Positions 1-64,000 of a stretch of 64,000 nucleotides of DNA are shown here, in pieces. Made by a program: the position numbers and the translations under genes. The first letter of the stretch is position 1. Each line of letters starts with the position of its first letter. The stretch is from Allomuricauda ruestringensis DSM 13258 (GTDB taxonomy: Bacteria > Bacteroidota > Bacteroidia > Flavobacteriales > Flavobacteriaceae), in contig NC_015945.1 in NCBI RefSeq assembly GCF_000224085.1, forward strand, positions 3,340,501 through 3,404,500, read 5' to 3'. The notes under the pieces were generated by a model, which saw only the letters and a list, made by a program, of their open reading frames with translations, had not been told where the DNA came from and ran no database searches.

Positions 1-150
1 ATCTTAGAATACTTGGAATAAACTAAGGTCAAAACCAGAAAAAAACAGTTTATCTAAAGATGGTGGGTAGGGGTCAAGTTCAAACTCCAAAATATCTAAC
101 TTTAGACGTTCAACCTCGTACTTCTGGCATAAATTTTACGTGATAATAGT
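1..150. other. Downstream flank of the OmpA gene, no gene seen
   Basis: This AT-rich stretch lies beyond the 3' end of the minus-strand T9SS operon. I see no credible coding frame and no clear hairpin with a T-run, so neither a gene nor a terminator is called. Confidence 0.5.
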
Positions 151-2097
151 TCAGTCTTTAATGATGAACATGGACCTTCTATTGAGTTGGTGCTGCTCTT
201 CTGAACAGTTTACCCCATTGGAACACTCGTTCAACAATTGTGTTTCTCCATAACCCTTGGCTGATAGTCTGCTGCGGTCAATGCCTTGTTTAACGAACCA
301 ATTCAATGTGGCTTGGGCACGTCTTTCAGATAATCTCAGATTAAACCTATCACTTGATCTGGAATCTGTGTGGGATTCAATATGAATGGAAAGTTCTGGA
401 TATTGTTTCATGGCCTGTAAAATCTTGGCCAGCTCCACTTCAGAATCGGAGCGAATGGTATGCTTCCCATAATCAAAATAAATGGGTTCAAGGGTAAGTC
501 TGCATCCCAGATCATCGACGGGACACTCGGGTGGTGTGAGTTCCATATCCATTTGAACGGTATGGGTTCCCCTAGGGGTCACGGTACTTTTATCAGTCGC
601 TGTGTAATCTTTATATTCTGCATGCACCGTATATTTTTTACTGCAATCCACAACACCTTTAAACACATAGTTGCCACTCTCGTCGGTTGTTGTTTCGGTT
701 ATTACATTATTGTTCTTGTTCAGTAGTTTTACCGTGACACCGACCAAGGTTTTACCTGTTTTGGAGTCAGAAATGGCCCCTTGGATAACCATGATGCCAC
801 AGCTTTCCCAAACCCGGTAAATGTCGTCGGAACTGCTGCCGCCGTCCCCATCTCGGTTTGAGGCCAGATACCCAATCTTCTTTTCTTCATCCAGAATGAA
901 TCCAAAATCGTCCTTATTGGAATTTATGGGCTGTTTTAAGTTAGTAACCTCCTTAAATTCACCATCGGGTTCCAAGGAGACCACAAAAATATCGAGGCCA
1001 CCAAGGCCAAGGTGCCCATCACTCGAAAAGTATAGGTTGTTATTTTTGCCTATAAAAGGAAAACCCTCCCGTGTTTCTGTATTTATTTCAGGACCTAAAT
1101 TAACAGGTGTACCATAGGTTCCACCTTCCAATATATCCACATACCAAATATCGGAATCTCCATGTGTACCTTCCATATCGGAAGAAAAATACAAGCGCTT
1201 TTCATCTGGACTCAGGGCTGGGTGCGCTGCGGAATAGGAATCGTTGTTAAAGGGGAGCTCCTCGATGTTCGTCCATGTACCATTTTCCGTTTTAGTGGCC
1301 TTGTAAATTTTTAGGCTGATAAGCTTTTTTCGGCTTTTCTTTTTTCGGCCATCACTATAATTGTTACGGGTAAAGTAAACTGTTTTCCCATCCTTGGTAA
1401 ATACCGCATTAGATTCATGGTAAGGAGTGTTGATGTCACCTTCAAGAGGTTTGGGGTTCGATAATCTCCAATCTTCGTCTATATCCGCTTCAAAAAGATC
1501 AAGGTAGGGCAAACCTGTCCAATTGTGTATTTTATCACCCTCTGTATTGGTGGATGATGAAGCATACACAATTTTATCTCCGTAAAAAGAAGGTGCAAAA
1601 TCAGAACTTGTCAATAGCCCGGTTATATTGTCCACTTCGTAAGTGCTGGACTTGATACCGACCAAACTGTCCAAGGCAGGGTAATCTTTCATGAAGTTCT
1701 TTGCAATTTCCGTATTGGCGGACAACCCGGCGAACTTGCCCATCATTTTTTTGGAGGTATGGTATTCTCCAATACTTTTAAAACTTTGTGAGGCTCGATA
1801 ATAGTAGATGGGGTCAACATCGTTGGGGTGTTTTTCCATGAGCCGTTTGTACCATTTTACGGCCTCGGCATATTCACTGTTAAAATAATAGGTGTCTCCC
1901 AGTTTTTTTAAAACTTGTGGGGATTCATAGCCATCCTCTACAATATTTAAATAAATTTCCCTGGCATCGATATAATTATAGGCATCAAAATCCTCGTTAG
2001 CCTTTTTAACGACACTTTTTTGGGCATTTATGGTTGATACCATTAAAACTGCCATTAAAATCTTTAGAATAGTTTTTGGGTACATTAATTGCTGCAT
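151..2097 (-). CDS. OmpA-family outer membrane protein with TPR and PD40 repeats (PorE-like)
   Basis: Likely anchors a T9SS surface complex to peptidoglycan. In order the 648 residues show a signal peptide (about 1-25, ending NAQ), a TPR-like helical part (about 35-120, KKLGDTYYFNSEYAEAVKWY), a WD40-like PD40 beta-propeller (about 165-430, with LSPDEKRLYFSSD and IGKNNNLYFSSDG blades), a carboxypeptidase-regulatory-like beta-sandwich (about 445-520) and a C-terminal OmpA domain (about 540-648) with the peptidoglycan-binding signature HTDSRS...N..LSERRA. This order matches PorE-type proteins, known T9SS components in Bacteroidota. The start codon directly abuts the stop of the upstream porP-like gene, so the two are cotranscribed and probably coupled. 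M5 is an alternative start. The domain order is seen; the role in T9SS is inferred from family and context. Confidence 0.9.
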   Translation of the reverse strand: MQQLMYPKTILKILMAVLMVSTINAQKSVVKKANEDFDAYNYIDAREIYLNIVEDGYESPQVLKKLGDTYYFNSEYAEAVKWYKRLMEKHPNDVDPIYYYRASQSFKSIGEYHTSKKMMGKFAGLSANTEIAKNFMKDYPALDSLVGIKSSTYEVDNITGLLTSSDFAPSFYGDKIVYASSSTNTEGDKIHNWTGLPYLDLFEADIDEDWRLSNPKPLEGDINTPYHESNAVFTKDGKTVYFTRNNYSDGRKKKSRKKLISLKIYKATKTENGTWTNIEELPFNNDSYSAAHPALSPDEKRLYFSSDMEGTHGDSDIWYVDILEGGTYGTPVNLGPEINTETREGFPFIGKNNNLYFSSDGHLGLGGLDIFVVSLEPDGEFKEVTNLKQPINSNKDDFGFILDEEKKIGYLASNRDGDGGSSSDDIYRVWESCGIMVIQGAISDSKTGKTLVGVTVKLLNKNNNVITETTTDESGNYVFKGVVDCSKKYTVHAEYKDYTATDKSTVTPRGTHTVQMDMELTPPECPVDDLGCRLTLEPIYFDYGKHTIRSDSEVELAKILQAMKQYPELSIHIESHTDSRSSDRFNLRLSERRAQATLNWFVKQGIDRSRLSAKGYGETQLLNECSNGVNCSEEQHQLNRRSMFIIKD

Positions 2098-3072
2098 TTA
2101 AAAGAATCTTGGGGTTAGGACTTTGTCCAGTCTGTTTAGTATATCAAAGCGAATCACGGCTTCATAAGAGCCATTGTTATAATCCTTTATTGTAGTTGAA
2201 TCATAGTCATAAGCCAATCCAATAAATATAGACTGAGAGATTTGAAACCCCGCTAAGGCGCTGATTGATGAATTCCACCGATAGGAAGCCCCGAGGGTAA
2301 ATTTCTCATTGATCAAAAAATTGGCGGACATATCCCATTGAAACGGCGCCCCGCTTACAAACTTGGTCAAGCCTGCAGGTTTGAACTTTAGGTTGGGACC
2401 AAGGTCAAAAACATATCCTATTATAAAAAAGTAGTGCAAACGTTCTATGGCTATGCTCTGCAATTCTTCATTCTCCAACGAGGATTCATCAAAATGTTTT
2501 GAATTAAGAAAATTGGGGACAGAAAATCCTGCATAGAATTTTTGAGTGTGGTAATACATTCCAGCTCCGATTTGGGGTTGAATTTTATTATCTACAGTGT
2601 TTTGGAAATGAGGGTCATAGGGATTATGGATGGTCAATTTGGTATAATCAACATCCAATACATCCATTCCAGCTTTTAAACCAAAAGAAAGCTTGCTCAC
2701 ATCATGCCGATCAAGATGAATTGAATATGAATAGTCCACATTGGCATTGGATTCGGTGGCCGGACCTATCTGATCATATACGATGGATAGCCCAAGCCCC
2801 ATATTGTCCAATGCTCCTATGGGTGAACTTACAGTAAGTGTACCTGTTCGCGGAGCCCCATCTATATCTACCCATTGCATACGCCCCAAAATCCCAAAAC
2901 TCAACATTTCCCTAGAACCTGTGTAGGCGGGGTTCACAATTTGGGTATTATACAGGTATTGTGTGTATTGCGGGTCTTGTTGGGCATAAGTTGCATGAAT
3001 GCAGGCAATAACAAGCATCGTCAATAACCAATAGAACTTTTTGTTTGAATGCGACTTATTTTTGAGCTTCAT
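2098..3072 (-). CDS. Type IX secretion membrane protein, PorP/SprF family
   Basis: Outer membrane beta-barrel partner of T9SS substrates. The 324 residues begin with a charged N terminus and a hydrophobic signal segment (about 14-31, cleaved near TYAQ), followed at once by the family hallmark QDPQYTQYLYNTQIVNPAYTG and then alternating beta strands to a C-terminal aromatic residue (TPRFF). In Flavobacterium johnsoniae the relative SprF is needed for secretion of the adhesin SprB encoded beside it; here the gene likewise follows a giant adhesin with a 23-base gap. Family assignment is strong; service to this particular adhesin is inferred from the operon. Confidence 0.93.
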   Translation of the reverse strand: MKLKNKSHSNKKFYWLLTMLVIACIHATYAQQDPQYTQYLYNTQIVNPAYTGSREMLSFGILGRMQWVDIDGAPRTGTLTVSSPIGALDNMGLGLSIVYDQIGPATESNANVDYSYSIHLDRHDVSKLSFGLKAGMDVLDVDYTKLTIHNPYDPHFQNTVDNKIQPQIGAGMYYHTQKFYAGFSVPNFLNSKHFDESSLENEELQSIAIERLHYFFIIGYVFDLGPNLKFKPAGLTKFVSGAPFQWDMSANFLINEKFTLGASYRWNSSISALAGFQISQSIFIGLAYDYDSTTIKDYNNGSYEAVIRFDILNRLDKVLTPRFF

Positions 3073-3095
3073 TTTTTGTGTTGGTATATTTTCAG

Positions 3096-6000
3096 TTAAT
3101 CCCTATTGATGTAGAGGTAGCCTGAATAGTATTCCTTACCAGGATTTTGTCCCGTAAAGGAAAGGGTGTAGAAATAGGTTCCGCTGGGGAGTTCCCTTTT
3201 CTGTTGGATGGTGGCCTTGCCTTCGGAAATACCTGTAAAATAATTGCCATCCAGTCCATATCCTTCGGCTTGATAGACGAGTGCACCCCATCTGTTGAAG
3301 ATTTTTAGGACGTTATCAGGATAATTTTCAATATTGTTTATTCTGAAATAATCATTAATGTCGTCACCATCGGGCGTGATTCCTGTAAATATTTTAAAAT
3401 CTGGATCTTGGTTTCCTCCTGAGCAGCTATAATTGGGTACAAAAGTTATGGTTTGATGGTTTTCAAAAAGATTGTTGTCATCAGATAGATCCATAATCTG
3501 GATTTCCGTTCCAATGGGTATGGCCGTGACCGTAGCTTGATTGGTGACGGAACCTACATCAATATCCTCTTGGGTAAGGGCGTAGGTATCTTCATAAGTC
3601 CAACTTTCCCCAACAGACAAAATCCCGTCCTCATTTATATCATTCCCTAGCAAAGGACCGGTTACTGTGCCACTAAGCAAATCGTCAGTTAGTGTAATTT
3701 CTTCTAGATCAACATAACCTCCGTTCGTAACAGTAAAGGTGTATCGGATGCTATCGTCACAACCATCATAGTTTGCATCAAAAAGTTCCCCTTCTTTGAT
3801 TAATCCAATACCAGCCCCACCAGTGGTACAGACATCATTAAAAATTGTGACAGTGGTAGGATCATTTTCTGTAAGACTATTGTTGTCGGACAGGTCTTGC
3901 ACCCCGGTGTCGGTGTCCAGTATCTGTGCGGAGACCGTTGCAGAATTGGCCACGCTGCCGTTGTCGATGTCCTGTTGTTCGAGTCCGTAGATCGCCTCGT
4001 AGGTCCAGCTCTCGCCAATCGACAGGATACCATCGCCCCCTTCGTCGCTGCCCACTACGGGGCCTGCGAGCGTACCGCCGAGCAGTGGGTCGTCCACGGT
4101 GACCTGATCCAGATCCACATCACCTGTATTGGTCACGGTAAAGGTATATTGGATACTCTCATCGCAGCCATCGGTGTTGACGTCGATAAGTGTCCCTGTC
4201 TTTATAAGTCCTATTCCCGCACTTCCGTCGGTACAGGCATCGTTGGGGATTGTGGTGTTGGTGGGGTCGTCTTCCAGTAGGCTGTCATCATCGGACAGGT
4301 CCTGCACCCCGGTGTCGGAGCCTAGAATCTGGGCCGAGACCGTGGCGGAGTTCATCACACTTCCGTTGTTGATGTCCTGTTGTTCGAGTCCGTAGATCGC
4401 CTCGTAGGTCCAGCTCTCGCCAATAGAAAGGATGCCGTCGTCCCCCTCGTCGCTGCCCGCTACGGGGCCTGCGAGCGCACCGCCCAGCAGTGGGTCGTTG
4501 ACGGTGACTTCGTCCAAATCCACATCGCCCGTGTTGGTCACGGTAAAGGTATATTGGATGCTCTCGTCGCAGCCATCGGTATTGACATCTATCAAGGCAC
4601 CTGTTTTTATCAGCCCGATTCCTGCGCTGCCGTCGGTACAGGCATCGTTGGGGATTGTGGTGTTGATGGGGTCGTCTTCCAGTAGGCTGTCATCATCGGA
4701 CAGGTCCTGCACCCCGGTGTCGGAGCCTAGAATCTGGGCCGAGACCGTGGCGGAGTTGACCACGTTGCCGTTGTCGATGTCCTGTTGTTCGAGTCCGTAG
4801 ATCGCCTCGTAGGTCCAGCTCTCGCCAATAGAAAGGATGCCGTCGTCCCCCTCGTCGCTGCCCGCTACGGGGCCTGCGAGCGCACCGCCCAGCAAGGGGT
4901 CGTCCACGGTGACCTGATCCAAATCTACATCTCCGGTGTTGGCCACGGTAAAGGTATATTGGATACTCTCGTCGCAGCCATCGGTATTGACATCTATCAA
5001 GGCACCTGTTTTTATCAGCCCGATTCCTGCGCTGCCGTCGGTACAGGCATCGTTGGGGATTGTGGTGTTGGTGGGATCATCTTCCAGCAAGCTGTCATCA
5101 TCGGACAGGTCCTGCACCCCAGTGTCGGTGCCCAGAATCTGGGCCGATACCGTTGCGGAGTTGACCACGCTGCCGTTGTCGATGTCCGGTTGGGTGAAGG
5201 CGTAGATTGCCTCGTAGGTCCAGCTCTCGCCAATGGAGAGGATGCCGTCGTCCCCGTCATCGCTGCCCGCTACGGGGCCTGCGAGCGCACCGCCGAGCAG
5301 TGGGTCGTCCACGGTGACCTGATCCAAATCTACATCGCCCATGTTGGTCACGGTAAAGGTATATTGGATACTCTCATCGCAGCCATCGGTGTTGACATCT
5401 ACCAAAGCTCCGGTTTTTATCAGCCCGATACCGGCACTTCCATTAATACAGGCATCGTTGGGGATTGTGGTGTTGGTGGGGTCGTCTTCCAGTAGACTGT
5501 CGTCATCGGACAGATCCTGCACCCCGGTGTCGGAGCCTAGAATCTGGGCCGAGACCGTGGCGGAGTTCATCACACTTCCGTTGTCGATGTCCTGTTGTTC
5601 GAGTCCGTAGATGGCCTCGTAGATCCAGCTCTCGCCAATGGAAAGGATGCCGTCGTCCCCCTCGTCGCTGCCCGCTACGGGGCCGGCGAGCGCACCGCCT
5701 AGCATGGGGTCGTCCAAGGCGACCTGATCCAGGTCCACATCACCTGTATTGGTCACGGTAAAGGTATATTGGATACTCTCATCGCAGCCATCGGTGTTGA
5801 CGTCGATAAGTGTCCCTGTCTTTATCAGCCCGATTCCTGCGCTGCCGTCGGTACAGGCATCGTTGGGGATTGTGGTGTTGGTGGGATCATCTTCCAAGAG
5901 ACTGTCGTCATCGGACAGATCCTGCACCCCGGTGTCGGTGTCCAGTATCTGTGCGGAGACCGTTGCAGAATTGGCCACGCTGCCGTTGTCGATGTCCTGT

Positions 6001-8417
6001 TGTTCGAGTCCGTAGATCGCCTCGTAGGTCCAGCTCTCGCCAATGGAGAGGATGCCGTCGTCCCCCTCGTCGCTGCCCGCTACGGGGCCTGCGAGCGCAC
6101 CGCCCAGCAGTGGGTCGTTGACGGTGACTTCGTCCAAATCCACATCGCCCGTGTTGGTCACGGTAAAGGTATATTGGATGCTCTCGTCGCAGCCATCGGT
6201 ATTGACATCTATCAAGGCACCTGTTTTTATCAAACCAATGGATGGTGAGCTAATTTGACAACTAGATACATCAATAGAGGTAATGTCATTTTCATCAATA
6301 CTATTGTCATCGGATAAATCTTCTATCATCAGGTCTGGAAGTCCAAGAACATTGGCAGAGACCACAGCTTGATTATCCACTTGTCCGGCATCAATATCGG
6401 CTTGTGTTAGGGCATAAGTGGCGGTATAGGTCCAAGTTTCATCTATATCCAAGCGGGTATTGTTATTCGCATCACCTTCAGGACCTTCAATGACGAGGGG
6501 TAGGTTTAAATCGTTCAGCACCACATTTTCCAATATTTGATCGTCACCACTTTCATTGGTAAGGGTAAAAGTGTAATCAATGGATGTGCAATCTTCACTA
6601 AGAACACCAGTTTTGATGAGTCCCATGCCAGCGCAGTTGACAAGTGGCACCACGGTGGGACGGTCTTCATCAATGCTTTCATAATCGGAGTAATCCTCTA
6701 CATCAATATCTGCACTTAGGAGTTTTGCCTTTACATGTGCCTGATTTTCTACCTGTTCTGCATTGATGTCATCTGCAGTTAGTTGATAAGTGGCTGTATA
6801 GTCCCAAGTTTCCCCTGGATCCATAAGGCCATCATTGTTGATATCTCCTTCGGGACCTTGTATTAAAAGTTCTGGATGATTTAAATCTGCCAATGTTATA
6901 CTTTCCAGTATCTGGTCGGGACCGCTTTGGTTGGTCACCGAAAAGGAATACGCTATTTGGCTGCAACCTCCTTCCTCTCCAAGACCATTAGTGACCACTC
7001 CTTTTTTAATAAGACTGATCCTTGGCGAACATGCTGAAAGGTCCACCACGGTGGGACGGTCTTCATCGGTACTTTCATAATCGGAAAAATCCTCGAGGGT
7101 AATATTCACTGGCCCCAATAGCTCGGCCCCGACACGTGCTTGGTTTTCTACCGATCCAGCGTTGATATCATCGGCAGTAATTTGGTAATTGGCCGTATAG
7201 TCCCAAGTTTCTCCAGGATCCATGAGACCATCATTGTTGATATCTCCTACGGGGCCTTGTATTAAAAGCCCTGGGTGATCTAAATCTGCCAGCGATATAT
7301 TCTCAAGTACTTGATCGGGGCCACTTTGGTTGGTCACCGAAAACGAATACGCTATTTGGCTACAACCTCCTTCCTCGCCTAAACCGTTTGTGGTTACACC
7401 TTTTTTAATAAGGCTGATTTTTGGCACACAAGAAGATAGGTCTATCGCTGTTTTTCTATCTTCGTCCAAGCTAACATAATCCGAAAGGTCGCTGACCATT
7501 ATATTGGGATCAACAGTAGTAACACCTTCCACGTAGCCTTGAACCAACATAGTACCAGCCAAGTATTCTTCTGCGGTAGGGACATAGGCCACTTTGTAAA
7601 TCCATACTTCACCTGGATCCAACATACCGAAGTTAATATCATCGCCACTGTCCGGCGCTAAGATATTGCCTTGGTGGGAGTCGTTCAGCACAATGGATTC
7701 AAATGTTTCGCCGGGAACGTCACTAGTATGGTGCAGTTCATAAGTAAGCTCAACACTGGAACAGCCCGGGTCTCCATTTCCCAAAGGGCCTGTGGTCACT
7801 CCTGTCAAAAGTAAGGAGATACCAGTACCACAATCATCCAAAAACGTTTTTGTGGTAGCATCCCAATTTTGTAATGTTGGGTGTGACAGATCGCTCACTA
7901 AAACCCCTGGTTGGCCTACCACATCAGCCTTGACTGCGGCCTGATCCTCTGCGATACCATTTTCTATTTCACTTTTAAGAATTATTCGTTTGCCTTGATA
8001 TGTCCATTGTTCCCCTACATCCAATTGGCCGTTATTGTTATCATCACCATCTTTAAAGCTTATGGTAATCTCTGAGCCCATACTTATATCTATGTTTTCA
8101 AGAGATTCGTTGTTTGTACTTGTATTAAAAATCAATATCCGAAACTCGATATAGGTACAACCTGGCGTATTGTTGTTATAGGTAAGTGTTTGAGTTTGAA
8201 GTATTGCAGCAATGCCAGGTGCGTACAACCCCTTGTCCACAGATGTTTTAAAAGAAGTAGGGAACTCACTTTTAATTATTGGTCCTTTTGAGCAGAGTGT
8301 TTCATTTATTGTATGAGAACTTTTGTTTCCAAGTACATTAGAAACCAATAAAATTGAAAGTAGGATAAAACAAACAACGTATTTTTTCTTTTGTAAGATA
8401 GATTTGGAGAGGAACAT
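3096..8417 (-). CDS. Giant DUF11-type repeat adhesin with T9SS type B sorting domain
   Basis: Predicted secreted surface protein of 1773 residues. A signal peptide (about 1-30, VCFILLSILLVSNVLG) leads into about twelve immunoglobulin-like DUF11/DUF7507-type repeats of about 130-140 residues: five diverged N-terminal copies, six nearly identical 135-residue copies, and one diverged copy. Each repeat carries a short hydrophobic start (GLIKTG or SLIKKG), a conserved Cys, TFTVTN, an acidic EF-hand-like loop ending GES/GETW, and LSDDxSxxED. The last about 85 residues (TPDGDDINDYF...VLKIFNRWG...GTYFYTL) form the gliding-motility-associated C-terminal sorting domain, marking export by T9SS with a PorP/SprF-type partner, which is the next gene. 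Codon use in the identical repeats is visibly GC-richer than in the rest of the gene. Ligand and surface are unknown. Confidence 0.93.
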   Translation of the reverse strand: MFLSKSILQKKKYVVCFILLSILLVSNVLGNKSSHTINETLCSKGPIIKSEFPTSFKTSVDKGLYAPGIAAILQTQTLTYNNNTPGCTYIEFRILIFNTSTNNESLENIDISMGSEITISFKDGDDNNNGQLDVGEQWTYQGKRIILKSEIENGIAEDQAAVKADVVGQPGVLVSDLSHPTLQNWDATTKTFLDDCGTGISLLLTGVTTGPLGNGDPGCSSVELTYELHHTSDVPGETFESIVLNDSHQGNILAPDSGDDINFGMLDPGEVWIYKVAYVPTAEEYLAGTMLVQGYVEGVTTVDPNIMVSDLSDYVSLDEDRKTAIDLSSCVPKISLIKKGVTTNGLGEEGGCSQIAYSFSVTNQSGPDQVLENISLADLDHPGLLIQGPVGDINNDGLMDPGETWDYTANYQITADDINAGSVENQARVGAELLGPVNITLEDFSDYESTDEDRPTVVDLSACSPRISLIKKGVVTNGLGEEGGCSQIAYSFSVTNQSGPDQILESITLADLNHPELLIQGPEGDINNDGLMDPGETWDYTATYQLTADDINAEQVENQAHVKAKLLSADIDVEDYSDYESIDEDRPTVVPLVNCAGMGLIKTGVLSEDCTSIDYTFTLTNESGDDQILENVVLNDLNLPLVIEGPEGDANNNTRLDIDETWTYTATYALTQADIDAGQVDNQAVVSANVLGLPDLMIEDLSDDNSIDENDITSIDVSSCQISSPSIGLIKTGALIDVNTDGCDESIQYTFTVTNTGDVDLDEVTVNDPLLGGALAGPVAGSDEGDDGILSIGESWTYEAIYGLEQQDIDNGSVANSATVSAQILDTDTGVQDLSDDDSLLEDDPTNTTIPNDACTDGSAGIGLIKTGTLIDVNTDGCDESIQYTFTVTNTGDVDLDQVALDDPMLGGALAGPVAGSDEGDDGILSIGESWIYEAIYGLEQQDIDNGSVMNSATVSAQILGSDTGVQDLSDDDSLLEDDPTNTTIPNDACINGSAGIGLIKTGALVDVNTDGCDESIQYTFTVTNMGDVDLDQVTVDDPLLGGALAGPVAGSDDGDDGILSIGESWTYEAIYAFTQPDIDNGSVVNSATVSAQILGTDTGVQDLSDDDSLLEDDPTNTTIPNDACTDGSAGIGLIKTGALIDVNTDGCDESIQYTFTVANTGDVDLDQVTVDDPLLGGALAGPVAGSDEGDDGILSIGESWTYEAIYGLEQQDIDNGNVVNSATVSAQILGSDTGVQDLSDDDSLLEDDPINTTIPNDACTDGSAGIGLIKTGALIDVNTDGCDESIQYTFTVTNTGDVDLDEVTVNDPLLGGALAGPVAGSDEGDDGILSIGESWTYEAIYGLEQQDINNGSVMNSATVSAQILGSDTGVQDLSDDDSLLEDDPTNTTIPNDACTDGSAGIGLIKTGTLIDVNTDGCDESIQYTFTVTNTGDVDLDQVTVDDPLLGGTLAGPVVGSDEGGDGILSIGESWTYEAIYGLEQQDIDNGSVANSATVSAQILDTDTGVQDLSDNNSLTENDPTTVTIFNDVCTTGGAGIGLIKEGELFDANYDGCDDSIRYTFTVTNGGYVDLEEITLTDDLLSGTVTGPLLGNDINEDGILSVGESWTYEDTYALTQEDIDVGSVTNQATVTAIPIGTEIQIMDLSDDNNLFENHQTITFVPNYSCSGGNQDPDFKIFTGITPDGDDINDYFRINNIENYPDNVLKIFNRWGALVYQAEGYGLDGNYFTGISEGKATIQQKRELPSGTYFYTLSFTGQNPGKEYYSGYLYINRD
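3811..6240 (-). repeat. Six near-identical 405-bp tandem repeats inside the adhesin gene
   Basis: Matching landmarks recur exactly 405 bases apart (for example the codons for the SAGIGLIKTG boundary near 6240, 5835, 5430, 5025, 4620 and 4215). Copies differ at few sites, such as ALID/TLID/ALVD, DTDTG/GSDTG/GTDTG and LEQQDIDNG/FTQPDIDNG, and these variants are shuffled between copies, which suggests recombination or gene conversion. A seventh, diverged unit follows toward the 3' end. The DNA is GC-rich compared with flanking coding sequence. An assembler could easily miscount the copies. Confidence 0.92.
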
Positions 8418-8685
8418 GGCTACAATGTTAACTTGTGACCTGTAATATTAGAGAATAGGGACATCATTGGACTAGATGAATTGATAGATGCCAATGGTAA
8501 ATTGACGAAATAGGGGTTTGGATTGATAGAAAAAATCAACTATTAAAGTCTCTAAAATTTTATGTATTTTCTTTTTTACAAAAGAAGTGGTAATATACTT
8601 ACATTGCTGTTTGTGCCGTGATTTAGGTGCAGTATTTGATCATCTTGGCGGCATCCTTCTATCGCTTAGGACTCCCAGTCAGGTT
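8418..8685 (-). promoter_or_regulatory. Upstream region of the adhesin-porP-ompA operon
   Basis: This gap must contain the operon promoter and leader. I do not see a clean TTTG-N19-21-TAnnTTTG promoter. A 6-bp inverted repeat CATTGG/CCAATG (8465-8470 and 8491-8496) brackets an AT-rich segment, next to the minus-strand sequence TTTCGTCAATTTACC (8496-8510). A regulator site or structured leader is possible, but that is inference. Confidence 0.3.
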
Positions 8686-8937
8686 TAAGTTCAAGTATCA
8701 AGTTTAAGAGCCAAGACTTTGGAGTTATGAGTTCAGAGATCAGAGTTACTGCGTACTGCGTACTTCGGACGTTTCGACTGCGCTCAACGTGACACTTCGG
8801 ACTAAGTTGTTCGGTTATTGAGTTACTGCAAACTGCGTACTGCAACTGCCGACTGCGTACTTCCAAATTCGGACGTTTCGACTGCGCTCAACGTGACACT
8901 TCCAACTCCGTGCATCGGGCTTCCGACATCCGATTTC
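8686..8937. repeat. Low-complexity intergenic island A
   Basis: The stretch is built from recurring words such as ACTGCGTACTGC, GTTCAGAG and TTCCGAC, and contains a perfect 35-bp direct repeat (8764-8798 and 8868-8902) that includes TTTCGACTGCGCTCAACGTGA. It shares the 19-bp word CAGAGTTACTGCGTACTGC (8741-8759) with a second island at 17409-17427. It lies immediately 3' of uvrA. The short open frame across it is repeat-derived and not called as a gene. Confidence 0.75.
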
Positions 8938-11715
8938 TTATAATTTTTCCCTCAAATACGTTGCTGTGTAAGATTCCTTATTGTTTATAATTTCTTCGGG
9001 GGTGCCTTCTATCACTAAATTCCCGCCCTTTTCGCCACCTTCGAGACCAAGGTCGATGATGTAGTCGGCACATTTTACGAGCTCCATATTATGCTCGATT
9101 ACGATTACGGAATGTCCTTTGCCAATAAGTTCATCAAAGGATTTAAGCAATTTCTTAATATCATGAAAATGAAGACCTGTGGTGGGTTCATCAAAGATGA
9201 ACAAAGCTTTTTCCTTGGTATGCCCTTTTACCAAAAATGAAGCCAGTTTTATACGCTGCGCTTCACCGCCGGAAAGGGTAGAGGAGGACTGCCCTAAAGC
9301 CACGTATCCCAAGCCTACATCTTGCAAAGGCTTCAGTTTGGTTACTATCTTGTCTTGTTTGTGGGTTGAAAAATGTGCAATGGCATCGTCAATGGTCATA
9401 TTAAGGATGTCATCAATATTTTTTCCTTCAAACTGGACTTCTAGAATATCTTTTTTGAAGCGTTTTCCTGCACATACATCACATTCCAAATGCACATCGG
9501 CCATAAACTGCATCTCTACGGTAATTTCACCTTCGCCCTTACATTTTTCGCATCGACCTCCATCAACATTAAATGAAAAATGCTTGGCCTGGTATCCCCT
9601 TAACTTGCTCAGTTTTTGTGAAGCAAACAGGCTTCGAATATCATCGTAGGCCTTTATATAGGTTACGGGGTTGGAACGCGAGGAACGACCTATTGGGTTT
9701 TGGTCTACAAACTCTACATGTTTTATATGGGAATATTTTCCATCCATGGATGAGAACTGACCTGCTTTTTCGCCATATCCTCCGGTTTCTTTTAATATGG
9801 TGGGATACAATATTTTCCTGACGAGGGTACTTTTACCACTTCCGGATACTCCCGTGACCACGGTCAATACGTTCAAAGGGAAAGTAACATCAATATTTTT
9901 TAGATTGTTTTCCCGTGCCCCAGTTATTTTAATGTAGTGTTTGGAATTTCTACGTTCTTTTGGAACTGGTATTTCCATGGTTCCATTAAGGTAGGATGCC
10001 GTTAGGGAGTCAGATTGGAGAATGGTTTCCCAATTTCCCGTAGCAACAACTTTTCCGCCCAAGGTTCCTGCTTCAGGGCCTATGTCGATAATTTCATCTG
10101 CGGCCTGCATAATGTCTTCGTCGTGTTCTACTACTATGACAGTATTGCCTAAATTCCTGAGTGATTTGAGTACCTCTATCAAATTTTCTGTATCTCTTGG
10201 GTGAAGCCCGATACTAGGTTCGTCTAAAATATACATGGAACCCACCAGACTACTTCCCAAAGAGGTTGCCAAATTGATGCGCTGGCTTTCACCACCGGAA
10301 AGCGTGTTGGATTTTCGATTCAGGGTGAGGTAACTCAAACCTACTTTATCCAAAAAGTCCAAACGTGTAGTGATTTCCTTTAGTAATCTATTGGAAATGA
10401 CTGTATCGTGTTCAGAAAGTTGAAGCTCCTCAAAAAATGGTCCCAGTTTATTGATGGGCAGTTCAATCAAATCCGAAATGGATTTCCCCCCAACCTTTAC
10501 ATAATCGGCTTCTTTGCGAAGTCGCTTTCCTTTACAAACGGAGCATCTGGTTTTTCCGCGGTATCGGGATAGCATTACCCTGTTCTGAATCTTATAACTT
10601 TTCTCTTCTAACTGTTCAAAAAACTTATGGATACCTATAAAGTGTTCGTTGCCGTCCCAGACCAGTTGTTTTTGTTCTTCGGAGAGTTCGAACCAAGGTT
10701 TGTGAATGGGAAAATCAAATTTGTAAGCTGAGTTCACCAATTGATCACGGTACCAGCTCATACTTTCGCCTCGCCATGGGAAAATGGCATTTTCATAGAC
10801 AGATAGTGCAGTATTGGGAATCACCAAATCCTCATCAATACCGATAACATCGCCATAGCCTTCACATTTTGGGCAGGCTCCGTAGGGATTATTGAAACTG
10901 AACAAGTGAACGTTCGGTTCCAAAAACTTCATTCCGTCCAATTCAAACTGGTTGCTGAAGGTCTTGACTTCTCCTGTTTGAAGGTTTTCGATGGCACATT
11001 GGCCTTTCCCTTCAAAAAAAGCATTGTCCACAGCATTGGCCAAGCGGTTATAAAAATCCTCATCATCCTTAACAATGATTCTATCTATCACTAAATCAAA
11101 TTCCCTCCCAATATTTTCAGGAACTTGATCTATTCGGATGACCTCACCCTTATACTTAATACGGGCATAGCCTTGTTTGGAAAAAAGTTCCAACGATTTT
11201 AAAGGCTCTCGCTCTTCTTTAATTTTAATGGGTGCCAACAATAACAGTTTGTCCCTTTCGTTTAATCCTTTAATATGGTTGATGACATCCGTAACGGTTT
11301 GCTTCTTTACTTCTTTCCCAGAAATAGGGGATAGGGTCTTGCCGATACGAGCATACAACAACTTTAGGTAGTCATATATTTCGGTAGTGGTTCCCACAGT
11401 TGACCGTGGATTCGTAGAATTCACTTTTTGTTCTATGGCAATGGCGGGGGCTATACCTTTAATATAGTCCACTTTGGGCTTGTCCAATTTCCCCAAAAAC
11501 TGTCGTGCGTAAGAGGAAAGGCTTTCCACATATCTACGCTGACCTTCGGCATAGAGCGTATCAAACGCCAGGCTGGACTTACCAGAGCCGGATAATCCAG
11601 TGATTACCACCAACTTATTTCTTGGGATAACCACATCAATATTTTTAAGGTTGTGCAGTTTGGCACCTTTAATGATGATATGCTGCTTGGGATCTACGTT
11701 GATATTGATTGACAT
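8938..11715 (-). CDS. uvrA: Excinuclease ABC subunit A
   Basis: DNA-damage recognition ATPase of nucleotide excision repair, working in the cytoplasm with UvrB and UvrC. The 925 residues are full length for the family. Two ABC modules are visible: Walker A GLSGSGKSS at about 40-48 and GVSGSGKST at about 635, each with a signature loop (LSGGESQRINLA and LSGGEAQRIKLA) and Walker B followed by DEPSIGLH or DEPTTGLH. Two zinc modules are intact: CPKCEGYG with CSVCKGKR in the first half, and CEKCKGEG with CDVCAGKR in the second. The gene stands alone on the minus strand with its own -7 element upstream and a low-complexity island downstream. Confidence 0.98.
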   Translation of the reverse strand: MSININVDPKQHIIIKGAKLHNLKNIDVVIPRNKLVVITGLSGSGKSSLAFDTLYAEGQRRYVESLSSYARQFLGKLDKPKVDYIKGIAPAIAIEQKVNSTNPRSTVGTTTEIYDYLKLLYARIGKTLSPISGKEVKKQTVTDVINHIKGLNERDKLLLLAPIKIKEEREPLKSLELFSKQGYARIKYKGEVIRIDQVPENIGREFDLVIDRIIVKDDEDFYNRLANAVDNAFFEGKGQCAIENLQTGEVKTFSNQFELDGMKFLEPNVHLFSFNNPYGACPKCEGYGDVIGIDEDLVIPNTALSVYENAIFPWRGESMSWYRDQLVNSAYKFDFPIHKPWFELSEEQKQLVWDGNEHFIGIHKFFEQLEEKSYKIQNRVMLSRYRGKTRCSVCKGKRLRKEADYVKVGGKSISDLIELPINKLGPFFEELQLSEHDTVISNRLLKEITTRLDFLDKVGLSYLTLNRKSNTLSGGESQRINLATSLGSSLVGSMYILDEPSIGLHPRDTENLIEVLKSLRNLGNTVIVVEHDEDIMQAADEIIDIGPEAGTLGGKVVATGNWETILQSDSLTASYLNGTMEIPVPKERRNSKHYIKITGARENNLKNIDVTFPLNVLTVVTGVSGSGKSTLVRKILYPTILKETGGYGEKAGQFSSMDGKYSHIKHVEFVDQNPIGRSSRSNPVTYIKAYDDIRSLFASQKLSKLRGYQAKHFSFNVDGGRCEKCKGEGEITVEMQFMADVHLECDVCAGKRFKKDILEVQFEGKNIDDILNMTIDDAIAHFSTHKQDKIVTKLKPLQDVGLGYVALGQSSSTLSGGEAQRIKLASFLVKGHTKEKALFIFDEPTTGLHFHDIKKLLKSFDELIGKGHSVIVIEHNMELVKCADYIIDLGLEGGEKGGNLVIEGTPEEIINNKESYTATYLREKL

Positions 11716-11733
11716 TTGTTAAAATTAGGGTCT

Positions 11734-11741
11734 CAAAGATA
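11734..11741 (-). promoter_or_regulatory. Putative -7 element of uvrA
   Basis: The minus strand reads TATCTTTG, a perfect match to the Bacteroidota -7 consensus TAnnTTTG, about 18 bases upstream of the uvrA start. No clear -33 TTTG is seen at the usual distance. Confidence 0.55.
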
Positions 11742-11833
11742 CGATACACTACACTTAATACGTATATTGCATCAGTTAACATATAAAAATCGTCAACTCA
11801 CAACATAGATTTTAGGTCGCCTACCTATTTATC

Positions 11834-11841
11834 TATATTTG
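11834..11841 (+). promoter_or_regulatory. Putative -7 element of the sigma factor gene
   Basis: TATATTTG matches TAnnTTTG perfectly and lies about 125 bases before the ATG, which would leave a long leader. The -33 region (TTTTAGG, about 11810) is a weak match. Confidence 0.4.
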
Positions 11842-11966
11842 AAGTGTAATTAAAATCCTGATAGGCCTATACAGAATAATTACTTTTTTAAAGATTAAAA
11901 ACTGAATAACTAAAGTCTTTCTTAGAAAAGGGAGGACTATGTTTTAACCCAAAAAAAGTAATTTGT

Positions 11967-12551
11967 ATGGAACAACTACAGATTAAAGACTCGATTTTAG
12001 TAAAAAATTACATTGACGGAGACGAAAAGGCTCTTGAAATCCTGATCAACAGGCATAACCAAAGAATTACCAGCTTTATTTACAGCAAAGTTTTGGACAG
12101 AGATGTAGCAGAGGACATCTTTCAGGACACTTTTATCAAGGTAATAAAGACTTTGAAAAAAGGAAGATATAGCGAAGAGGGCAAATTCTTGCCTTGGGTA
12201 ATGCGAATTGCGCACAACTTGGTAATAGATCATTTCCGTAAAAACAAAAGAATGCCCAAATTCGAAGGCAGCGATGACTTCAATATTTTTTCCGTTATCC
12301 ACGACGAGAAGTTAAATGCCGAAAAGCAAATCATCAAAGATCAAATAGAAAGTGATCTAACACTTTTGATCGATGAATTGCCAGATGATCAAAGAGAGGT
12401 GTTGATCATGCGTATTTACAAGGATATGAGCTTTAAAGAAATATCCGAAAACACTAACGTAAGCATCAATACGGCCTTGGGAAGAATGCGATATGCCCTT
12501 ATCAATCTAAGAAAAATTGTAGAGCGTAAGAATATCGTTTTAACGAATTAA
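11967..12551 (+). CDS. RNA polymerase sigma-70 factor, ECF-type
   Basis: Alternative sigma factor of 194 residues. Region 2 (about 20-95) has DVAEDIFQDTFIKVI and FLPWVMRIAHNLVIDHFRK, the helices that bind core polymerase and the -10 element. Region 4 (about 130-185) has LPDDQREVLIMRIYKDMSFKEIS followed by the recognition helix NTALGRMRYALINL. Region 3 is absent, as in ECF (group 4) factors. No membrane anti-sigma gene follows; instead a 47-residue small protein is encoded 77 bases downstream on the same strand. The target regulon is unknown. The convergent nth gene is separated by a two-way terminator. Confidence 0.93.
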   Translation: MEQLQIKDSILVKNYIDGDEKALEILINRHNQRITSFIYSKVLDRDVAEDIFQDTFIKVIKTLKKGRYSEEGKFLPWVMRIAHNLVIDHFRKNKRMPKFEGSDDFNIFSVIHDEKLNAEKQIIKDQIESDLTLLIDELPDDQREVLIMRIYKDMSFKEISENTNVSINTALGRMRYALINLRKIVERKNIVLTN

Positions 12552-12628
12552 TCGAGCAATACGTCGAAGTCTGCAATATTTCCAAACTAGCGCCGTTATA
12601 TAATGGAAACAATTACTTACGCTAGAAT

Positions 12629-12772
12629 ATGGAAAACATTTACTCTGAAGAACAAAAATCCGTAAAAACGGTAAAAGCTAGTCAGAAAACAGTAGATTTT
12701 TTGCTTAGCTTTTCAAAATCGATTCATGTAGTTGACTACAAAAAACACCAGTTTGAAGTAACATTGAATTAA
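12629..12772 (+). CDS. Small protein of 47 residues downstream of the sigma factor
   Basis: An ATG frame of 47 codons starting MENIYSEEQKSVKTVKAS and ending HQFEVTLN runs to a TAA just before a strong terminator. The composition is soluble and mixed, with an acidic-then-basic N terminus and an amphipathic segment (TVDFLLSFSKSIHVVDY). I cannot name a family. The position between the sigma gene and its terminator suggests cotranscription, and a link to sigma activity is conceivable but purely inferred. An overlapping 20-codon frame from 12603 is judged less likely because it ends inside this one. Confidence 0.65.
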   Translation: MENIYSEEQKSVKTVKASQKTVDFLLSFSKSIHVVDYKKHQFEVTLN

Positions 12773-12792
12773 TTTAAGGATCAAACTGACGA

Positions 12793-12817
12793 AAAGAGCC
12801 GCAATTAGCGGCTCTTT
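12793..12817. terminator. Bidirectional terminator between the sigma operon and nth
   Basis: A perfect 10-bp stem AAAGAGCCGC / GCGGCTCTTT with loop AATTA, followed by further T on the plus strand and T-rich on the minus strand. It serves the plus-strand sigma factor operon and probably also nth, whose stop codon (12805-12807) lies in the loop. Confidence 0.9.
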
Positions 12818-13467
12818 TTGTTTTTATAATACTCGTTGATCACTGTTTTTCTACCAATGGTCTTGGTAATAATGTCTTTTTCCAAGTCCCAGCCCCTTGC
12901 CGGAGAATATTCCCTACCGTACCAAATAATTTGAAGATGCAAACGGTTCCAAATCTCCTCGGGGAACAATCGTTTGGCATCACGCTCGGTTTGCACCACA
13001 TTTTTCCCATTGCTGAAACCCCAACGGTACATCAGCCTATGAATGTGTGTATCTACCGGAAAAGCGGGTATCCCAAAGGCCTGGGAAACCACAACACTGG
13101 CTGTTTTATGTCCTACTGCGGGTAATTCTTCCAGCAAAGCAATATCGCGAGGGACTTTACCATTATATTTTTCAATCAAAATTTGGGAAAGCCCATATAT
13201 TCCCTTTGATTTCATCGGGGATAGCCCTACTGGTTTTATGATTTCCCGAATCTCATCCTCCGAAAGTTTTACCATATCATAAGGGTTATCCGCTTTTTCA
13301 AATAAAAGAGGTGTGATTTGGTTAACCCGAACATCCGTACTTTGGGCCGATAACAGTACAGCTATTAATAAAGTATAAGGATCTTTATGATCTAACGGAA
13401 TGGGAATAGTAGGATATAGTTTATCCAAGGTCTTGATTGTGAATGCAACCTTTTCTTGTTTGGTCAT
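12805..13467 (-). CDS. nth: Endonuclease III homologue lacking Fe-S cysteines
   Basis: Base-excision repair DNA glycosylase/AP lyase of 220 residues. The helix-hairpin-helix LPAVGHKTASVVV carries the catalytic Lys (K121), and FPVDTHIHRL carries the catalytic Asp (D139). The rest aligns with the family (AQSTDVRVNQ, GLSPMKSKGI). The usual C-terminal Cys-X6-Cys-X2-Cys-X5-Cys cluster loop is absent: the segment reads WYGREYSPARGWDLEKDIIT with no cysteine, so no [4Fe-4S] cluster can form. Activity is expected because both catalytic residues remain; some endonuclease III relatives are known without the cluster. The stop codon sits inside a terminator loop. Confidence 0.92.
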   Translation of the reverse strand: MTKQEKVAFTIKTLDKLYPTIPIPLDHKDPYTLLIAVLLSAQSTDVRVNQITPLLFEKADNPYDMVKLSEDEIREIIKPVGLSPMKSKGIYGLSQILIEKYNGKVPRDIALLEELPAVGHKTASVVVSQAFGIPAFPVDTHIHRLMYRWGFSNGKNVVQTERDAKRLFPEEIWNRLHLQIIWYGREYSPARGWDLEKDIITKTIGRKTVINEYYKNKKSR

Positions 13468-13522
13468 ATTTGTTTAACTTTGTTAATGTAAATATTAAAC
13501 AATTAATTCAAGAGCAACGCAA

Positions 13523-13975
13523 ATGAACATGTTAAAAGTAGGAGATAAAGTACCTGATTTTTCGGCAAAAGACCAAGACGGCAATACAATTAATCTGAGT
13601 GATTACAAAGGCAAAAAACTTGTTGTCTTTTTCTACCCCAAAGCAAACACACCTGGTTGCACGGCAGAAGCCTGTAACTTAAGGGATAACTACAAAGAAT
13701 TACAAGACCAAGGTTTCGAAATTTTGGGCGTAAGTGCCGATTCAGAAAAGAAACAGTCCAATTTTAAGAACAAATATGAGTTCCCTTTTCCTTTATTGGC
13801 CGATGAAGACCATACCGTGATCAACACCTTTGGTGTTTGGGGGCCTAAGAAATTTATGGGCAAGGAATACGATGGAATTCACCGAACTACTTTTGTGATC
13901 AATGGAGATAGCGTTGTGGAAAGCGTTATTGACAAGGTAAAGACTAAAGATCACGCCGCGCAGATATTGTCTTAA
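13523..13975 (+). CDS. bcp: Thioredoxin-dependent peroxiredoxin Bcp
   Basis: Reduces hydrogen peroxide and organic hydroperoxides in the cytoplasm. The 150 residues have the atypical 2-Cys Bcp pattern: FFYPKANTPGCTAEAC with peroxidatic Cys46 and the resolving Cys51 five residues later, then SADSEKKQSNF and GVWGPKKFMGKEYDGIHRTTF. M3 is an alternative start (MLKVGDKVPDF). The gene is divergent from nth with a 55-base AT-rich gap. It ends before two stacked dyad repeats that separate it from the convergent neighbour. Confidence 0.96.
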   Translation: MNMLKVGDKVPDFSAKDQDGNTINLSDYKGKKLVVFFYPKANTPGCTAEACNLRDNYKELQDQGFEILGVSADSEKKQSNFKNKYEFPFPLLADEDHTVINTFGVWGPKKFMGKEYDGIHRTTFVINGDSVVESVIDKVKTKDHAAQILS

Positions 13976-13984
13976 AAGAATATT

Positions 13985-14056
13985 TGTCACATCGAGCGCA
14001 GTCGAGAACCTAATTAAACCTGATAACCAAGAGGTTTCGACTGCGCTCGAACTGAC
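13985..14056. repeat. Dyad repeat of the GAGCGCAGTCGA family
   Basis: TGTCACATCGAGCGCAGTCG is mirrored by TTTCGACTGCGCTCGAACTG, giving an imperfect long hairpin of about 72 bases 3' of bcp. Related arms occur at 8764-8798, 8868-8902, 16563-16620 and 22032-22060. Such palindromes are common in flavobacterial intergenic DNA; the role is not known to me. Confidence 0.75.
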
Positions 14057-14060
14057 ATTT

Positions 14061-14209
14061 TAAAATAAAGAGGCTGTCTAAAAAGTAGTGAAATACTTCA
14101 TTCTGAATTTATTTCAGAATCCCATCATATTGATAAACAAATCATTATGTGAACCTGAAACAAGTTCAGGTTGACGAAAACCGACTTTTTAGACAGCCTC
14201 TTTATTTTA
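14061..14209. repeat. MITE-like inverted-repeat element, copy 1
   Basis: A 149-bp element bounded by perfect 25-bp inverted repeats (14061-14085 and 14185-14209; core AAGAGGCTGTCTAAAAAG) and containing two inner palindromes (ATTCTGAA...TTCAGAAT and AACCTGAA...TTCAGGTT). It has no coding capacity. It lies between the convergent bcp and the minus-strand gene that ends at 14207, whose TAA lies in the right arm. A homologous copy in inverted orientation is at 38291-38431. It may act as a two-way terminator. Confidence 0.85.
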
Positions 14210-15661
14210 TTTTTCCTTCTCTTCAAGAACCTTTCTGGTAAACAGGTTTTTCTCTTTTATTATTTCGGCAATGCCCTCTGGCAACTCTTTTTCCCATCCA
14301 TCGGCATTGTTTATAATCTTCTTGAGCACATTTCTAGAAAAAATATGAAGTACATCCGGGTCGTAGTCAATAATATCCATCACTTTTCCATTGTACTTAA
14401 AGAATTTGTACAACTCTTTCATACGAGGATGAACTTTGACATTGTTGCTGGTAAGCACCTGTCCAGTTTCTGGATCTTTCATCGGATACAGGTACACCTT
14501 AAGATCCTTAAAGAACAATTTTCCGAAAGCTTCCAAAATACCACCGCTTAAGTGACGGTAGTATTTTTCATCAAATACATCCACTAAATTGTTCACGCCC
14601 ATGGTCAATCCAATTTTGGCTTTGGTGTAATTGTTAAAATACTCTACCAATTTATAGTACTCTTGGAATTTGGATATCAACACCGTATGTCCGAGTGAAC
14701 ACAATAGTTCCGCCCTGTCCATAAAGTCCTGCTCGTCGATTTCACCCGAAGCTTTTAGGTTGGATAATGTTATTTCGAAAACAACAATGGCATTTTCCAT
14801 ATCCACGGTCTGTTCCCGAATAAAAATATCGTACGATTTCTGGAACATGTCCATATTCACCTTGGTCACAGGCCTAAAACTACCCCGTAATGCCAAGATA
14901 TTTTTTTTGTACAACACGGCTGCAGGCAGCAAGTTGTTTCCATCGGGACCAAACATAACCGCATCGGTCATATCATTTTTAATCAACTGAAGGCTCATCA
15001 ACCTATTATCAACATCCGCAAAGTTGGGCCCTGTAAAGTTGATCATATCAATTTCCAAAGTGTCATGGTCGATATGATCATATAGGTATTTTAAAAGTTT
15101 TTTGGGTTTATGGAACTTAAAAAACGCCCCATAAATCAAGTTTACACCTAAAATACCCAAGGTTTCTTGCTGTAATCTTGCTTCATTTTGTTTAAAACGA
15201 ATATGAAGGACGATTTCATCGTATTCTTTTTGGTCCGGATCCAATTGAAAACGAAGTCCAACCCATCCATGCCCTTTGTAACGTTTGGAAAAATCGATGG
15301 TAGCCACAGTATTGGCGTAACTAAAGAACAAATAATCCGGATTGCTGTCCCTACTGATTCGTTCCTCGACCAACCTCATTTCGTGATCCAACATCTTTTT
15401 CAACCGGGATTGGGTAACGTAGCGCCCATCTTCCTCAATACCATAAATGGCATCACTAAAAGATTTGTCGTAAGCGCTCATCGCCTTTGCTATGGTTCCA
15501 GAAGCTCCACCAGCCCTAAAAAAATGTCTAGCAGTTTCTTGTCCAGCGCCAATTTCGGCAAATGTTCCATAAATATCACGGTTCAAATTGATCCTAAGGG
15601 TCTTCGCTTTTATGGAAGGAATATTTTCAAAAGCATTTTCTCTGCTTGGTACGCTAGGCAT
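14207..15661 (-). CDS. Conserved protein of unknown function (FAEIGAGQETARHFFRAGG family)
   Basis: A 484-residue protein with a highly conserved-looking N terminus (TLRINLNRDIYGTFAEIGAG, then GGASGTIAKAMSAYDKSFSD) and later SFRPVTKVNMDMF, MDRAELLCSLGHTVLIS and LSGGILEAFGKLFF. It has no signal peptide or membrane segment and looks cytoplasmic. I recognise it as a conserved family in flavobacteria, but I see no residues that justify a catalytic assignment. An upstream in-frame ATG at 15700 is rejected as the start because the promoter -7 element TAACTTTG (minus strand, 15690-15683) lies inside that extension; translation from MPSVPSRENAF leaves a short leader. Confidence 0.8.
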   Translation of the reverse strand: MPSVPSRENAFENIPSIKAKTLRINLNRDIYGTFAEIGAGQETARHFFRAGGASGTIAKAMSAYDKSFSDAIYGIEEDGRYVTQSRLKKMLDHEMRLVEERISRDSNPDYLFFSYANTVATIDFSKRYKGHGWVGLRFQLDPDQKEYDEIVLHIRFKQNEARLQQETLGILGVNLIYGAFFKFHKPKKLLKYLYDHIDHDTLEIDMINFTGPNFADVDNRLMSLQLIKNDMTDAVMFGPDGNNLLPAAVLYKKNILALRGSFRPVTKVNMDMFQKSYDIFIREQTVDMENAIVVFEITLSNLKASGEIDEQDFMDRAELLCSLGHTVLISKFQEYYKLVEYFNNYTKAKIGLTMGVNNLVDVFDEKYYRHLSGGILEAFGKLFFKDLKVYLYPMKDPETGQVLTSNNVKVHPRMKELYKFFKYNGKVMDIIDYDPDVLHIFSRNVLKKIINNADGWEKELPEGIAEIIKEKNLFTRKVLEEKEK

Positions 15662-15682
15662 ATCCGAATTTTTAAAGTAAAA

Positions 15683-15732
15683 CAAAGTTACACTCTTCAA
15701 TCAATCTATTAAATAAATAAGTTATAATTTTG
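15683..15732. promoter_or_regulatory. Divergent -7 elements between the unknown gene and the MBL-fold gene
   Basis: On the minus strand TAACTTTG (15690-15683) lies 21 bases before the ATG at 15661. On the plus strand TAATTTTG (15725-15732) lies 18 bases before the ATG at 15751. Both match TAnnTTTG; the -33 boxes are weak. Confidence 0.55.
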
Positions 15733-15750
15733 GATTTAATGGATGATAAG

Positions 15751-16515
15751 ATGACCATTACTTTTTTGGGTACGGGAACTTCACAGGGAATCCCCATAAT
15801 CGGAAGCAAACACCCCGTTTGCCTGAGCGATAATCCAAAAGACAAAAGACTACGTGTATCCGTGCTCATTTCTTGGCAAGATTATAACTACGTGATTGAT
15901 TGCGGCCCCGACTTTAGGCAACAAATGCTCTCCAACCCAATAGATAAGTTGGATGGAATTTTGTTTACCCACGAGCATGCCGACCATACCGCAGGCATTG
16001 ATGATATTCGCCCCTTTTTCTTTAGGCAAGGAGATATTCCTGTTTATGCACACCCCAGAGTGCTTGATTCCCTCAAGAGGCGATTTGATTACATTTTTGC
16101 AGATGAAGATCGTTACCCGGGCGCACCTGCCGTAAAGGTTCATGAAGTTTTCAAGGATAAGAAAATTCCTTTGGGCGGCTTGGATGTAGTTCCCATTGAA
16201 GCTAGCCACAACAGATTAAAAGTTTTTGGTTACCGTTTTGGCGAATTTGTATACATGACCGATGTAAAAAGGGTAGAGGAGGAGGAAATGAAAAAAATGA
16301 AAGGAGCCGAAGTATTGGTGATAAATGCGCTACGGATAGATCCGCACCATTCCCATTTTAATTTGAAGGAAGCACTGGAGTTTGCCGAAGAAGTGGGAGC
16401 AGAGCGAACCTATTTTACTCATATCAGTCATTTATTGGGATTTCATGATGAAGTTGAAAAAAATCTCCCCAAAAACATACATTTGGCATACGATAACCTA
16501 CAATTAAAAATATAG
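15751..16515 (+). CDS. MBL-fold metallo-hydrolase, PhnP-like
   Basis: A 254-residue metallo-beta-lactamase-fold hydrolase. It shows MTITFLGTGTSQGIP at the N terminus, the metal-binding THEHADHTAGID signature, a later conserved EASHN histidine, FVYMTDVK with the bridging Asp, and a C-terminal HISHLLG. The arrangement resembles PhnP-type phosphodiesterases acting on cyclic phosphates, but no phn genes are nearby, so the substrate is unknown. I chose the ATG at 15751 because the family starts at this point and the promoter -7 element ends at 15732; the ATG at 15739 is possible. Confidence 0.88.
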   Translation: MTITFLGTGTSQGIPIIGSKHPVCLSDNPKDKRLRVSVLISWQDYNYVIDCGPDFRQQMLSNPIDKLDGILFTHEHADHTAGIDDIRPFFFRQGDIPVYAHPRVLDSLKRRFDYIFADEDRYPGAPAVKVHEVFKDKKIPLGGLDVVPIEASHNRLKVFGYRFGEFVYMTDVKRVEEEEMKKMKGAEVLVINALRIDPHHSHFNLKEALEFAEEVGAERTYFTHISHLLGFHDEVEKNLPKNIHLAYDNLQLKI

Positions 16516-16562
16516 AAGTTCTTGATGCGTTATGATAACATGTCTCAAAGCTTTGGTTTTGT

Positions 16563-16620
16563 TATCTTGAGCGCAGTCGAAAGGTAGACAAGAACATCTC
16601 GACTACGCTCGATATGACAT
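16563..16620. repeat. Dyad repeat of the GAGCGCAGTCGA family
   Basis: Arms TTGAGCGCAGTCGA and TCGACTACGCTCGA form an imperfect hairpin, with TATGACAT at the distal end as in the copy at 13985-14056. It lies just 3' of the MBL-fold gene. Confidence 0.65.
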
Positions 16621-16666
16621 TTAGAAGAAATATCAAATTGAATGTCCGCAATGTGTCATAATATTA

Positions 16667-16768
16667 GCGTCACCCTGAACTTGATTCAGGGTCACATAAA
16701 GATGCTCATATTCAGCAGGATGAGATGTTGAAACCTGTCTTTGCCGGCAGGCAAGTTCAACATGACGC
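16667..16768. repeat. Core of the MITE-like element without outer arms, copy 3
   Basis: The order CGTCA - palindrome CCTGAACTTGATTCAGG - CATA...GGATGAGAT - second palindrome TTGAA...TTCAA - ATGACG is the same as in the interior of the elements at 14061-14209 and 38291-38431, but the AGAGGYTGTCTAAAA outer repeats are missing. The second palindrome is longer and GC-rich (TGCCGGCA centre). Confidence 0.65.
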
Positions 16769-16832
16769 CAAAAACACCATTTTGACATTAAACGGACAAT
16801 CAGTAATATCAATTTACAAAATATATAAATCC

Positions 16833-17324
16833 ATGAAAAGCAGAATTTTTCTATACCTATTTGTTTTTGCCGCATTGTTGGCCTTGTTTCAATATGTGAC
16901 AGGAAATAACATGCAAAAAGCATTGACCTCCGATGTTGAACAGTTACAGACCGAGGTGGAAGAACTTAAGGATTCCTTGCAAACCATGCACCTTAAAGTT
17001 CTTGATATGCAGTATTTTACTTTGGAAAACAATGATGATGCTCTTGCCTATTATGATCATTTGGATATAGAAAACCCATCACTCTACATTCAGGATAAGT
17101 TGCTGGAAACCAATGAACAAAAAGGAGATAATCCTTTAATTCCCTACGAAGGAATGGAAAGTGATTTTAAAATCAACAAAATAAAGGTACTCAACCATAA
17201 ATGGATTTTGGCCGATTTTTCCGACGGTAAATACTGGGGAGACCTCATTATAAAATATGAGCTAAAAGATGATTTGAGCGTAGACTTCACCTTGGCCGAA
17301 CATTTGCTTTATGCTCCGCAGTAA
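16833..17324 (+). CDS. Membrane-anchored coiled-coil protein, unknown function
   Basis: A 163-residue protein. An N-terminal hydrophobic segment (about 4-22, FLYLFVFAALLALFQYV) works as a membrane anchor or uncleaved signal, followed by a heptad-like coiled coil (about 30-55, DVEQLQTEVEELKDSLQTMH) and a small soluble domain with repeated aromatic residues (KYWGDLIIKYEL). Upstream in-frame codons from 16725 cross the intergenic repeat and are rejected; MKSRIF is the natural start. I do not recognise a family. Flanked by repeats on both sides, it appears to be a single-gene unit. Confidence 0.75.
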   Translation: MKSRIFLYLFVFAALLALFQYVTGNNMQKALTSDVEQLQTEVEELKDSLQTMHLKVLDMQYFTLENNDDALAYYDHLDIENPSLYIQDKLLETNEQKGDNPLIPYEGMESDFKINKIKVLNHKWILADFSDGKYWGDLIIKYELKDDLSVDFTLAEHLLYAPQ

Positions 17325-17340
17325 TTAATCCGTGCCAAAA

Positions 17341-17739
17341 GAGAAACAAGAACAGAGAAAATAGAACAAGGACAAAAGAATCAAGACTCAAGTTCGGAGT
17401 TCAGAGTTCAGAGTTACTGCGTACTGCACACTGCCTACTGCAAACTGACTCCCGACTTCAGACTTCGTGCTTCCGACCCAAAGACAAGTTCAAGAGCAAA
17501 CCTATTTGCGATGATTCGTGGAATTCGTGTCAAAAGGGAAAATAGAACAAGGACAAAAGAATCAAGAGACAAGAACCAAGACTCAAGTTCAGAGTTCGGA
17601 GTTACTAAGTTATTGGGTTACTGCCAGCTTCGTGCTTCGGACGTCCGACTTCGGCCCCCCAACAAGTTCAAAAAAAAGAGTTACTACCGACCGCGAAACT
17701 GACTCCAGACCTCGTGCATCAGACTTCCGACATCAAACA
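17341..17739. repeat. Low-complexity intergenic island B
   Basis: No gene is seen in this roughly 400-base gap. It consists of recurring words (GTTCAGAG, ACTGCGTACTGC, GACTTCGTGCTTC) and a near-duplicate with a 181-base period: the 29-bp run beginning AAAATAGAACAAGGAC occurs at 17358-17386 and 17539-17567. It shares the 19-bp word CAGAGTTACTGCGTACTGC with island A. Like island A it sits directly 3' of a minus-strand gene. Confidence 0.75.
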
Positions 17740-18399
17740 TCAAACATGTTCCTCCAACCATTTTTTAAAGGAAAAAAAGTTATGTTGGGAAACCCCATGC
17801 CCCACAGGAAACTCCTGATAAGTAGTCGGAATACCCAGATTTTCAAGGAATTCTGGTGAATTTTGGGCCCATTCCAAAGGAATTACTTGGTCTACTTGCC
17901 CATGCGATGTGTAAACATTTAGTTTACTATGATCTTTTTCAGCATAGCCGTTCACCAAAATATTTTCATTAATGTATCCACTGAGTGCAATCACGTTCTT
18001 CACTTTTTCCGGATACGACAAGGCAACCGCATAGCTTAAAATGGTTCCTTGACTAAATCCCAATAGCGTAATATTATCTTTGTCCAAATCGTATGCCTCA
18101 ATGGCTTCATCCATAAAAGCAACAATTTTCTCCCTAGACTCTTTGGCTTGTTCGTCATCGCTCCATTTGCCTTGTTCGGCATCAAAATTAATGGCATACC
18201 ATGCATGGCCAAATGGCTCAAGGTCATAAGGTGCTTTTACAGAAAAAACCATTAATTCCTCAGGGAGTTCAGATGCAAATGAAAAAAGGTCTTCCTCATT
18301 GCTGCCATAACCATGAAACATAAACAATGCTGGAACTTTTCCAGAGGCTTTGGATGAAGGTCGTAATAAATATGTTAGCGATAAGGGTTTTGAGGACAT
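17740..18399 (-). CDS. Alpha/beta hydrolase, carboxylesterase/phospholipase family
   Basis: A 219-residue cytoplasmic serine hydrolase of the bacterial carboxylesterase-2/lysophospholipase type. The oxyanion-hole region is MFHGYGSNEEDLF, the nucleophile elbow GFSQG has Ser116, and the rest of the triad is Asp170 (HGQVDQVIP) and His201 (FPVGHGVS). No signal peptide is present. It is the last gene of a minus-strand run, 9 bases after the small membrane protein, and probably shares its transcript with the dihydroorotase-like and BatA-like genes. The natural substrate is unknown. Confidence 0.9.
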   Translation of the reverse strand: MSSKPLSLTYLLRPSSKASGKVPALFMFHGYGSNEEDLFSFASELPEELMVFSVKAPYDLEPFGHAWYAINFDAEQGKWSDDEQAKESREKIVAFMDEAIEAYDLDKDNITLLGFSQGTILSYAVALSYPEKVKNVIALSGYINENILVNGYAEKDHSKLNVYTSHGQVDQVIPLEWAQNSPEFLENLGIPTTYQEFPVGHGVSQHNFFSFKKWLEEHV

Positions 18400-18408
18400 T
18401 ATTATAGT

Positions 18409-18732
18409 TTATGATATGAATGTGAACCATTTTTGAAAGTATTTTCCCAATACTGGTAATGGTTTTGTCTTTTCGTTCAGGGCTTGTAAAAAACCAAACA
18501 CCCAGATTACAATATAAAAAATATAGATGGGGATCGATAGATAAACCAACTCTGTATACGTTAGCAATATGGCCAAGACATGGAAAAGAATATGGATTCC
18601 AAACGCCTGCCGTATATGAAAACGGGCAAAGGTATTTTTGGGTTCAATGTTCATGGTGATGGCAATCAAACAGCCCACAATGGTAATATATGCTACTACT
18701 GCTGTGGTTTTTCCCGGTGTGGAATTACTCAT
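18409..18732 (-). CDS. Small integral membrane protein, DUF4870-like
   Basis: A 107-residue protein with three to four hydrophobic helices (AVVAYITIVGCLIAITM, AFGIHILFHVLAILLTY, SIPIYIFYIVIWVFGFL) and the motif FARFHIRQAFGI that resembles DUF4870/TIC20-like small membrane proteins. Its ATG overlaps the stop of the upstream dihydroorotase-like gene by one base (TAATG), so translation is probably coupled. Function unknown. Confidence 0.75.
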   Translation of the reverse strand: MSNSTPGKTTAVVAYITIVGCLIAITMNIEPKNTFARFHIRQAFGIHILFHVLAILLTYTELVYLSIPIYIFYIVIWVFGFLQALNEKTKPLPVLGKYFQKWFTFIS

Positions 18733-19985
18733 TATAAAATGCTTTGATCATTGTTGATGATTCCGTAAACTTTACCTTTTAATGTGGAACCTACGAACAT
18801 GCTATTCTTTGAGGTGGAAAGAATGTTCTTTGTCTCAAAAGTATATTCACCATCAGGATTGAACAGGGTTAAACATGCTTTGGAACCTTCTTTTAGGGCA
18901 GGAGGCACTATTTGGAACCGAGAACGTCCTTTGGTTAAAAAAGCAATGGTTTCTTCCAACTCAAAAATGGTGTTCAAACTTCCAAAAGCGGACTCTAGCC
19001 CAAGACTTCCACTTTTTGCATTATCAAATTCCACACGTTTGTGCTCAATATCCATCGGAATATGGTCTGTGGTCACAAAATCAATGGTTCCGTTTTTCAC
19101 CCCCTTGATCAATGTCTTACAATCCGATTTTGTCCGAAGGGGAGGTGACACCTTAAAATGGGTATCAAAACTCGTTAGGGTTTCATCCGAAAAGAATAGA
19201 TTATGAATGGCCACGCTGCACGTTACATCCAATCCCTTTTTCTTGGCCTCAGCGATAAGTTTTACCGAACCCCCTGAAGATATGGTCGGAATATGCAATT
19301 TACCTCCGGTATATTCCAAAATAAAAAGATCTCGTGCAACTTGCAGTTCTTCGGCCAAGGCAGGAATACCCTTTAGTCCCAATACGGTGGATACTTCGCC
19401 TTCGTGGGCCACACCTTTTCCTTTTATGTCGCCGTCCTGAGGAAAGGAATACACCAGTCCATCGAAATTTTGGGCGTACAACAATGCTATTTTTAATAGG
19501 TTGGGATTGGAAACCTGTTTTTTGAAATCGTAAAAGGCCACGGCCCCTGCATTCCTCATATCATAAAGCTCCGCAAGGTCAACGCCGTCGGCATTCTTGG
19601 TCAAGGTGCCCAAAGGATAAATTTTTGTAGCCTTACCTATTCCACGTTCTTTTAAAAATACCACATCGGAGCTGGTATCGGGCACGGGATTCGTGTTTGG
19701 GTTCAGCACAATATCGGTGAACCCACTTTTACCGGCTGTAAACAATCCGTTTGCAATGGTTTCCCGTTCCTCAAATCCTGGCTCACCAAAACTCACGCTG
19801 CTATCGAACCAACCGAGGGATACATGTAGATTATCCTTTTCTACCACCTTGGTATTGGCAGGAGCTTCCACAGAGGCACCAATCTTCTCGATGATTCCTT
19901 TTTTAATAAGGATATCCCTTTTCTTTAGGTGAAGTTCCTTGTTATCTGGGCATACGATTTTTGCAGACTTCAGCAGAATGTTCAT
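18732..19985 (-). CDS. Dihydroorotase-like protein with degenerate metal site
   Basis: A 417-residue amidohydrolase-superfamily protein aligned end to end with class I dihydroorotase (LGWFDSSVSFGEPG, ALAEELQVARDLFILEYTGG, DFVTTDHIPMD). Most zinc ligands are gone: the HxH motif is Ser63-Val-Ser65, the HCED position reads SFPQDG, the HVS histidine is replaced in LHIPTISSGG, and only the Asp of TTDH remains. This resembles the non-catalytic pseudo-dihydroorotases that pair with aspartate carbamoyltransferase in some bacteria, but no pyrB is nearby. It overlaps the BatA-like gene upstream by four bases and the small membrane gene downstream by one. A structural or regulatory role is inferred. Confidence 0.88.
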   Translation of the reverse strand: MNILLKSAKIVCPDNKELHLKKRDILIKKGIIEKIGASVEAPANTKVVEKDNLHVSLGWFDSSVSFGEPGFEERETIANGLFTAGKSGFTDIVLNPNTNPVPDTSSDVVFLKERGIGKATKIYPLGTLTKNADGVDLAELYDMRNAGAVAFYDFKKQVSNPNLLKIALLYAQNFDGLVYSFPQDGDIKGKGVAHEGEVSTVLGLKGIPALAEELQVARDLFILEYTGGKLHIPTISSGGSVKLIAEAKKKGLDVTCSVAIHNLFFSDETLTSFDTHFKVSPPLRTKSDCKTLIKGVKNGTIDFVTTDHIPMDIEHKRVEFDNAKSGSLGLESAFGSLNTIFELEETIAFLTKGRSRFQIVPPALKEGSKACLTLFNPDGEYTFETKNILSTSKNSMFVGSTLKGKVYGIINNDQSIL

Positions 19986-21904
19986 GTAACAAATTTTTGA
20001 ATGAGTACCTCAATAAGCGCCAGAAGCAACGCTAAAATAACAAACCATTTCCAATATGCGGTAATGTTGTTCTCCGCTTCCAGATATTCAAATAGTTCGG
20101 GAACGGAATCCATCGTGTTTACATTTTCCAATACTCCGATATCCAAATATTTGAGTTGACTTTCCGCTCTGGGGTAATTAAAACTTATATTTTGTAGCCT
20201 TTGTTCGTTTTGTAAAATGGAAAAAATGCCATCTTCGGTCGGATTTTGGTCAAAAGTGAGCCGCACCCGATTTGGGAAAGTTTGTTGTAGCGGAATAAAC
20301 TCATAACCTGCTTTGGAGGCCTCTAAAATATCGTCGTTGCCTATTTGAGCAGAAATATCCACCGTGGTTACTTCACCAAGGGTTTGATAGGGCTTTGGTG
20401 TTTGCAAACTGGATTGTGCCATATTATAAAAGGTGGGCACAATCAATGGCGAGTTGATAAAATTGGAGTTATCCAATGCTAAGGGAGCTGTATAAACATA
20501 TAGTCCGTCATCCCCGGACAAAAACGAATCCCCGCCTTCTAAGGACAAAGCTTTGGGCAAAGTAGTCTGTATTCTAAAATGCTCTTTTACGGATGGATAT
20601 TGAAAATTGGTCACTTCCTGTTCAAAAACGTTGCGGTACAATGGGTGATCAAAGGTGATGGTAGTCAATTGGGCATTGGATGTGATTTTCTCCGAAAATT
20701 GTGTTGGGGATAAACTGGACAAAAACGTATTGTATGTGGATAAATTACTGTTGATCGCAGGAACTATGATCAATGTGCCACCATCATTTTTAAAAGTACG
20801 CAAGATATTTTGAAGGCTACTTGGAATTGTAGCTAAATTATCCAGAATCACTACATTTTTATTATCCAAATTACTGTAATCCAGTTGATTCAAAGCATAT
20901 TTTTGAAAATCGAACTCGTCGCCCCGGAACAATCGGTTTAAATAATCGCTATCTGATTCACTAATGGCCAAAACTTTAATTTTTTCTTTGGAATTGATGT
21001 TGAAGTAAAACCGATTATCGTACCCCAATGCATTATCGATGATGCTCAAACGTCCGTTTAACTTTTCACTAGCTGGAATGGTAAATGCTACTTCTGCATC
21101 TCCATTTGATTTAAATTTTGCAGCAGTTTTGGCAATCAATTCCTCATCATTATAAAGAGAAATGGGCAAGGCATTATTCTCGTTCCCTCCAGAAAGAAAC
21201 ACTTTTAATTTGGCCTGTTCATTCAAACCATCATCCACAAAAACGGAATCAATCGATACATTTTGGATCTCTCGCGGCTGCATCGGAACAAAATGAGTCA
21301 CTAAAGTTGAATCCAAATCGGTATTTCCATCGGATAATCTTTCTTGAAAATCAGAAATTACAATCAAGTTTTTTATGCTACTATTGTTTTGGGAGAACAG
21401 ACTATTGGCCTTTAGGTCAATTTCGTTTAAGTTCAGTTGTTTGTAGGAGTAGGGGAGTGATAGCAACGAATTTTGAATGTCCGTTACGCGAACGTTATTG
21501 AATGTTTTTTCGTTAGTGAACAGACTGAACTCCGTATCCCCATCAATGTTTTTGATTAAATCCTGGACAGCTTTTTCCAAAAGTGAAATACCATTGTTCT
21601 TAGCTTGCATACTGAAAGAGTCGTCCAGATAAACAACGGTTTCCTTTTCTTGAAGCGCTGTTGTGGCCGAGGTAAACGGTTGCGCAAAAGCAATTATGAT
21701 GGCAGCCAACAATAAGAGACGGGTAAATAGCAGCAGCCATTTTTTTAGGGAATTACTTTTTCTGGACTCCGAAACCACTTTTTGTAGCATGGCCACATTG
21801 GTGAACGGGGTTTTGGTAAAGCGCCGTAACTGAAATAAATGGATTAAAATGGGTATGACTAGAAGAAAAAGTGCCCAAAGAATTTCTGGATGTTTAAACT
21901 GCAT
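19982..21904 (-). CDS. BatA-domain membrane protein with VWA-like domain
   Basis: A 640-residue inner-membrane protein. The N terminus (MQFKHPEILWALFLLVIPIL) is the BatA/aerotolerance-regulator segment with two membrane helices (about 5-25 and 55-75). A von Willebrand A-like domain follows with the MIDAS-type sequence VVYLDDSFSM and the strand LIVISDFQ. A long periplasmic-type region and a final membrane helix (WFVILALLLALIEVLI) complete it. ATG codons further upstream (to 21934) are rejected because the promoter -7 element lies between them and this start. The gene leads a tightly overlapping operon with the dihydroorotase-like gene, DUF4870-like protein and esterase. Confidence 0.87.
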   Translation of the reverse strand: MQFKHPEILWALFLLVIPILIHLFQLRRFTKTPFTNVAMLQKVVSESRKSNSLKKWLLLFTRLLLLAAIIIAFAQPFTSATTALQEKETVVYLDDSFSMQAKNNGISLLEKAVQDLIKNIDGDTEFSLFTNEKTFNNVRVTDIQNSLLSLPYSYKQLNLNEIDLKANSLFSQNNSSIKNLIVISDFQERLSDGNTDLDSTLVTHFVPMQPREIQNVSIDSVFVDDGLNEQAKLKVFLSGGNENNALPISLYNDEELIAKTAAKFKSNGDAEVAFTIPASEKLNGRLSIIDNALGYDNRFYFNINSKEKIKVLAISESDSDYLNRLFRGDEFDFQKYALNQLDYSNLDNKNVVILDNLATIPSSLQNILRTFKNDGGTLIIVPAINSNLSTYNTFLSSLSPTQFSEKITSNAQLTTITFDHPLYRNVFEQEVTNFQYPSVKEHFRIQTTLPKALSLEGGDSFLSGDDGLYVYTAPLALDNSNFINSPLIVPTFYNMAQSSLQTPKPYQTLGEVTTVDISAQIGNDDILEASKAGYEFIPLQQTFPNRVRLTFDQNPTEDGIFSILQNEQRLQNISFNYPRAESQLKYLDIGVLENVNTMDSVPELFEYLEAENNITAYWKWFVILALLLALIEVLIQKFVT

Positions 21905-21921
21905 TCCCAACATTGCTTGAT

Positions 21922-21954
21922 CAAAGATAGGCATTAAAACATTCTGATTTCAAA
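21922..21954 (-). promoter_or_regulatory. Promoter of the BatA-like operon
   Basis: On the minus strand TTTG (21954-21951), 21 bases, then TATCTTTG (21929-21922) match the Bacteroidota TTTG/TAnnTTTG promoter. The -7 ends 17 bases before the ATG at 21904 and so supports that start. Confidence 0.75.
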
Positions 21955-22031
21955 CTTCATTTGTAATGTACCGTTAACAACTCACAATTTATCTTTGACA
22001 TGAATTTCACAAATATGTCAAATATTATAAA

Positions 22032-22060
22032 TTGTCATTTCGAGCGCAGCCGAGAAATCT
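22032..22060. repeat. Single arm of the GAGCGCAGTCGA repeat family
   Basis: TTGTCATTTCGAGCGCAGCC matches one arm of the dyads at 13985 and 16563. No good partner arm is seen. A short open frame through it (CHFERSREI) is repeat-derived and is not a gene. Confidence 0.6.
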
Positions 22061-22117
22061 TCAACTCATTGACACGAATTCCACTAAGTTTCACAAATCG
22101 AATATTGAAATTAAGGT

Positions 22118-23125
22118 CTAACAAAAAAAGAAGTAATCCTGCATGGGCAACTGCCCCAATTCTGAAAAATATGCTCGAATTTCTTTTTGGGCTTCTTCAT
22201 TGGCAACGGTAATAATACTTTGCGGATTGTCCAGTTCTTGTAATGCCTCAAAGTGGACAAGTTCTTTATCATAGATTTTTTTGCCGATTTTCTTTGGGTT
22301 GTCGCACAGCCAAACAAAATCAAGACCTCGTTTTTTCAACCCTTTTGCAATCTTCTTCCCTTTAAATCCAGCTCCCCAAACTACCAAGGTGCGGGTTGCA
22401 TCGTAATTCAACCTTAAAAAATAATGGAGTTTGATGTCTAAAAAATAGTTTTGTGCGTAATGCTCATGGGTACGGGAGGTTCGGGTATCGTAGTCACGCC
22501 AAAGGTGTAGCACCTTTTTGCAGGGAATAATTTTAAATCCATGTTCATAAAATCGAAAGGTTAGGTCGTAATCTTCTGGGTAACGGTTGGGTTGAAAACC
22601 ATCGCACTTATCAAAATCTTCTCGGTGAACCATCCAGCAAGGGGAGGGAATTACGCACTCCTTATAAATTTCATCATAATTATTGCCAGTTGATGTTAAT
22701 TGGTTCAACCATGTCTCATACCGCTCATAACCATTGCTAATGCCTCGGTTAGAAAAATATTTTACTTGTCCAACAGCGATATGTCCAATACCGTTTTCAA
22801 CTAAAGCATTTACCATTACCTCCAATCTGATAGGCTTCATGATGTCATCCGAATCCATGCGGGTCACAAAGCTTCCACTACTTTGGGCATAGGCCGTTTG
22901 GAGCGCAGGAATAATCCCCGTGCCTTTGTTTTGGAAGACTTTTATACGATTATCTTTTTTGGAGTAGGCGGAGAGGAGCTCAAAACTCTTATCGGTAGAA
23001 TGGTCATTAACGGCCAGAATTTCCCAATAGGCATAGGTTTGATTCAAAATGGAATCCAAGCATTCTGGAAGAAAATGTGCAGTGTTTTTAAAAGGAATGA
23101 TGATGCTAACCTTGCCGTTTTGCAT
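22118..23125 (-). CDS. Glycosyltransferase family 2 with C-terminal Rossmann-like domain
   Basis: A 335-residue enzyme. The GT-A domain (about 1-225) starts KVSIIIPFKNTAHFLPECLD, has NDHSTD and the metal-binding RMDSDD, and shows the acceptor-side PEDYDLTFRFYEHG. A second domain (about 245-335) has the nucleotide-binding-like VVWGAGFKGKKIAKGLKKRG and later SIITVANEEA, which suggests a Rossmann-like fold fused to the transferase. The sugar donor and acceptor cannot be read from the sequence; surface polysaccharide synthesis is likely. It is 32 bases downstream of the unknown 131-residue gene on the same strand. Confidence 0.9.
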   Translation of the reverse strand: MQNGKVSIIIPFKNTAHFLPECLDSILNQTYAYWEILAVNDHSTDKSFELLSAYSKKDNRIKVFQNKGTGIIPALQTAYAQSSGSFVTRMDSDDIMKPIRLEVMVNALVENGIGHIAVGQVKYFSNRGISNGYERYETWLNQLTSTGNNYDEIYKECVIPSPCWMVHREDFDKCDGFQPNRYPEDYDLTFRFYEHGFKIIPCKKVLHLWRDYDTRTSRTHEHYAQNYFLDIKLHYFLRLNYDATRTLVVWGAGFKGKKIAKGLKKRGLDFVWLCDNPKKIGKKIYDKELVHFEALQELDNPQSIITVANEEAQKEIRAYFSELGQLPMQDYFFFC

Positions 23126-23157
23126 GTTGTAAGGTAACTAATTTAAGACAAGTAATT

Positions 23158-23553
23158 TTAGTTGAACGGGAGTAGGTCGGGTTCCAAATAGGTTGTTTTT
23201 GCCTTTGGGTCGGCAATAACATCTTTGCCATAATGTTGGAACAGTAATTCTTTGAACGAGGTGATCAGTCTAGGAAATTCGGTTATAAATTCTTCAAAAT
23301 TGGTTGCGTTCGATTTTTGCTTGAAATGATGCACCACTTTTACAGCGGCCACAGTCAAGGTTGTGTGAAATTTTGTACCATCTCCATGTAGCTTATCAAA
23401 ATTTTGAATGGCCTTACACGTTTTGGAAATAGCAGTCTCCTCATCAAACTGATTTAAATAAATCCAAGCTAGTTTGATATGCGCTGCGTGATTGAATTGA
23501 CTTGGTGGAAAACTCCCATTTTCAAAAGCATGGACAAACTTATTGTTGTTCAT
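23158..23553 (-). CDS. Uncharacterised protein with FNHAAHIKLAW motif
   Basis: A 131-residue soluble protein starting MNNNKFVHAFENGSFPPSQF. A conserved-looking histidine pair lies in FNHAAHIKLAWIYL, followed by helical segments (TLTVAAVKVVHHFKQK) and a C-terminal YLEPDLLPF. It lacks signal and membrane segments. The start is set one base after the stop of the SGNH hydrolase gene; a longer frame from 23613 would overlap that gene by about 60 bases and is less likely. I do not recognise a function, though the paired histidines could bind metal. Confidence 0.7.
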   Translation of the reverse strand: MNNNKFVHAFENGSFPPSQFNHAAHIKLAWIYLNQFDEETAISKTCKAIQNFDKLHGDGTKFHTTLTVAAVKVVHHFKQKSNATNFEEFITEFPRLITSFKELLFQHYGKDVIADPKAKTTYLEPDLLPFN

Positions 23554-23554
23554 T

Positions 23555-24250
23555 TTACTTGGTATTAAGAACCTTTTTGATGGCTTCTCGCACCATTTCC
23601 TCCATAATTTCATAGCCCACTTTGGTCACATGTACTTCGTCCGTGGTCAATTCGGATGGCAGTCCATTCCTATCATCGGCCATTTCAGAAAAATAATCTA
23701 GGTAAATAACTCCTTGGGCTTCTGTCATAGCCTTGAGCATGTTATTGAGCTTTGGTATTTTAATGTTCGGCTCCAAACCTGGACGCCACGGGTAATCGTA
23801 AGCAGGCAGTACGGAACAAACTATTGGTTTAATGCCGTTTGCTTTTGCCAGTTCTACCATGGAAAGGATATTATAGTGTATTTGTTTCAGCGTCATGGGG
23901 CCTGTATTGCCCGCAATATCGTTGGTACCGGCTAAAATCACCACTGCTTTTGGATTTAGGTCAATAACGTCTTGTCTAAAACGTAGCAACATCTGTGGCG
24001 TGGTCTGTCCGCCGATGCCACGGTTTATAAAAGGGTGGTTCTTAAAAAACTCAGGATGGGCATCTTCCCACATTTCGGTAATGGAGTTGCCCATGAATAC
24101 TACACGGTTTTCTCCTTCTGAAGGCGGAGGGAGTTCAGCATTGGCGTTTTTATACTTTTCCAAATTGGGCCAATCTTGGGCATTGATTTTAGAAGTGCCC
24201 ATCAATCCTAAAAAAGAAAGCATCATCCAGAGTATGGTTTGTTTTTTCAC
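23555..24250 (-). CDS. Secreted SGNH/GDSL-family hydrolase
   Basis: A 231-residue esterase/lipase-like enzyme with a signal peptide (about 1-24, ending INAQ). SGNH blocks are intact: block I VVFMGNSIT with nucleophile Ser56, block II RGIGGQT with Gly, block III LAGTND with Asn110, and block V DEVH near the C terminus with Asp and His. Related proteins often act on platelet-activating-factor-like or carbohydrate acetyl esters. The start codon is GTG. One base separates it from the next gene. Substrate unknown. Confidence 0.9.
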   Translation of the reverse strand: MKKQTILWMMLSFLGLMGTSKINAQDWPNLEKYKNANAELPPPSEGENRVVFMGNSITEMWEDAHPEFFKNHPFINRGIGGQTTPQMLLRFRQDVIDLNPKAVVILAGTNDIAGNTGPMTLKQIHYNILSMVELAKANGIKPIVCSVLPAYDYPWRPGLEPNIKIPKLNNMLKAMTEAQGVIYLDYFSEMADDRNGLPSELTTDEVHVTKVGYEIMEEMVREAIKKVLNTK

Positions 24251-24282
24251 TTTATGCGGTTTTTGCTAAAAATAGAAAATTA

Positions 24283-24552
24283 TCATTGTACAAATAGCAA
24301 ATACATCACAAAAAACAGTAGAACGGTTGCTATAAAGGCATAAAACATCTGCCGTTTTTCTTTTTCTTTTTGGATAAACATTTTTTTACGGATTCGAGCT
24401 ACGTCTCGTCGGGTAGATTTTTTGAAATGTAATTTTGTGACGTTTTTTTTGCCGTAGACATCATCTTTAGAAGCTAACTTTCTTTTTTTTAGCATGCTTC
24501 GATTGGCCTTTAAGCTTTTTATGGCATGCATCATACTTCCTTCACCTCCCAT
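24283..24552 (-). CDS. Small basic single-pass membrane protein
   Basis: An 89-residue protein: a highly basic N-terminal two thirds (LKANRSMLKKRKLASKDD, then STRRDVARIRKKMFIQKEKE) and one C-terminal membrane helix (FYAFIATVLLFFVMYLLFV). It would sit with its basic part in the cytoplasm. ATG codons at positions 7 and 8 are alternative starts. The 33 bases to the SGNH gene suggest a shared transcript. Similar small proteins recur in flavobacteria, but I know no function. Confidence 0.75.
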   Translation of the reverse strand: MGGEGSMMHAIKSLKANRSMLKKRKLASKDDVYGKKNVTKLHFKKSTRRDVARIRKKMFIQKEKEKRQMFYAFIATVLLFFVMYLLFVQ

Positions 24553-24634
24553 AATTGATATATTTTACCATATAAGTATGATTAATTACATTTTTGTTAC
24601 ACAAAAGGCTACTTTGTAGATTTTTATTCAACAA

Positions 24635-24669
24635 AAAAGCGGTATAACTTAAAATGTCCTACCGCTTTT
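24635..24669 (-). terminator. Terminator of the S10 peptidase gene
   Basis: Stem AAAAGCGGTA / TACCGCTTTT with a 15-base loop; on the minus strand it is followed by a T-run. It lies 24 bases beyond the S10 peptidase stop. Confidence 0.85.
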
Positions 24670-24692
24670 GTAAACTATAAATATTATTTGAA

Positions 24693-26177
24693 TTAATATT
24701 TCGCGCTCTTCCCTTTGGCTTGGGTTCTTAAAATGAATGCCCTAATATCTTCGTTGGCCGATTTTAAATCTTCTTTTCTCAAATACATCATGTGACCGGA
24801 ACGGTATCCTTTAAACTCAAATCGGTCTTTCATTCTACCGCTTGGGTCTACTTGAGACATGGTATACTTGGCGGCAAAATAGGTGCAGGCACCATCGTAA
24901 TATCCCGATTGTACCAAAACGTTCAAGTATGGGTTCTGTGCCATCGCTTGACGTAGATTTTCCCTTACGTTATCATCATCATTGTCCCAAGGATGTACAG
25001 GACCGAACATGTTGTACTTAATGTCAGTTTTAAAATCAAGCTCTTCCTGCAAGTAATAATTAATAGCAGGGGTAAAGCTGTGCAACCAAGAGGTCAATTC
25101 GGGTGAGTAATCTGGTCGGGTTCCTGCCATTTTTTTATCAATTCCCAAATAACGGCTATCCAAACGCCCGATCGTGTATCCACCTTTGTCCCTCAACAAA
25201 GCTTTCCAAAAGAATTGCGTTGGTACGTCCAAATTGTGGTCAATAATGTCTTTTGCATCCAATCCAGAATAACGCGCCATTTTATCGGCAATGGCTTTAC
25301 GTTCAGATTCAGGAATAAAACCACCTTTAGCGATTGCTGGCAGTAATTCATTAATTGTGAATTCTTCCACTTCCGGCAGTACTTCCAACAAATCTTTGCT
25401 TTGAAGGTCAGACGGCAACGCCTTGTGGTGCCATGCTGCAGCGGCAAAATAAGGAAGGTTCAATGCACTGGAAACAGGGTCGTTGTCACGGAACACCTTG
25501 TAATCCGCAGGGGAAACCATGATTACGCCGTTCAAGTACATCCATTGTTGGTTTTGAAGTGCCAACGAAAGCCCCATCACTCGGGTACCTCCATAGCTTT
25601 CACCCACAATGTATTTCGGAGAGTTCCAGCGGTTGTTTCTAGAAACAAAGGTGTTCAGCCATTCCGCCAAATATTTGGTATCTGCATTGATTCCGAAGAA
25701 TTTTTTACGGTCCACTTCTTTTCCTGTTTCGGGAATGGTACGTGAATAGCCCGTGTTTACAGGATTTACGTAAACAATATCGGTTACGTCCAAAACGGAA
25801 TACGGATTTTCCTTAACGCCATAAGGCTGCACAGGGTATCCTTCATCATCAATTTTAAGGATACGCGGACCTGTGTAGGCTAAGTGCATCCAAACCGAAC
25901 CAGAACCCGGCCCTCCGTTAAAGGAAATCAATAAAGGTCTTGAAGACCTGTCTTTTACACCGTTTTTGGTGTAATACGTATAGTGCAGGGAAGCAATCGG
26001 TTCTCCCAATTCATCCCATACGGGTTGGGTTCCTGTAGTTGCGGTGTAGTCAATGTTGGAACCGTTGATGGTTACGGAATGTTGTGTGGTTACTGTGGTG
26101 TCAACGGGTAATTTTCTGCTTTGGGCAAAGGCAAGCGACGTGCAAAACGCCATGCCTAGTAGTAAGAGTTTTTTCAT
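24693..26177 (-). CDS. S10-family serine carboxypeptidase-like peptidase
   Basis: A 494-residue secreted peptidase with a signal peptide (MKKLLLLGMAFCTSLAFAQ). It has the S10 substrate-binding block SFNGGPGSGSVWMHL and the catalytic Ser in VGESYGGTR; the later LVQSGYYDGACTYFA and YRSGHMMYLR supply the expected Asp and His. Removal of C-terminal residues from peptides in the periplasm or outside is the family activity. It is a single-gene unit with its own terminator, divergent from a Gfo/Idh/MocA gene across about 140 bases. Confidence 0.93.
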   Translation of the reverse strand: MKKLLLLGMAFCTSLAFAQSRKLPVDTTVTTQHSVTINGSNIDYTATTGTQPVWDELGEPIASLHYTYYTKNGVKDRSSRPLLISFNGGPGSGSVWMHLAYTGPRILKIDDEGYPVQPYGVKENPYSVLDVTDIVYVNPVNTGYSRTIPETGKEVDRKKFFGINADTKYLAEWLNTFVSRNNRWNSPKYIVGESYGGTRVMGLSLALQNQQWMYLNGVIMVSPADYKVFRDNDPVSSALNLPYFAAAAWHHKALPSDLQSKDLLEVLPEVEEFTINELLPAIAKGGFIPESERKAIADKMARYSGLDAKDIIDHNLDVPTQFFWKALLRDKGGYTIGRLDSRYLGIDKKMAGTRPDYSPELTSWLHSFTPAINYYLQEELDFKTDIKYNMFGPVHPWDNDDDNVRENLRQAMAQNPYLNVLVQSGYYDGACTYFAAKYTMSQVDPSGRMKDRFEFKGYRSGHMMYLRKEDLKSANEDIRAFILRTQAKGKSAKY

Positions 26178-26319
26178 TTTTACGGGTTGAATTAGTCTAG
26201 TTCATAAAAATAGGGAATTTGAAGATTCTTATACAGACAAAAGCTCTGAAAATGCATGAAGGTGCATTCGATTGTTCTATTATGTGTAAATTTAATAGCG
26301 TTAACTAATTTTATATTCC

Positions 26320-27459
26320 ATGAAGAGTCTCACCCGAAGAAATTTTAACAATCTCACCGCAAAAGGCATAGGAGGTGCCGCCTTGTTGTCGTCAGCGCCG
26401 TTTGCCTGTGCCATGGGTGCCAATCAAGATAAAAAGAAGCTGGGCATTGCCCTAGTTGGACTTGGCAGTTACAGCACCTATCAGTTGGCACCTGCTTTGC
26501 AGGATACCCAACATTGTTATTTGGCAGGAATTGTTACTGGAACTCCCGAAAAGGAAAAGGTTTGGGCAGATAAATACGGTATTCCTAAAAAGAACATCTA
26601 CAATTATCAAAATTTTGATGACATTGCCAACAACCCAGAAATTGATGTGGTGTATGTGGTGCTTCCCAACAGTATGCATGCCGAATTCAGTATCCGTGCG
26701 GCACAAGCAGGCAAGCATGTAATTTGTGAAAAACCTATGGCCATTAGTGTAGCGGAATGTGATGCCATCATCAATGCATGTAAGGAAGCTGGCGTAAAAT
26801 TGGGAATGGGCTATCGCTTGCATTCTGAACCTTACACACAGCAAGTGAAGGAATTTGTTAAGGGGAAAACCTTTGGTGATATTTTGTTTGTATCTGCGGA
26901 TGCTGCCTACCGCTCCACGAGCAATACAAACCAATGGCGTTTGGACAAAAAACTTTCGGGAGGGGGTGCTTTAATGAATATGGGCGTGTATGCCGTGCAA
27001 AGTGCCATTTATGGTACGGGTGAAAATCCAATTTCGGTGGCTGCACAGGAATTTAGCACCAGACCTGAGTATTTTAAAGACACTGACGAGACCATTACGG
27101 CACAATTTGAATTCCCGAGTGGGGCAGTGGGCAACATTTCCACTTCGCACAATTTTAATGCGAATGCGATGTATGTTTCCGGGACTTCGGGATGGTTTCG
27201 GTTACAGCCTGCCAATAATTATGGTCCGTTGAGCGGGGTGACTTCTAATGGTGATGTTATTAAATTTCCGCACGAGAGCCAGCAGAAATTGCAAATGGAC
27301 GATTTTGCCCGGCACGTATTGTTCGATGAGCCCAACAAAGCGCCCGGTGAAATGGGCAAACGTGATATGATGATCGTGGAAGCCATATACAAATCCATTG
27401 CGAATGGGGGAGAGACAATTTCCTTAAATCTTGAACCTGATTTTGGGTTTGGGGGGTGA
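26320..27459 (+). CDS. Gfo/Idh/MocA-family oxidoreductase, Tat-exported
   Basis: A 379-residue NAD(P)-dependent sugar or polyol oxidoreductase-like protein. The N terminus has a twin-arginine signal (LTRRNFNNL and hydrophobic GGAALLSSAPFACA). The Rossmann part begins LGIALVGLGSYSTYQLAP, the family EKP motif is CEKPMA (catalytic Lys), and the C-terminal domain has GGGALMNMGVYAV. The usual GxGxxG appears as GLGSYS. The enzyme probably acts in the periplasm on sugar derivatives, with cofactor bound before export. A second member lies at 33669-35015. Substrate unknown. Confidence 0.92.
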   Translation: MKSLTRRNFNNLTAKGIGGAALLSSAPFACAMGANQDKKKLGIALVGLGSYSTYQLAPALQDTQHCYLAGIVTGTPEKEKVWADKYGIPKKNIYNYQNFDDIANNPEIDVVYVVLPNSMHAEFSIRAAQAGKHVICEKPMAISVAECDAIINACKEAGVKLGMGYRLHSEPYTQQVKEFVKGKTFGDILFVSADAAYRSTSNTNQWRLDKKLSGGGALMNMGVYAVQSAIYGTGENPISVAAQEFSTRPEYFKDTDETITAQFEFPSGAVGNISTSHNFNANAMYVSGTSGWFRLQPANNYGPLSGVTSNGDVIKFPHESQQKLQMDDFARHVLFDEPNKAPGEMGKRDMMIVEAIYKSIANGGETISLNLEPDFGFGG

Positions 27460-27662
27460 GTTGAGTCGATTGAAGAATTGGAGGTGTTTTTCAATTGGTA
27501 TTTAGCCGATTAATTTGTGCTTGTTGCTTTCTAAATTGACTTTGTACTTAGACCATAATGTTTAGGTTTCGCGAGACAAATATCCGTAGCCCTATCTTTC
27601 GATTCGAAAAAGTCTAAATCATTTCTCTAAAAAATCAATGGAATTAGCTAACTTCAATCAAA

Positions 27663-28208
27663 ATGAACAAAAAAGAAACTTTGGAACAACTACGTTACCC
27701 CATTGGAAAATTTGAGGTTCCTGACACCATCACAAAACATAATTTGGAGGAATGGATTTCCGTTTTGGAACAATTGCCCCAACGTTTGAGCGATTTGGTT
27801 ACTCCATTGTCCGAGGAACAACTCGAAACCCCGTATCGACCAGGGGGTTGGACGGTTCGCCAGGTGGTCCATCATATTTCCGATAGCCACCACAATAGCT
27901 ATATTCGCTTTAAATGGGCACTTACGGAAGATACTCCTACAATTAAAGCCTACGATGAAAAGGCCTGGGCCGAATTGTTCGATACCCGTACCGCACCCAT
28001 ATTAATGTCACTCTACCATTTGAGTGCCATACATGCCAAGTTGGTTTATTTGCTGAAAGGAATCTCTGAAGGAGATTTAAAAAGAAGCTTTATCCATCCC
28101 GATGGAAACCAAGAGACCACTTTGGAAGAAAACATTGCACGCTACGCTTGGCACAGCAACCATCATTTTGCCCATATTGAAAATTTGGTGGAGCGCGAAG
28201 GATGGTAG
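27663..28208 (+). CDS. YfiT/BstA-type DinB-fold protein
   Basis: A 181-residue four-helix DinB-superfamily protein. The N-terminal YPIGKFEVPD, the metal-binding histidine in VRQVVHHISDSHHNSYIRF, and the pair in AWHSNHHFAHI match the YfiT-like putative metal-dependent hydrolase/bacillithiol transferase group. A metal site of three histidines is expected. The thiol cofactor in this organism is not evident from the window. The stop lies one base from the stop of the convergent GNAT gene. The 203 bases upstream contain no other gene that I can see. Confidence 0.88.
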   Translation: MNKKETLEQLRYPIGKFEVPDTITKHNLEEWISVLEQLPQRLSDLVTPLSEEQLETPYRPGGWTVRQVVHHISDSHHNSYIRFKWALTEDTPTIKAYDEKAWAELFDTRTAPILMSLYHLSAIHAKLVYLLKGISEGDLKRSFIHPDGNQETTLEENIARYAWHSNHHFAHIENLVEREGW

Positions 28209-28209
28209 G

Positions 28210-28752
28210 TCATAGGGTCTTGGTAAGAATCCACATAGCTTTTTCGTTTGGCCTTGCGCCCGGAAAAGGAATTTCGCTATCTCTTTTGATGATATATCCG
28301 TTTTTTTGATAGAAATGAACGGGATTTCCTTTTTGCATGGCATCCAGCCAAACGTACTTTTTGTTCCGTTTTCTCGCGATGTCTTCAATAAACAAAAGCA
28401 CCTGTTTGCCTATTCCTTTACCGGAGTGTTCTTTCAGCAAATAAATTTTCTCAGCTTTCAGTGCATCTGAATCTGCAATTTCATCAATGCCACAGTTTTT
28501 TACCAATTTAAGGATGCCAACATTTTTATTGTTTTGTTGAATCAGATAGTTGAGTGCATTGGGGTCCTGAAGTTCGCGTTCAACAACTTCTTTGGTCAGT
28601 CCATACGAAATATAGGGTGTTGGATCTTCGTTCTCCCAAAGATGCAGGTAATGCTCGCAGTACGATTTTACACCAACGGTCAAATATTCATTTAAGTTAT
28701 CTTGGGTAACGGGCTCCAAGATTACCTTGTTTTTTTGAATAGTGAGGGTCAT
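28210..28752 (-). CDS. GNAT-family N-acetyltransferase
   Basis: A 180-residue acyl-CoA-dependent acetyltransferase. The acetyl-CoA pyrophosphate loop is visible as LKEHSGKGIGKQVL (Q/RxxGxG/A-type), followed by WLDAMQKGNPVHFYQKNGY, the motif B region typical of GNAT enzymes. The acceptor is unknown. It is 14 bases downstream of the thioredoxin-like gene on the same strand, so cotranscription is likely. Confidence 0.9.
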   Translation of the reverse strand: MTLTIQKNKVILEPVTQDNLNEYLTVGVKSYCEHYLHLWENEDPTPYISYGLTKEVVERELQDPNALNYLIQQNNKNVGILKLVKNCGIDEIADSDALKAEKIYLLKEHSGKGIGKQVLLFIEDIARKRNKKYVWLDAMQKGNPVHFYQKNGYIIKRDSEIPFPGARPNEKAMWILTKTL

Positions 28753-28766
28753 TCTTTACTACGATG

Positions 28767-29327
28767 TTAGATGTTGGTCCATTTAATATTACAGCCGAGA
28801 CTCGGCTTTTGCTCGGAATCTGCAGCTTTGCCATCCAGAACGGCATCCATTGCACTTTTAAGGTCAGCTCCTGTTAGTGGAACGTCATTGCCAGGCCTTG
28901 AATCGTCGAGTTGACCTCGATACACTAAGGTCATTTCAGCATCAAAGAGATAAAAGTCGGGAGTACAGGCAGCATCGTATGCCTTTGCCGTTACTTGTGT
29001 TTCATCATACAAATAGGGGAACGTATAGCCATCCTTTTTGGCTTTTTCTTTCATTAAATGCGGGGCATCCTGTGGATAGTTTTCCACATCGTTGCTGGAA
29101 ATGGCGACAAAGGCAATCCCTTTTCCCTGATATTCTTTTGCCAACTTTACGATCATCGGGTTTACATGAACCACAAAAGGGCAGTGGTTGCAGATAAACA
29201 TGATTACGGTTCCTTTTTCTCCTTTCAACTCGTCCAAAGAGCGTTTTTTATCGGAAACGGTGTCCAATAGTTCAAAGTTTGGAGCCTTGGTTCCCAAGGG
29301 AAGCATGTTGCTGGGAGTTCTAGCCAT
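28767..29327 (-). CDS. Thioredoxin-like/AhpC-TSA family protein
   Basis: A 186-residue thioredoxin-fold protein without a signal peptide. Start MARTPSNMLPLGTKAPNFEL is typical of AhpC/TSA proteins, the active site is FICNHCPFVVHV (C-x-x-C), and the cis-Pro loop AACTPDFYLFD carries a further Cys. The C-terminal LGCNIKW is shared by this subgroup of redoxin proteins. A thiol-disulfide or peroxidase role is expected; the partner is unknown. Confidence 0.9.
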   Translation of the reverse strand: MARTPSNMLPLGTKAPNFELLDTVSDKKRSLDELKGEKGTVIMFICNHCPFVVHVNPMIVKLAKEYQGKGIAFVAISSNDVENYPQDAPHLMKEKAKKDGYTFPYLYDETQVTAKAYDAACTPDFYLFDAEMTLVYRGQLDDSRPGNDVPLTGADLKSAMDAVLDGKAADSEQKPSLGCNIKWTNI

Positions 29328-29376
29328 TGTTCTTAAATTTTAGGATTGCACTACATATATGGTAAAAATAAAAAAA

Positions 29377-29398
29377 CGACCTGCAAAAATACAGGTCG
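29377..29398 (-). terminator. Terminator of the DUF3276 gene
   Basis: Stem CGACCTG / CAGGTCG with an 8-base loop; the minus strand continues with a run of T. It separates the PUR-like gene from the thioredoxin-like gene downstream. Confidence 0.85.
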
Positions 29399-29422
29399 CT
29401 TAATTTTTTTAAGGAATTGTTT

Positions 29423-29794
29423 TTAGATGTCGTCGAAACTTACATCGGTAAAGTTGCCTGACGCAGCCCCGTTTTCACTAAAGTTTTCTTCGTCCTTTTT
29501 AAAGTCTTTTTGATGGCGTTCGGAGATAACCTCGGTACCTTTTTCGTCAATAATGTAATCCATCATCTCTTCCATAATCTCACGGAAAGCACTGAAATCT
29601 TCTTTGTACAGATAAATTTTGTGCTTTTTGTAGTGGAAAGAACCATCGTCGTGGGTAAACTTTTTACTTTCGGTGATGGTAAGGTAGTAATCTCCGGCCT
29701 TGGTACTTCTTACATCAAAAAAATAGGTTCTTCTTCCTGCTCTTAAGACTTTCGAATAAATCTCTTCCTGATCCATTGTATCTTTCTGGCCCAT
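29423..29794 (-). CDS. PUR-family nucleic acid-binding protein (DUF3276)
   Basis: A 123-residue protein of the DUF3276 family, related to PUR-alpha single-stranded DNA/RNA-binding repeats. The PUR-like core is IYSKVLRAGRRTYFFDVR followed by DYYLTITESKK and HKIYLYKEDFSAFREIMEEM. An acidic, flexible tail (about 88-123) ends the protein. M7 is an alternative start. Cytoplasmic; targets unknown. Confidence 0.9.
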   Translation of the reverse strand: MGQKDTMDQEEIYSKVLRAGRRTYFFDVRSTKAGDYYLTITESKKFTHDDGSFHYKKHKIYLYKEDFSAFREIMEEMMDYIIDEKGTEVISERHQKDFKKDEENFSENGAASGNFTDVSFDDI

Positions 29795-29869
29795 ATGGTA
29801 TAGTGTATTTAGTACTATGTTGAATTATGTCTTCAAAAATGTAAAAAAAAAGCTAATTCAGCAACTTTT

Positions 29870-31624
29870 TTATGAATCTTTACCCGAGAGTTGATTGATG
29901 TAGAGGTCTTTGTAATACCCTTCGGTATTGTTCAATTCCTCGTGGGTACCCTCTTGAATGATGCTACCGTTGTCCAACACAATGATTTTATCGGCATTCT
30001 TGGCAGATGATACCCTGTGACTTACAATAAGTGTGGTTTTACTTTCCGAAACCCGCTTTAGGTTGTTCAGTATTTCCTCTTCCGTTTCGGTATCCACCGC
30101 GGATAGGCAATCATCAAAAAGATAGATTCTAGGGTCTTTTAAGAGGGCGCGGGCGATGGAAACACGTTGTTTTTGACCACCACTAAGTGTGATGCCACGT
30201 TCTCCCAAAATAGTTTGGTATTTTTTCGCAAAGCCTTCAATATTTTTATGTACTACTGCTTTTTTGGCTACTTCCACAATATCATCGTGAGTTGCATTTT
30301 CGTTTCCAAAACGGATGTTGTTCTCAATGGTGTCCGAAAACAAGAATGCATCTTGCGGAACGGCACCAATGGAACTTCTTAAACTGTCTAGATTTAGCTC
30401 TTGGACCGGAACACCATCAATCAAAACTTCTCCCGAAGATGTATCGTACAAGCGGGCCACCAAATCCAATATCGTTGATTTCCCTGCCCCTGTTTTCCCT
30501 AAAATAGCCACAGTTTGACCAGCTTCCACCGTAAATGAAACATCTTTGAGAGCAGTTATGTTGGTGTCTTCGTAAGTAAAGGTCACATTTCTGAACTCAA
30601 TACCACCAGTAATTGGGGTCGGTGTTTTTACTTGGTTTTTAATGGAAGGCTCTTCCTTTAAAAATTCGTTTATTCTTTTTTGGGAAGCCTCCGCCCTTTG
30701 CACTATAGATGTAAGCCACCCCACAACGGCAACAGGCCATGTAAGCATATTTACATAAAGAATAAACTCGGCAATGATCCCAATGGTCTCAATTTCCCCA
30801 TTTATGTATTGCCGTCCACCTATGTAAATCACAAACACATTACTGATACCGATCAATAAAATCATTAAAGGAAAGAACCAAGCGTTCACTTTGGCCAAGG
30901 CCATGCTGGTATCTTTTCCATCTTGCGCCAATCCACGAAGCTCTGTATTTATTCGGGGCTCAATGCTGTATGCTTTTATTACTGAAATCCCCGAAAAGGA
31001 TTCTTGCGTAAAAGTGGACAGGGTGGACAAATATTCTTGGACCTTGGTGCTTCTTTTATGGATTATTTTACTGATTTGATAAATTAAAACAGATAAAATA
31101 GGCAACGGAAGCAAGGTATAGGCCGCTAGGGTAGGGGCCTTTATAAACATTAGGGGTATCAAGCACACAAAAAGCGTTAAGGTTTGTATACCGTACATAA
31201 TGGCAGGGCCACCGTACATACGAACTTGGTTGATATCCTCACTGATTCGGTTCATTAAATCCCCGATCCTGTTTTTTTTGTAAAAATTAAGGCTAAGGAG
31301 TTGATAATGGTCAAAAACCTCATTCTTCAAATCATATTCAATGTAACGGGACACATTAATGATGGTCTGTCGCATCAAAAAAGTAAAAAGCCCAGAAAGG
31401 ATGGCCGCTCCGACGATAATCAGAATATACTGTAACAATAATCCCTTGGCATCCGAAAGGCTGATCACGTCTGACGCAAAGTCTTCGACTGCCTGTATGG
31501 ATTTGTTCACATACGATGGCATTACCAAGGAAAAAATACGTGCAATTATGGTAATCAAGACCCCCAAAAAAAGTTTGAGCCAATATTTTTTAAAATATTT
31601 ATTAAGGTGTTTCAGTTCCTTCAT
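29870..31624 (-). CDS. ABC transporter, fused permease and ATPase
   Basis: A 584-residue half-transporter of the MsbA/MDR exporter type. The N-terminal transmembrane domain (about 1-320) has six helices, beginning WLKLFLGVLITIIARIFSLV. The ATPase domain (about 340-584) has Walker A LGKTGAGKST, a Q-loop AVPQDAFLFSD, signature LSGGQKQR and Walker B IYLFDDCLSAVD with a Switch His in VSHRVSS. The unusual DDC in place of DE after Walker B keeps an acidic residue but puts Asp where most ABC proteins have the catalytic Glu. It probably works as a homodimer exporting lipids or hydrophobic compounds. Substrate unknown. Confidence 0.93.
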   Translation of the reverse strand: MKELKHLNKYFKKYWLKLFLGVLITIIARIFSLVMPSYVNKSIQAVEDFASDVISLSDAKGLLLQYILIIVGAAILSGLFTFLMRQTIINVSRYIEYDLKNEVFDHYQLLSLNFYKKNRIGDLMNRISEDINQVRMYGGPAIMYGIQTLTLFVCLIPLMFIKAPTLAAYTLLPLPILSVLIYQISKIIHKRSTKVQEYLSTLSTFTQESFSGISVIKAYSIEPRINTELRGLAQDGKDTSMALAKVNAWFFPLMILLIGISNVFVIYIGGRQYINGEIETIGIIAEFILYVNMLTWPVAVVGWLTSIVQRAEASQKRINEFLKEEPSIKNQVKTPTPITGGIEFRNVTFTYEDTNITALKDVSFTVEAGQTVAILGKTGAGKSTILDLVARLYDTSSGEVLIDGVPVQELNLDSLRSSIGAVPQDAFLFSDTIENNIRFGNENATHDDIVEVAKKAVVHKNIEGFAKKYQTILGERGITLSGGQKQRVSIARALLKDPRIYLFDDCLSAVDTETEEEILNNLKRVSESKTTLIVSHRVSSAKNADKIIVLDNGSIIQEGTHEELNNTEGYYKDLYINQLSGKDS

Positions 31625-31756
31625 AAAAAGGGAAAATGGTGATTTTTAAGGTAAATGTACAGCGACAATCCCGCAAATATATACCATACCACACAAAGTA
31701 AACGTTATAAAACTGATAAGAAAACAACTTTGGTAGGTAAGATTCAAATATAAGAT

Positions 31757-31764
31757 TACTTTTG
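31757..31764 (+). promoter_or_regulatory. Putative -7 element of nusB
   Basis: TACTTTTG matches TAnnTTTG, 41 bases before the nusB start. A TTTG at 31729-31732 is 24 bases upstream, slightly beyond usual spacing. Confidence 0.45.
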
Positions 31765-31805
31765 CGGAGTGAAAGCCAAACAATGACTTTAAAAGTTCTT
31801 TAAAC

Positions 31806-32753
31806 ATGCTTACCCGAAGGCACATCAGAGTAAAAGTAATGCAATGCATCTATGCATTGGTGCAATCCAAGGATGATTCCTTGCAAAAACAAGAAAAGTT
31901 TTTGAGAGTTAGTATAGAAAACATGTACGTTCTATACCTTTTGATTTTAAGCCTCTTGGCCGAACTCCATCGTTTGGCGGAAAAACATACGAGCCACGCT
32001 TCCAAAAAATATGTGGCCACTGAAGAAGACAATTACCCCGATCCTGAAAAGTTTGTAAAAAACCGATTGCTCTTACAATTGGTGAACAACGAGGTTTTGA
32101 AAAACGAACTGTCCAAACGTAAGTTGGACAATTGGTACATGAATGATGAGTATGTGAAAATCATTCATAAAGCCGTTATTTCCAGCGATGTTTACAAAGC
32201 GTACATGTCTAATGAAGCGGATAGCTATGCGGATGACCGGAATGTTGTTATTCAACTGTTCAAGGAAATTATAGCGCCAAACGAAAAAATTTACGATTAC
32301 TTTGAGGACGATAAGTTGACTTGGGTGGATGATTTTCCCATTGTGAACACCTTTTTGGTAAAGCGTTTAAAAAAGGCCAAACCAGATTCCGGGGACCGTT
32401 TCTTTTTACCAGCTTTGCTGAAGGACCAACAGGATATGGATTTCGCCAACGAACTGTTGACTAAAACTTTGCTCAACGATGCCAAATGGGAAAAGGAAAT
32501 CGAAGGTAAAACACCCAATTGGGATAACGACCGTATCGCGGAGATAGATTCCATTATTTTAAAAATGGCCATTTGCGAACTGCTCAACTTCCCTTCCATA
32601 CCAGAAAAAGTAACCTTGAACGAGTATTTGGAAATAGCCAAAGAGTACTCCACACCAAAGAGTAGCATCTTTATAAATGGAGTTTTGGACAAGCTTGCAA
32701 AAGAGTATAAATCAGATGGTAGGCTTCAAAAAATAGGCAGAGGTTTGCAATAA
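31806..32753 (+). CDS. nusB: Transcription antitermination protein NusB, long form
   Basis: RNA-binding partner of NusE in rRNA antitermination. The 315 residues are about twice the length of proteobacterial NusB. The N-terminal helix (LTRRHIRVKVMQCIYAL) and the C-terminal half (about 210-305, RIAEIDSIILKMAICELL and VTLNEYLEIAKEYSTPKS) form the recognisable NusB fold, while about 150 residues between are an insertion with acidic and helical character. Long NusB proteins are typical of flavobacteria. A promoter for the next gene overlaps its 3' end. Confidence 0.93.
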   Translation: MLTRRHIRVKVMQCIYALVQSKDDSLQKQEKFLRVSIENMYVLYLLILSLLAELHRLAEKHTSHASKKYVATEEDNYPDPEKFVKNRLLLQLVNNEVLKNELSKRKLDNWYMNDEYVKIIHKAVISSDVYKAYMSNEADSYADDRNVVIQLFKEIIAPNEKIYDYFEDDKLTWVDDFPIVNTFLVKRLKKAKPDSGDRFFLPALLKDQQDMDFANELLTKTLLNDAKWEKEIEGKTPNWDNDRIAEIDSIILKMAICELLNFPSIPEKVTLNEYLEIAKEYSTPKSSIFINGVLDKLAKEYKSDGRLQKIGRGLQ

Positions 32754-32773
32754 ACAATAATTCCTTAATTTTG
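32744..32773 (+). promoter_or_regulatory. Promoter of the DUF1573 gene
   Basis: TTTG (32744-32747), 18 bases, TAATTTTG (32766-32773), 18 bases before the ATG at 32792. The -33 box lies in the last codons of nusB. An in-frame upstream start at 32771 would fall inside the -7 box and is rejected. Confidence 0.65.
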
Positions 32774-32791
32774 GAAAAACAAATTTTAATC

Positions 32792-33268
32792 ATGAAAAGA
32801 ATAACAACAATTTTAAGTTTGATCATGGTAGTCGCCATTATGGGCGTATCATGCAAGGACAAAGCATCAAAAAAAATAGTTGCTGACAACGTTGAAAGTG
32901 CTGTGGACAGAGATGAAGCAGCTAAAAATGTTCCCGTAATGACCTTTGAGAAAACTGAACACGATTTCGGTACAATCCAAAGAGGAACTCCACAGGAAAC
33001 AACTTTTACATTTACCAATACAGGCAATGCTCCTTTGATCATTACAAATGCTAAAAGTAGCTGTGGTTGTACCGTACCAAACCCTCCAAAAGACCCTATT
33101 GCACCAGGAGATACCGGAGAGTTGTTGGTTAAGTTCAACGGATCAGGTCAAAACCAGGTTACAAAAACAATTACCGTAAACGCAAATACAGCTAAAGGTT
33201 CAGAAATATTGAGAATCAAGGCATTTGTTCAAGCACCAGGAGCTACACCAGCTGGTCCTGTTAAATAA
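32792..33268 (+). CDS. DUF1573 lipoprotein
   Basis: A 158-residue lipoprotein with signal MKRITTILSLIMVVAIMGVS ending at the lipobox Cys of GVSC. The DUF1573 domain (about 45-145) is an Ig/MSP-like beta-sandwich: FEKTEHDFGTIQRG, FTFTNTGNAPLIITNA, then SSCGCTVP, and KTITVNANT. The SCGCT motif is the family hallmark. A Pro/Ala-rich tail ends the protein. It lies 13 bases before yajC, in a nusB-DUF1573-yajC order common in flavobacteria. Exact role unknown. Confidence 0.92.
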   Translation: MKRITTILSLIMVVAIMGVSCKDKASKKIVADNVESAVDRDEAAKNVPVMTFEKTEHDFGTIQRGTPQETTFTFTNTGNAPLIITNAKSSCGCTVPNPPKDPIAPGDTGELLVKFNGSGQNQVTKTITVNANTAKGSEILRIKAFVQAPGATPAGPVK

Positions 33269-33281
33269 TTAAAAGACCTAA

Positions 33282-33575
33282 ATGGAAAATATAGGACAGT
33301 TTTTACCGCTGATATTGATTTTTGCCGTGGCGTATTTTTTTATGATTCGCCCGCAGATGAAACGTCAGAAGGATGAGAAAAAATTCGCTTCGGAGATAAA
33401 AAAGGGTGATAAAATCATCACCAAAAGTGGGTTGCACGGCAAAATCGTGGAATTGAACGACAAGGATTTTTCCTGTGTCATCGAAACCATGGCCGGCCGC
33501 TTAAAGTTTGACCGTTCTGCCATTTCTATGGAAATGAGCAAAAAGTTGAACGCTACCCCCGCCGAAAAGAAGTAA
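33282..33575 (+). CDS. yajC: Preprotein translocase subunit YajC
   Basis: A 97-residue component of the SecDF-YajC complex in the inner membrane. One N-terminal membrane helix (FLPLILIFAVAYFFMI) is followed by the family motif RPQMKRQKDEKKF, and the cytoplasmic domain shows GDKIITKSGLHGKIVELND. It shares a transcript with the DUF1573 gene and ends before a strong terminator. Confidence 0.95.
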   Translation: MENIGQFLPLILIFAVAYFFMIRPQMKRQKDEKKFASEIKKGDKIITKSGLHGKIVELNDKDFSCVIETMAGRLKFDRSAISMEMSKKLNATPAEKK

Positions 33576-33600
33576 GCGAAAATATATACATTAAATTTTA

Positions 33601-33636
33601 AAACGTCCCTTGAAAATTAAACTTCAAGGGACGTTT
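33601..33636 (+). terminator. Terminator of the nusB-yajC region
   Basis: A perfect 14-bp stem AAACGTCCCTTGAA / TTCAAGGGACGTTT with an 8-base loop, followed by a long T-run. Confidence 0.93.
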
Positions 33637-33668
33637 TTTTTGTATCTTTTTCCAAATTTTGAAACAAT

Positions 33669-35015
33669 ATGGGAACAAGAAGACAATTTGTAAAACGTGG
33701 TGGAATGTATGTGGCAGGTTTGGGAGCATCAATGGTGTTTCCTACCGAATTATTGGCATCAATTCGGAAAAACATAAGTCCTAACGATAAAGTACAGGTT
33801 GGTCTTATTGGTTGTAAAGGTATGGGCTTTTCCGATCTAAGTTCCATGCTGCAGAACAGCGAAGTGGAAATTGTTGCCCTTTGTGATGTTGATGAAAATG
33901 TTCTTCGTGAAAAAACGGCCGAGCTGGAAAAAGGAGGTATCAAAAAGCCCAAATGGTATTCCGATTACCGAAAACTGCTGGAGGACAAAGATATTCACAT
34001 TGCCATTATCGGAACTCCAGACCATTGGCATTGTTTACAACTTACAGATGCCATTGATGCAGGCAAAGACGTGTATTGCGAAAAACCCATTGCCAACTCT
34101 GTAGCGGAGAGCGATACCATGCTCGCCAAAGTAAATGCAAGCGATAGAATGGTGCAAATAGGCCAGTGGCAGCGTAGCGAGCCCCATTTTGTAGATGCTA
34201 TCAATTATGTACATTCCGGTAAATTGGGACAGATTCGCTTGGTAAAAACTTGGGCCTACCAAGGGTGGATGCAATCCATACCTGTAGTTCCGAATAGTCC
34301 CGTACCGGACGGGGTGGATTACAATATGTGGTTGGGCCCTGCGGAGAACAGGCCATTCAATAAAAATAGGTTCCATTTTAATTTTAGGTGGTTTTGGGAC
34401 TATGCCGGTGGCTTAATGACGGATTGGGGCGTTCACTTAATCGATTATGCTCTTTATGGCATGAAAGCCTCCACACCAAAATCCGTAATGGCGATGGGGG
34501 GCAAATTTGCTTATCCCAATGATGCCGCAGAAACACCCGATACCTTGCAGACCGTTTACGATTTTGGTGACTTTTCCCTGTTATGGGAACACGCTACAGG
34601 AATTGATGGTGGCAATTACGGACGAAACCACGGTATAGCCTTTATTGGTAACAATGGCACCTTGGTGCTGGACCGTGGTGGATGGGAAGTGATCCCAGAG
34701 CACGAGCGCCCTCACTGGAGCAAAGATTTGGGGCCTAAAATAGAAGCCGTGCCGTTACAACAAGGAGTAGGGCAAGGGTTGGGGCTACACACACAGAATT
34801 TTTTGGAAGCTGTAAAAACCCGTGATAAATCAATTTTGAAGGCGCCAATAAAAATTGGATATGATGCTGCAGTGGTAAGCCATTTGGGCAATATTGCCTA
34901 CAAAACAGGGGAGCGTTTGTTTTGGGATGCCGAAAACGGCAAGTTCAACCACACAGAAGCTGATGTCATGTTGAAAAATGAATACCACAACGGTTGGGAG
35001 TTTCCAAGGATATAA
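33669..35015 (+). CDS. Gfo/Idh/MocA-family oxidoreductase, Tat-exported (second)
   Basis: A 448-residue oxidoreductase-like protein. The N terminus is a Tat-type signal (TRRQFVKRGGMYVAGLGAS). The Rossmann part reads VQVGLIGCKGMGFSDL, the EKP motif is CEKPIANS, and the second domain carries WDYAGGLMTDWGVHLIDYAL, typical of the longer secreted Gfo/Idh/MocA subgroup common in Bacteroidota. It probably acts on sugar derivatives in the periplasm. It forms a single-gene unit after the yajC terminator. The 248 bases that follow show no gene. Confidence 0.92.
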   Translation: MGTRRQFVKRGGMYVAGLGASMVFPTELLASIRKNISPNDKVQVGLIGCKGMGFSDLSSMLQNSEVEIVALCDVDENVLREKTAELEKGGIKKPKWYSDYRKLLEDKDIHIAIIGTPDHWHCLQLTDAIDAGKDVYCEKPIANSVAESDTMLAKVNASDRMVQIGQWQRSEPHFVDAINYVHSGKLGQIRLVKTWAYQGWMQSIPVVPNSPVPDGVDYNMWLGPAENRPFNKNRFHFNFRWFWDYAGGLMTDWGVHLIDYALYGMKASTPKSVMAMGGKFAYPNDAAETPDTLQTVYDFGDFSLLWEHATGIDGGNYGRNHGIAFIGNNGTLVLDRGGWEVIPEHERPHWSKDLGPKIEAVPLQQGVGQGLGLHTQNFLEAVKTRDKSILKAPIKIGYDAAVVSHLGNIAYKTGERLFWDAENGKFNHTEADVMLKNEYHNGWEFPRI

Positions 35016-35263
35016 CTTCTTGGGTGTATTTAGATTGGAAAAACTCCCAAAAAAGGTGTTCAAATTCAACTACAATACCAATCAATCGGTTCAGTATTGC
35101 TCAAAAGGTAAATTTGATTGCTCCTTGAAAAATCTTTAATAGTGCATTTTGCAATATTTATATTTTGCAGACTTTTTAAAAAGTAGCTTTCTAAAAATTA
35201 ACGAAATTGGAAAAGGGGACAGCTCCTTGCCTAAATACGAATTCAATGAATGTTGGGAAGTTT

Positions 35264-36028
35264 CTAAAACCGCTCAAAAACACCTAAACCAAATAGGGCA
35301 AAGTCATACTTTACGGGGTCGGTGGCGTCCAGTTTTCGAAGATTCTTGTCCAGTTCCTTTAGTGCCTTGGCATCGTTTTGTTTGCGTTTGAGCAGCTTTA
35401 GTTTGCGAGCTACATTGCCCGAGTGTACATCTAACGGGCAGGAGAGTTTGGCCGGGTCAATGTCTTCCCAAAGCCCAAAATCAACTCCCGTGGCATTGTC
35501 GCGAACCATCCAACGTAAAAACATATTGATGCGCTTGGCAGCAGAACCTTTATTGGGGTCGGAAACATGTTTTTGGGTTCTACTTTGGTGGGGCAACTCA
35601 AAAAACACTTCCTTAAACTTTGAAATGGCAGGCTGCATGGAGTCTTTGGTCTGATGTTCTGTAAAAATTGCTTCCAAACCACCGTGATTCTTATAAATAT
35701 TCTTTAAACTGGTTACAAAGTAACCAAGATCCATCCCATTAAAGGTTCGGTGTACAAAAGGGCGGAGTTGTTCAAGATCATCATCGGTATGGTTTATCAC
35801 AAAATCATAAGGTGTGTTGTCCATCATCCCCATTAATTTAGTGGCATTGTTGATAATACTTTTGCGATTGCCCCAAGCAATAGTGGCCGTTAAAAATGCA
35901 CTGATTTCAATATCTTCTTTTCGATTAAATAGGTGAGGAATCTGTATGGGGTCATCTTCCAAAAACTTAGGGTGATTGTATTCCAACACCTTGGCATCCA
36001 AAAACTCTTTGAGCTCTGTCTTGGTCAT
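35264..36028 (-). CDS. TIGR02757 family protein
   Basis: A 254-residue protein of the TIGR02757/DUF2400 family. Recognisable segments are DPIQIPHLF, EISAFLTATIAWGNR, FVHRTFNGMDL, KRINMFLRWMVRDN and the C-terminal PLDVHSGNVARKLKLL, which recall helix-hairpin-helix DNA glycosylase architecture. No catalytic residues can be assigned from sequence alone. It starts one base after the stop of the LolD-like gene, so the two are probably coupled. Confidence 0.88.
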   Translation of the reverse strand: MTKTELKEFLDAKVLEYNHPKFLEDDPIQIPHLFNRKEDIEISAFLTATIAWGNRKSIINNATKLMGMMDNTPYDFVINHTDDDLEQLRPFVHRTFNGMDLGYFVTSLKNIYKNHGGLEAIFTEHQTKDSMQPAISKFKEVFFELPHQSRTQKHVSDPNKGSAAKRINMFLRWMVRDNATGVDFGLWEDIDPAKLSCPLDVHSGNVARKLKLLKRKQNDAKALKELDKNLRKLDATDPVKYDFALFGLGVFERF

Positions 36029-36029
36029 A

Positions 36030-36698
36030 TCAGTCTTTGGAAACGATCAAACCATCGACCATGGTGAGTCTTCGGTCTGCCATGTCGGCCAGTTCTAAGT
36101 TATGTGTGACCAAGACAAAAGTCTGTCCAAATTCATCTCGCAGCTGAAAAAAGAGTTTGTGCAGGTTGTCCGCACTTTCAGAATCTAGGTTTCCACTGGG
36201 CTCATCTGCCAAGACTACAGAGGGGTTGTTCATTAACGAACGGGCCACGGCAACACGTTGCTGTTCACCCCCAGAGAGGGCGTTGGGCTTGTGGTCGTAA
36301 CGATCCTGCAATCCTAAAAAATCCAATAGTTCCTTGGCACGCTCTTCAGCTTCGGCCCGTGGAGTTTTTTTTATAAAAGCAGGAATACAAACATTTTCCA
36401 AGGCCGTAAACTCCGGCAACAATTGGTGAAACTGAAAAATAAAACCGATATGCTCGTTCCGGAATTGCGCCAAGCTCTTATCGTTGAGTTGGTTTACATC
36501 GGTGTCGTTGATCAAAAGTGTGCTTTCTCCTTTGTTGGTAGGGGTATCCAAGGTGCCCAGAATTTGCAATAAAGTGGTTTTTCCTGCACCCGAGGCCCCG
36601 ACAATGGAGACCACTTCGCCTTTTTTTATTACCAAATCGACCCCTTTTAAAACTTTGAGGTCTCCGTAACTTTTTTGAATATTTGTGGCCTTTATCAT
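36030..36698 (-). CDS. ABC transporter ATP-binding protein, LolD/MacB-like
   Basis: A 222-residue ATPase of the LolD/FtsE/MacB group. It shows Walker [10 protein letters not shown], the Q-loop [12 protein letters not shown] typical of LolD-like proteins, signature [10 protein letters not shown] and Walker [15 protein letters not shown]. It should power an FtsX-like permease, for example for lipoprotein release, but no permease lies beside it here, so the partner must be encoded elsewhere. Confidence 0.92.
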
Positions 36699-36984
36699 AA
36701 ATACAACTTCGTTGGTCGAAGATAATGATTACTACTGTATCGTAAAGAATGTATTTTCTGGCTAAACGCCTGTCAATTTAAGTTATTTTTGATTGAAGCG
36801 AATAAAATTGCATGGAGGGTTAGCATGGTAAGATGTCAGTTCTCGATGCTTTTTCTCAAACAAACGTTCTAAAATGTACAACAGGTATTTTTAATACACT
36901 TTTAACTGATTTTATACGCATTACCCAAATAATCTAGTAATTTTGTAGGGTACTAATTTTTCAAACTTTAAAATCAGAAAATAT
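36699..36984. other. Divergent gap between the LolD-like and peroxiredoxin genes
   Basis: About 286 bases without a gene. It contains the plus-strand -7 element TAATTTTG (36938-36945), 39 bases before the peroxiredoxin start, and a small CTTCG...CGAAG hairpin near 36709-36723 on the leader side of the LolD-like gene. Nothing else is recognised. Confidence 0.5.
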
Positions 36985-37623
36985 ATGGCAACTTTACGAT
37001 TGGGAGATACTGCTCCGGACTTTACTGCAGTTACTTCGGAAGGAACACTTAATTTTTATGAATACCTTGGTGATAGTTGGGGGATTCTATTTTCTCACCC
37101 TGCTGACTTTACTCCTGTTTGTACCACCGAACTGGGTACTGCTGCCAAGTTTAAGGATGAGTTCGACAAAAGAAACGTAAAGATGATGGCATTGAGTGTT
37201 GACGGGGCCGCATCTCACATGGAATGGATCAAGGACATCAACGAGACCCAAAATACCAAGGTCAACTTTCCTATAGTTGCCGATGTGGAAAGAAAGGTTT
37301 CCGATCTTTACGATATGATTCACCCCAATGCGGACGATACACTTACTGTACGATCAGTGTTTATTGTGGGTCCCGATAAAAAAATCAAACTTACATTAAC
37401 ATATCCTGCCTCGACCGGACGTAATTTTTACGAATTGTTGCGCGTAGTGGATTCTTTGCAATTAACGGCAAACCATAAAGTGGCTACTCCGGCAAACTGG
37501 AAAAATGGGGAAAAAGTCGTGGTAAGTCCATCTATACCTACCGAAGAGGCCAAAGGAATTTTTACCAAAGGTGTGGAAGAAATTAAGCCATACCTGCGTT
37601 TGACGCCTGATCCAACCACATAA
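36985..37623 (+). CDS. 1-Cys peroxiredoxin (Prx6-like)
   Basis: A 212-residue peroxidase. The peroxidatic Cys lies in LFSHPADFTPVCTTELG, and the Prx6-type C-terminal domain (about 165-212, ANWKNGEKVVVSPSIPTEEA) is present. No resolving Cys is apparent, which fits the 1-Cys subgroup. It detoxifies hydroperoxides in the cytoplasm with an external thiol donor. The gene has its own -7 element and is followed by the cold-shock gene after 85 bases. Confidence 0.94.
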   Translation: MATLRLGDTAPDFTAVTSEGTLNFYEYLGDSWGILFSHPADFTPVCTTELGTAAKFKDEFDKRNVKMMALSVDGAASHMEWIKDINETQNTKVNFPIVADVERKVSDLYDMIHPNADDTLTVRSVFIVGPDKKIKLTLTYPASTGRNFYELLRVVDSLQLTANHKVATPANWKNGEKVVVSPSIPTEEAKGIFTKGVEEIKPYLRLTPDPTT

Positions 37624-37670
37624 TTATTTTATTTTTAAGAAAAAAAAACTGATTCTCAATAAATTAAATG

Positions 37671-37678
37671 TACCTTTG
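37671..37678 (+). promoter_or_regulatory. Putative -7 element of the cold-shock gene
   Basis: TACCTTTG matches TAnnTTTG and lies 30 bases before the ATG. The -33 box is not clear. Confidence 0.5.
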
Positions 37679-37708
37679 TAGCTCAATTAATTTTTTTCAA
37701 TTTATATT

Positions 37709-37903
37709 ATGAGTAAAGGAACAGTAAAATTCTTCAATGATTCTAAAGGTTATGGATTTATCACTGAAGATGGTTCAAACACAGATCACTTCGTACACAT
37801 TTCTGGTTTAATCGATGAAATTAGAGAAGGTGACGTTGTAGAATTCGAACTACAACAAGGTAAAAAAGGATTAAACGCCGTTAATGTACAAGTTGCGGAT
37901 TAA
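37709..37903 (+). CDS. Cold-shock domain protein
   Basis: A 64-residue single-domain OB-fold RNA chaperone. RNP1 is KGYGFI and RNP2 is HFVHIS; the rest (GTVKFFNDSKGYGF, EFELQQGKKGLNAVNV) is typical of CspA-family proteins. It binds single-stranded RNA in the cytoplasm. A terminator follows directly, and two tandem micropeptide genes lie beyond it. Confidence 0.96.
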   Translation: MSKGTVKFFNDSKGYGFITEDGSNTDHFVHISGLIDEIREGDVVEFELQQGKKGLNAVNVQVAD

Positions 37904-37933
37904 GTTATAACATACTTTTTTATAGAGACAAAG

Positions 37934-37959
37934 CCTGGGCAGTGCCCGGGTTTTTTTTT
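37934..37959 (+). terminator. Terminator of the cold-shock gene
   Basis: Stem CCTGGGC / GCCCGGG (one G-T pair) with loop AGT, followed by nine T. Confidence 0.9.
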
Positions 37960-38050
37960 GCAATTTTTTTTGAATCTCACGCAACCATTTATTTTTTTAC
38001 TATCTAAGCTATAAACACACTGTTCCCCATAACCATTAAATCCAATATAA

Positions 38051-38137
38051 ATGAACACTTTTTTTGGAGTACTCTCGTTCCTTTTAATCGTAAATGCCCT
38101 GCTGTTGTTGTGGAGTGTAAACGGTTCCCAAAAGTAA
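38051..38137 (+). CDS. Micropeptide 1, 28-residue hydrophobic protein
   Basis: A 28-codon frame beginning MNTFFGVLSFLLIVNALL and ending WSVNGSQK. It is essentially a single membrane helix flanked by a short polar start and a polar VNGSQK tail. It is paralogous to the next frame: both start M-x-TFF, have a Leu-rich centre with Asn in the helix, and end with SVN plus a basic or polar tail. No family is known to me. It follows the cold-shock terminator by about 90 bases, so it needs its own promoter or readthrough. Duplication with retained pattern is the evidence that it is real. Confidence 0.6.
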   Translation: MNTFFGVLSFLLIVNALLLLWSVNGSQK

Positions 38138-38209
38138 CTTAAAAAGGTTTTTAGGCAATAGGTAGGGTTTTTTACCGTTGGATTGTTACGTAATAAACAC
38201 GTTACAACC

Positions 38210-38293
38210 ATGACCACTTTTTTCAGCATTCTAATTTCATTACTTGCCCTTAATCTTTGTTTGCTTTTATTGAGTGTAAATAGGGCCAAATAA
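38210..38293 (+). CDS. Micropeptide 2, 27-residue hydrophobic protein
   Basis: A 27-codon frame beginning MTTFFSILISLLALNLCL and ending LSVNRAK. It parallels the preceding frame position by position (TFF, Leu-rich helix with Asn, SVN near the end). The DNA upstream of the two starts also shares elements (ATAAACAC, GTT, ACC before ATG), which suggests a tandem duplication that included the ribosome-binding region. The stop codon overlaps the left arm of the MITE-like element. A single-pass inner-membrane micropeptide is predicted. Confidence 0.6.
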   Translation: MTTFFSILISLLALNLCLLLLSVNRAK

Positions 38294-38431
38294 AAGAGGT
38301 TGTCTAAAATGTCGATTTTCGTCAACCTGAACTTGATTCAGGTTCTCATAGTGATTTGTTTATCAGTATGATGAGATTCTGAAATAAATTCAGAATGACG
38401 TGTTTCAATACTTTTTAGACAACCTCTTTTA
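38291..38431. repeat. MITE-like inverted-repeat element, copy 2
   Basis: A 141-bp element with perfect 19-bp inverted repeats (38291-38309 and 38413-38431; TAAAAGAGGTTGTCTAAAA). In reverse complement it aligns along its whole length with the element at 14061-14209. Where copy 1 has C-G in the outer stem (GAGGCTGTC/GACAGCCTC), this copy has T-A (GAGGTTGTC/GACAACCTC), a compensated change. It lies between convergent genes, as does copy 1, and may terminate both. Confidence 0.85.
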
Positions 38432-38450
38432 TATATTCTTGTGAATTTTG

Positions 38451-39383
38451 TTATTTCATGTTCACCAGTTCCACATCAAAAATAAGTGTTGCGTTCGGAG
38501 GAATAACCCCTCCTGCGCCTGTGCTTCCGTAAGCCAAATGGGATGGAATTACAAAACGGGCCTTGTCACCTACCTGCAATAGGCTAATTCCTTCGTCCCA
38601 ACCCGGGATTACCTGTCCAATACCCAAAACAAAATCAATGGGTTGGTTTCTTTTATAGGAGGAGTCAAAAATTTGTCCGTTGGTCAATGCACCTTCATAA
38701 TGAACGGAAACGGTTTTACCTTTTTCAGCTTTGGCACCACTTCCCTTTTGAATCATTTTATAACGCAGCCCACTATCGGTCTTGTCAAACCCAGCGGCCA
38801 ATTTTTCCATTTCTGCCTCTGCGGCAGCTTTTTGTTCGGCAATCCGCTTTTCCCTGGCTCCTTCAAAAACCCTGAAGGCTTCTATGGCATTCCAGTTTTT
38901 GGCTTCATCTCCAACCCTAACAATTTCTAAAGTTTCAATAGCATCGCCTTGAGCAATGGAATCCACAATATCCTGGCCTTCTTGTACACGACCAAATATA
39001 GTATGTTTGTTATCTAACCAAGGGGTAGCCACGTGCGTAATAAAAAACTGGCTTCCATTGGTGCCGGGTCCGGCATTGGCCATGGATAATACTCCTGGAC
39101 CATCGTGTACCAGATCGGGGTGGAACTCATCATCAAACTTATAACCTGGGTCTCCAGTTCCGGTTCCGGTTGGGCACCCGCCTTGGATCATAAAATCGGC
39201 GATTACCCTATGAAATTTTAGCCCGTCATAATATGGTTTGCCCTGTGGTCTTACACTGTTTTCCATATTTCCTTCGGCCAATGCAACAAAGTTGCCAACA
39301 GTTCCCGGTGTTTTATCGTGGGTAAGTTTTACCAGTATTTCCCCTTTGGTAGTATTAAATTTTGCGTAGATTCCGTCTTGCAT
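38451..39383 (-). CDS. Cyclophilin-FKBP fusion peptidyl-prolyl isomerase
   Basis: A 310-residue dual-family immunophilin. The cyclophilin domain (about 1-165) shows [35 protein letters not shown] and HTIFGRV. An Ala/Glu-rich helical linker (about 170-205) joins it to an FKBP domain (about 205-310) with [28 protein letters not shown] and [10 protein letters not shown]...[13 protein letters not shown]. No signal peptide is seen, so it is likely cytoplasmic. Such fusions are known only from a limited set of organisms including some flavobacteria and protists. It has its own promoter at 39439-39468. Confidence 0.95.
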
Positions 39384-39438
39384 TGTATGTTGATTATTAT
39401 GTTATTAAAAACTAAATTCTCGGATTTTTCCAAGGATG

Positions 39439-39468
39439 CAAAGGTAGGGGTTTATGGTCAAAGGCAAA
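39439..39468 (-). promoter_or_regulatory. Promoter of the cyclophilin-FKBP gene
   Basis: Minus strand TTTG (39468-39465), 18 bases, TACCTTTG (39446-39439); the -7 ends 55 bases before the start codon. Confidence 0.6.
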
Positions 39469-39522
39469 AGCAGGAACTGTGGTGTAAAGGGTTTACTATC
39501 TACCATAAATTCCCCACCTGTT

Positions 39523-39574
39523 CAATTATATTGGTGCAACATTGCTGTACACAAAGGTTTTACCAATATAATTG
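39523..39574. repeat. Perfect 13-bp inverted repeat in a long gap
   Basis: CAATTATATTGGT (39523-39535) and ACCAATATAATTG (39562-39574) are exact reverse complements separated by 26 bases. The roughly 400-base gap 39384-39780 holds this dyad, the promoter of the cyclophilin-FKBP gene and the -7 element of msrA; no small frame is convincing. It could be an operator pair or an RNA hairpin. Confidence 0.6.
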
Positions 39575-39761
39575 TAGAATGATTTGAATATGTATTGCCC
39601 TTTTCAGTAATTGGGCAGGGAACTACCCATTAAGGTAGAAGATTACATTTTTTTATGCCTGATTTCTGCTAGAAAATAGTAAACGTATAATTTTGACGAT
39701 AATTTCGACCAAGGATTATATAAATATTTGCTAGAATTCAATTTCTCAATCAAATATTGTT

Positions 39762-39769
39762 TAACTTTG
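39762..39769 (+). promoter_or_regulatory. Putative -7 element of msrA
   Basis: TAACTTTG matches TAnnTTTG, 11 bases before the ATG at 39781. It overlaps an in-frame TTG at 39757, which is therefore not the start. Confidence 0.55.
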
Positions 39770-39780
39770 AATCAAAATAC

Positions 39781-40341
39781 ATGAACAAAAATAATTTAAA
39801 ATTGGAAACCGCAATATTTGCCGGGGGGTGTTTTTGGTGTACGGAAGCTGTTTTTCAGCGACTTAATGGAGTAGAGGAGGTGGTTTCCGGTTATACGGGT
39901 GGAACCATTAAAAATCCAGCATATAGGGAGATTGCTACTGGAAGAACAGGACATGCCGAGGGGGTAAAAATAGCATTTGATGCTTCACAAATATCGTATG
40001 AAGAGTTATTGGAAGTTTTTTTTGCTACTCACGACCCCACAACATTGAATCGTCAAGGAAATGATGTGGGCACGCAATATCGCAGCGAAATTTTCTATAC
40101 TACTGCGGAACAAAAACAATTGGCAGAGGACTTTATCAAACTTTTGGAAAAAGAAAAAGTGTTCGATTCCCCAATTGTAACAGCAATATCTGCTGAAAAA
40201 CCCTTTTATTTGGCAGAAGAAGACCATCATAATTATTACAACCAACATAGGCAACAACCGTATTGTCAAATCATAATTGATCCCAAGATCAAAAAACTGA
40301 ACAACTATTTTTCAAAAAAACTTAAGCATGGCACCCTATAG
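39781..40341 (+). CDS. msrA: Peptide-methionine (S)-S-oxide reductase
   Basis: Repairs oxidised methionine in proteins. The 186 residues have the catalytic motif [12 protein letters not shown] with the nucleophilic Cys17, followed by VVSGYTGG and [10 protein letters not shown], then [24 protein letters not shown] cytoplasmic single-domain MsrA without an MsrB fusion. The last 14 bases overlap folE, so the two genes are cotranscribed. Confidence 0.96.
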
Positions 40342-40927
40342 AAACCTCGAAGAGTATAATATTGAAATTACCAATGAGGTAAAAGAGCATTTCTCAAAAA
40401 TAGTGGAGGATATTGGGGAGGATGTAACCCGAGAGGGGCTTTTAAAAACACCTGAACGTGCCGCAAAAGCTATGCTTTTCTTAACGCAAGGTTACAAACA
40501 AAATGCAGAGGAAATTCTTAAAGGCGCCATGTTTGCAGAGGATTATGACGATATGGTCATAATAAAGGATATTGAGCTTTATTCGCTTTGTGAGCACCAC
40601 ATGCTGCCATTTTTTGGCAAAGCCCATGTAGCTTACATCCCCAACGGACATATTGTAGGTTTGAGCAAAATTCCCCGAATAGTAGATGTTTTTGCCCGTA
40701 GGTTGCAGGTGCAGGAACGGTTGACGCACGATATTCTGGAATGCATCAACAAAACATTAAAACCCAAAGGCGTTGCCGTTGTAATAGAAGCCGCCCACAT
40801 GTGCATGATGATGCGCGGTGTGCAAAAACAAAATTCTGTGACGACAACCTCGGGTTTTAGAGGACAATTTGAAAAAATTGAGACCCGAAACGAATTTTTA
40901 AAGCTGATTAGCTCCGATTTGTCATAA
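40328..40927 (+). CDS. folE: GTP cyclohydrolase I
   Basis: First enzyme of tetrahydrofolate synthesis, converting GTP to 7,8-dihydroneopterin triphosphate. The 199 residues show the zinc site in [19 protein letters not shown] and [13 protein letters not shown], and the conserved [14 protein letters not shown] and RGQFE. An apparent start 14 bases inside msrA gives the natural N terminus [11 protein letters not shown]. Length fits a homodecameric type IA enzyme. Confidence 0.96.
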
Positions 40928-40967
40928 ACAGCTTTTTCAATTAAGCGGGAATCGCTAATTTTCCCCT

Positions 40968-41264
40968 ATGACAGAAGAAAAGGATAACAAGTATCGCAAT
41001 CTTATTTTGGGATTGTTATTTGATGGTATCGGGATGATATCGTATGCAATTCCCGGAATAGGGGAGTTTTCCGATGTAATTTGGGCACCCGTTGCGGGAT
41101 GGCTCATGACCAGACTTTACAAGGGCAGGGTAGGGCAGGCTGCAGGTTTGGTGACTTTTGCCGAGGAGTTGGTGCCTGGTATGGACGTCATCCCCACTTT
41201 TACCTTGACCTGGATTTATACTTATTTTTTGAGCAAGAAAAAAGGCCAACCTAAAAAAGATTGA
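40968..41264 (+). CDS. Small membrane protein, unknown function
   Basis: A 98-residue protein starting MTEEKDNKYRNLILGLLFDG. Two hydrophobic segments (LILGLLFDGIGMISYAIPGI and a C-terminal VIPTFTLTWIYTYFL) flank a polar middle (TRLYKGRVGQAAGLVTFAEE), ending in a Lys-rich tail. It lies 40 bases after folE on the same strand, so it may share the msrA-folE transcript. I recognise it only as a conserved-looking flavobacterial small protein. Confidence 0.75.
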   Translation: MTEEKDNKYRNLILGLLFDGIGMISYAIPGIGEFSDVIWAPVAGWLMTRLYKGRVGQAAGLVTFAEELVPGMDVIPTFTLTWIYTYFLSKKKGQPKKD

Positions 41265-41382
41265 CCTTGAATTTATTCTGATTTGATTTAGAAAGAACTT
41301 GTTCTCGATACAATTTTCTTCGCTATACTCGAAAATTACTCGAACTGACGATTTTCAATTTATAATTTCTACCGATTTATTT

Positions 41383-43674
41383 TCACAAAGGAATATTCAA
41401 GTTGAAAGAAATATTTCTTCCAATATTGGCAATACCATCTGCCTTTAATCTGGACAAGTGTGAGATATAGTTCTTATCAAAAAGGTTATTTCCTGTAATG
41501 GAATATCCCACTTTTTGGTTGAAGATTCGTATATCACCGCCCACACCAACATTAAATAGATTATACCTTGAAGTAGGAGTTTCAAAATCTGCTACTTTAT
41601 TTTGGTCAAAAAAGGTTTGAAGCGTTACAAATGCATAGTATTTATAATCTTGGTTTTTATTCCATTCCACTCTAAAAGTATTTGTCCAACGGTTGGCCGG
41701 AATCAAGGGCAGGTCGGATTTATCTTCCAATTCACCAAAAACAATATCGTAACTACTTTCTAAATGGAGCCAATCCAAAGGATGGGGATGTAAATGGAAT
41801 CCGAACTCACCACCGTACAAGGTCGCATTTTGCTGTTGGAAATTATATATCGGATCCAATTCCCTAAACTCTCCTGTAGGTTCTAGATAGATATAATCGT
41901 TTATGATATTATAAAATGTATTGACGTAAGCTTCAATATGCTTGTTTCCATACTCCAAAGCCAAATCCACTTGAAAATTCTGTTCGCTATCCAAGTCTGG
42001 ATTTCCGATTTCCACTCGGTTCGCTCCGCTGTGCAAGCCATTCGAGGTCAATTCCGATAGGTTAGGGGCCCTAAAGCCTGTAGCCAGGTTCAAACGGCCC
42101 ATCACGTTTTGAGTCAGGTCCATTCGGTAACCCACAGCAGCATTGAAACTGTTGAAATCCTTGTTTAAAGCAGGAATGTACTCTTCATCCCCTTCGATAC
42201 CACTTTCTTCACCATTGATAGATCTAAGGTCGTAACGCAATCCAATTTGCAAATCACTATTGTTGAAATGTATGTGAGAAGTGGCCAAAACTCCAAAATC
42301 GTTTGTTGTAGCATTGGGAACCAACACTTCTTCCCCAAAGTTTTCATTGGTTTGATGCATTCCCTGAACTCCAAAAATGGTCGTCATTTTCCCCCATTGT
42401 GGGTTAAATTGAATGTTGTAGTTCAAGGTGCTCAAACGCATATCCAAAGCAGCTCCTTCTCCTTCTTCATGCTCTTCCTCCGCATGTTCCTCTTCGGTAT
42501 GCTCTTCGCCTTCATGTTCCTCACCTTCGTGCTCCTCCTCGTGATGGTGTTCTTCAAACTCTTTTCTATTATTGACTGTATACCCAAAAGTGGCCTCTAA
42601 ACTCGATTTTTTAAAAAAGAAATTGTTTTTGGAACTTATAATATGCGTGGAAAGCTCTTGGTAGGGCATCAAAGGATCCCGGTCGTTGTTCTGAACCCCA
42701 ATTTCTTCAGGAATACCAAGCTCCGAAGCATTGTAATTGTATCGGAGTTCAGTCTTAAATTTAGATGCTTGGTAGGCAAGACCCGTTTTTAAATCCGCTT
42801 CGTTAAACCTAGAATTTGTAACGCTAGTTCCATCGCCAGTTTCATAATCGGCATTGGTAGCATAAGCACCACGTACCAAAAACTTTAATTTTTCTCCAGA
42901 TGTCTTAAACCCTGCATTGGCATTATACCCCAAGGTATTGGTAAAATACCTCATGTTTACATCTCCAGAAGTTTCGCCGGAGGCTTCAAACTTTTCTGGG
43001 TTTAAATATAGTACACCGCCCAAGGCATCGGAACCATATAGCAAAGATGCTGGGCCTTTAATGACCTCTACACTGGAAATTCCCGCATCGTTGATACCCA
43101 AGCCATGTTCACCACCATATTGCTGATTTTCCAAACGAACACCTTGCGTGTACACCAACACACGGTTAAAACTCAAACCACGTATAACGGGTTTTCCGAT
43201 TCCCACACCCGTAGAAACCGATGATACCCCTGGGATATTCGTAATTCCTTCGGATAGGGTTATGCCGCCTTGTTGTTTCAGTTCTTCCATGGATTTTTGT
43301 TCCACCTTCATCACGTTTTCACGCTGTAATTTATGGAAAGGGGTAGACAGTACCACTTCATCCATTTCTATGGCCGATGGAGACATCTGATAATCAAATT
43401 GGTTGTTTTCAGAGTTGATTTCTATGGAAGTTGAATAGGTTTCAAATCCTATGTAAGATATAACGAGCTTATAGTTTCCTTCAGGAAGGTTTTTGAGGGA
43501 ATAGTTTCCATTTTGATCAGTAACCGTTCCGTTTTCCAATTGAGGAATGTAAACGGAAACTTGTTCCAAAGGTTCGCCAGTTTCAGCGTCCAATATCTTA
43601 CCTGATAATGTATTTTGAGTATATGCAAATAAGGGAACCAATGCTAAAAGCATTGAAATATATAGTTGTTTCAT
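41383..43674 (-). CDS. TonB-dependent receptor with His/Glu-rich loop, probable metal uptake
   Basis: A 763-residue outer-membrane receptor. After the signal peptide (about 1-19, LVPLFAYTQN) comes a CarboxypepD-regulatory-like domain (about 20-105), a plug (about 115-230, GKPVIRGLSFNRVLVYTQG and VEVIKGPASLLYGSDALGG), and a 22-strand-type barrel. Residues about 375-410 form a low-complexity loop of repeated HEGEEH and EEEHAEEEH units, a metal-binding feature seen in zinc receptors such as ZnuD. A secreted His/Cys-rich protein is encoded 42 bases upstream on the same strand. Uptake of zinc or another transition metal is inferred. Confidence 0.9.
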   Translation of the reverse strand: MKQLYISMLLALVPLFAYTQNTLSGKILDAETGEPLEQVSVYIPQLENGTVTDQNGNYSLKNLPEGNYKLVISYIGFETYSTSIEINSENNQFDYQMSPSAIEMDEVVLSTPFHKLQRENVMKVEQKSMEELKQQGGITLSEGITNIPGVSSVSTGVGIGKPVIRGLSFNRVLVYTQGVRLENQQYGGEHGLGINDAGISSVEVIKGPASLLYGSDALGGVLYLNPEKFEASGETSGDVNMRYFTNTLGYNANAGFKTSGEKLKFLVRGAYATNADYETGDGTSVTNSRFNEADLKTGLAYQASKFKTELRYNYNASELGIPEEIGVQNNDRDPLMPYQELSTHIISSKNNFFFKKSSLEATFGYTVNNRKEFEEHHHEEEHEGEEHEGEEHTEEEHAEEEHEEGEGAALDMRLSTLNYNIQFNPQWGKMTTIFGVQGMHQTNENFGEEVLVPNATTNDFGVLATSHIHFNNSDLQIGLRYDLRSINGEESGIEGDEEYIPALNKDFNSFNAAVGYRMDLTQNVMGRLNLATGFRAPNLSELTSNGLHSGANRVEIGNPDLDSEQNFQVDLALEYGNKHIEAYVNTFYNIINDYIYLEPTGEFRELDPIYNFQQQNATLYGGEFGFHLHPHPLDWLHLESSYDIVFGELEDKSDLPLIPANRWTNTFRVEWNKNQDYKYYAFVTLQTFFDQNKVADFETPTSRYNLFNVGVGGDIRIFNQKVGYSITGNNLFDKNYISHLSRLKADGIANIGRNISFNLNIPL

Positions 43675-43716
43675 TGTAAAAAATAAATGGTTTTTAAAAA
43701 AATTAAATCAATCTTA

Positions 43717-44055
43717 CTATGAAACAGATGGAGGACCGCGTAAAGCCTGGAAAGAAATTTTGTGCGGCTTATAAACAAATGTGTAATTGATGGTCGTGTA
43801 CCTTATTTCGGGTATCTCGACCGGAATGTAAGTTAAAGAAGAATTGAAGAGTACCTTATTGGCAAGGGTGAAATCATGAAAATCACAATCCAGATTGGCA
43901 TCGTGAATATGATTTGTGCCATAGGCTATACATTGGTTTTCTTGGTTATGCTCATACAAAGCATGTCCCAATTTTATAACGGATGGAGCTAAAATTGCTG
44001 CCACCATTACAAGGGAAACAAAGATGAGTATACGTTTATGGAGGTTGGTAAACAT
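43717..44055 (-). CDS. Secreted His/Cys-rich small protein (HYC_CC_PP-like)
   Basis: A 112-residue exported protein with an N-terminal hydrophobic segment (ILIFVSLVMVAAILAPSVI) and a cluster of potential metal ligands: HALYEHNQENQC, NHIHDANLDCDFHDF. The C terminus is RGPPSVS. This pattern resembles the small HYC_CC_PP-type proteins encoded beside TonB receptors in flavobacteria. A -7 element TACTTTTG (minus strand, 44069-44062) ends only 6 bases before the ATG, so a very short or absent leader is likely. It heads an operon with the TonB receptor and probably binds the same metal. Confidence 0.8.
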   Translation of the reverse strand: MFTNLHKRILIFVSLVMVAAILAPSVIKLGHALYEHNQENQCIAYGTNHIHDANLDCDFHDFTLANKVLFNSSLTYIPVEIPEIRYTTINYTFVYKPHKISFQALRGPPSVS

Positions 44056-44109
44056 ACTTCACAAAAGTAACCAAGGCACCTACTCTTTTTATGTTAAAAA
44101 AATTATAAA

Positions 44110-44625
44110 CTATGAAAAGAAAGCACCTAACCCCATGCGCTTAAGCATCTTTTTCTCAAAATCCCAAAAAAATTGATACTGACCGAACAACCAGCCAATA
44201 AAAACAAGGAGAATTTGGTAGATGGGAAAAATCAATAGGATTCGGAGTGCCCAATACACTGCAGAGTGTACATTTTCACTATCCAATCCGATCCAATGGA
44301 CCAAGGGACCGGCCAATTTACCGGAAAGACTGCCTGTAATCGCAAAAACAATGAAAATGGCGATCATTTCCCATTTATAGTCCACTTTCCATTTGTTTTC
44401 CACTTTTTTAAAGCACCATAGGAAAAACTTTATCAAAATAACATGCAAAAGCAATGTAATCCCAATGGTAAAGAACCATTCAAAAATTGTGTTGTTTAGT
44501 CCAAAAGCGTGTAATAGGCTCCGAGAAATGGTATAAGAGGTAAGTAAAACCAATAGGGTGCCCAAAATGGGAAAAAGCATTTGCCAGTTTTTCTGGATTT
44601 CCCAACGCTGCTTTATTTTTTGCAT
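44110..44625 (-). CDS. DUF6787-like integral membrane protein
   Basis: A 171-residue inner-membrane protein with four predicted helices (LFPILGTLLVLLTSYTI, FFTIGITLLLHVILI, MIAIFIVFAITGSLSG, ILLIFPIYQILLVFIGWLFG). The N-terminal KQRWEIQKNW and AIFIVFAITGS segments match the DUF6787 group as I remember it. Function unknown. It is 33 bases downstream of the DUF6146 lipoprotein gene, an arrangement I associate with flavobacteria. Confidence 0.75.
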   Translation of the reverse strand: MQKIKQRWEIQKNWQMLFPILGTLLVLLTSYTISRSLLHAFGLNNTIFEWFFTIGITLLLHVILIKFFLWCFKKVENKWKVDYKWEMIAIFIVFAITGSLSGKLAGPLVHWIGLDSENVHSAVYWALRILLIFPIYQILLVFIGWLFGQYQFFWDFEKKMLKRMGLGAFFS

Positions 44626-44658
44626 TATCTCAATATAATTGAGGGCAAAAATAACAAT

Positions 44659-45117
44659 TTAAATTCTTGGCAGAAAAGGACCTAGCCGCTGGTTATATTT
44701 TCTTTGAAAATAAATGAAGTAGTTATAGAGTTTATAGTTGACCTCGTAACCATAATCAATATTAGAATCATAATTGATTTGCATTTCGTAAAGGTTGGGG
44801 TTAAACCTATTGGGCTGCAATACCCTTTGATTCCAAGTAATTACCATGATTGCATTTCTATTTTCCAAGAATGATTGGGAATAGTAGCCCTCTGGTTTTG
44901 CAATGGAATTTAACCAAGTGTAGAACCCCGGCTCTATGATGATGATTTCATATTCGGTTTCGTCATCTGCGATTTCAACGGGTTTCTCGTCATCAGAATC
45001 AAAAAGGGCTTTTTCTTGGTTTGAAACATCCAAGGTCGATTTTTGCGAGGTACAAGAAATCAGACCAAAACAAAGTACCAAACAAAACAATAATGTATTT
45101 ATAAGCTTCTTTTTCAT
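44659..45117 (-). CDS. DUF6146-like lipoprotein
   Basis: A 152-residue lipoprotein: signal NTLLFCLVLCFGLIS with lipobox Cys (LISC), a linker rich in Asp/Glu, and a domain with EYEIIIIEPGFYTWLNSIAK and a Tyr-rich end (NYKLYNYFIYFQRKYNQRLG) that fits DUF6146. An upstream in-frame ATG at 45153 gives a non-signal-like extension and is rejected. Function unknown; likely cell-envelope. Confidence 0.8.
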   Translation of the reverse strand: MKKKLINTLLFCLVLCFGLISCTSQKSTLDVSNQEKALFDSDDEKPVEIADDETEYEIIIIEPGFYTWLNSIAKPEGYYSQSFLENRNAIMVITWNQRVLQPNRFNPNLYEMQINYDSNIDYGYEVNYKLYNYFIYFQRKYNQRLGPFLPRI

Positions 45118-45184
45118 CTTATTAAGATACAAAAAAGCCACTTGAAAATTCAAATGGCTTTGTTAAATATCGTTAGGTTGAATT

Positions 45185-45826
45185 TTATTTTCCGAAAAGC
45201 CCGCCCAGCATTCCACCAAGACCGCCTTTTTGCTTACCTCCACTATTTAGGGCTATTCCGGCCAAATCGTCAATAACGCTGCCATCACCATCACTATCCA
45301 AAAAAGTTTCTACTAGGGATTGTTGTTTGGCAGCTGTTTTACCACCGCCCATTAGTCCTCCCAATAAACCATTTAGGCCTTCGGGACTGTTTACGTTTTG
45401 TTGCTTGGTCTGTTTTCCCAAATAGCCCAAAATAATTGGGGCAGCAATTTTTAATATTTGAGAGATTGTACCGGCATCGATACCTGATTTACTGCTCAAA
45501 GCATTTTCTACTTGGGGTTGTTTGGATCCAAGGATATGGCCCAAGATTCCGGCACCATCATCCATTACATTTTGGTCCACACCACCTCCAAAAAGGCCTC
45601 CCAAATCATCCAATATACCACCATCGTGTTTAGAGGAAAGGGCATCCATGAGTCCTTGCGCACCTCCCGGGGTTGATGCATTCTTTTTCATGGCACCCAT
45701 TAAAAGAGGCATGGCCATGCTCAAAACATCTGCTGTTTTGCTTTCTGGTTGTCCTGTTTGACCAGCTACACCACTGACCAATTGTTTGCCCATTGGGCTA
45801 TTTATCAAATCCAATAATCCTGACAT
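45185..45826 (-). CDS. DUF937 domain protein with EF-hand-like loop
   Basis: A 213-residue Gly-rich protein. Two DUF937-type segments are seen: MSGLLDLINSPMGKQLVSGV with MAMPLLMGAMKKN, and AGTISQILKIAAPIILGYLG. Gly-rich linkers (GGLFGGGVD, GLLGGLMGGG) separate them. The C terminus carries LDSDGDGSVIDDLAGIALN, an EF-hand/dockerin-like calcium loop, then a GGLGGMLGGLFGK tail. No signal peptide. Function unknown. Confidence 0.85.
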   Translation of the reverse strand: MSGLLDLINSPMGKQLVSGVAGQTGQPESKTADVLSMAMPLLMGAMKKNASTPGGAQGLMDALSSKHDGGILDDLGGLFGGGVDQNVMDDGAGILGHILGSKQPQVENALSSKSGIDAGTISQILKIAAPIILGYLGKQTKQQNVNSPEGLNGLLGGLMGGGKTAAKQQSLVETFLDSDGDGSVIDDLAGIALNSGGKQKGGLGGMLGGLFGK

Positions 45827-45902
45827 TGTGTTAGTGTTAAGGTTAAAGTGACAATGTACAAAAAAGTGGGTTTTGAAAAGGTGTTTCCATTCAGAAATAC
45901 CA

Positions 45903-46856
45903 TCACTTTAGCAATTTGATAACTTTTTGTGCCAATTCGATTCCGATACGTTGCTGTGCTTCGATTGTAGAACCACCAACATGGGGGCTGAGGGAAATCT
46001 TGGGATTCATCAATATTTTGATTTCTGGATTGGGTTCTGACTCAAACACATCAAGTCCTGCAAAGGCCAAGTGGTCGGAATCCAAAGCCTCAACCAAGGC
46101 AACTTCATCCAAAACACCACCGCGAGAGGTGTTTACGATTCCAGAACCTGGTTTCATGAGTGCCAATTCTTTTTTGCCAATCAGGTATTTTTCTTGCGAT
46201 GGTACGTGTAGGCTCACAAAATCTGAATTCGCGAGTACTTCTTTTAAATCTTTACTTTTTAAAACGAAATCGACGGATTGTCCATCAAAATAAGAAAGGG
46301 TTATGGTCGCTTCTTTGGTATGATGGTCTGTAAATAGAACCTCCATACCCAAAGCAAGCGCAATTTTAGCGGTAGCTTGGCCAATTCTGCCAAAACCTAC
46401 TATTCCCAAGACTTTTCCGCGAAGTTCAACACCTGCCGAGTAACTCTTTTTGAGTTGTTTAAATTGACTATCACCTTCCAAAGGCATGTTTCTGTTGGAA
46501 TCGTGCAAAAAGCGGACCCCATTGAGCAAATGCGCAAAAACCAGTTCAGCTACCGATTCCGAAGATGCTTCGGGCGTGTTGAACACATGAATGTCTTTGG
46601 ATTTTGCATATTTCACATCAATATTGTCCAAACCAACACCACCGCGGCCAATCAACTTTAAGCTTGGGCAGTCGTCAATTAACTTTTTGTCAACCTTTGT
46701 AGCGCTACGCACCAAAAGTGCTTCAATTTTGTTTTTGTTGATATAATTTGCCAATTGCTCTTCGGCAACCCTTGTATTTTTTACTTCGAAACCTTCTTTT
46801 TCAAGCAAGTCGATTCCTGATTGGGCCAAGCCGTCATTCGCTAAAATATTCGCCAT
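45903..46856 (-). CDS. serA: D-3-phosphoglycerate dehydrogenase, short form
   Basis: First step of serine synthesis (3-phosphoglycerate to phosphohydroxypyruvate, NAD-dependent). The 317 residues have the NAD-binding GIVGFGRIGQATAK, the catalytic Arg in NTSRGG, Glu in FESEPNP, and His in LSPHVGGST. There is no C-terminal ACT domain, so serine feedback of the usual kind is not expected. It follows serC by 5 bases, which supports the assignment over other D-2-hydroxyacid dehydrogenases. Confidence 0.92.
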   Translation of the reverse strand: MANILANDGLAQSGIDLLEKEGFEVKNTRVAEEQLANYINKNKIEALLVRSATKVDKKLIDDCPSLKLIGRGGVGLDNIDVKYAKSKDIHVFNTPEASSESVAELVFAHLLNGVRFLHDSNRNMPLEGDSQFKQLKKSYSAGVELRGKVLGIVGFGRIGQATAKIALALGMEVLFTDHHTKEATITLSYFDGQSVDFVLKSKDLKEVLANSDFVSLHVPSQEKYLIGKKELALMKPGSGIVNTSRGGVLDEVALVEALDSDHLAFAGLDVFESEPNPEIKILMNPKISLSPHVGGSTIEAQQRIGIELAQKVIKLLK

Positions 46857-46861
46857 TAAAA

Positions 46862-47926
46862 TTATCCTTTCTTTTCGAGTTCACTCATTATATCTACCAA
46901 CACGCCTACACTTTCCATAGGAAGTGCGTTGTACATGGAAGCGCGGTAACCACCAACTGAGCGGTGGCCGTTGATTCCGTTTATTCCTGCTTCTTTGCAC
47001 ATTTCATCAAACACATCTTTTAATTCATCATCGGTGATGTTGAAGGTGGCATTCATATTAGAGCGGTCTTCTTTGGCGGCAATTCCGGAGAAAACAGGAT
47101 TGAGTTCAATTTCGGAATAAATTAGGTTGGCCTTGCGTTCGTTGATTTCCTCGATAGCTGGGATTCCTCCCAAGTCTTTTAACCATTGCATGGTCAGCAT
47201 GGAAACGTACACCGCAAAAACTGGAGGAGTGTTAAACATACTGTCTTTTGCCACATGTACGGAATAATCCAGCATTGATGGTATTTTTCGGGATACTTTG
47301 CCTAAAATATCCTCCTTTACAACCACAAGTGTTGTTCCGGCAGGGCCCATATTTTTCTGTGCCCCCGCATAAATCAAATCAAACTGAGAAAAATCGAGCT
47401 GTCTGGAAAAGATATCGGAGCTCATATCGCACACCAAGGGCACATCGGTTTTAGGGAACTTTTTGTACTGCGTCCCATAAATGGTGTTATTAGATGTTAG
47501 GTGCAGATAATCCAAATCGGAGGGAATATCGAACCCCTTCGGAATATGGTTGAAATTATCCTTTTGGGAAGATGCTACTTCCACAATATCGCCGAACAAG
47601 CGAGCTTCCTTAATGGCTTTTTGGCTCCATGTTCCCGTGTTTACATATCCTGCCTTTTTATCCAAAAAGTTATAGGCGGTCATTAAGAATTGCATACTTG
47701 CGCCTCCCTGAAGGAACAAAGCTTGGTACCCTTTGCCTTCGAGTCCCAAAAGCTCCAGGGCAAGGGCTCTCGCTTTTTCCATAATGCCCACAAACTCTTT
47801 GCTGCGGTGGGAGATTTCTATAAGTGAAAGACCAATGCCGTCCAGTTCAATAACGGCTTCGGATGCCTTTTGCATTACCTCTGCGGGCAAAATGCAAGGG
47901 CCTGCGCTAAAATTGTGCTTTTTCAT
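46862..47926 (-). CDS. serC: Phosphoserine aminotransferase
   Basis: PLP-dependent second step of serine synthesis, also usable in pyridoxal phosphate formation. The 354 residues begin KKHNFSAGPCILPAEVM, contain FLQGGASMQF, the PLP lysine in IYAGAQKNMGPAGTT, and end with INGHRSVGGYRASMYNAL. A type IV aminotransferase of normal length. Forms a tight operon with serA. Confidence 0.97.
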   Translation of the reverse strand: MKKHNFSAGPCILPAEVMQKASEAVIELDGIGLSLIEISHRSKEFVGIMEKARALALELLGLEGKGYQALFLQGGASMQFLMTAYNFLDKKAGYVNTGTWSQKAIKEARLFGDIVEVASSQKDNFNHIPKGFDIPSDLDYLHLTSNNTIYGTQYKKFPKTDVPLVCDMSSDIFSRQLDFSQFDLIYAGAQKNMGPAGTTLVVVKEDILGKVSRKIPSMLDYSVHVAKDSMFNTPPVFAVYVSMLTMQWLKDLGGIPAIEEINERKANLIYSEIELNPVFSGIAAKEDRSNMNATFNITDDELKDVFDEMCKEAGINGINGHRSVGGYRASMYNALPMESVGVLVDIMSELEKKG

Positions 47927-47997
47927 TTCCTTGGTTTAAGGGGTAAAGGTCTAAAAAATTGTTGGATCTATAAACCATTGCGAAGGTTAGGGTTTTC

Positions 47998-49044
47998 TTA
48001 AAGTTGAAGGAGAAATTGCATGGTGTCGATTCCGTCCGCGTAGTCGTTAAGGTTTGGTTTTTGGGTTTCTCCAAATTTCACTTCGTTTTCTCCCGCAGCA
48101 CTAGAAACCATACATTGAATTTGTTCTTCAAGTTCTTCCAATTCTTTTCTCAAACTTGATTCATCATCATAGTGGGAATAATACAACACAGAAATGGGAG
48201 AGGTGAGCCCTTTGTCTTCCTTCAAAAGCATAAAGCCATTGTCCAAAATCTTAAACTGACTCATCAAATAAACGGCTTTGTTGTAGTCATAGTTATTGGC
48301 ATATTTATGTTGATGAATGATATCTTTGTAATCGTAAAGCGCTTTGTACAAGGTATCAAAATCATAACTTTTGGGCACAAATAGTTTGGATACATTGCGG
48401 CAACCCAATCCGTAGTACCGAAAAATATCCTCGCCAAGTGATTTTAGTTCTTCTTCGGATTCATTTCCAGTTAGTATTGCAACGGAATTTCTGTTTTTTC
48501 GTATGATGTTGGGTTTATTGCCAAAATAATATTCAAAATAACGGCTTGTGTTATTACTTCCCGTTGCGATAACAGCATCGAAATTTTCTAGCTTTCCATC
48601 AACGAACTCAATTTTATCAGCTAGTGAGGCTTCTTGTTGAATCAAGTATTTTGACAGGTATGGAAGTAACATCTTGTCGTTGGAAGATAGTTTGGCCAAC
48701 ACCTTGTTGCCCGAGAGCAATACGCATAAAAAATCATGAAAACCGACCAAAGGAATATTGCCCGCCATCACGATACCTATTGTTTTTGGCGCATTATTCG
48801 AATCAAAAGTATAATCGTACAACCATTCCCTGAGATTTTCTTCTGTAAGCAAATGCCCCCATTGCTTTAGAGAAAACAATATGTTATCCTCGGTAAACCA
48901 CCCGTTGTGGTGTCGCGCTTGCACAACGATTTCCTTCAGTTCCGAATCGACTTTATCGGTCTTGGAATAACAATTATCACAAAAATCCGTTAAGTATTTT
49001 CCAAGTTTAACAAAAGCAGTTATGGTATTTGTATCTGATGCCAT
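47998..49044 (-). CDS. Acyl-CoA reductase (LuxC-like)
   Basis: A 348-residue NAD(P)H-dependent acyl reductase of the aldehyde dehydrogenase superfamily. Nucleotide and active-site regions include GIVMAGNIPLVGFHDFL, VIATGSNNTSRYFEYYFG, IIRKNRNSVAILTGNE and the probable nucleophile Cys in YYGLGCRNVSKLFVP. It lacks other lux genes nearby, so it probably supplies fatty aldehydes for lipid metabolism. It lies 71 bases upstream of serC on the same strand and diverges from a ferredoxin gene, a neighbourhood I associate with many flavobacteria; ferredoxin could be a redox partner. Confidence 0.9.
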   Translation of the reverse strand: MASDTNTITAFVKLGKYLTDFCDNCYSKTDKVDSELKEIVVQARHHNGWFTEDNILFSLKQWGHLLTEENLREWLYDYTFDSNNAPKTIGIVMAGNIPLVGFHDFLCVLLSGNKVLAKLSSNDKMLLPYLSKYLIQQEASLADKIEFVDGKLENFDAVIATGSNNTSRYFEYYFGNKPNIIRKNRNSVAILTGNESEEELKSLGEDIFRYYGLGCRNVSKLFVPKSYDFDTLYKALYDYKDIIHQHKYANNYDYNKAVYLMSQFKILDNGFMLLKEDKGLTSPISVLYYSHYDDESSLRKELEELEEQIQCMVSSAAGENEVKFGETQKPNLNDYADGIDTMQFLLQL

Positions 49045-49048
49045 TAAA

Positions 49049-49115
49049 TTTGTACACTAAATTACTAGGGTTTATTTTTGTCAAAAGTAAGCATGCTGAT
49101 AAGAATCAGCCCAAA
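49049..49115. promoter_or_regulatory. Overlapping divergent promoters of ferredoxin and acyl-CoA reductase
   Basis: Plus strand: TTTG (49049-49052), 20 bases, TATTTTTG (49073-49080), a very good Bacteroidota promoter for the ferredoxin. Minus strand: TTTG (49115-49112), 22 bases, TACTTTTG (49089-49082) for acyl-CoA reductase. The two -7 elements are almost adjacent, so the promoters may compete. A small hairpin CTGAT-AAGA-ATCAG falls in the ferredoxin leader. Confidence 0.7.
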
Positions 49116-49129
49116 AGGAAAAGAAAATT

Positions 49130-49483
49130 ATGGCAATTATTATAACAGATGAGTGCATAAACTGTGGTGCTTGCGAGCCAGAATGCCCGAACACAGCAAT
49201 TTATGAAGGTGCGGATGAATGGAGATATAGTGATGGAACTTCGCTGACCGGCGACGTAGTCTTGCCCAATGGCAAAGAGGTCAATGCCGATGAAGTTCAA
49301 GAACCTGTTAGCGATGAGCTTTATTATATAGTTCCGGATAAATGCACGGAATGCCAAGGATTTCACGAAGAACCCCAATGTGCAGCGGTATGTCCCGTTG
49401 ATTGTTGTGTTCCCGATGAAGACCACGTAGAAAGTGAAGAAGAACTATTGGGCAAGCAAAAGTTTATGCACCCCGATGGTTAA
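49130..49483 (+). CDS. 4Fe-4S dicluster ferredoxin
   Basis: A 117-residue electron carrier. Cluster motifs are [12 protein letters not shown] (first) and [21 protein letters not shown] (second), with the middle filled by an acidic insertion of about 45 residues (about 24-68). The C-terminal Cys pair in VDCCVPDED is close to the second site. It is ferredoxin of the 2[4Fe-4S] type found across Bacteroidota. It diverges from acyl-CoA reductase and is followed by a strong terminator. Confidence 0.95.
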
Positions 49484-49506
49484 GCAATAAAAAACATTTA
49501 ATTTAG

Positions 49507-49533
49507 CCCCGAACCAAGGTTCGGGGTTTTTTT
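49507..49533 (+). terminator. Terminator of the ferredoxin gene
   Basis: Stem CCCCGAAC / GTTCGGGG with a 4-base loop, followed by seven T. A small membrane-protein frame begins right after the T-run. Confidence 0.9.
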
Positions 49534-49662
49534 ATGCAAGAAAAAGAGAAAGTATACAAAGGTATTTGGAAACAAGCGGGATGCATATTGTCCTTGATTG
49601 CCATTTTTGGTATCATAGCCTTGGTTGTAATAGGTTTCTATTTACTCATTCAAGGTTATTAA
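49534..49662 (+). CDS. Small membrane protein of 42 residues
   Basis: An ATG frame starting MQEKEKVYKGIWKQAG, then one long hydrophobic helix (ILSLIAIFGIIALVVIGF) and a short YLLIQGY end. The N terminus is charged, so a single-pass membrane protein is predicted. The ATG is the first codon after the T-run of the ferredoxin terminator; expression would need readthrough or an unrecognised promoter. No family recognised. Its clean signal-like charge and helix pattern, and normal coding composition, favour a real gene. Confidence 0.6.
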   Translation: MQEKEKVYKGIWKQAGCILSLIAIFGIIALVVIGFYLLIQGY

Positions 49663-49717
49663 GTTCCATAACCAAAACTTCAACTTATATTTGCAGCCTC
49701 AAAACACAAGAATTTAG

Positions 49718-50812
49718 ATGAAAGCAGGTATTGTAGGATTGCCCAACGTAGGAAAATCAACACTTTTTAACTGTTTGTCCAATGCAAAGGCACAAAGTGC
49801 CAACTTCCCTTTTTGTACCATAGAACCCAATATTGGTGTGGTGAACGTGCCCGACCAACGCTTGGAGAAATTGGAAGAATTGGTGAATCCCGAACGTGTT
49901 CTTCCAGCTACTGTGGAAATTGTGGACATTGCCGGTTTGGTAAAAGGTGCCAGCAAAGGAGAGGGACTTGGAAACCAGTTTTTGGGGAATATTCGCGAAA
50001 CCGATGCTATTCTGCACGTACTTCGCTGTTTTGATAATGACAATGTGGTTCATGTCGATGGTTCGGTAGACCCAATTCGGGACAAGGAGACCATTGATAT
50101 GGAATTGCAGCTAAAGGATTTGGAAAGTGTTGAGAAAAAGCTGGATAAAGTAAAGCGTGCAGCCAAAACAGGCAATAAAGAAGCCCAAAAGGAAGAAGCG
50201 GTACTTTCTGCACTAAAAGAAGGTCTGGAAGCCGGAAAATCGGTCAGAGCCATTGAAATTAGCGAAGATGGCCGGGAAGAATTTGTAAAACCATTGCAGT
50301 TGATCACGGACAAGCCCGTAATGTATGTTTGTAATGTAGATGAAAGCTCAGCCGTTGATGGCAATGCATATGTTGAAAAAGTAAAAGAAGCTGTGTCCGA
50401 TGAAAATGCAGAGGTTATTTTTTTAGCTGTGGGCACTGAGGCCGATATCACCGAATTGGAATCTTACGAAGAGCGCCAAATGTTCTTGGAAGATATCGGA
50501 CTTTCCGAACCAGGTTCCGCCAAATTGATTCGTGGAGCCTACAGATTACTCGAATTGGATACTTATTTCACTGCTGGAGAAAAAGAAGTCCGCGCGTGGA
50601 CCATTCCTGTTGGGGCCACGGCACCACAAGCTGCAGGTGTTATCCATACCGATTTTGAAAAAGGCTTTATCCGTGCCGAGGTCATTGCTTACGACGATTA
50701 CGTAAAATATGGCAGCGAAGCCAAAGTAAAAGAAGCTGGCCGTATGCGCGTAGAAGGCAAAGAATACATTGTTAAGGACGGTGATGTGATGCACTTTAGG
50801 TTTAATGTGTAG
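49718..50812 (+). CDS. ychF: Redox-regulated ATPase YchF
   Basis: A 364-residue OBG-family P-loop protein that prefers ATP and binds ribosomes. Walker A is GLPNVGKST (6-14), switch II is DIAGLVKGASKGEGLGN, and the G4 position is NVDE rather than NKxD, which explains the ATP preference. A coiled insertion (about 120-200) and a C-terminal TGS domain (about 280-364, TFFTAGEKEVRAW-type) complete it. A -7 element TATATTTG (49686-49693) lies 24 bases before the ATG. Confidence 0.97.
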   Translation: MKAGIVGLPNVGKSTLFNCLSNAKAQSANFPFCTIEPNIGVVNVPDQRLEKLEELVNPERVLPATVEIVDIAGLVKGASKGEGLGNQFLGNIRETDAILHVLRCFDNDNVVHVDGSVDPIRDKETIDMELQLKDLESVEKKLDKVKRAAKTGNKEAQKEEAVLSALKEGLEAGKSVRAIEISEDGREEFVKPLQLITDKPVMYVCNVDESSAVDGNAYVEKVKEAVSDENAEVIFLAVGTEADITELESYEERQMFLEDIGLSEPGSAKLIRGAYRLLELDTYFTAGEKEVRAWTIPVGATAPQAAGVIHTDFEKGFIRAEVIAYDDYVKYGSEAKVKEAGRMRVEGKEYIVKDGDVMHFRFNV

Positions 50813-50879
50813 CCGCTGGGCATTGTAATCAACACCATTTACTACATTCTAGTTTACGGGTATAAAATAGCTTTGCCAC

Positions 50880-51782
50880 ATGTCCAGTAAAAGCTTGGGA
50901 ATTTTATACGGTGTTTTGGGGGTAGTACTGTTCTCCTCCAAGGCCGTTATGGTGAAACTGGCTTACCGTTACGATGTGGACACCTTGGATTTACTACTGT
51001 TTCGGATGCTGTTTTCCCTACCGTTCTATGTTTTTATTCTCTTTTTGATTCGAAAAAAATCGTCAAAAACAACAATTGTTGCCAGAGATTATGCATGGCT
51101 CTTTCTTTTTGGCTTTGTCGGTTATTATTTGGCCAGTTATTTTGATTTTTTGGGACTGAATTACATCAAGGCGGGATTGGAGCGTATCATTTTATTTGTG
51201 TACCCTACCATTGTCGTATTTCTTACCTGGTTGATTTTTAGGAAAAAAATAACTCGGGTTCAATTTGTTGCTATTCTTATCACCTATCTAGGTGTGCTCA
51301 TTACTTTTTGGGATGAATTGGACATCACGGGAAACAAAGTGTTGTTAGGCGGATTTTTGGTTTTGTTGAGCGCCATAACTTATGCCTCTTATTTAGTGGG
51401 CAGTGGTTGGTTGATTCCTAAATTCGGAGTGCTTCGATTTACCTGCTACGCGATGATCGTATCCACCATTTGTATTGTGATACATTATTTGGTGGCGGGC
51501 AACTGGGAATTTGCGAATTACCCATGGCCAGTGTACGCTTATGGTTTGGCCATGGCCATTTTTGCCACTTTGATTCCATCCTTTTTGGTTTCAGCCGCAA
51601 TCGAAAGACTGGGAGCTTCCAATTTTTCAATTTTGGGAAGTTTGGGACCCATTTCCACGATTTTGCTTGCCTTTGTGTTTTTGGACGAAAAACTCACGAA
51701 TTGGCAGTTGGTTGGAATGTTGATTGTTATTTTTGGAGTGACATATCTATCAATCCAAGGAAAAAAGCGGGCTAACGGCTGA
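50880..51782 (+). CDS. EamA/DMT-superfamily transporter
   Basis: A 300-residue inner-membrane protein with ten predicted helices and two EamA repeats, the first beginning LGILYGVLGVVLFSSKAVMV and the second LLGGFLVLLSAITYASYLV. Substrate unknown; such proteins export metabolites or drugs. A -7 element TAGCTTTG (50868-50875) ends 4 bases before the ATG, so the mRNA is probably leaderless. Confidence 0.9.
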   Translation: MSSKSLGILYGVLGVVLFSSKAVMVKLAYRYDVDTLDLLLFRMLFSLPFYVFILFLIRKKSSKTTIVARDYAWLFLFGFVGYYLASYFDFLGLNYIKAGLERIILFVYPTIVVFLTWLIFRKKITRVQFVAILITYLGVLITFWDELDITGNKVLLGGFLVLLSAITYASYLVGSGWLIPKFGVLRFTCYAMIVSTICIVIHYLVAGNWEFANYPWPVYAYGLAMAIFATLIPSFLVSAAIERLGASNFSILGSLGPISTILLAFVFLDEKLTNWQLVGMLIVIFGVTYLSIQGKKRANG

Positions 51783-51838
51783 TATATATTAACAATTATT
51801 GTTATCTATTGTTGATTACTTTCTACCGTACACCCTTT

Positions 51839-51846
51839 TATTTTTG
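51839..51846 (+). promoter_or_regulatory. Putative -7 element of parE
   Basis: TATTTTTG matches TAnnTTTG and lies 38 bases before the parE start. The -33 box is not clear. Confidence 0.45.
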
Positions 51847-51884
51847 CTCCTAAATTTTATATTGCAATGATTAACCCTTAACTA

Positions 51885-53753
51885 ATGGCAGACACCCAAT
51901 ATACTGAGGATAATATCCGTTCGCTGGACTGGAAGGAGCATATTCGTATGCGTCCAGGAATGTACATTGGAAAATTGGGCGACGGTTCCTCTGCGGATGA
52001 TGGTATTTATATTCTCTTAAAAGAAGTTCTCGATAACTCCATCGATGAATTTGTGATGGGAGCCGGGAAGACCATCGAAATCACTATAAAGGAAAATACC
52101 GTTCACGTACGCGATTACGGTCGTGGCATTCCGCTGGGAAAAGTGGTGGACGTTGTTTCCAAAATGAACACAGGTGGTAAATACGATACCCGGGCCTTTA
52201 AAAAATCTGTAGGACTGAACGGGGTAGGTACCAAAGCTGTGAATGCACTTTCCTCTTATTTTAGGGTAGAATCCAACCGGGACGGGCAATCCAAGTCAGC
52301 AGAGTTTGAGACAGGAAATTTGGTCAACGAAGAACTTTTGGAGGAATCTTCCCGAAGAAAGGGGACCAAGGTGAGTTTCACTCCAGATGAATCCATCTTT
52401 AAAAAATACAAATACCGCAATGAGTATGTGGAACGCATGCTCAAATACTACGTTTACCTGAATCCTGGGTTGACCATCGTTTTCAATGGCGAAAAATTCC
52501 ATTCGGATAATGGCCTAAAGGATTTGTTGGAGGACAACAACAACGAAGAAGACTTTTTATATCCGGTAATTCATCTCAAAGGCGATGATATTGAAGTGGC
52601 GATGACCCACAGCAAAACCCAGTATAGTGAGGAGTACCATTCTTTTGTGAATGGACAGCACACCACACAAGGAGGAACACATCAATCCGCATTTAGGGAA
52701 GCTATCGTGAAAACCATTCGTGATTTCTACGGTAAAAACTACGATGCTTCCGATGTTCGTAAATCCATCATATCCGCAGTTTCCATCAAAGTAATGGAGC
52801 CCGTATTCGAGAGCCAGACCAAGACCAAATTGGGTTCTACCGATATGGGGGGCGATCTGCCCACTGTCCGCACCTATATCAATGATTTTATAGGGACACA
52901 TTTGGACAACTACCTCCATAAGAACCAAGCAACTGCCGATGTTCTTCAAAAGAAAATTGTTCAGGCCGAGAAAGAACGTAAAGAACTCTCAGGGATTCGA
53001 AAATTGGCCAGAGACCGTGCCAAGAAAGCCAGTCTTCACAATAAAAAGCTACGAGATTGCCGCGTCCATCTACAGGACATGAAAAAAGATCGACGCTTGG
53101 AGACCACCTTGTTTATTACCGAAGGGGATTCCGCATCGGGTTCCATTACCAAATCCCGCGATGTAAATACCCAGGCCGTATTCAGCCTACGAGGTAAACC
53201 GTTGAACTCCTATGGAATGTCCAAAAAGATTGTATACGAGAACGAGGAGTTCAATTTGTTGCAAGCGGCACTTAACATCGAGGATTCTATGGAAGAGCTG
53301 CGATACAACAATATTGTAATCGCTACGGATGCCGATGTGGACGGAATGCACATTCGCCTATTGCTGATTACCTTCTTTTTGCAATTTTTCCCGGAATTGA
53401 TCAAAGAAAACCACTTATATATTCTTCAAACCCCATTATTTAGGGTGCGCAATAAAAAAGAAACCATTTATTGTTACAGTGATGAAGAGCGAAGAAATGC
53501 TATTGAAAAACTTACCGGGAAACCAGAAATTACCCGATTTAAGGGATTGGGTGAAATTTCTCCGGATGAGTTTAAAAATTTTATAGGTGATGATATCCGT
53601 TTGGAACCTGTTATGCTGGACAAGGCGATGAGCATAGATGCCCTGTTGAAATTTTATATGGGGAAAAATACGCCGGATAGACAGGAATTCATTATCAACA
53701 ACCTTAAGGTGGAACTTGACCTTGTTGAAGAAAACCAACTGCAACCCAAATAA
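51885..53753 (+). CDS. parE: DNA topoisomerase IV subunit B
   Basis: ATPase subunit of a type IIA topoisomerase that decatenates chromosomes. The 622 residues show the GHKL ATP site ([32 protein letters not shown]), the lid [14 protein letters not shown], and the TOPRIM motif [11 protein letters not shown] with the [10 protein letters not shown] metal site. Length fits ParE/GyrB without the extra proteobacterial insertion. parC follows after 15 bases. The ParE rather than GyrB call rests on this adjacency and on my recollection that flavobacteria keep gyrase elsewhere. Confidence 0.92.
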
Positions 53754-53768
53754 ATGCCGATTTTCTAA

Positions 53769-56396
53769 ATGGAAGAAAATGAAGAACTGAACGATGAGAG
53801 TTTAGAGAACCAAGACGAGTCCCAAGACAGCCTGATCAAGGTAACGGGGATGTACAAGGATTGGTTTTTGGATTATGCTTCATACGTAATATTGGAGCGT
53901 GCCGTTCCTGCTATCGAAGATGGATTTAAGCCCGTGCAGCGCAGGATTATGCACGCACTAAAGGAGCTTGACGATGGCCGATACAACAAAGTGGCCAACG
54001 TAGTCGGACACACCATGCAGTACCACCCGCACGGAGATGCCAGTATTGCCGATGCCATGGTCCAAATTGGGCAAAAGGATTTGCTGATCGACACCCAAGG
54101 TAACTGGGGTAACATTTTAACAGGTGACGGAGCAGCTGCACCACGTTATATAGAAGCGCGACTTTCCAAGTTTGCCCTGGAAGTAGTTTACAGCCCAAAA
54201 ATTACCGAGTGGCAACTTTCTTATGATGGCAGAAAAAAAGAACCCGTTAATTTACCCGTTAAATTTCCGCTTCTTTTGGCCCAAGGAGCCGAGGGGATTG
54301 CGGTAGGTCTTTCCACAAAAATACTTCCGCACAACTTTAATGAGTTGATCGATGCTTCCATAAAGCATTTAAAAGGCAAACGTTTTACAATTTATCCCGA
54401 CTTTCCAACCGCGGGAATCATTGATATCACGAATTACAATGATGGGATGCGAGGTGGAAAAATCAGGGTGAGGGCAAAAATATCGACCTTGGACAAAAAT
54501 ACCTTGGTGATCAACGAAATACCTTATGGCACCAATACTTCCTCTTTAATTGACTCCATCTTAAAGGCTAATGATAAGGGGAAAATCAAAATAAAAAAGA
54601 TTGAGGACAATACGGCTGCCGAAGTAGAGATTTTGGTGCATTTGCCCAACGGTATCTCTCCCGATAAAACCATTGATGCCCTCTATGCGTTTACGGCGTG
54701 CGAATCCTCCATATCCCCGCTGGGATGTGTAATTGAAGACAACAAGCCCTTGTTTATCGGCATTAAGGAGATGCTTGAAAGATCCACAGACAATACGGTG
54801 GAACTACTTAAAGCAGAACTTGAAATACAACTGGACGAGTTGGAGGAGCAATGGCACTTTTCTTCCTTGGAACGAATTTTTATAGAGAACAGGATTTATC
54901 GCGAAATTGAGGAGGAGGAAACCTGGGAAGGTGTAATCGAAGCCATAGACAAAGGCTTGAAGCCACACATCACGCATTTAAAAAGAGAAGTAACCAAGGA
55001 AGACATTGTACGACTGACCGAAATCCGAATCAAGCGAATTTCAAAGTTTGATCTGGACAAGGCACAGCAACTTATTGAAAGTTTAGAAGATAAGATTGCC
55101 CAGACCAAGCACCACTTGGAGCATTTGGTAGATTACGCCATTACTTATTTTAAGGAACTTAAAAAGAAATACGGTGCTGGTCGGGAGCGCAAATCAGAAA
55201 TAAAGATTTTTGATGATATTGAAGCCACCAAAGTGGTCATTAGAAACACCAAACTTTATGTAAACCGCAAAGAAGGCTTTATTGGCACCTCTTTAAAGCG
55301 AGATGAATACGTTACCGATTGTAGTGATATCGACGATATTATTGTTTTTACGGAGAAAGGGGAGATGATGGTGACCAAAGTGGACTCCAAGGTGTTTGTT
55401 GGAAAAAACATTATCCATGTGGCCGTTTTCAAAAAGAAGGACAAGCGCACCACCTACAACATGATCTACAAACTCATGAAAGGTGGGCCAAGCTACATCA
55501 AAAGGTTCAACGTCACTAGCATGACCAGGGATAAAATTTATCAACTGGCCGGGGATAAGCCCTCTGCAGAAGTACTTTATTTTTCTGCAAACCCAAATGG
55601 TGAAGCCGAGGTGGTCACTGTAATGTTGCGCCAATCAGGAAGCATTAAAAAACTGAAGTGGGACTTGGATTTTTCCGACGTACTCATCAAGGGAAGAGGT
55701 TCCAAAGGAAATTTAGTCACCAAATATGCCGTAAAACGCATCGAACTAAAAGAAAAAGGCGTATCTACACTTAAACCAAGAAAAATTTGGTTCGACGATG
55801 TGGTAAGTCGCCTTAATGTGGATGGAAGAGGGGAGTTGCTCGGTGAATTCAGGGGAGACGACCTATTGTTGGTAATAGACCAGAAAGGGATTGTAAAAAC
55901 CATTCCGCCAGATTTACTGACAAGATTTAATGACGACATGATCGTGTTGGAAAAATGGAATCCTGACAAGCCTATTTCGGTGGTGCACTACGTGGGCGAC
56001 AAGGACCGTTTTTACTTGAAAAGGTTCTTGGTGGAAAGCCCCAACAAGGAAGAGGTAGTGATTTCCGAAGATTCAAAATCCTATTTGGAGCTTGTTTCCA
56101 CTGACTGGAGACCCATGTTGGAAATTGAATTTGTTAAGCCCAGAGGCAAGGACCCCAAACCAAACCAAGAAATTAATGTGGAAGATTTTATTGCTGTAAA
56201 AGGAATAAAAGCACTTGGAAACCAGCTTACTCCGGAAAAAGTGAAAAATATAAATATTTTGGACCCCTTACCTTACGAGGAACCCGAGGAACAAAAAACC
56301 GAAGACATTGAAGTAGTGGATGAAGAACAAATAAATAATAATGATAATGAAATAGAGACCAAGAATGACAGTTCAGACCAAACCACTTTGTTTTGA
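53769..56396 (+). CDS. parC: DNA topoisomerase IV subunit A
   Basis: DNA-cleaving partner of ParE. The 875 residues carry the catalytic Tyr127 in APRYIEARLSKFA, the quinolone-region HPHGDASIADAMV, the tower/coiled-coil gate (about 330-480), and a C-terminal beta-pinwheel with repeated strands (about 490-800). A highly acidic, Asn-rich tail (about 820-875) ends it. Cotranscribed with parE; the next gene starts 63 bases downstream. Confidence 0.94.
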   Translation: MEENEELNDESLENQDESQDSLIKVTGMYKDWFLDYASYVILERAVPAIEDGFKPVQRRIMHALKELDDGRYNKVANVVGHTMQYHPHGDASIADAMVQIGQKDLLIDTQGNWGNILTGDGAAAPRYIEARLSKFALEVVYSPKITEWQLSYDGRKKEPVNLPVKFPLLLAQGAEGIAVGLSTKILPHNFNELIDASIKHLKGKRFTIYPDFPTAGIIDITNYNDGMRGGKIRVRAKISTLDKNTLVINEIPYGTNTSSLIDSILKANDKGKIKIKKIEDNTAAEVEILVHLPNGISPDKTIDALYAFTACESSISPLGCVIEDNKPLFIGIKEMLERSTDNTVELLKAELEIQLDELEEQWHFSSLERIFIENRIYREIEEEETWEGVIEAIDKGLKPHITHLKREVTKEDIVRLTEIRIKRISKFDLDKAQQLIESLEDKIAQTKHHLEHLVDYAITYFKELKKKYGAGRERKSEIKIFDDIEATKVVIRNTKLYVNRKEGFIGTSLKRDEYVTDCSDIDDIIVFTEKGEMMVTKVDSKVFVGKNIIHVAVFKKKDKRTTYNMIYKLMKGGPSYIKRFNVTSMTRDKIYQLAGDKPSAEVLYFSANPNGEAEVVTVMLRQSGSIKKLKWDLDFSDVLIKGRGSKGNLVTKYAVKRIELKEKGVSTLKPRKIWFDDVVSRLNVDGRGELLGEFRGDDLLLVIDQKGIVKTIPPDLLTRFNDDMIVLEKWNPDKPISVVHYVGDKDRFYLKRFLVESPNKEEVVISEDSKSYLELVSTDWRPMLEIEFVKPRGKDPKPNQEINVEDFIAVKGIKALGNQLTPEKVKNINILDPLPYEEPEEQKTEDIEVVDEEQINNNDNEIETKNDSSDQTTLF

Positions 56397-56459
56397 TGTG
56401 ATTTATGGCTAATTTTCACGCGAGTTACACACCTACAGCAGACCGCTTAATACATTTAT

Positions 56460-57422
56460 ATGGATTTTACAAACCCACTGGTATATGGTGTACCAGTATT
56501 TATTGCCTTTATTTTATTAGAATTAACTTACAGTAAAACCCATGATCACGAACACCATGATCTTTATAACTGGAAAGATTTAGCTGCCAGTGGCTTTATG
56601 GGGATTGGCTCTGCAATCCTTGGACCTTTGTTCAAGGTTGCCTTTGCTATACTCCTTTTTGAAGGGACCTATGAGTTGTTCAATCCCGTTGTGGGTGGCG
56701 TAAGAACCAATATTATGGGGTATGAGTCCTTTGGCTACGCTTGGTACGTTTGGATTATTTGTCAATTGGGCGACGATTTCACCTATTATTGGTTCCATAG
56801 GGCCAATCACGAAGTCCGTATTTTATGGGCTGCACATATAGTACACCATTCTTCCGATAATTTTAATTTAGGTACAGCGATAAGAAACGGATGGTTCACT
56901 ATTTTATACAAACCATTCTTTTACTTATGGTTGCCTGCAATTGGTTTTCCACCAGAAATGGTACTGGTATGTTTAGGGATTGAAGCATTATGGCAATTTC
57001 AATTGCACACGGTTTATGTTCCCAAACTCGGATTTTTGGAAAAAATATTCAATACACACACCATGCACCAAGTACACCACGCCCAAAATGTGGAGTATCT
57101 AGATAAAAACCACGGCGGTTTCTTGAATATTTTCGATAAAATATTTGGCACCTGGAAGGAGCTTGACGATGATGTCGATGTTAAATACGGCGTAATCCAT
57201 GCTCCAGAATCATACAATCCTGTAGTTATACTTACCCACGAATTCAAGGATATTTGGAACGATGTCAAAAAATCGAAAAAACTCTCGCATAAATTAATGT
57301 ACATTTTTGGCCCTCCAGGATGGAGCCACGATGGAAGCACTTTGACAGTGAAACAACAACAGCGATTGTTCAAAAAACAAAAGGAAGCCAGCCCGGAACT
57401 TGCTTACCAAAGACCCAACTAA
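56460..57422 (+). CDS. Sterol desaturase/fatty acid hydroxylase family protein
   Basis: A 320-residue membrane di-iron oxygenase. The histidine clusters HRANHE, HIVHHSSD and HTMHQVHHAQN provide the expected metal ligands, set between four or five hydrophobic segments (for example VPVFIAFILLELTY). Hydroxylation or desaturation of a lipid or carotenoid is typical of the family; the substrate is unknown here. Convergent with the lipoprotein gene. Confidence 0.9.
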   Translation: MDFTNPLVYGVPVFIAFILLELTYSKTHDHEHHDLYNWKDLAASGFMGIGSAILGPLFKVAFAILLFEGTYELFNPVVGGVRTNIMGYESFGYAWYVWIICQLGDDFTYYWFHRANHEVRILWAAHIVHHSSDNFNLGTAIRNGWFTILYKPFFYLWLPAIGFPPEMVLVCLGIEALWQFQLHTVYVPKLGFLEKIFNTHTMHQVHHAQNVEYLDKNHGGFLNIFDKIFGTWKELDDDVDVKYGVIHAPESYNPVVILTHEFKDIWNDVKKSKKLSHKLMYIFGPPGWSHDGSTLTVKQQQRLFKKQKEASPELAYQRPN

Positions 57423-57462
57423 TTTTTATAAATCCAATTTATTGGATTGGGGACTCCCTAAA

Positions 57463-57840
57463 TTAATCAATTTTATGGGCAGTCCCTTTAAACTTGCGAT
57501 TATCGCCAACTACATTATATTCAAAAGTGTACGAAGATTCAGTAGTGGTCAATATTTTGATGTGAATCGGTTTTTCTTCTGCCTTGTTCTTGGGGTTCAG
57601 GTTTTTTAGCACATATTCACAATCGTTTATCCAGCGAACCGACGAAGAATCTGTTTTCCCTTCAAATTCATCCACTTCCAAATCTGTGGTTCTATTGAAT
57701 ATGGTTTTTTTTTCCTCACCGTTTATGGTTGCGGTGAACGAAAATTTACCCGTTTTAAAATCGTTACAATTGCGTTGTGGTGGCTGCCCACAGGCCAAAA
57801 ACAATAGTATAATTGACCCAAAAAGAAGATGTTTTGTCAT
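57463..57840 (-). CDS. Small lipoprotein, unknown function
   Basis: A 125-residue lipoprotein: signal TKHLLFGSIILLFLA with lipobox Cys (LAC), then a beta-rich domain with GKFSFTATINGEE, RWINDCEYVLKNLNP and YTFEYNVVGDNRKFKG. A longer frame from 57876 overlaps the XRE gene and is rejected. The nearby parC gene may have led to topoisomerase names for this family; nothing in the protein supports that. It is 33 bases downstream of the XRE regulator gene, so the two are likely cotranscribed. A weak hairpin at 57431-57448 may end the transcript. Confidence 0.78.
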   Translation of the reverse strand: MTKHLLFGSIILLFLACGQPPQRNCNDFKTGKFSFTATINGEEKKTIFNRTTDLEVDEFEGKTDSSSVRWINDCEYVLKNLNPKNKAEEKPIHIKILTTTESSYTFEYNVVGDNRKFKGTAHKID

Positions 57841-57872
57841 ACCTACAAAGTAACGGAAAGTAGTTGAAAGGG

Positions 57873-58280
57873 TCAATCCTTTTTTGTGTTGTATACCTCA
57901 AAAGTACCATCGGAATAAAACATAACTACCTTATACGGGTTTTTGGACTGTTGTACACGCTTCTTTTCTTTAGAAGAGGGAATAGCAAAATCATCCAGAT
58001 GTGGGTTATCTACCTCTTTAGTGATTTTAGGGCCATTGATTTCGGCCTGATTGGTGCTCTCCTTTGGAAAGCGGCCTTCACCCTTTAACAACCAATACAA
58101 ATCCACCTCAGGGTAGGTATTGACCAATTTCATTACAAAGTCCAAGCTAGGTTTGTTTCTTCCATTCAGCAAGTGCGAGATGCTCGAACGCTGCACACCA
58201 ATCTCGTCGGCAAAGGCAGAGACAGACAACTCCAAGTGCTCGATAACAGTTTCTATACGGGCTATAATTCCTTTGTTCAC
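57873..58280 (-). CDS. XRE-family transcriptional regulator
   Basis: A 135-residue regulator. The N-terminal helix-turn-helix (about 5-60) reads FADEIGVQRSSISHLLNGRN and matches the phage repressor-like XRE fold, followed by DLYWLLKGEG, a Ser/Thr-rich linker, and a short C-terminal YKVVMFYSDGTFEVYNT domain. The start codon is GTG; no in-frame ATG gives a complete HTH. Several similar dyads in the gap upstream (58275-58547) suggest autoregulation and control of the divergent M14 peptidase gene, which is inference. Confidence 0.88.
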   Translation of the reverse strand: MNKGIIARIETVIEHLELSVSAFADEIGVQRSSISHLLNGRNKPSLDFVMKLVNTYPEVDLYWLLKGEGRFPKESTNQAEINGPKITKEVDNPHLDDFAIPSSKEKKRVQQSKNPYKVVMFYSDGTFEVYNTKKD

Positions 58281-58547
58281 AAATGTAAATTATTTAACAA
58301 CTAAGATAGTGCAATTCGAACTAATAAAGAACATGTATGATAAAATAAAGTCAATAATATAAAACAAATAGGTTAAATAAATACATATATATTACTGGTA
58401 TAACGCATTTTATGTATATTAAATAAGGCAGTGTTTACATTTATCACAGAAGGACAGGAAAACATGTTGTGGAATGTTACAAATGTGTCAAAACATTCTT
58501 TGAATCTAGTTACAATTGTAAATACAAGGTTGGTTACTTTTGTAAAC
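58275..58547. promoter_or_regulatory. Array of five similar operator-like motifs
   Basis: Five 15-16-base motifs of the form GTTAC/GTTTACA-nn-TGTAAAC/GTGTCA lie in the divergent gap: GTTCACAAATGTAAAT (58275-58290), GTTTACATTTATCAC (58433-58447), GTTACAAATGTGTCA (58476-58490), GTTACAATTGTAAAT (58509-58523) and GTTACTTTTGTAAAC (58533-58547). The first overlaps the XRE start region and the last contains the -7 element TACTTTTG (58535-58542) of the M14 gene. The AT-rich background could produce some by chance. Confidence 0.45.
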
Positions 58548-58564
58548 TTTAATTCCGAAACTTC

Positions 58565-59668
58565 ATGCTTCAATATTCACTATATAAGGAGAAGTCCATT
58601 CAAGGTAGATACATTAACATAGAATCCATTCAGTCTTGTTTCTCCAAACTATCATCACCCTTAATTCATATCGGGGATTCCGTAAATGGCATTAAAATAA
58701 ATGCTTTTGAAATGGGGACAGGAAAAAAGAAGGTGCTTATGTGGTCCCAAATGCATGGCAACGAATCAACCACGACCAAGGCGGTATGGGACATGGTCAA
58801 TTTTATGCAATCGGAGGAAGCATTGGCCAAAACCATTTTAAAGGAATGTACCTTAATGATTATACCCATGCTAAACCCTGACGGAGCCAATGTGTATACT
58901 CGCGAGAATATAAACAAGGTAGATTTGAACCGCGATGCTAAAAATTTGACACAGCCCGAAAGCATAGCTTTACGAAAACTGTTTGAATCGTTTCAGCCGG
59001 ATTTTTGTTTTAACCTACATGATCAACGCACCCTATTTAGTGCCGGTAAAACGGACAAGCCGGCGACGGTCTCTTTTTTATCCCCGGCAAGCAACCAAGA
59101 ACGCCACATTACCCCCGCAAGGGAAGTGGCCATGAAATTGATTGTTGGCATGGACTCCATGCTGCAAAAACATATTCTGGGGCAGGTGGGTAGGTACGAT
59201 GACGGATTCAACGATAATTGCATTGGAGATACACTTCAAATGTTGGGGGTGCCGACTATTTTGTTCGAGTCGGGCCATTATCCCAAAGACTATGAGCGGG
59301 AGAAAACCAGAGAGTTGATTTTTCTATCAATTGTAGAAGCGCTGAAAATTATTGCCACAGATAAAATTGACGACTATAAAACAGGCGATTATTTTTCAAT
59401 TCCAGGCAACCATAAGTTATTTTTTGATGTGCTGGTAAAGAATCCAGAGGTGGCAAACCCTGAATTTGATGCCGGACATTCAGTAGGAATTCGATATAAG
59501 GAAGTGTTGAAAAGCGATAAAATCGTTTTTAGGCCAGAAATAGCGGAAATTGGCCCTCTTGAAGGTTTTTACGGACACCAAACCATAGAATGTGTTGATA
59601 CCAAGGATTTTGGATTTGCATCCTCCCAAAACGAAATTCTTGATTTAATCCTGAAAATCAATAAATAA
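58565..59668 (+). CDS. M14-family zinc carboxypeptidase-like protein
   Basis: A 367-residue peptidase-fold protein without a signal peptide. The metal-binding HxxE lies in MWSQMHGNESTTTKAVW, the third ligand is probably His in FNLHDQRTLFSAG, and a substrate-binding stretch is PMLNPDGANVYTRENINKVD with LNRD. A later GVPTILFESGHYPKDYERE carries the expected catalytic Glu. It resembles the succinylglutamate-desuccinylase-like M14 group acting in the cytoplasm. Substrate unknown. A promoter -7 element lies 22 bases upstream. Confidence 0.87.
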   Translation: MLQYSLYKEKSIQGRYINIESIQSCFSKLSSPLIHIGDSVNGIKINAFEMGTGKKKVLMWSQMHGNESTTTKAVWDMVNFMQSEEALAKTILKECTLMIIPMLNPDGANVYTRENINKVDLNRDAKNLTQPESIALRKLFESFQPDFCFNLHDQRTLFSAGKTDKPATVSFLSPASNQERHITPAREVAMKLIVGMDSMLQKHILGQVGRYDDGFNDNCIGDTLQMLGVPTILFESGHYPKDYEREKTRELIFLSIVEALKIIATDKIDDYKTGDYFSIPGNHKLFFDVLVKNPEVANPEFDAGHSVGIRYKEVLKSDKIVFRPEIAEIGPLEGFYGHQTIECVDTKDFGFASSQNEILDLILKINK

Positions 59669-59683
59669 GAATCATTCCTCAAA

Positions 59684-59712
59684 GGTTCTTGCATATTATT
59701 TAAAAAAGAACC
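59684..59712 (+). terminator. Terminator of the M14 peptidase gene
   Basis: Stem GGTTCTT / AAGAACC with a 15-base loop, followed by ATTTTTAT. Confidence 0.6.
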
Positions 59713-59742
59713 ATTTTTATTACGTAAATTTCCATTTTTAAC

Positions 59743-59750
59743 TATTTTTG
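59743..59750 (+). promoter_or_regulatory. Putative -7 element of the Lrp/AsnC gene
   Basis: TATTTTTG matches TAnnTTTG, 17 bases before the ATG. A palindrome ATTACGTAAAT just upstream (about 59719-59729) could be an operator. Confidence 0.5.
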
Positions 59751-59767
59751 CTGCAAAATTCAATGTA

Positions 59768-60247
59768 ATGACCAAAGTAAAACTTGACGAGATAGATCAC
59801 CAGATATTGGATATGTTAATCGATAACACTCGTACACCTTTTACGGACATCGCAAAAAAATTGCTGATTTCCGCAGGTACGGTTCATGTCCGTGTCAAAA
59901 AAATGGAAGAATCCGGAATCATTAAAGGCTCTTCCCTTACTCTGGACTATGTCAAATTGGGTTATTCCTTTATCGCCTATGTTGGTATATTCTTGGAAAA
60001 AACACACCAGACAAAATTTGTACTGGAAAGGTTGAGCCAAATACCTTATGTTACCGTGGCCCACATAACAACAGGCAAATTCAATATTTTCTGTAAAATA
60101 AGGGCTAAGGATACTACACATGCAAAAAATATTATTTTTAAGATAGATGATATTGAAGGCATCAGCAGAACAGAAACCATGATTTCTTTGGAAGAGAGCA
60201 TCAACGATAAAAGACGTTTGATGCACACTATCTTCAACGAACTATAA
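59768..60247 (+). CDS. Lrp/AsnC-family transcriptional regulator
   Basis: A 159-residue regulator. The N-terminal winged helix (about 5-55) is LDEIDHQILDMLIDNTRTPF with TDIAKKLLISAGTVHVRVKK; the C-terminal RAM/effector domain (about 70-155) has SFIAYVGIFLEKTHQ and VAHITTGKFNIFCKI. It probably senses an amino acid. Targets are unknown; the next gene, a DinB protein, starts 18 bases downstream and may be cotranscribed. Confidence 0.93.
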   Translation: MTKVKLDEIDHQILDMLIDNTRTPFTDIAKKLLISAGTVHVRVKKMEESGIIKGSSLTLDYVKLGYSFIAYVGIFLEKTHQTKFVLERLSQIPYVTVAHITTGKFNIFCKIRAKDTTHAKNIIFKIDDIEGISRTETMISLEESINDKRRLMHTIFNEL

Positions 60248-60265
60248 TTCCATTATACATATTGT

Positions 60266-60784
60266 ATGGTGCTTTCGGAACTACCCTCTTCGGAATACAA
60301 TCCATTTTACCAGACCTATATTATGGCGCTGGGGAATGTAGATTTGATGGAAGAACTAAAGAAGGGAAAGGACAACTTTCTGACCCTTTTGGAACAAATC
60401 CCAGAAGAAAAACTTTATTATGCTTACGCCGAGGGCAAATGGTCCTTGGCGGAAGTGTTGGTGCATGTGATAGACACTGAGCGAATATTCCAATACCGTG
60501 CACTTTGTATTGCAAGAAACGATAAAACCCCACTGCCAGGGTTTGACCAAGACACCTATGTGCCGTATTCCAATGCCGATAACAGGTCCAAAAAAAGCTT
60601 GATGGAGGAATATAAAGCGGTTAGGGATTCCACAATTTTTCTTTTTAATTCCTTTGACGAAGAAACAATTAAAAGGGTTGGAGTGGCCAGTGGGTCCAAA
60701 ATGAGTGTGCGAGCACTGGGTTTTATCATAAGCGGACATCAAGCGCACCATATTCGAATCCTACGGGAACGCTATTTGCCCTAA
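60266..60784 (+). CDS. DinB-superfamily protein
   Basis: A 172-residue four-helix bundle protein. The metal-site histidines are in KWSLAEVLVHVIDTERIF and FIISGHQAHHIRILRERY, as in DinB/YfiT proteins. It shares the fold and general pattern with the YfiT-like protein at 27663-28208 but lacks the N-terminal YPIGKF block. A thiol-transferase or hydrolase role is possible. Its stop is one base from the stop of the convergent gene. Confidence 0.88.
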   Translation: MVLSELPSSEYNPFYQTYIMALGNVDLMEELKKGKDNFLTLLEQIPEEKLYYAYAEGKWSLAEVLVHVIDTERIFQYRALCIARNDKTPLPGFDQDTYVPYSNADNRSKKSLMEEYKAVRDSTIFLFNSFDEETIKRVGVASGSKMSVRALGFIISGHQAHHIRILRERYLP

Positions 60785-60785
60785 A

Positions 60786-61112
60786 TCAATATTGATCTTC
60801 GTTTTCCAAATCTTCCGAAGTAGGTTCCAGGCCCTCGAACGAGTCATCTTCAAAATCAGAAGCCACTAATTCTTTGTCGAGTTCCTTTTCAATGGTCTCT
60901 TCAAAATTTGAAATGAAGTTGGAAAGGCTCTTACTGATTTTTACCAGATAAATGGTATCTGCCGTTTTTACTTCTACCGCTTCAATAAGCTCTCCGTCGG
61001 GTTTTCTTATAGAAACAATATCATCATCACCATAACCGTCTGGATATAAATCAATTAATTGCGCCGCCACTTTGTGGTCCAACTTTTTGTAGTCTATCAA
61101 AATTCGTTTCAT
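60786..61112 (-). CDS. Acidic hypothetical protein
   Basis: A 108-residue soluble protein. The N-terminal part (KRILIDYKKLDHKVAAQLID, then YGDDDIVSIRKPDGELIEAV) looks like a small alpha/beta domain, and the C-terminal third is strongly acidic (DFEDDSFEGLEPTSEDLE). I recall similar short proteins in flavobacteria but no function. A small hairpin ATTCCTA-AGC-TAGGAAT (61133-61149) lies between this gene and aroB. Confidence 0.75.
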   Translation of the reverse strand: MKRILIDYKKLDHKVAAQLIDLYPDGYGDDDIVSIRKPDGELIEAVEVKTADTIYLVKISKSLSNFISNFEETIEKELDKELVASDFEDDSFEGLEPTSEDLENEDQY

Positions 61113-61206
61113 AATAGTTGGTTATTAAATGCATTCCTAAGCTAGGAATTTTTGAATTTGATGGACCCTAATAGTTGTAAACGAAAAAAATAAGTATGCG
61201 AAGTGA

Positions 61207-62262
61207 TTATTCCTTGTAGTAAGCAAAAGCTTTTTGGAACAGTTCTTCCGGAACTTTAATATCTGTAACGGCTTTACCAATAGAATGTAGCAATACAAAA
61301 TTTACGTTCCCGTGAGAATTCTTTTTATCGTATTTAAGTAATTGAAGAATGGCATCAATATCGTCATCAGTAAAGTCCACTTTGTCAAAATGGGTTAAAA
61401 ATGTTTTTTTGATTTCATCCAACGATAATTTGGAAAGTCCCTGGAGCTCGTGTGATAAATATCCCTCCAAAATCATTCCTGCTGCAATAGCTTCACCATG
61501 CAATAAGGTTTTCTTGTCATGATTATCCAAACAATACGATTCAATGGCGTGCCCCAAGGTGTGCCCAAAATTTAAGATTTTTCGCAACCCTTTTTCGGTA
61601 GGGTCTTGAAGAACAACCTCATTTTTTATGGCAATAGATTTTTGAATGCATGATGCATCTGTAAAATTGCTTTTTTCAGTTAAACTGCTCCAGTACGCTT
61701 TGTCCTTTATAAGCCCGTGTTTCAACATCTCGGCATATCCACTTTTTACCTGGCGTGGGTCAAGGGTCTTTAAAAAATCTGGAAAAATCAGCACCATTTG
61801 GGGTTGGTTGATCACACCAATCTGGTTTTTTAACGAACCTAAATCAACACCTGTTTTGCCGCCGATGGACGCATCTACCATAGAAAGTAGGGTAGTGGGG
61901 ATGTTGATAAAATCAATCCCTCGCTTAAAAGTAGAGGCCACAAAACCTCCCATATCGGTAAGCACCCCCCCACCAAGGTTGATCAGTAGGCTTTTTCGGT
62001 CACCATCTAAATTGGAAAGGTCCTCCCAAAGTTGCAAACAAGTATGGATATGTTTGTTTTCTTCCCCTGATTGGATTTCCAAGATAAAATCTACAGAGCC
62101 GTCAAATATTTTTTTAAAAAAAGGCAAGCAATGCTCTTTGGTGTTTTCATCCACCAAAACAAATATTTTGGAGTAACCACTTTTAGCAATGTGTTGGTTA
62201 AGAGCAGCTTCTGCCAATTCGCCAATATGTACCTCGTAAGACTGTGATTTAACCGATTCCAT
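61207..62262 (-). CDS. aroB: 3-dehydroquinate synthase
   Basis: Second step of the shikimate pathway (DAHP to 3-dehydroquinate), NAD- and metal-dependent. The 351 residues show GGGVLTDMGGFVAST for NAD binding, IPTTLLSMVDASIGGKTGVD, and the metal ligands in NFGHTLGHAIE with a further His in LLHGEAIA. Length is normal. It diverges from proline dehydrogenase across 91 bases and is a single-gene unit. Confidence 0.97.
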   Translation of the reverse strand: MESVKSQSYEVHIGELAEAALNQHIAKSGYSKIFVLVDENTKEHCLPFFKKIFDGSVDFILEIQSGEENKHIHTCLQLWEDLSNLDGDRKSLLINLGGGVLTDMGGFVASTFKRGIDFINIPTTLLSMVDASIGGKTGVDLGSLKNQIGVINQPQMVLIFPDFLKTLDPRQVKSGYAEMLKHGLIKDKAYWSSLTEKSNFTDASCIQKSIAIKNEVVLQDPTEKGLRKILNFGHTLGHAIESYCLDNHDKKTLLHGEAIAAGMILEGYLSHELQGLSKLSLDEIKKTFLTHFDKVDFTDDDIDAILQLLKYDKKNSHGNVNFVLLHSIGKAVTDIKVPEELFQKAFAYYKE

Positions 62263-62323
62263 AATTTAAATTTCACTGCTAAATAAAGACTATTTTTATA
62301 TATATGGTTCTAGTTTGCGTACT

Positions 62324-62331
62324 TATCTTTG
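62324..62331 (+). promoter_or_regulatory. Putative -7 element of the proline dehydrogenase gene
   Basis: TATCTTTG matches TAnnTTTG and lies 22 bases before the ATG. No -33 TTTG at the right spacing. Confidence 0.5.
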
Positions 62332-62353
62332 AATCTTTAATGGATATCAAAGA

Positions 62354-63526
62354 ATGCGACCTAATTTTGAGAATACTGCAATAGCTTTTGAGCTTAAGTC
62401 GGACTCCCAGCTGGAGCGAGCCTATTTCCTTTTTAAATTGATTTCCAACGAACCCTTGGTTCGTATTGGAACCGCTGTGACCAATTTTGCCATTAAGGCC
62501 CATTTGCCTGTTGAGGGTTTGATCAGGGCTACCGTGTTCGACCATTTTTGTGGTGGGGTGAACGAGGAGGATTGTCTCCCCATTATTGATAATATGTATG
62601 GCAATGGGGTCTGTTCTATTTTGGATTATTCGGCCGAGGGCAAAGAGGTGGACAACCAGTTTGATTTTGCCATGGAAAAGACCTTGGATATTCTGGATTT
62701 TGTGAAGGAAAAAGATGCGATACCCTTTGCGGTTTTTAAGCCCACAGGATTTGGCCGCTTTAAATTGTTCGAAAAAATTTCTGCACAAAGTGAATTGAAT
62801 GAAGATGAAAAAGCGGAATGGGGAAGAATAGTGAACCGTTTCGAAAAAGTTTGTCAAAAAGCACACAAGCTGGATGTTGCGTTGTTGATAGATGCCGAGG
62901 AAAGTTGGATGCAAGATGCGGCAGATGATTTGGTCCTTGATATGATGCGCAAATACAACAAGGAAAAAGCGATTGTTTTCAATACCTTTCAAATGTACCG
63001 TTGGGACCGAATGGATTACATTAAAAAACTTTATGTAATGGCTTCTGATGAAGGTTTTAAAATTGGAGCCAAGGTGGTTCGCGGAGCTTACATGGAAAAG
63101 GAAAACGATAGGGCGAACGACAATGGGTATGAAAGCCCTATTTGCAAGTCCAAGCAGGAAACCGACGAAAACTTTGATGCCTCCATTGCATACATGATGG
63201 AGCATTTAGACCAATTTATCATCTTTGCCGGCACCCATAATGAGCAAAGTACCTTCAAACTAATTGATTTGATGGAAAAACAGGGAGTACCTACCAACGA
63301 CGAACGGATTTGGTTTGGTCAATTGTTCGGTATGAGCGACCATATTACCTATAATTTGGCGGCCCACGGCTATAATGCTGTAAAATATGTTCCGTATGGC
63401 CCTGTCAGGGACGTAATGCCCTACCTGATCAGAAGGGCAGAGGAAAACACTTCGGTCGCTGGGCAAACCTCAAGGGAACTGGCCTTGTTGCAAAGAGAGC
63501 GGAAGCGTAGGAGGTTGGAGGATTAG
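62354..63526 (+). CDS. Proline dehydrogenase
   Basis: FAD-dependent oxidation of proline to pyrroline-5-carboxylate. The 390 residues cover a single ProDH TIM barrel, not the bifunctional PutA. Recognisable segments are IDAEESWMQDAADDL, FNTFQMYRWDRMDYI, the FAD-binding KVVRGAYMEKE, FAGTHNEQS and the substrate-binding YLIRRAEENTSVAGQTSREL. Bacteroidota usually encode the P5C dehydrogenase separately, and none is in the window. Confidence 0.96.
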   Translation: MRPNFENTAIAFELKSDSQLERAYFLFKLISNEPLVRIGTAVTNFAIKAHLPVEGLIRATVFDHFCGGVNEEDCLPIIDNMYGNGVCSILDYSAEGKEVDNQFDFAMEKTLDILDFVKEKDAIPFAVFKPTGFGRFKLFEKISAQSELNEDEKAEWGRIVNRFEKVCQKAHKLDVALLIDAEESWMQDAADDLVLDMMRKYNKEKAIVFNTFQMYRWDRMDYIKKLYVMASDEGFKIGAKVVRGAYMEKENDRANDNGYESPICKSKQETDENFDASIAYMMEHLDQFIIFAGTHNEQSTFKLIDLMEKQGVPTNDERIWFGQLFGMSDHITYNLAAHGYNAVKYVPYGPVRDVMPYLIRRAEENTSVAGQTSRELALLQRERKRRRLED

Positions 63527-63696
63527 ACCTATAAGTCTCTTCTGCAAACATCTTGTTCCACATCAAAGTGCTCTTAAGAGTATTTTACACTTATAAAAAT
63601 GCACGAAAAACAATTGATTTATAAATTGACTTGTTGATTCTTAAATGCAAAAGAGACCCTTTTGGGATTTTGGTCTTATGGGAGCACCTTTAGGGT

Positions 63697-64000
63697 ATGC
63701 AAATTTTCCCGAAAGAGATTATTGAGAATACAGTACAGGCTTACATCCCCAAAAATGGGGTAAAAAGCAAAGCAATTTATAGTTTACTCCTGTTTTTTAT
63801 CCTGTCAATTATTTGTGCTTTGCCTTTTATTAAGGTGAAAGTTTACACAAACGCTCAAGGTCTGGTTAAACCCTCTAAAGAGCGCATAGCCATTACAAGT
63901 CTTAATTCCGGAAAAGTATTGTTTTCCGGAATTGAGAGTAATAAATATGTGGACAAAGGGGATGTGCTGCTCATTTTGGAGAACAATGTACTTAATGAAC
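63697..64000 (+). CDS. HlyD-family secretion protein, partial (cut by window end)
   Basis: An open frame runs from the ATG at 63697 to the window edge (101 complete codons). The N terminus MQIFPKEIIENTVQAYIPKN is followed by one membrane helix (AIYSLLLFFILSIICALPFI) and the beginning of a membrane-fusion domain (VYTNAQGLVKPSKERIAITS, SGKVLFSG, VDKGDVLLILEN), the half-motif of a lipoyl/barrel-sandwich. This matches HlyD-like adaptors of peptide- or bacteriocin-exporting ABC systems. The partner transporter would lie beyond the window. Confidence 0.85.
   Translation, partial: MQIFPKEIIENTVQAYIPKNGVKSKAIYSLLLFFILSIICALPFIKVKVYTNAQGLVKPSKERIAITSLNSGKVLFSGIESNKYVDKGDVLLILENNVLNE

Follow-up and report, generated by a model that had tools for sequence, protein, structure and literature searches.

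Two paralogous membrane micropeptides of Flavobacteriaceae, predicted outputs of two different ECF sigma systems

In Gram-negative bacteria, MgrB and TisB are examples of small membrane proteins whose production is regulated. TisB, together with Ldr and Fst, also represents the type I toxins, a class similar in size and hydrophobicity to the peptides described here, and CydX and KdpF are small accessory subunits of membrane complexes. MicroProteins, mainly soluble eukaryotic factors, are titrating short paralogs which keep the interaction domain only. A further regulated small membrane protein, HokB, appears in the accessible text of PMC10470546. ECF sigma/anti-sigma systems described in Bacteroidota include FecI-FecR, EcfO and Das/Dma (PMC13088901, PMC12596196, available portions). 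For Flavobacterium psychrophilum, the part played by the seven ECF factors in the only ECF-type motif found is described as undetermined (PMC9723704), and flavobacterial ECF sigma targets are, in general, poorly mapped.

Here we describe two adjacent micropeptide genes, pep1 and pep2, located in a window of 64,000 nucleotides of Allomuricauda ruestringensis DSM 13258. The pair is real, unnamed and spread over part of the Flavobacteriaceae. A literature search, with most subscription papers outside its scope, returned no title or abstract opening on these peptides and no micropeptide among flavobacterial ECF sigma targets. The locus supplies two ECF-type promoter elements, with a sigma/anti-sigma locus linked to each of them, and its conserved micropeptide output is accessible to deletion in a single step.

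The micropeptide pair and its locus

The genome containing the window has a size of 3.84 Mb, and its nearest named relatives are Muricauda, Allomuricauda and Flagellimonas. Genes for a peroxiredoxin, a cold-shock protein (csp), pep1 and pep2 follow each other on the plus strand and are met by a convergent FKBP-type gene. The features of the locus are as follows:

36985..37623, plus strand: 1-Cys-type peroxiredoxin gene, a syntenic neighbour (Pfam AhpC-TSA and 1-cysPrx_C; NCBIfam PRK13189 over cut-off)
37709..37903, plus strand: csp, cold-shock domain gene, a synteny neighbour (Pfam CSD, E 7e-19)
37928..37959, plus strand: intrinsic terminator of csp, a GC stem and a T run (fold and genus alignment)
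37979..38006, plus strand: motif A, predicted ECF-type promoter of pep1, ACGCAACC-N15-ATCTA
38051..38137, plus strand: pep1, single-pass membrane micropeptide of 28 residues, MNTFFGVLSFLLIVNALLLLWSVNGSQK
38162..38188, plus strand: motif B, predicted ECF-type promoter of pep2, GTAGGGTnTT-N-TTGTTA
38210..38293, plus strand: pep2, single-pass membrane micropeptide of 27 residues and paralog of pep1, MTTFFSILISLLALNLCLLLLSVNRAK
38292..38432, no strand assigned: long inverted-repeat element directly 3' of the pep2 stop, with ends GAGGTTGTCTAAAA and TTTTAGACAACCTC
38451..39383, minus strand: FKBP-type peptidylprolyl isomerase gene (assigned by eye), a convergent neighbour used as the anchor for synteny

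The two adjacent paralogous frames reported in the initial annotation are present at the coordinates listed above, and 14 of 28 columns of their alignment are identical. The pattern M..F[FL]..L..LL..N..LL..[SN] is matched by pep1 and pep2 alone among the 553 short ATG-started frames of the window (both strands, nested starts counted). Both frames are free of frameshifts in all 20 aligned genus loci, which were drawn from 24 genus genomes searched; in one locus (L016) the pep1 stop is lost and the frame extends by eight residues. In G003, G004, G005 and G023 this DNA search matched csp or pieces only, and the first three of these genomes were found to have the peptides by other searches. A DNA search of 39 genomes, the window's own included, gave a match in 33, in several of them at csp alone.

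The pooled pN/pS values are 0.126/0.713 for pep1 and 0.164/0.767 for pep2, so that synonymous change lies far above replacement change, as expected for frames under purifying selection. In a six-frame comparison, the annotated frame alone combines the absence of stops with high residue identity (0.81 for pep1 and 0.74 for pep2); one antisense frame is likewise stop-free, with lower identities of 0.60 and 0.52. These substitution patterns show that pep1 and pep2 are under protein-level selection. The conservation proposed as a check of the initial annotation was thus found both within the genus and in other loci of the family, and its view of a duplicated single-pass membrane micropeptide, easily overlooked by gene callers, is supported. 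No family of the Pfam, NCBIfam, PHROGs or PADLOC profiles matches either peptide, nor does any PDB sequence. Rfam has no family at gathering score over the region; an RNA element was rejected because there were only sub-gathering scores, the best of them being long-hairpin matches to the inverted repeat.

As for the upstream sequence said to be shared by the two genes, ATAAACAC does precede both ATGs, but out of register (32 versus 9 nt from the ATG), and it was rejected as a common promoter on these grounds. It is not the strongest conserved upstream signal, and the conserved blocks differ between pep1 and pep2. A role as leader peptide (attenuator) was likewise rejected, because the gene after pep2 (FKBP) is convergent and there is no co-directional downstream target.

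The inverted repeat has a predicted fold of -58.7 kcal/mol (38290-38435; z -9.48) and at least 40 further matching places in the genome (40 of 94 candidates scored), and in the other 19 aligned genus loci it is replaced by a short terminator-like hairpin. Because of these two observations, the repeat, whose position had been considered suggestive, is not part of the system; a functional role was rejected for a sequence repeated genome-wide, and this mobile repeat is incidental to the micropeptide pair. It may nevertheless terminate pep2 transcripts in the window genome.

Using the FKBP gene as an anchor, we collected 80 named Flavobacteriaceae loci, 36 of which have at least one peptide copy and 19 at least two; the 44 peptide-free loci include at least one, L172, that has only 281 bases on the peptide side. 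The FKBP protein is 75-85% identical next to the peptides in family loci where it was found. Peptide-bearing loci include those of Flagellimonas/Muricauda, Cellulophaga, Arenibacter, Maribacter, Zobellia, Croceitalea, Eudoraea and Pricia. No peptide was found at that place in Flavobacterium-named loci, with the single exception of ASW18X, or in those of Lacinutrix, Aequorivita or Dokdonia. With a profile built from the two copies, we obtained matches at E 0.01 in 122 of 299 family genomes, weak ones and those to the third paralog (see below) counted, and at E 1e-4 the sole match among 198 genomes of the class was the window's own genome, the class sample holding some family genomes that were themselves without a match. 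The family, class and genus samples all include the window's own genome. In one family genome, a possible third tandem copy (MITFLIVFAILIVLNIALIKFSS...) was seen 3' of pep2 (L058:2019).

The csp gene is present in 27 of the 36 named loci with peptides and in none of the 44 without (L153-L232); by the strict pattern used, the other 9 peptide loci have no csp. Judging by this distribution, csp and the peptides form one synteny block. The peroxiredoxin gene adjoins csp in a number of Flavobacteriaceae loci as well. The association with csp may reflect either shared ancestry or a functional link.

Two promoter-like motifs and their sigma loci

In the genus alignment, motifs A and B constitute the two prominent noncoding blocks besides terminators. 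Motif A (ACGCAACC-N15/16-ATCTA) ends 44 nt 5' of pep1, and its ATCTA form has two exact sites in the genome, compared with none in the reversed control. The second site lies just downstream of recA, where a small lipoprotein gene and then an ECF sigma gene follow it. This operon (L089:1501-3029) encodes the lipoprotein, the ECF sigma factor and a protein with one hydrophobic segment, which matched no Pfam or NCBIfam model; from its position and the hydrophobic segment, we infer that it is an anti-sigma factor. Strict motif A (TCTA/TCTG end, full CGCAAC) was found in 7 of the 30 best sigma loci out of 167 family genomes with a match. After the pattern had been relaxed to GCAAC-N16-19-TCT in view of this result, it was found in all 30, at 487-711 nt 5' of the sigma gene and, in most cases, 43-51 nt 5' of the lipoprotein ATG, against a mononucleotide-shuffle expectation of 1.1. 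An element common to pep1 and the sigma operon is thus seen at 30/30 loci in its relaxed form and at 7/30 in its strict form.

Across 40 genus genomes, the loose form of motif A is not enriched (135 sites versus 207 in the reversed control), and it is only the fixed spacing and the contexts that stand out: 90 of the 135 sites have exactly N15/16 before ATCTA, compared with 9 ATCTA sites over all other allowed spacings. Reading of 31 motif A loci yielded 29 strict sites in 24 of them, all in three contexts, namely, pep1 (11 sites), the lipoprotein-sigma operon (12) and trhO (6, two of them by geometry only); the remaining seven loci have no site under the stricter spacing. The trhO gene (tRNA uridine hydroxylase) is divergent from recA, on its far side, and motif A stands before it with a leader of about 200 nt (L089, about 360-386 on the minus strand; L097, L099, L118); in the window genome this site reads ATCTT.

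Motif B (GTAGGGTnTT-N-TTGTTA) ends 21 nt 5' of pep2 and has three sites in the genome, compared with one in the reversed control. One of these starts about 50 nt before a fecR anti-sigma gene and has an ECF sigma gene on its other side. The third site (L092), within another frame, appears to be a chance match and was set aside. The 30 best fecR loci of the family were taken from 125 genomes with a match; motif B is present in 29 of them and begins 48-51 nt 5' of fecR (shuffle expectation 0.1), so that pep2, too, has an element in common with sigma/anti-sigma genes. A stricter form gave 33 sites in 40 genus genomes versus 8 in the reversed control. When 32 motif B sites were read, 13 stood before pep2, 13 before fecR, five before genes for secreted proteins or lipoproteins (L129, L132, L133, L150 and L151, in genus genomes) and one before no listed gene. 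The motif B regulon may therefore be wider than pep2 and fecR, and the motif could be readable by several sigma factors.

The two motifs are divided between the two genes. Among 55 peptides from the 36 named loci, 24 are preceded by motif A only, 26 by motif B only, none by both and five by neither, as judged by the patterns used; in loci with both motifs the order is A then B in 14 cases and B then A in none. By the same patterns, the spacing is 17 or 18 in 22 of 24 motif A elements and 16 in 24 of 26 motif B elements. Since each motif is common to a micropeptide and a sigma/anti-sigma locus, pep1 and pep2 are predicted to be targets, and hence outputs, of two distinct ECF sigma systems. The assignment of a sigma factor to each motif is suggested by position. 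Genomes G088, G142, G144 and G229 have the sigma genes but gave no micropeptide at E 0.01. The stress role speculated upon initially gains indirect support from the ECF-type promoter elements.

Beyond the genus, A- and B-type peptides do not fall into clearly distinct clades: the values for genus peptides against those of other genera are 0.501 (A-A), 0.465 (B-B), 0.480 (A-B) and 0.475 (B-A).

The conserved helix face and a 59-residue paralog

Each peptide has a single hydrophobic helix of membrane length, with a KD19 maximum of 2.35 for pep1 and 2.56 for pep2. In 76 non-redundant peptides (from 99 unique ones, of which 21 were pattern-chosen, N15 and some Leu-type positions being required), conservation is periodic with a peak at 101 degrees per residue, and none of 5000 permutations was as strong. 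When the analysis was repeated on 54 peptides, without the pattern-chosen set and omitting one short peptide (L175), the best angle was 102 degrees, again with 0/5000 permutations, and the face had 4.15 bits versus 2.61 elsewhere. Of these 54 peptides, 53 have F4, 49 have L8, all 54 have L11 and N15, and 53 each have L18 and S22. The 4-3-4-3-4 spacing of F4, L8, L11, N15, L18 and S22 places the conserved positions on one face of the helix. An Asn on a face of this kind drives the association of helices and is typical of oligomerising or docking membrane helices. From residue 23 onward there are on average 2.4 K/R and almost no acids; by the positive-inside rule, the C-terminus is predicted to be cytoplasmic.

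A third paralog is encoded in the same genome. It has 59 residues, with the same helix followed by a long tail (MTVFFSILFVLLVINAILLVFSVNGAKERF...EYKEAV), and its gene (L069:8271-8447) is preceded by one for a two-helix protein of 62 residues (L069:7964-8149) and followed by crcB. Sixteen such loci, corresponding to 13 genomes, were examined: the two-helix gene adjoins the third paralog in 13/13, and crcB is directly 3' of it in 10/13, the exceptions being G068 (more than 1 kb away), G115 (truncated by the sequence end) and G234 (not seen). By eye, the upstream DNA contains an ordinary TAnnTTTG-like element. Residues F4, L8, L11, N15, L18, S22 and N24 are invariant in both alignments, that of the micropeptides and that of the 59-residue paralog. 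In a structure model of the latter, residues 2-24 form a helix (pLDDT 91-92 over residues 1-20) and the tail, which usually ends in YKKAV/I, is of low confidence. The micropeptides thus have the helix in common with the longer paralog and are missing its tail, the helix being the presumed interaction element.

By a strict hand count, the third paralog is present in 28 of 29 micropeptide-bearing family genomes, the exception being G196; the rows were copied by hand at stricter cut-offs, and two omissions, G256 and a second place in G158, leave this count unchanged. Another 27 genomes have the third paralog and no micropeptide at that cut, a set that includes weaker micropeptide-like matches (e.g. 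G056, G113, G220, G227, G284). In 26 genomes both loci are on one contig, 14-20 kb apart in 22 of them; in the window genome, the distance is about 3 Mb in contig coordinates. Taken together, the shared residues, co-occurrence and proximity of the loci suggest that the micropeptides arose from the third paralog, or with it. They may also act on it.

Proposed mechanism, alternatives and comparison with known systems

Based on the sequence comparisons above, pep1 and pep2 are probably translated single-helix inner-membrane micropeptides and outputs of two ECF sigma systems. The membrane anti-sigma factor of either system would free its sigma factor upon an envelope or nutrient signal, and the matching micropeptide would then be made from a short mRNA and enter the inner membrane, its K/R-rich end facing the cytoplasm. 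It would act through helix-helix packing via the face F4-L8-L11-N15-L18-S22. Because the same face is kept under different promoters, the two peptides might feed one membrane target from two stress inputs, the likeliest target, which is a guess, being the 59-residue paralog with the same face. In its specific form, which we put forward tentatively, this would be a two-input membrane microProtein switch: pep1 and pep2 would hetero-oligomerise with the 59-residue paralog via the Asn-centred face, removing or replacing its cytoplasmic tail in a membrane complex, so that two envelope signals would converge on one target. Paralogs under two sigma factors would provide a clear example from nature of two stress signals that have one membrane effector in common.

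Alternatively, each micropeptide might damp the response by binding either the anti-sigma factor of its own system or the intramembrane protease by which anti-sigma factors are cleaved, much as MgrB reportedly damps PhoQ. This arrangement would agree with the sharing of each promoter element with the cognate sigma/anti-sigma genes, and an RseP-like protease could connect both systems: according to the available part of PMC10470546, RseA and FecR are both cleaved by E. coli RseP, for which small membrane proteins are a further target of degradation. However, the predicted topology, with the C-terminus inside, is opposite to the N-in/C-out orientation usual for RseP substrates (PMC10470546, same part), and the sigma genes also occur without the peptides. 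We regard feedback as rather unlikely. Similarly doubtful is the possibility that the micropeptides are accessory subunits of a larger membrane complex, made when the sigma factors call for it. The conserved Asn-containing face would suit such a role, as would the position of the third paralog directly before crcB in 10 of 13 genomes, but no obvious complex genes adjoin pep1 and pep2, whose neighbours are csp, peroxiredoxin and FKBP, and in the other three genomes crcB is distant, cut off or not seen.

The initial annotation also raised a type I toxin-like peptide, which would be induced by stress and lower the membrane potential. Size and hydrophobicity fit this class, and the ECF-type promoter elements would be compatible with induction. 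However, a minus-strand promoter of the type scanned, TTTG-N-TAnnTTTG, is absent from the 20 genus regions, and by eye there is no conserved block besides promoters, frames and terminators. The locus and gene order are fixed across genera, selection acts on particular residues, and PADLOC gave no match. The toxin hypothesis thus remains speculation, and a poor candidate in our estimate.

Still less probable is a cold-shock unit, in which the peptides would be made or needed together with the Csp protein. The tie to the cold-shock gene proposed at the outset is weakly supported: it holds as far as the distribution of csp goes (27/36 versus 0/44), but common ancestry of the loci can account for the association. 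The csp terminator has a predicted fold of -17.8 kcal/mol over 37925-37965 (z -3.06) with a stem kept across the genus alignment, and beyond it the peptides have promoter-like blocks of their own. With this terminator in between and csp missing by the strict pattern from 9 of 36 peptide loci, a cold-shock operon was ranked low, though retained among the alternatives, and the cold-shock gene is probably incidental to the micropeptides. Finally, a regulatory RNA with incidental frames, for which the short predicted transcripts with terminators could speak, is hardly credible given the codon-pattern substitutions, the frames intact in 20/20 aligned loci and the lack of an Rfam family at gathering score.

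Compared with described systems, pep1 and pep2 resemble MgrB, TisB and HokB in being short single-pass membrane proteins under stress regulation, the latter predicted in our case. They differ in that they match no family or PDB sequence, form two paralogs under two ECF-type elements and are accompanied by a third, tail-bearing paralog with an ordinary-looking promoter. With FecI-FecR, EcfO and Das/Dma, the proposed systems share an ECF sigma factor paired with a membrane anti-sigma factor. Neither a micropeptide target nor a GTAGGG or ACGCAACC element is mentioned in the available portions of PMC13088901 and PMC12596196; TGTT near the -10 position of a non-canonical Bacteroides thetaiotaomicron promoter, described in the accessible text of PMC12596196, agrees with the TGTT of motif B. 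SM6 of F. psychrophilum, a member of the same family, is also an ECF-type promoter class, but its -10 element is a CGT box, whereas motif A ends in ATCTA and motif B in TGTTA, and the main text of that paper has no occurrence of GTAGGG or GCAAC (PMC9723704). Unlike MicroProteins, pep1 and pep2 are predicted membrane helices, and their hetero-oligomer with the 59-residue paralog is putative; like MicroProteins, they are short paralogs having the presumed interaction helix of a longer, tail-bearing paralog.
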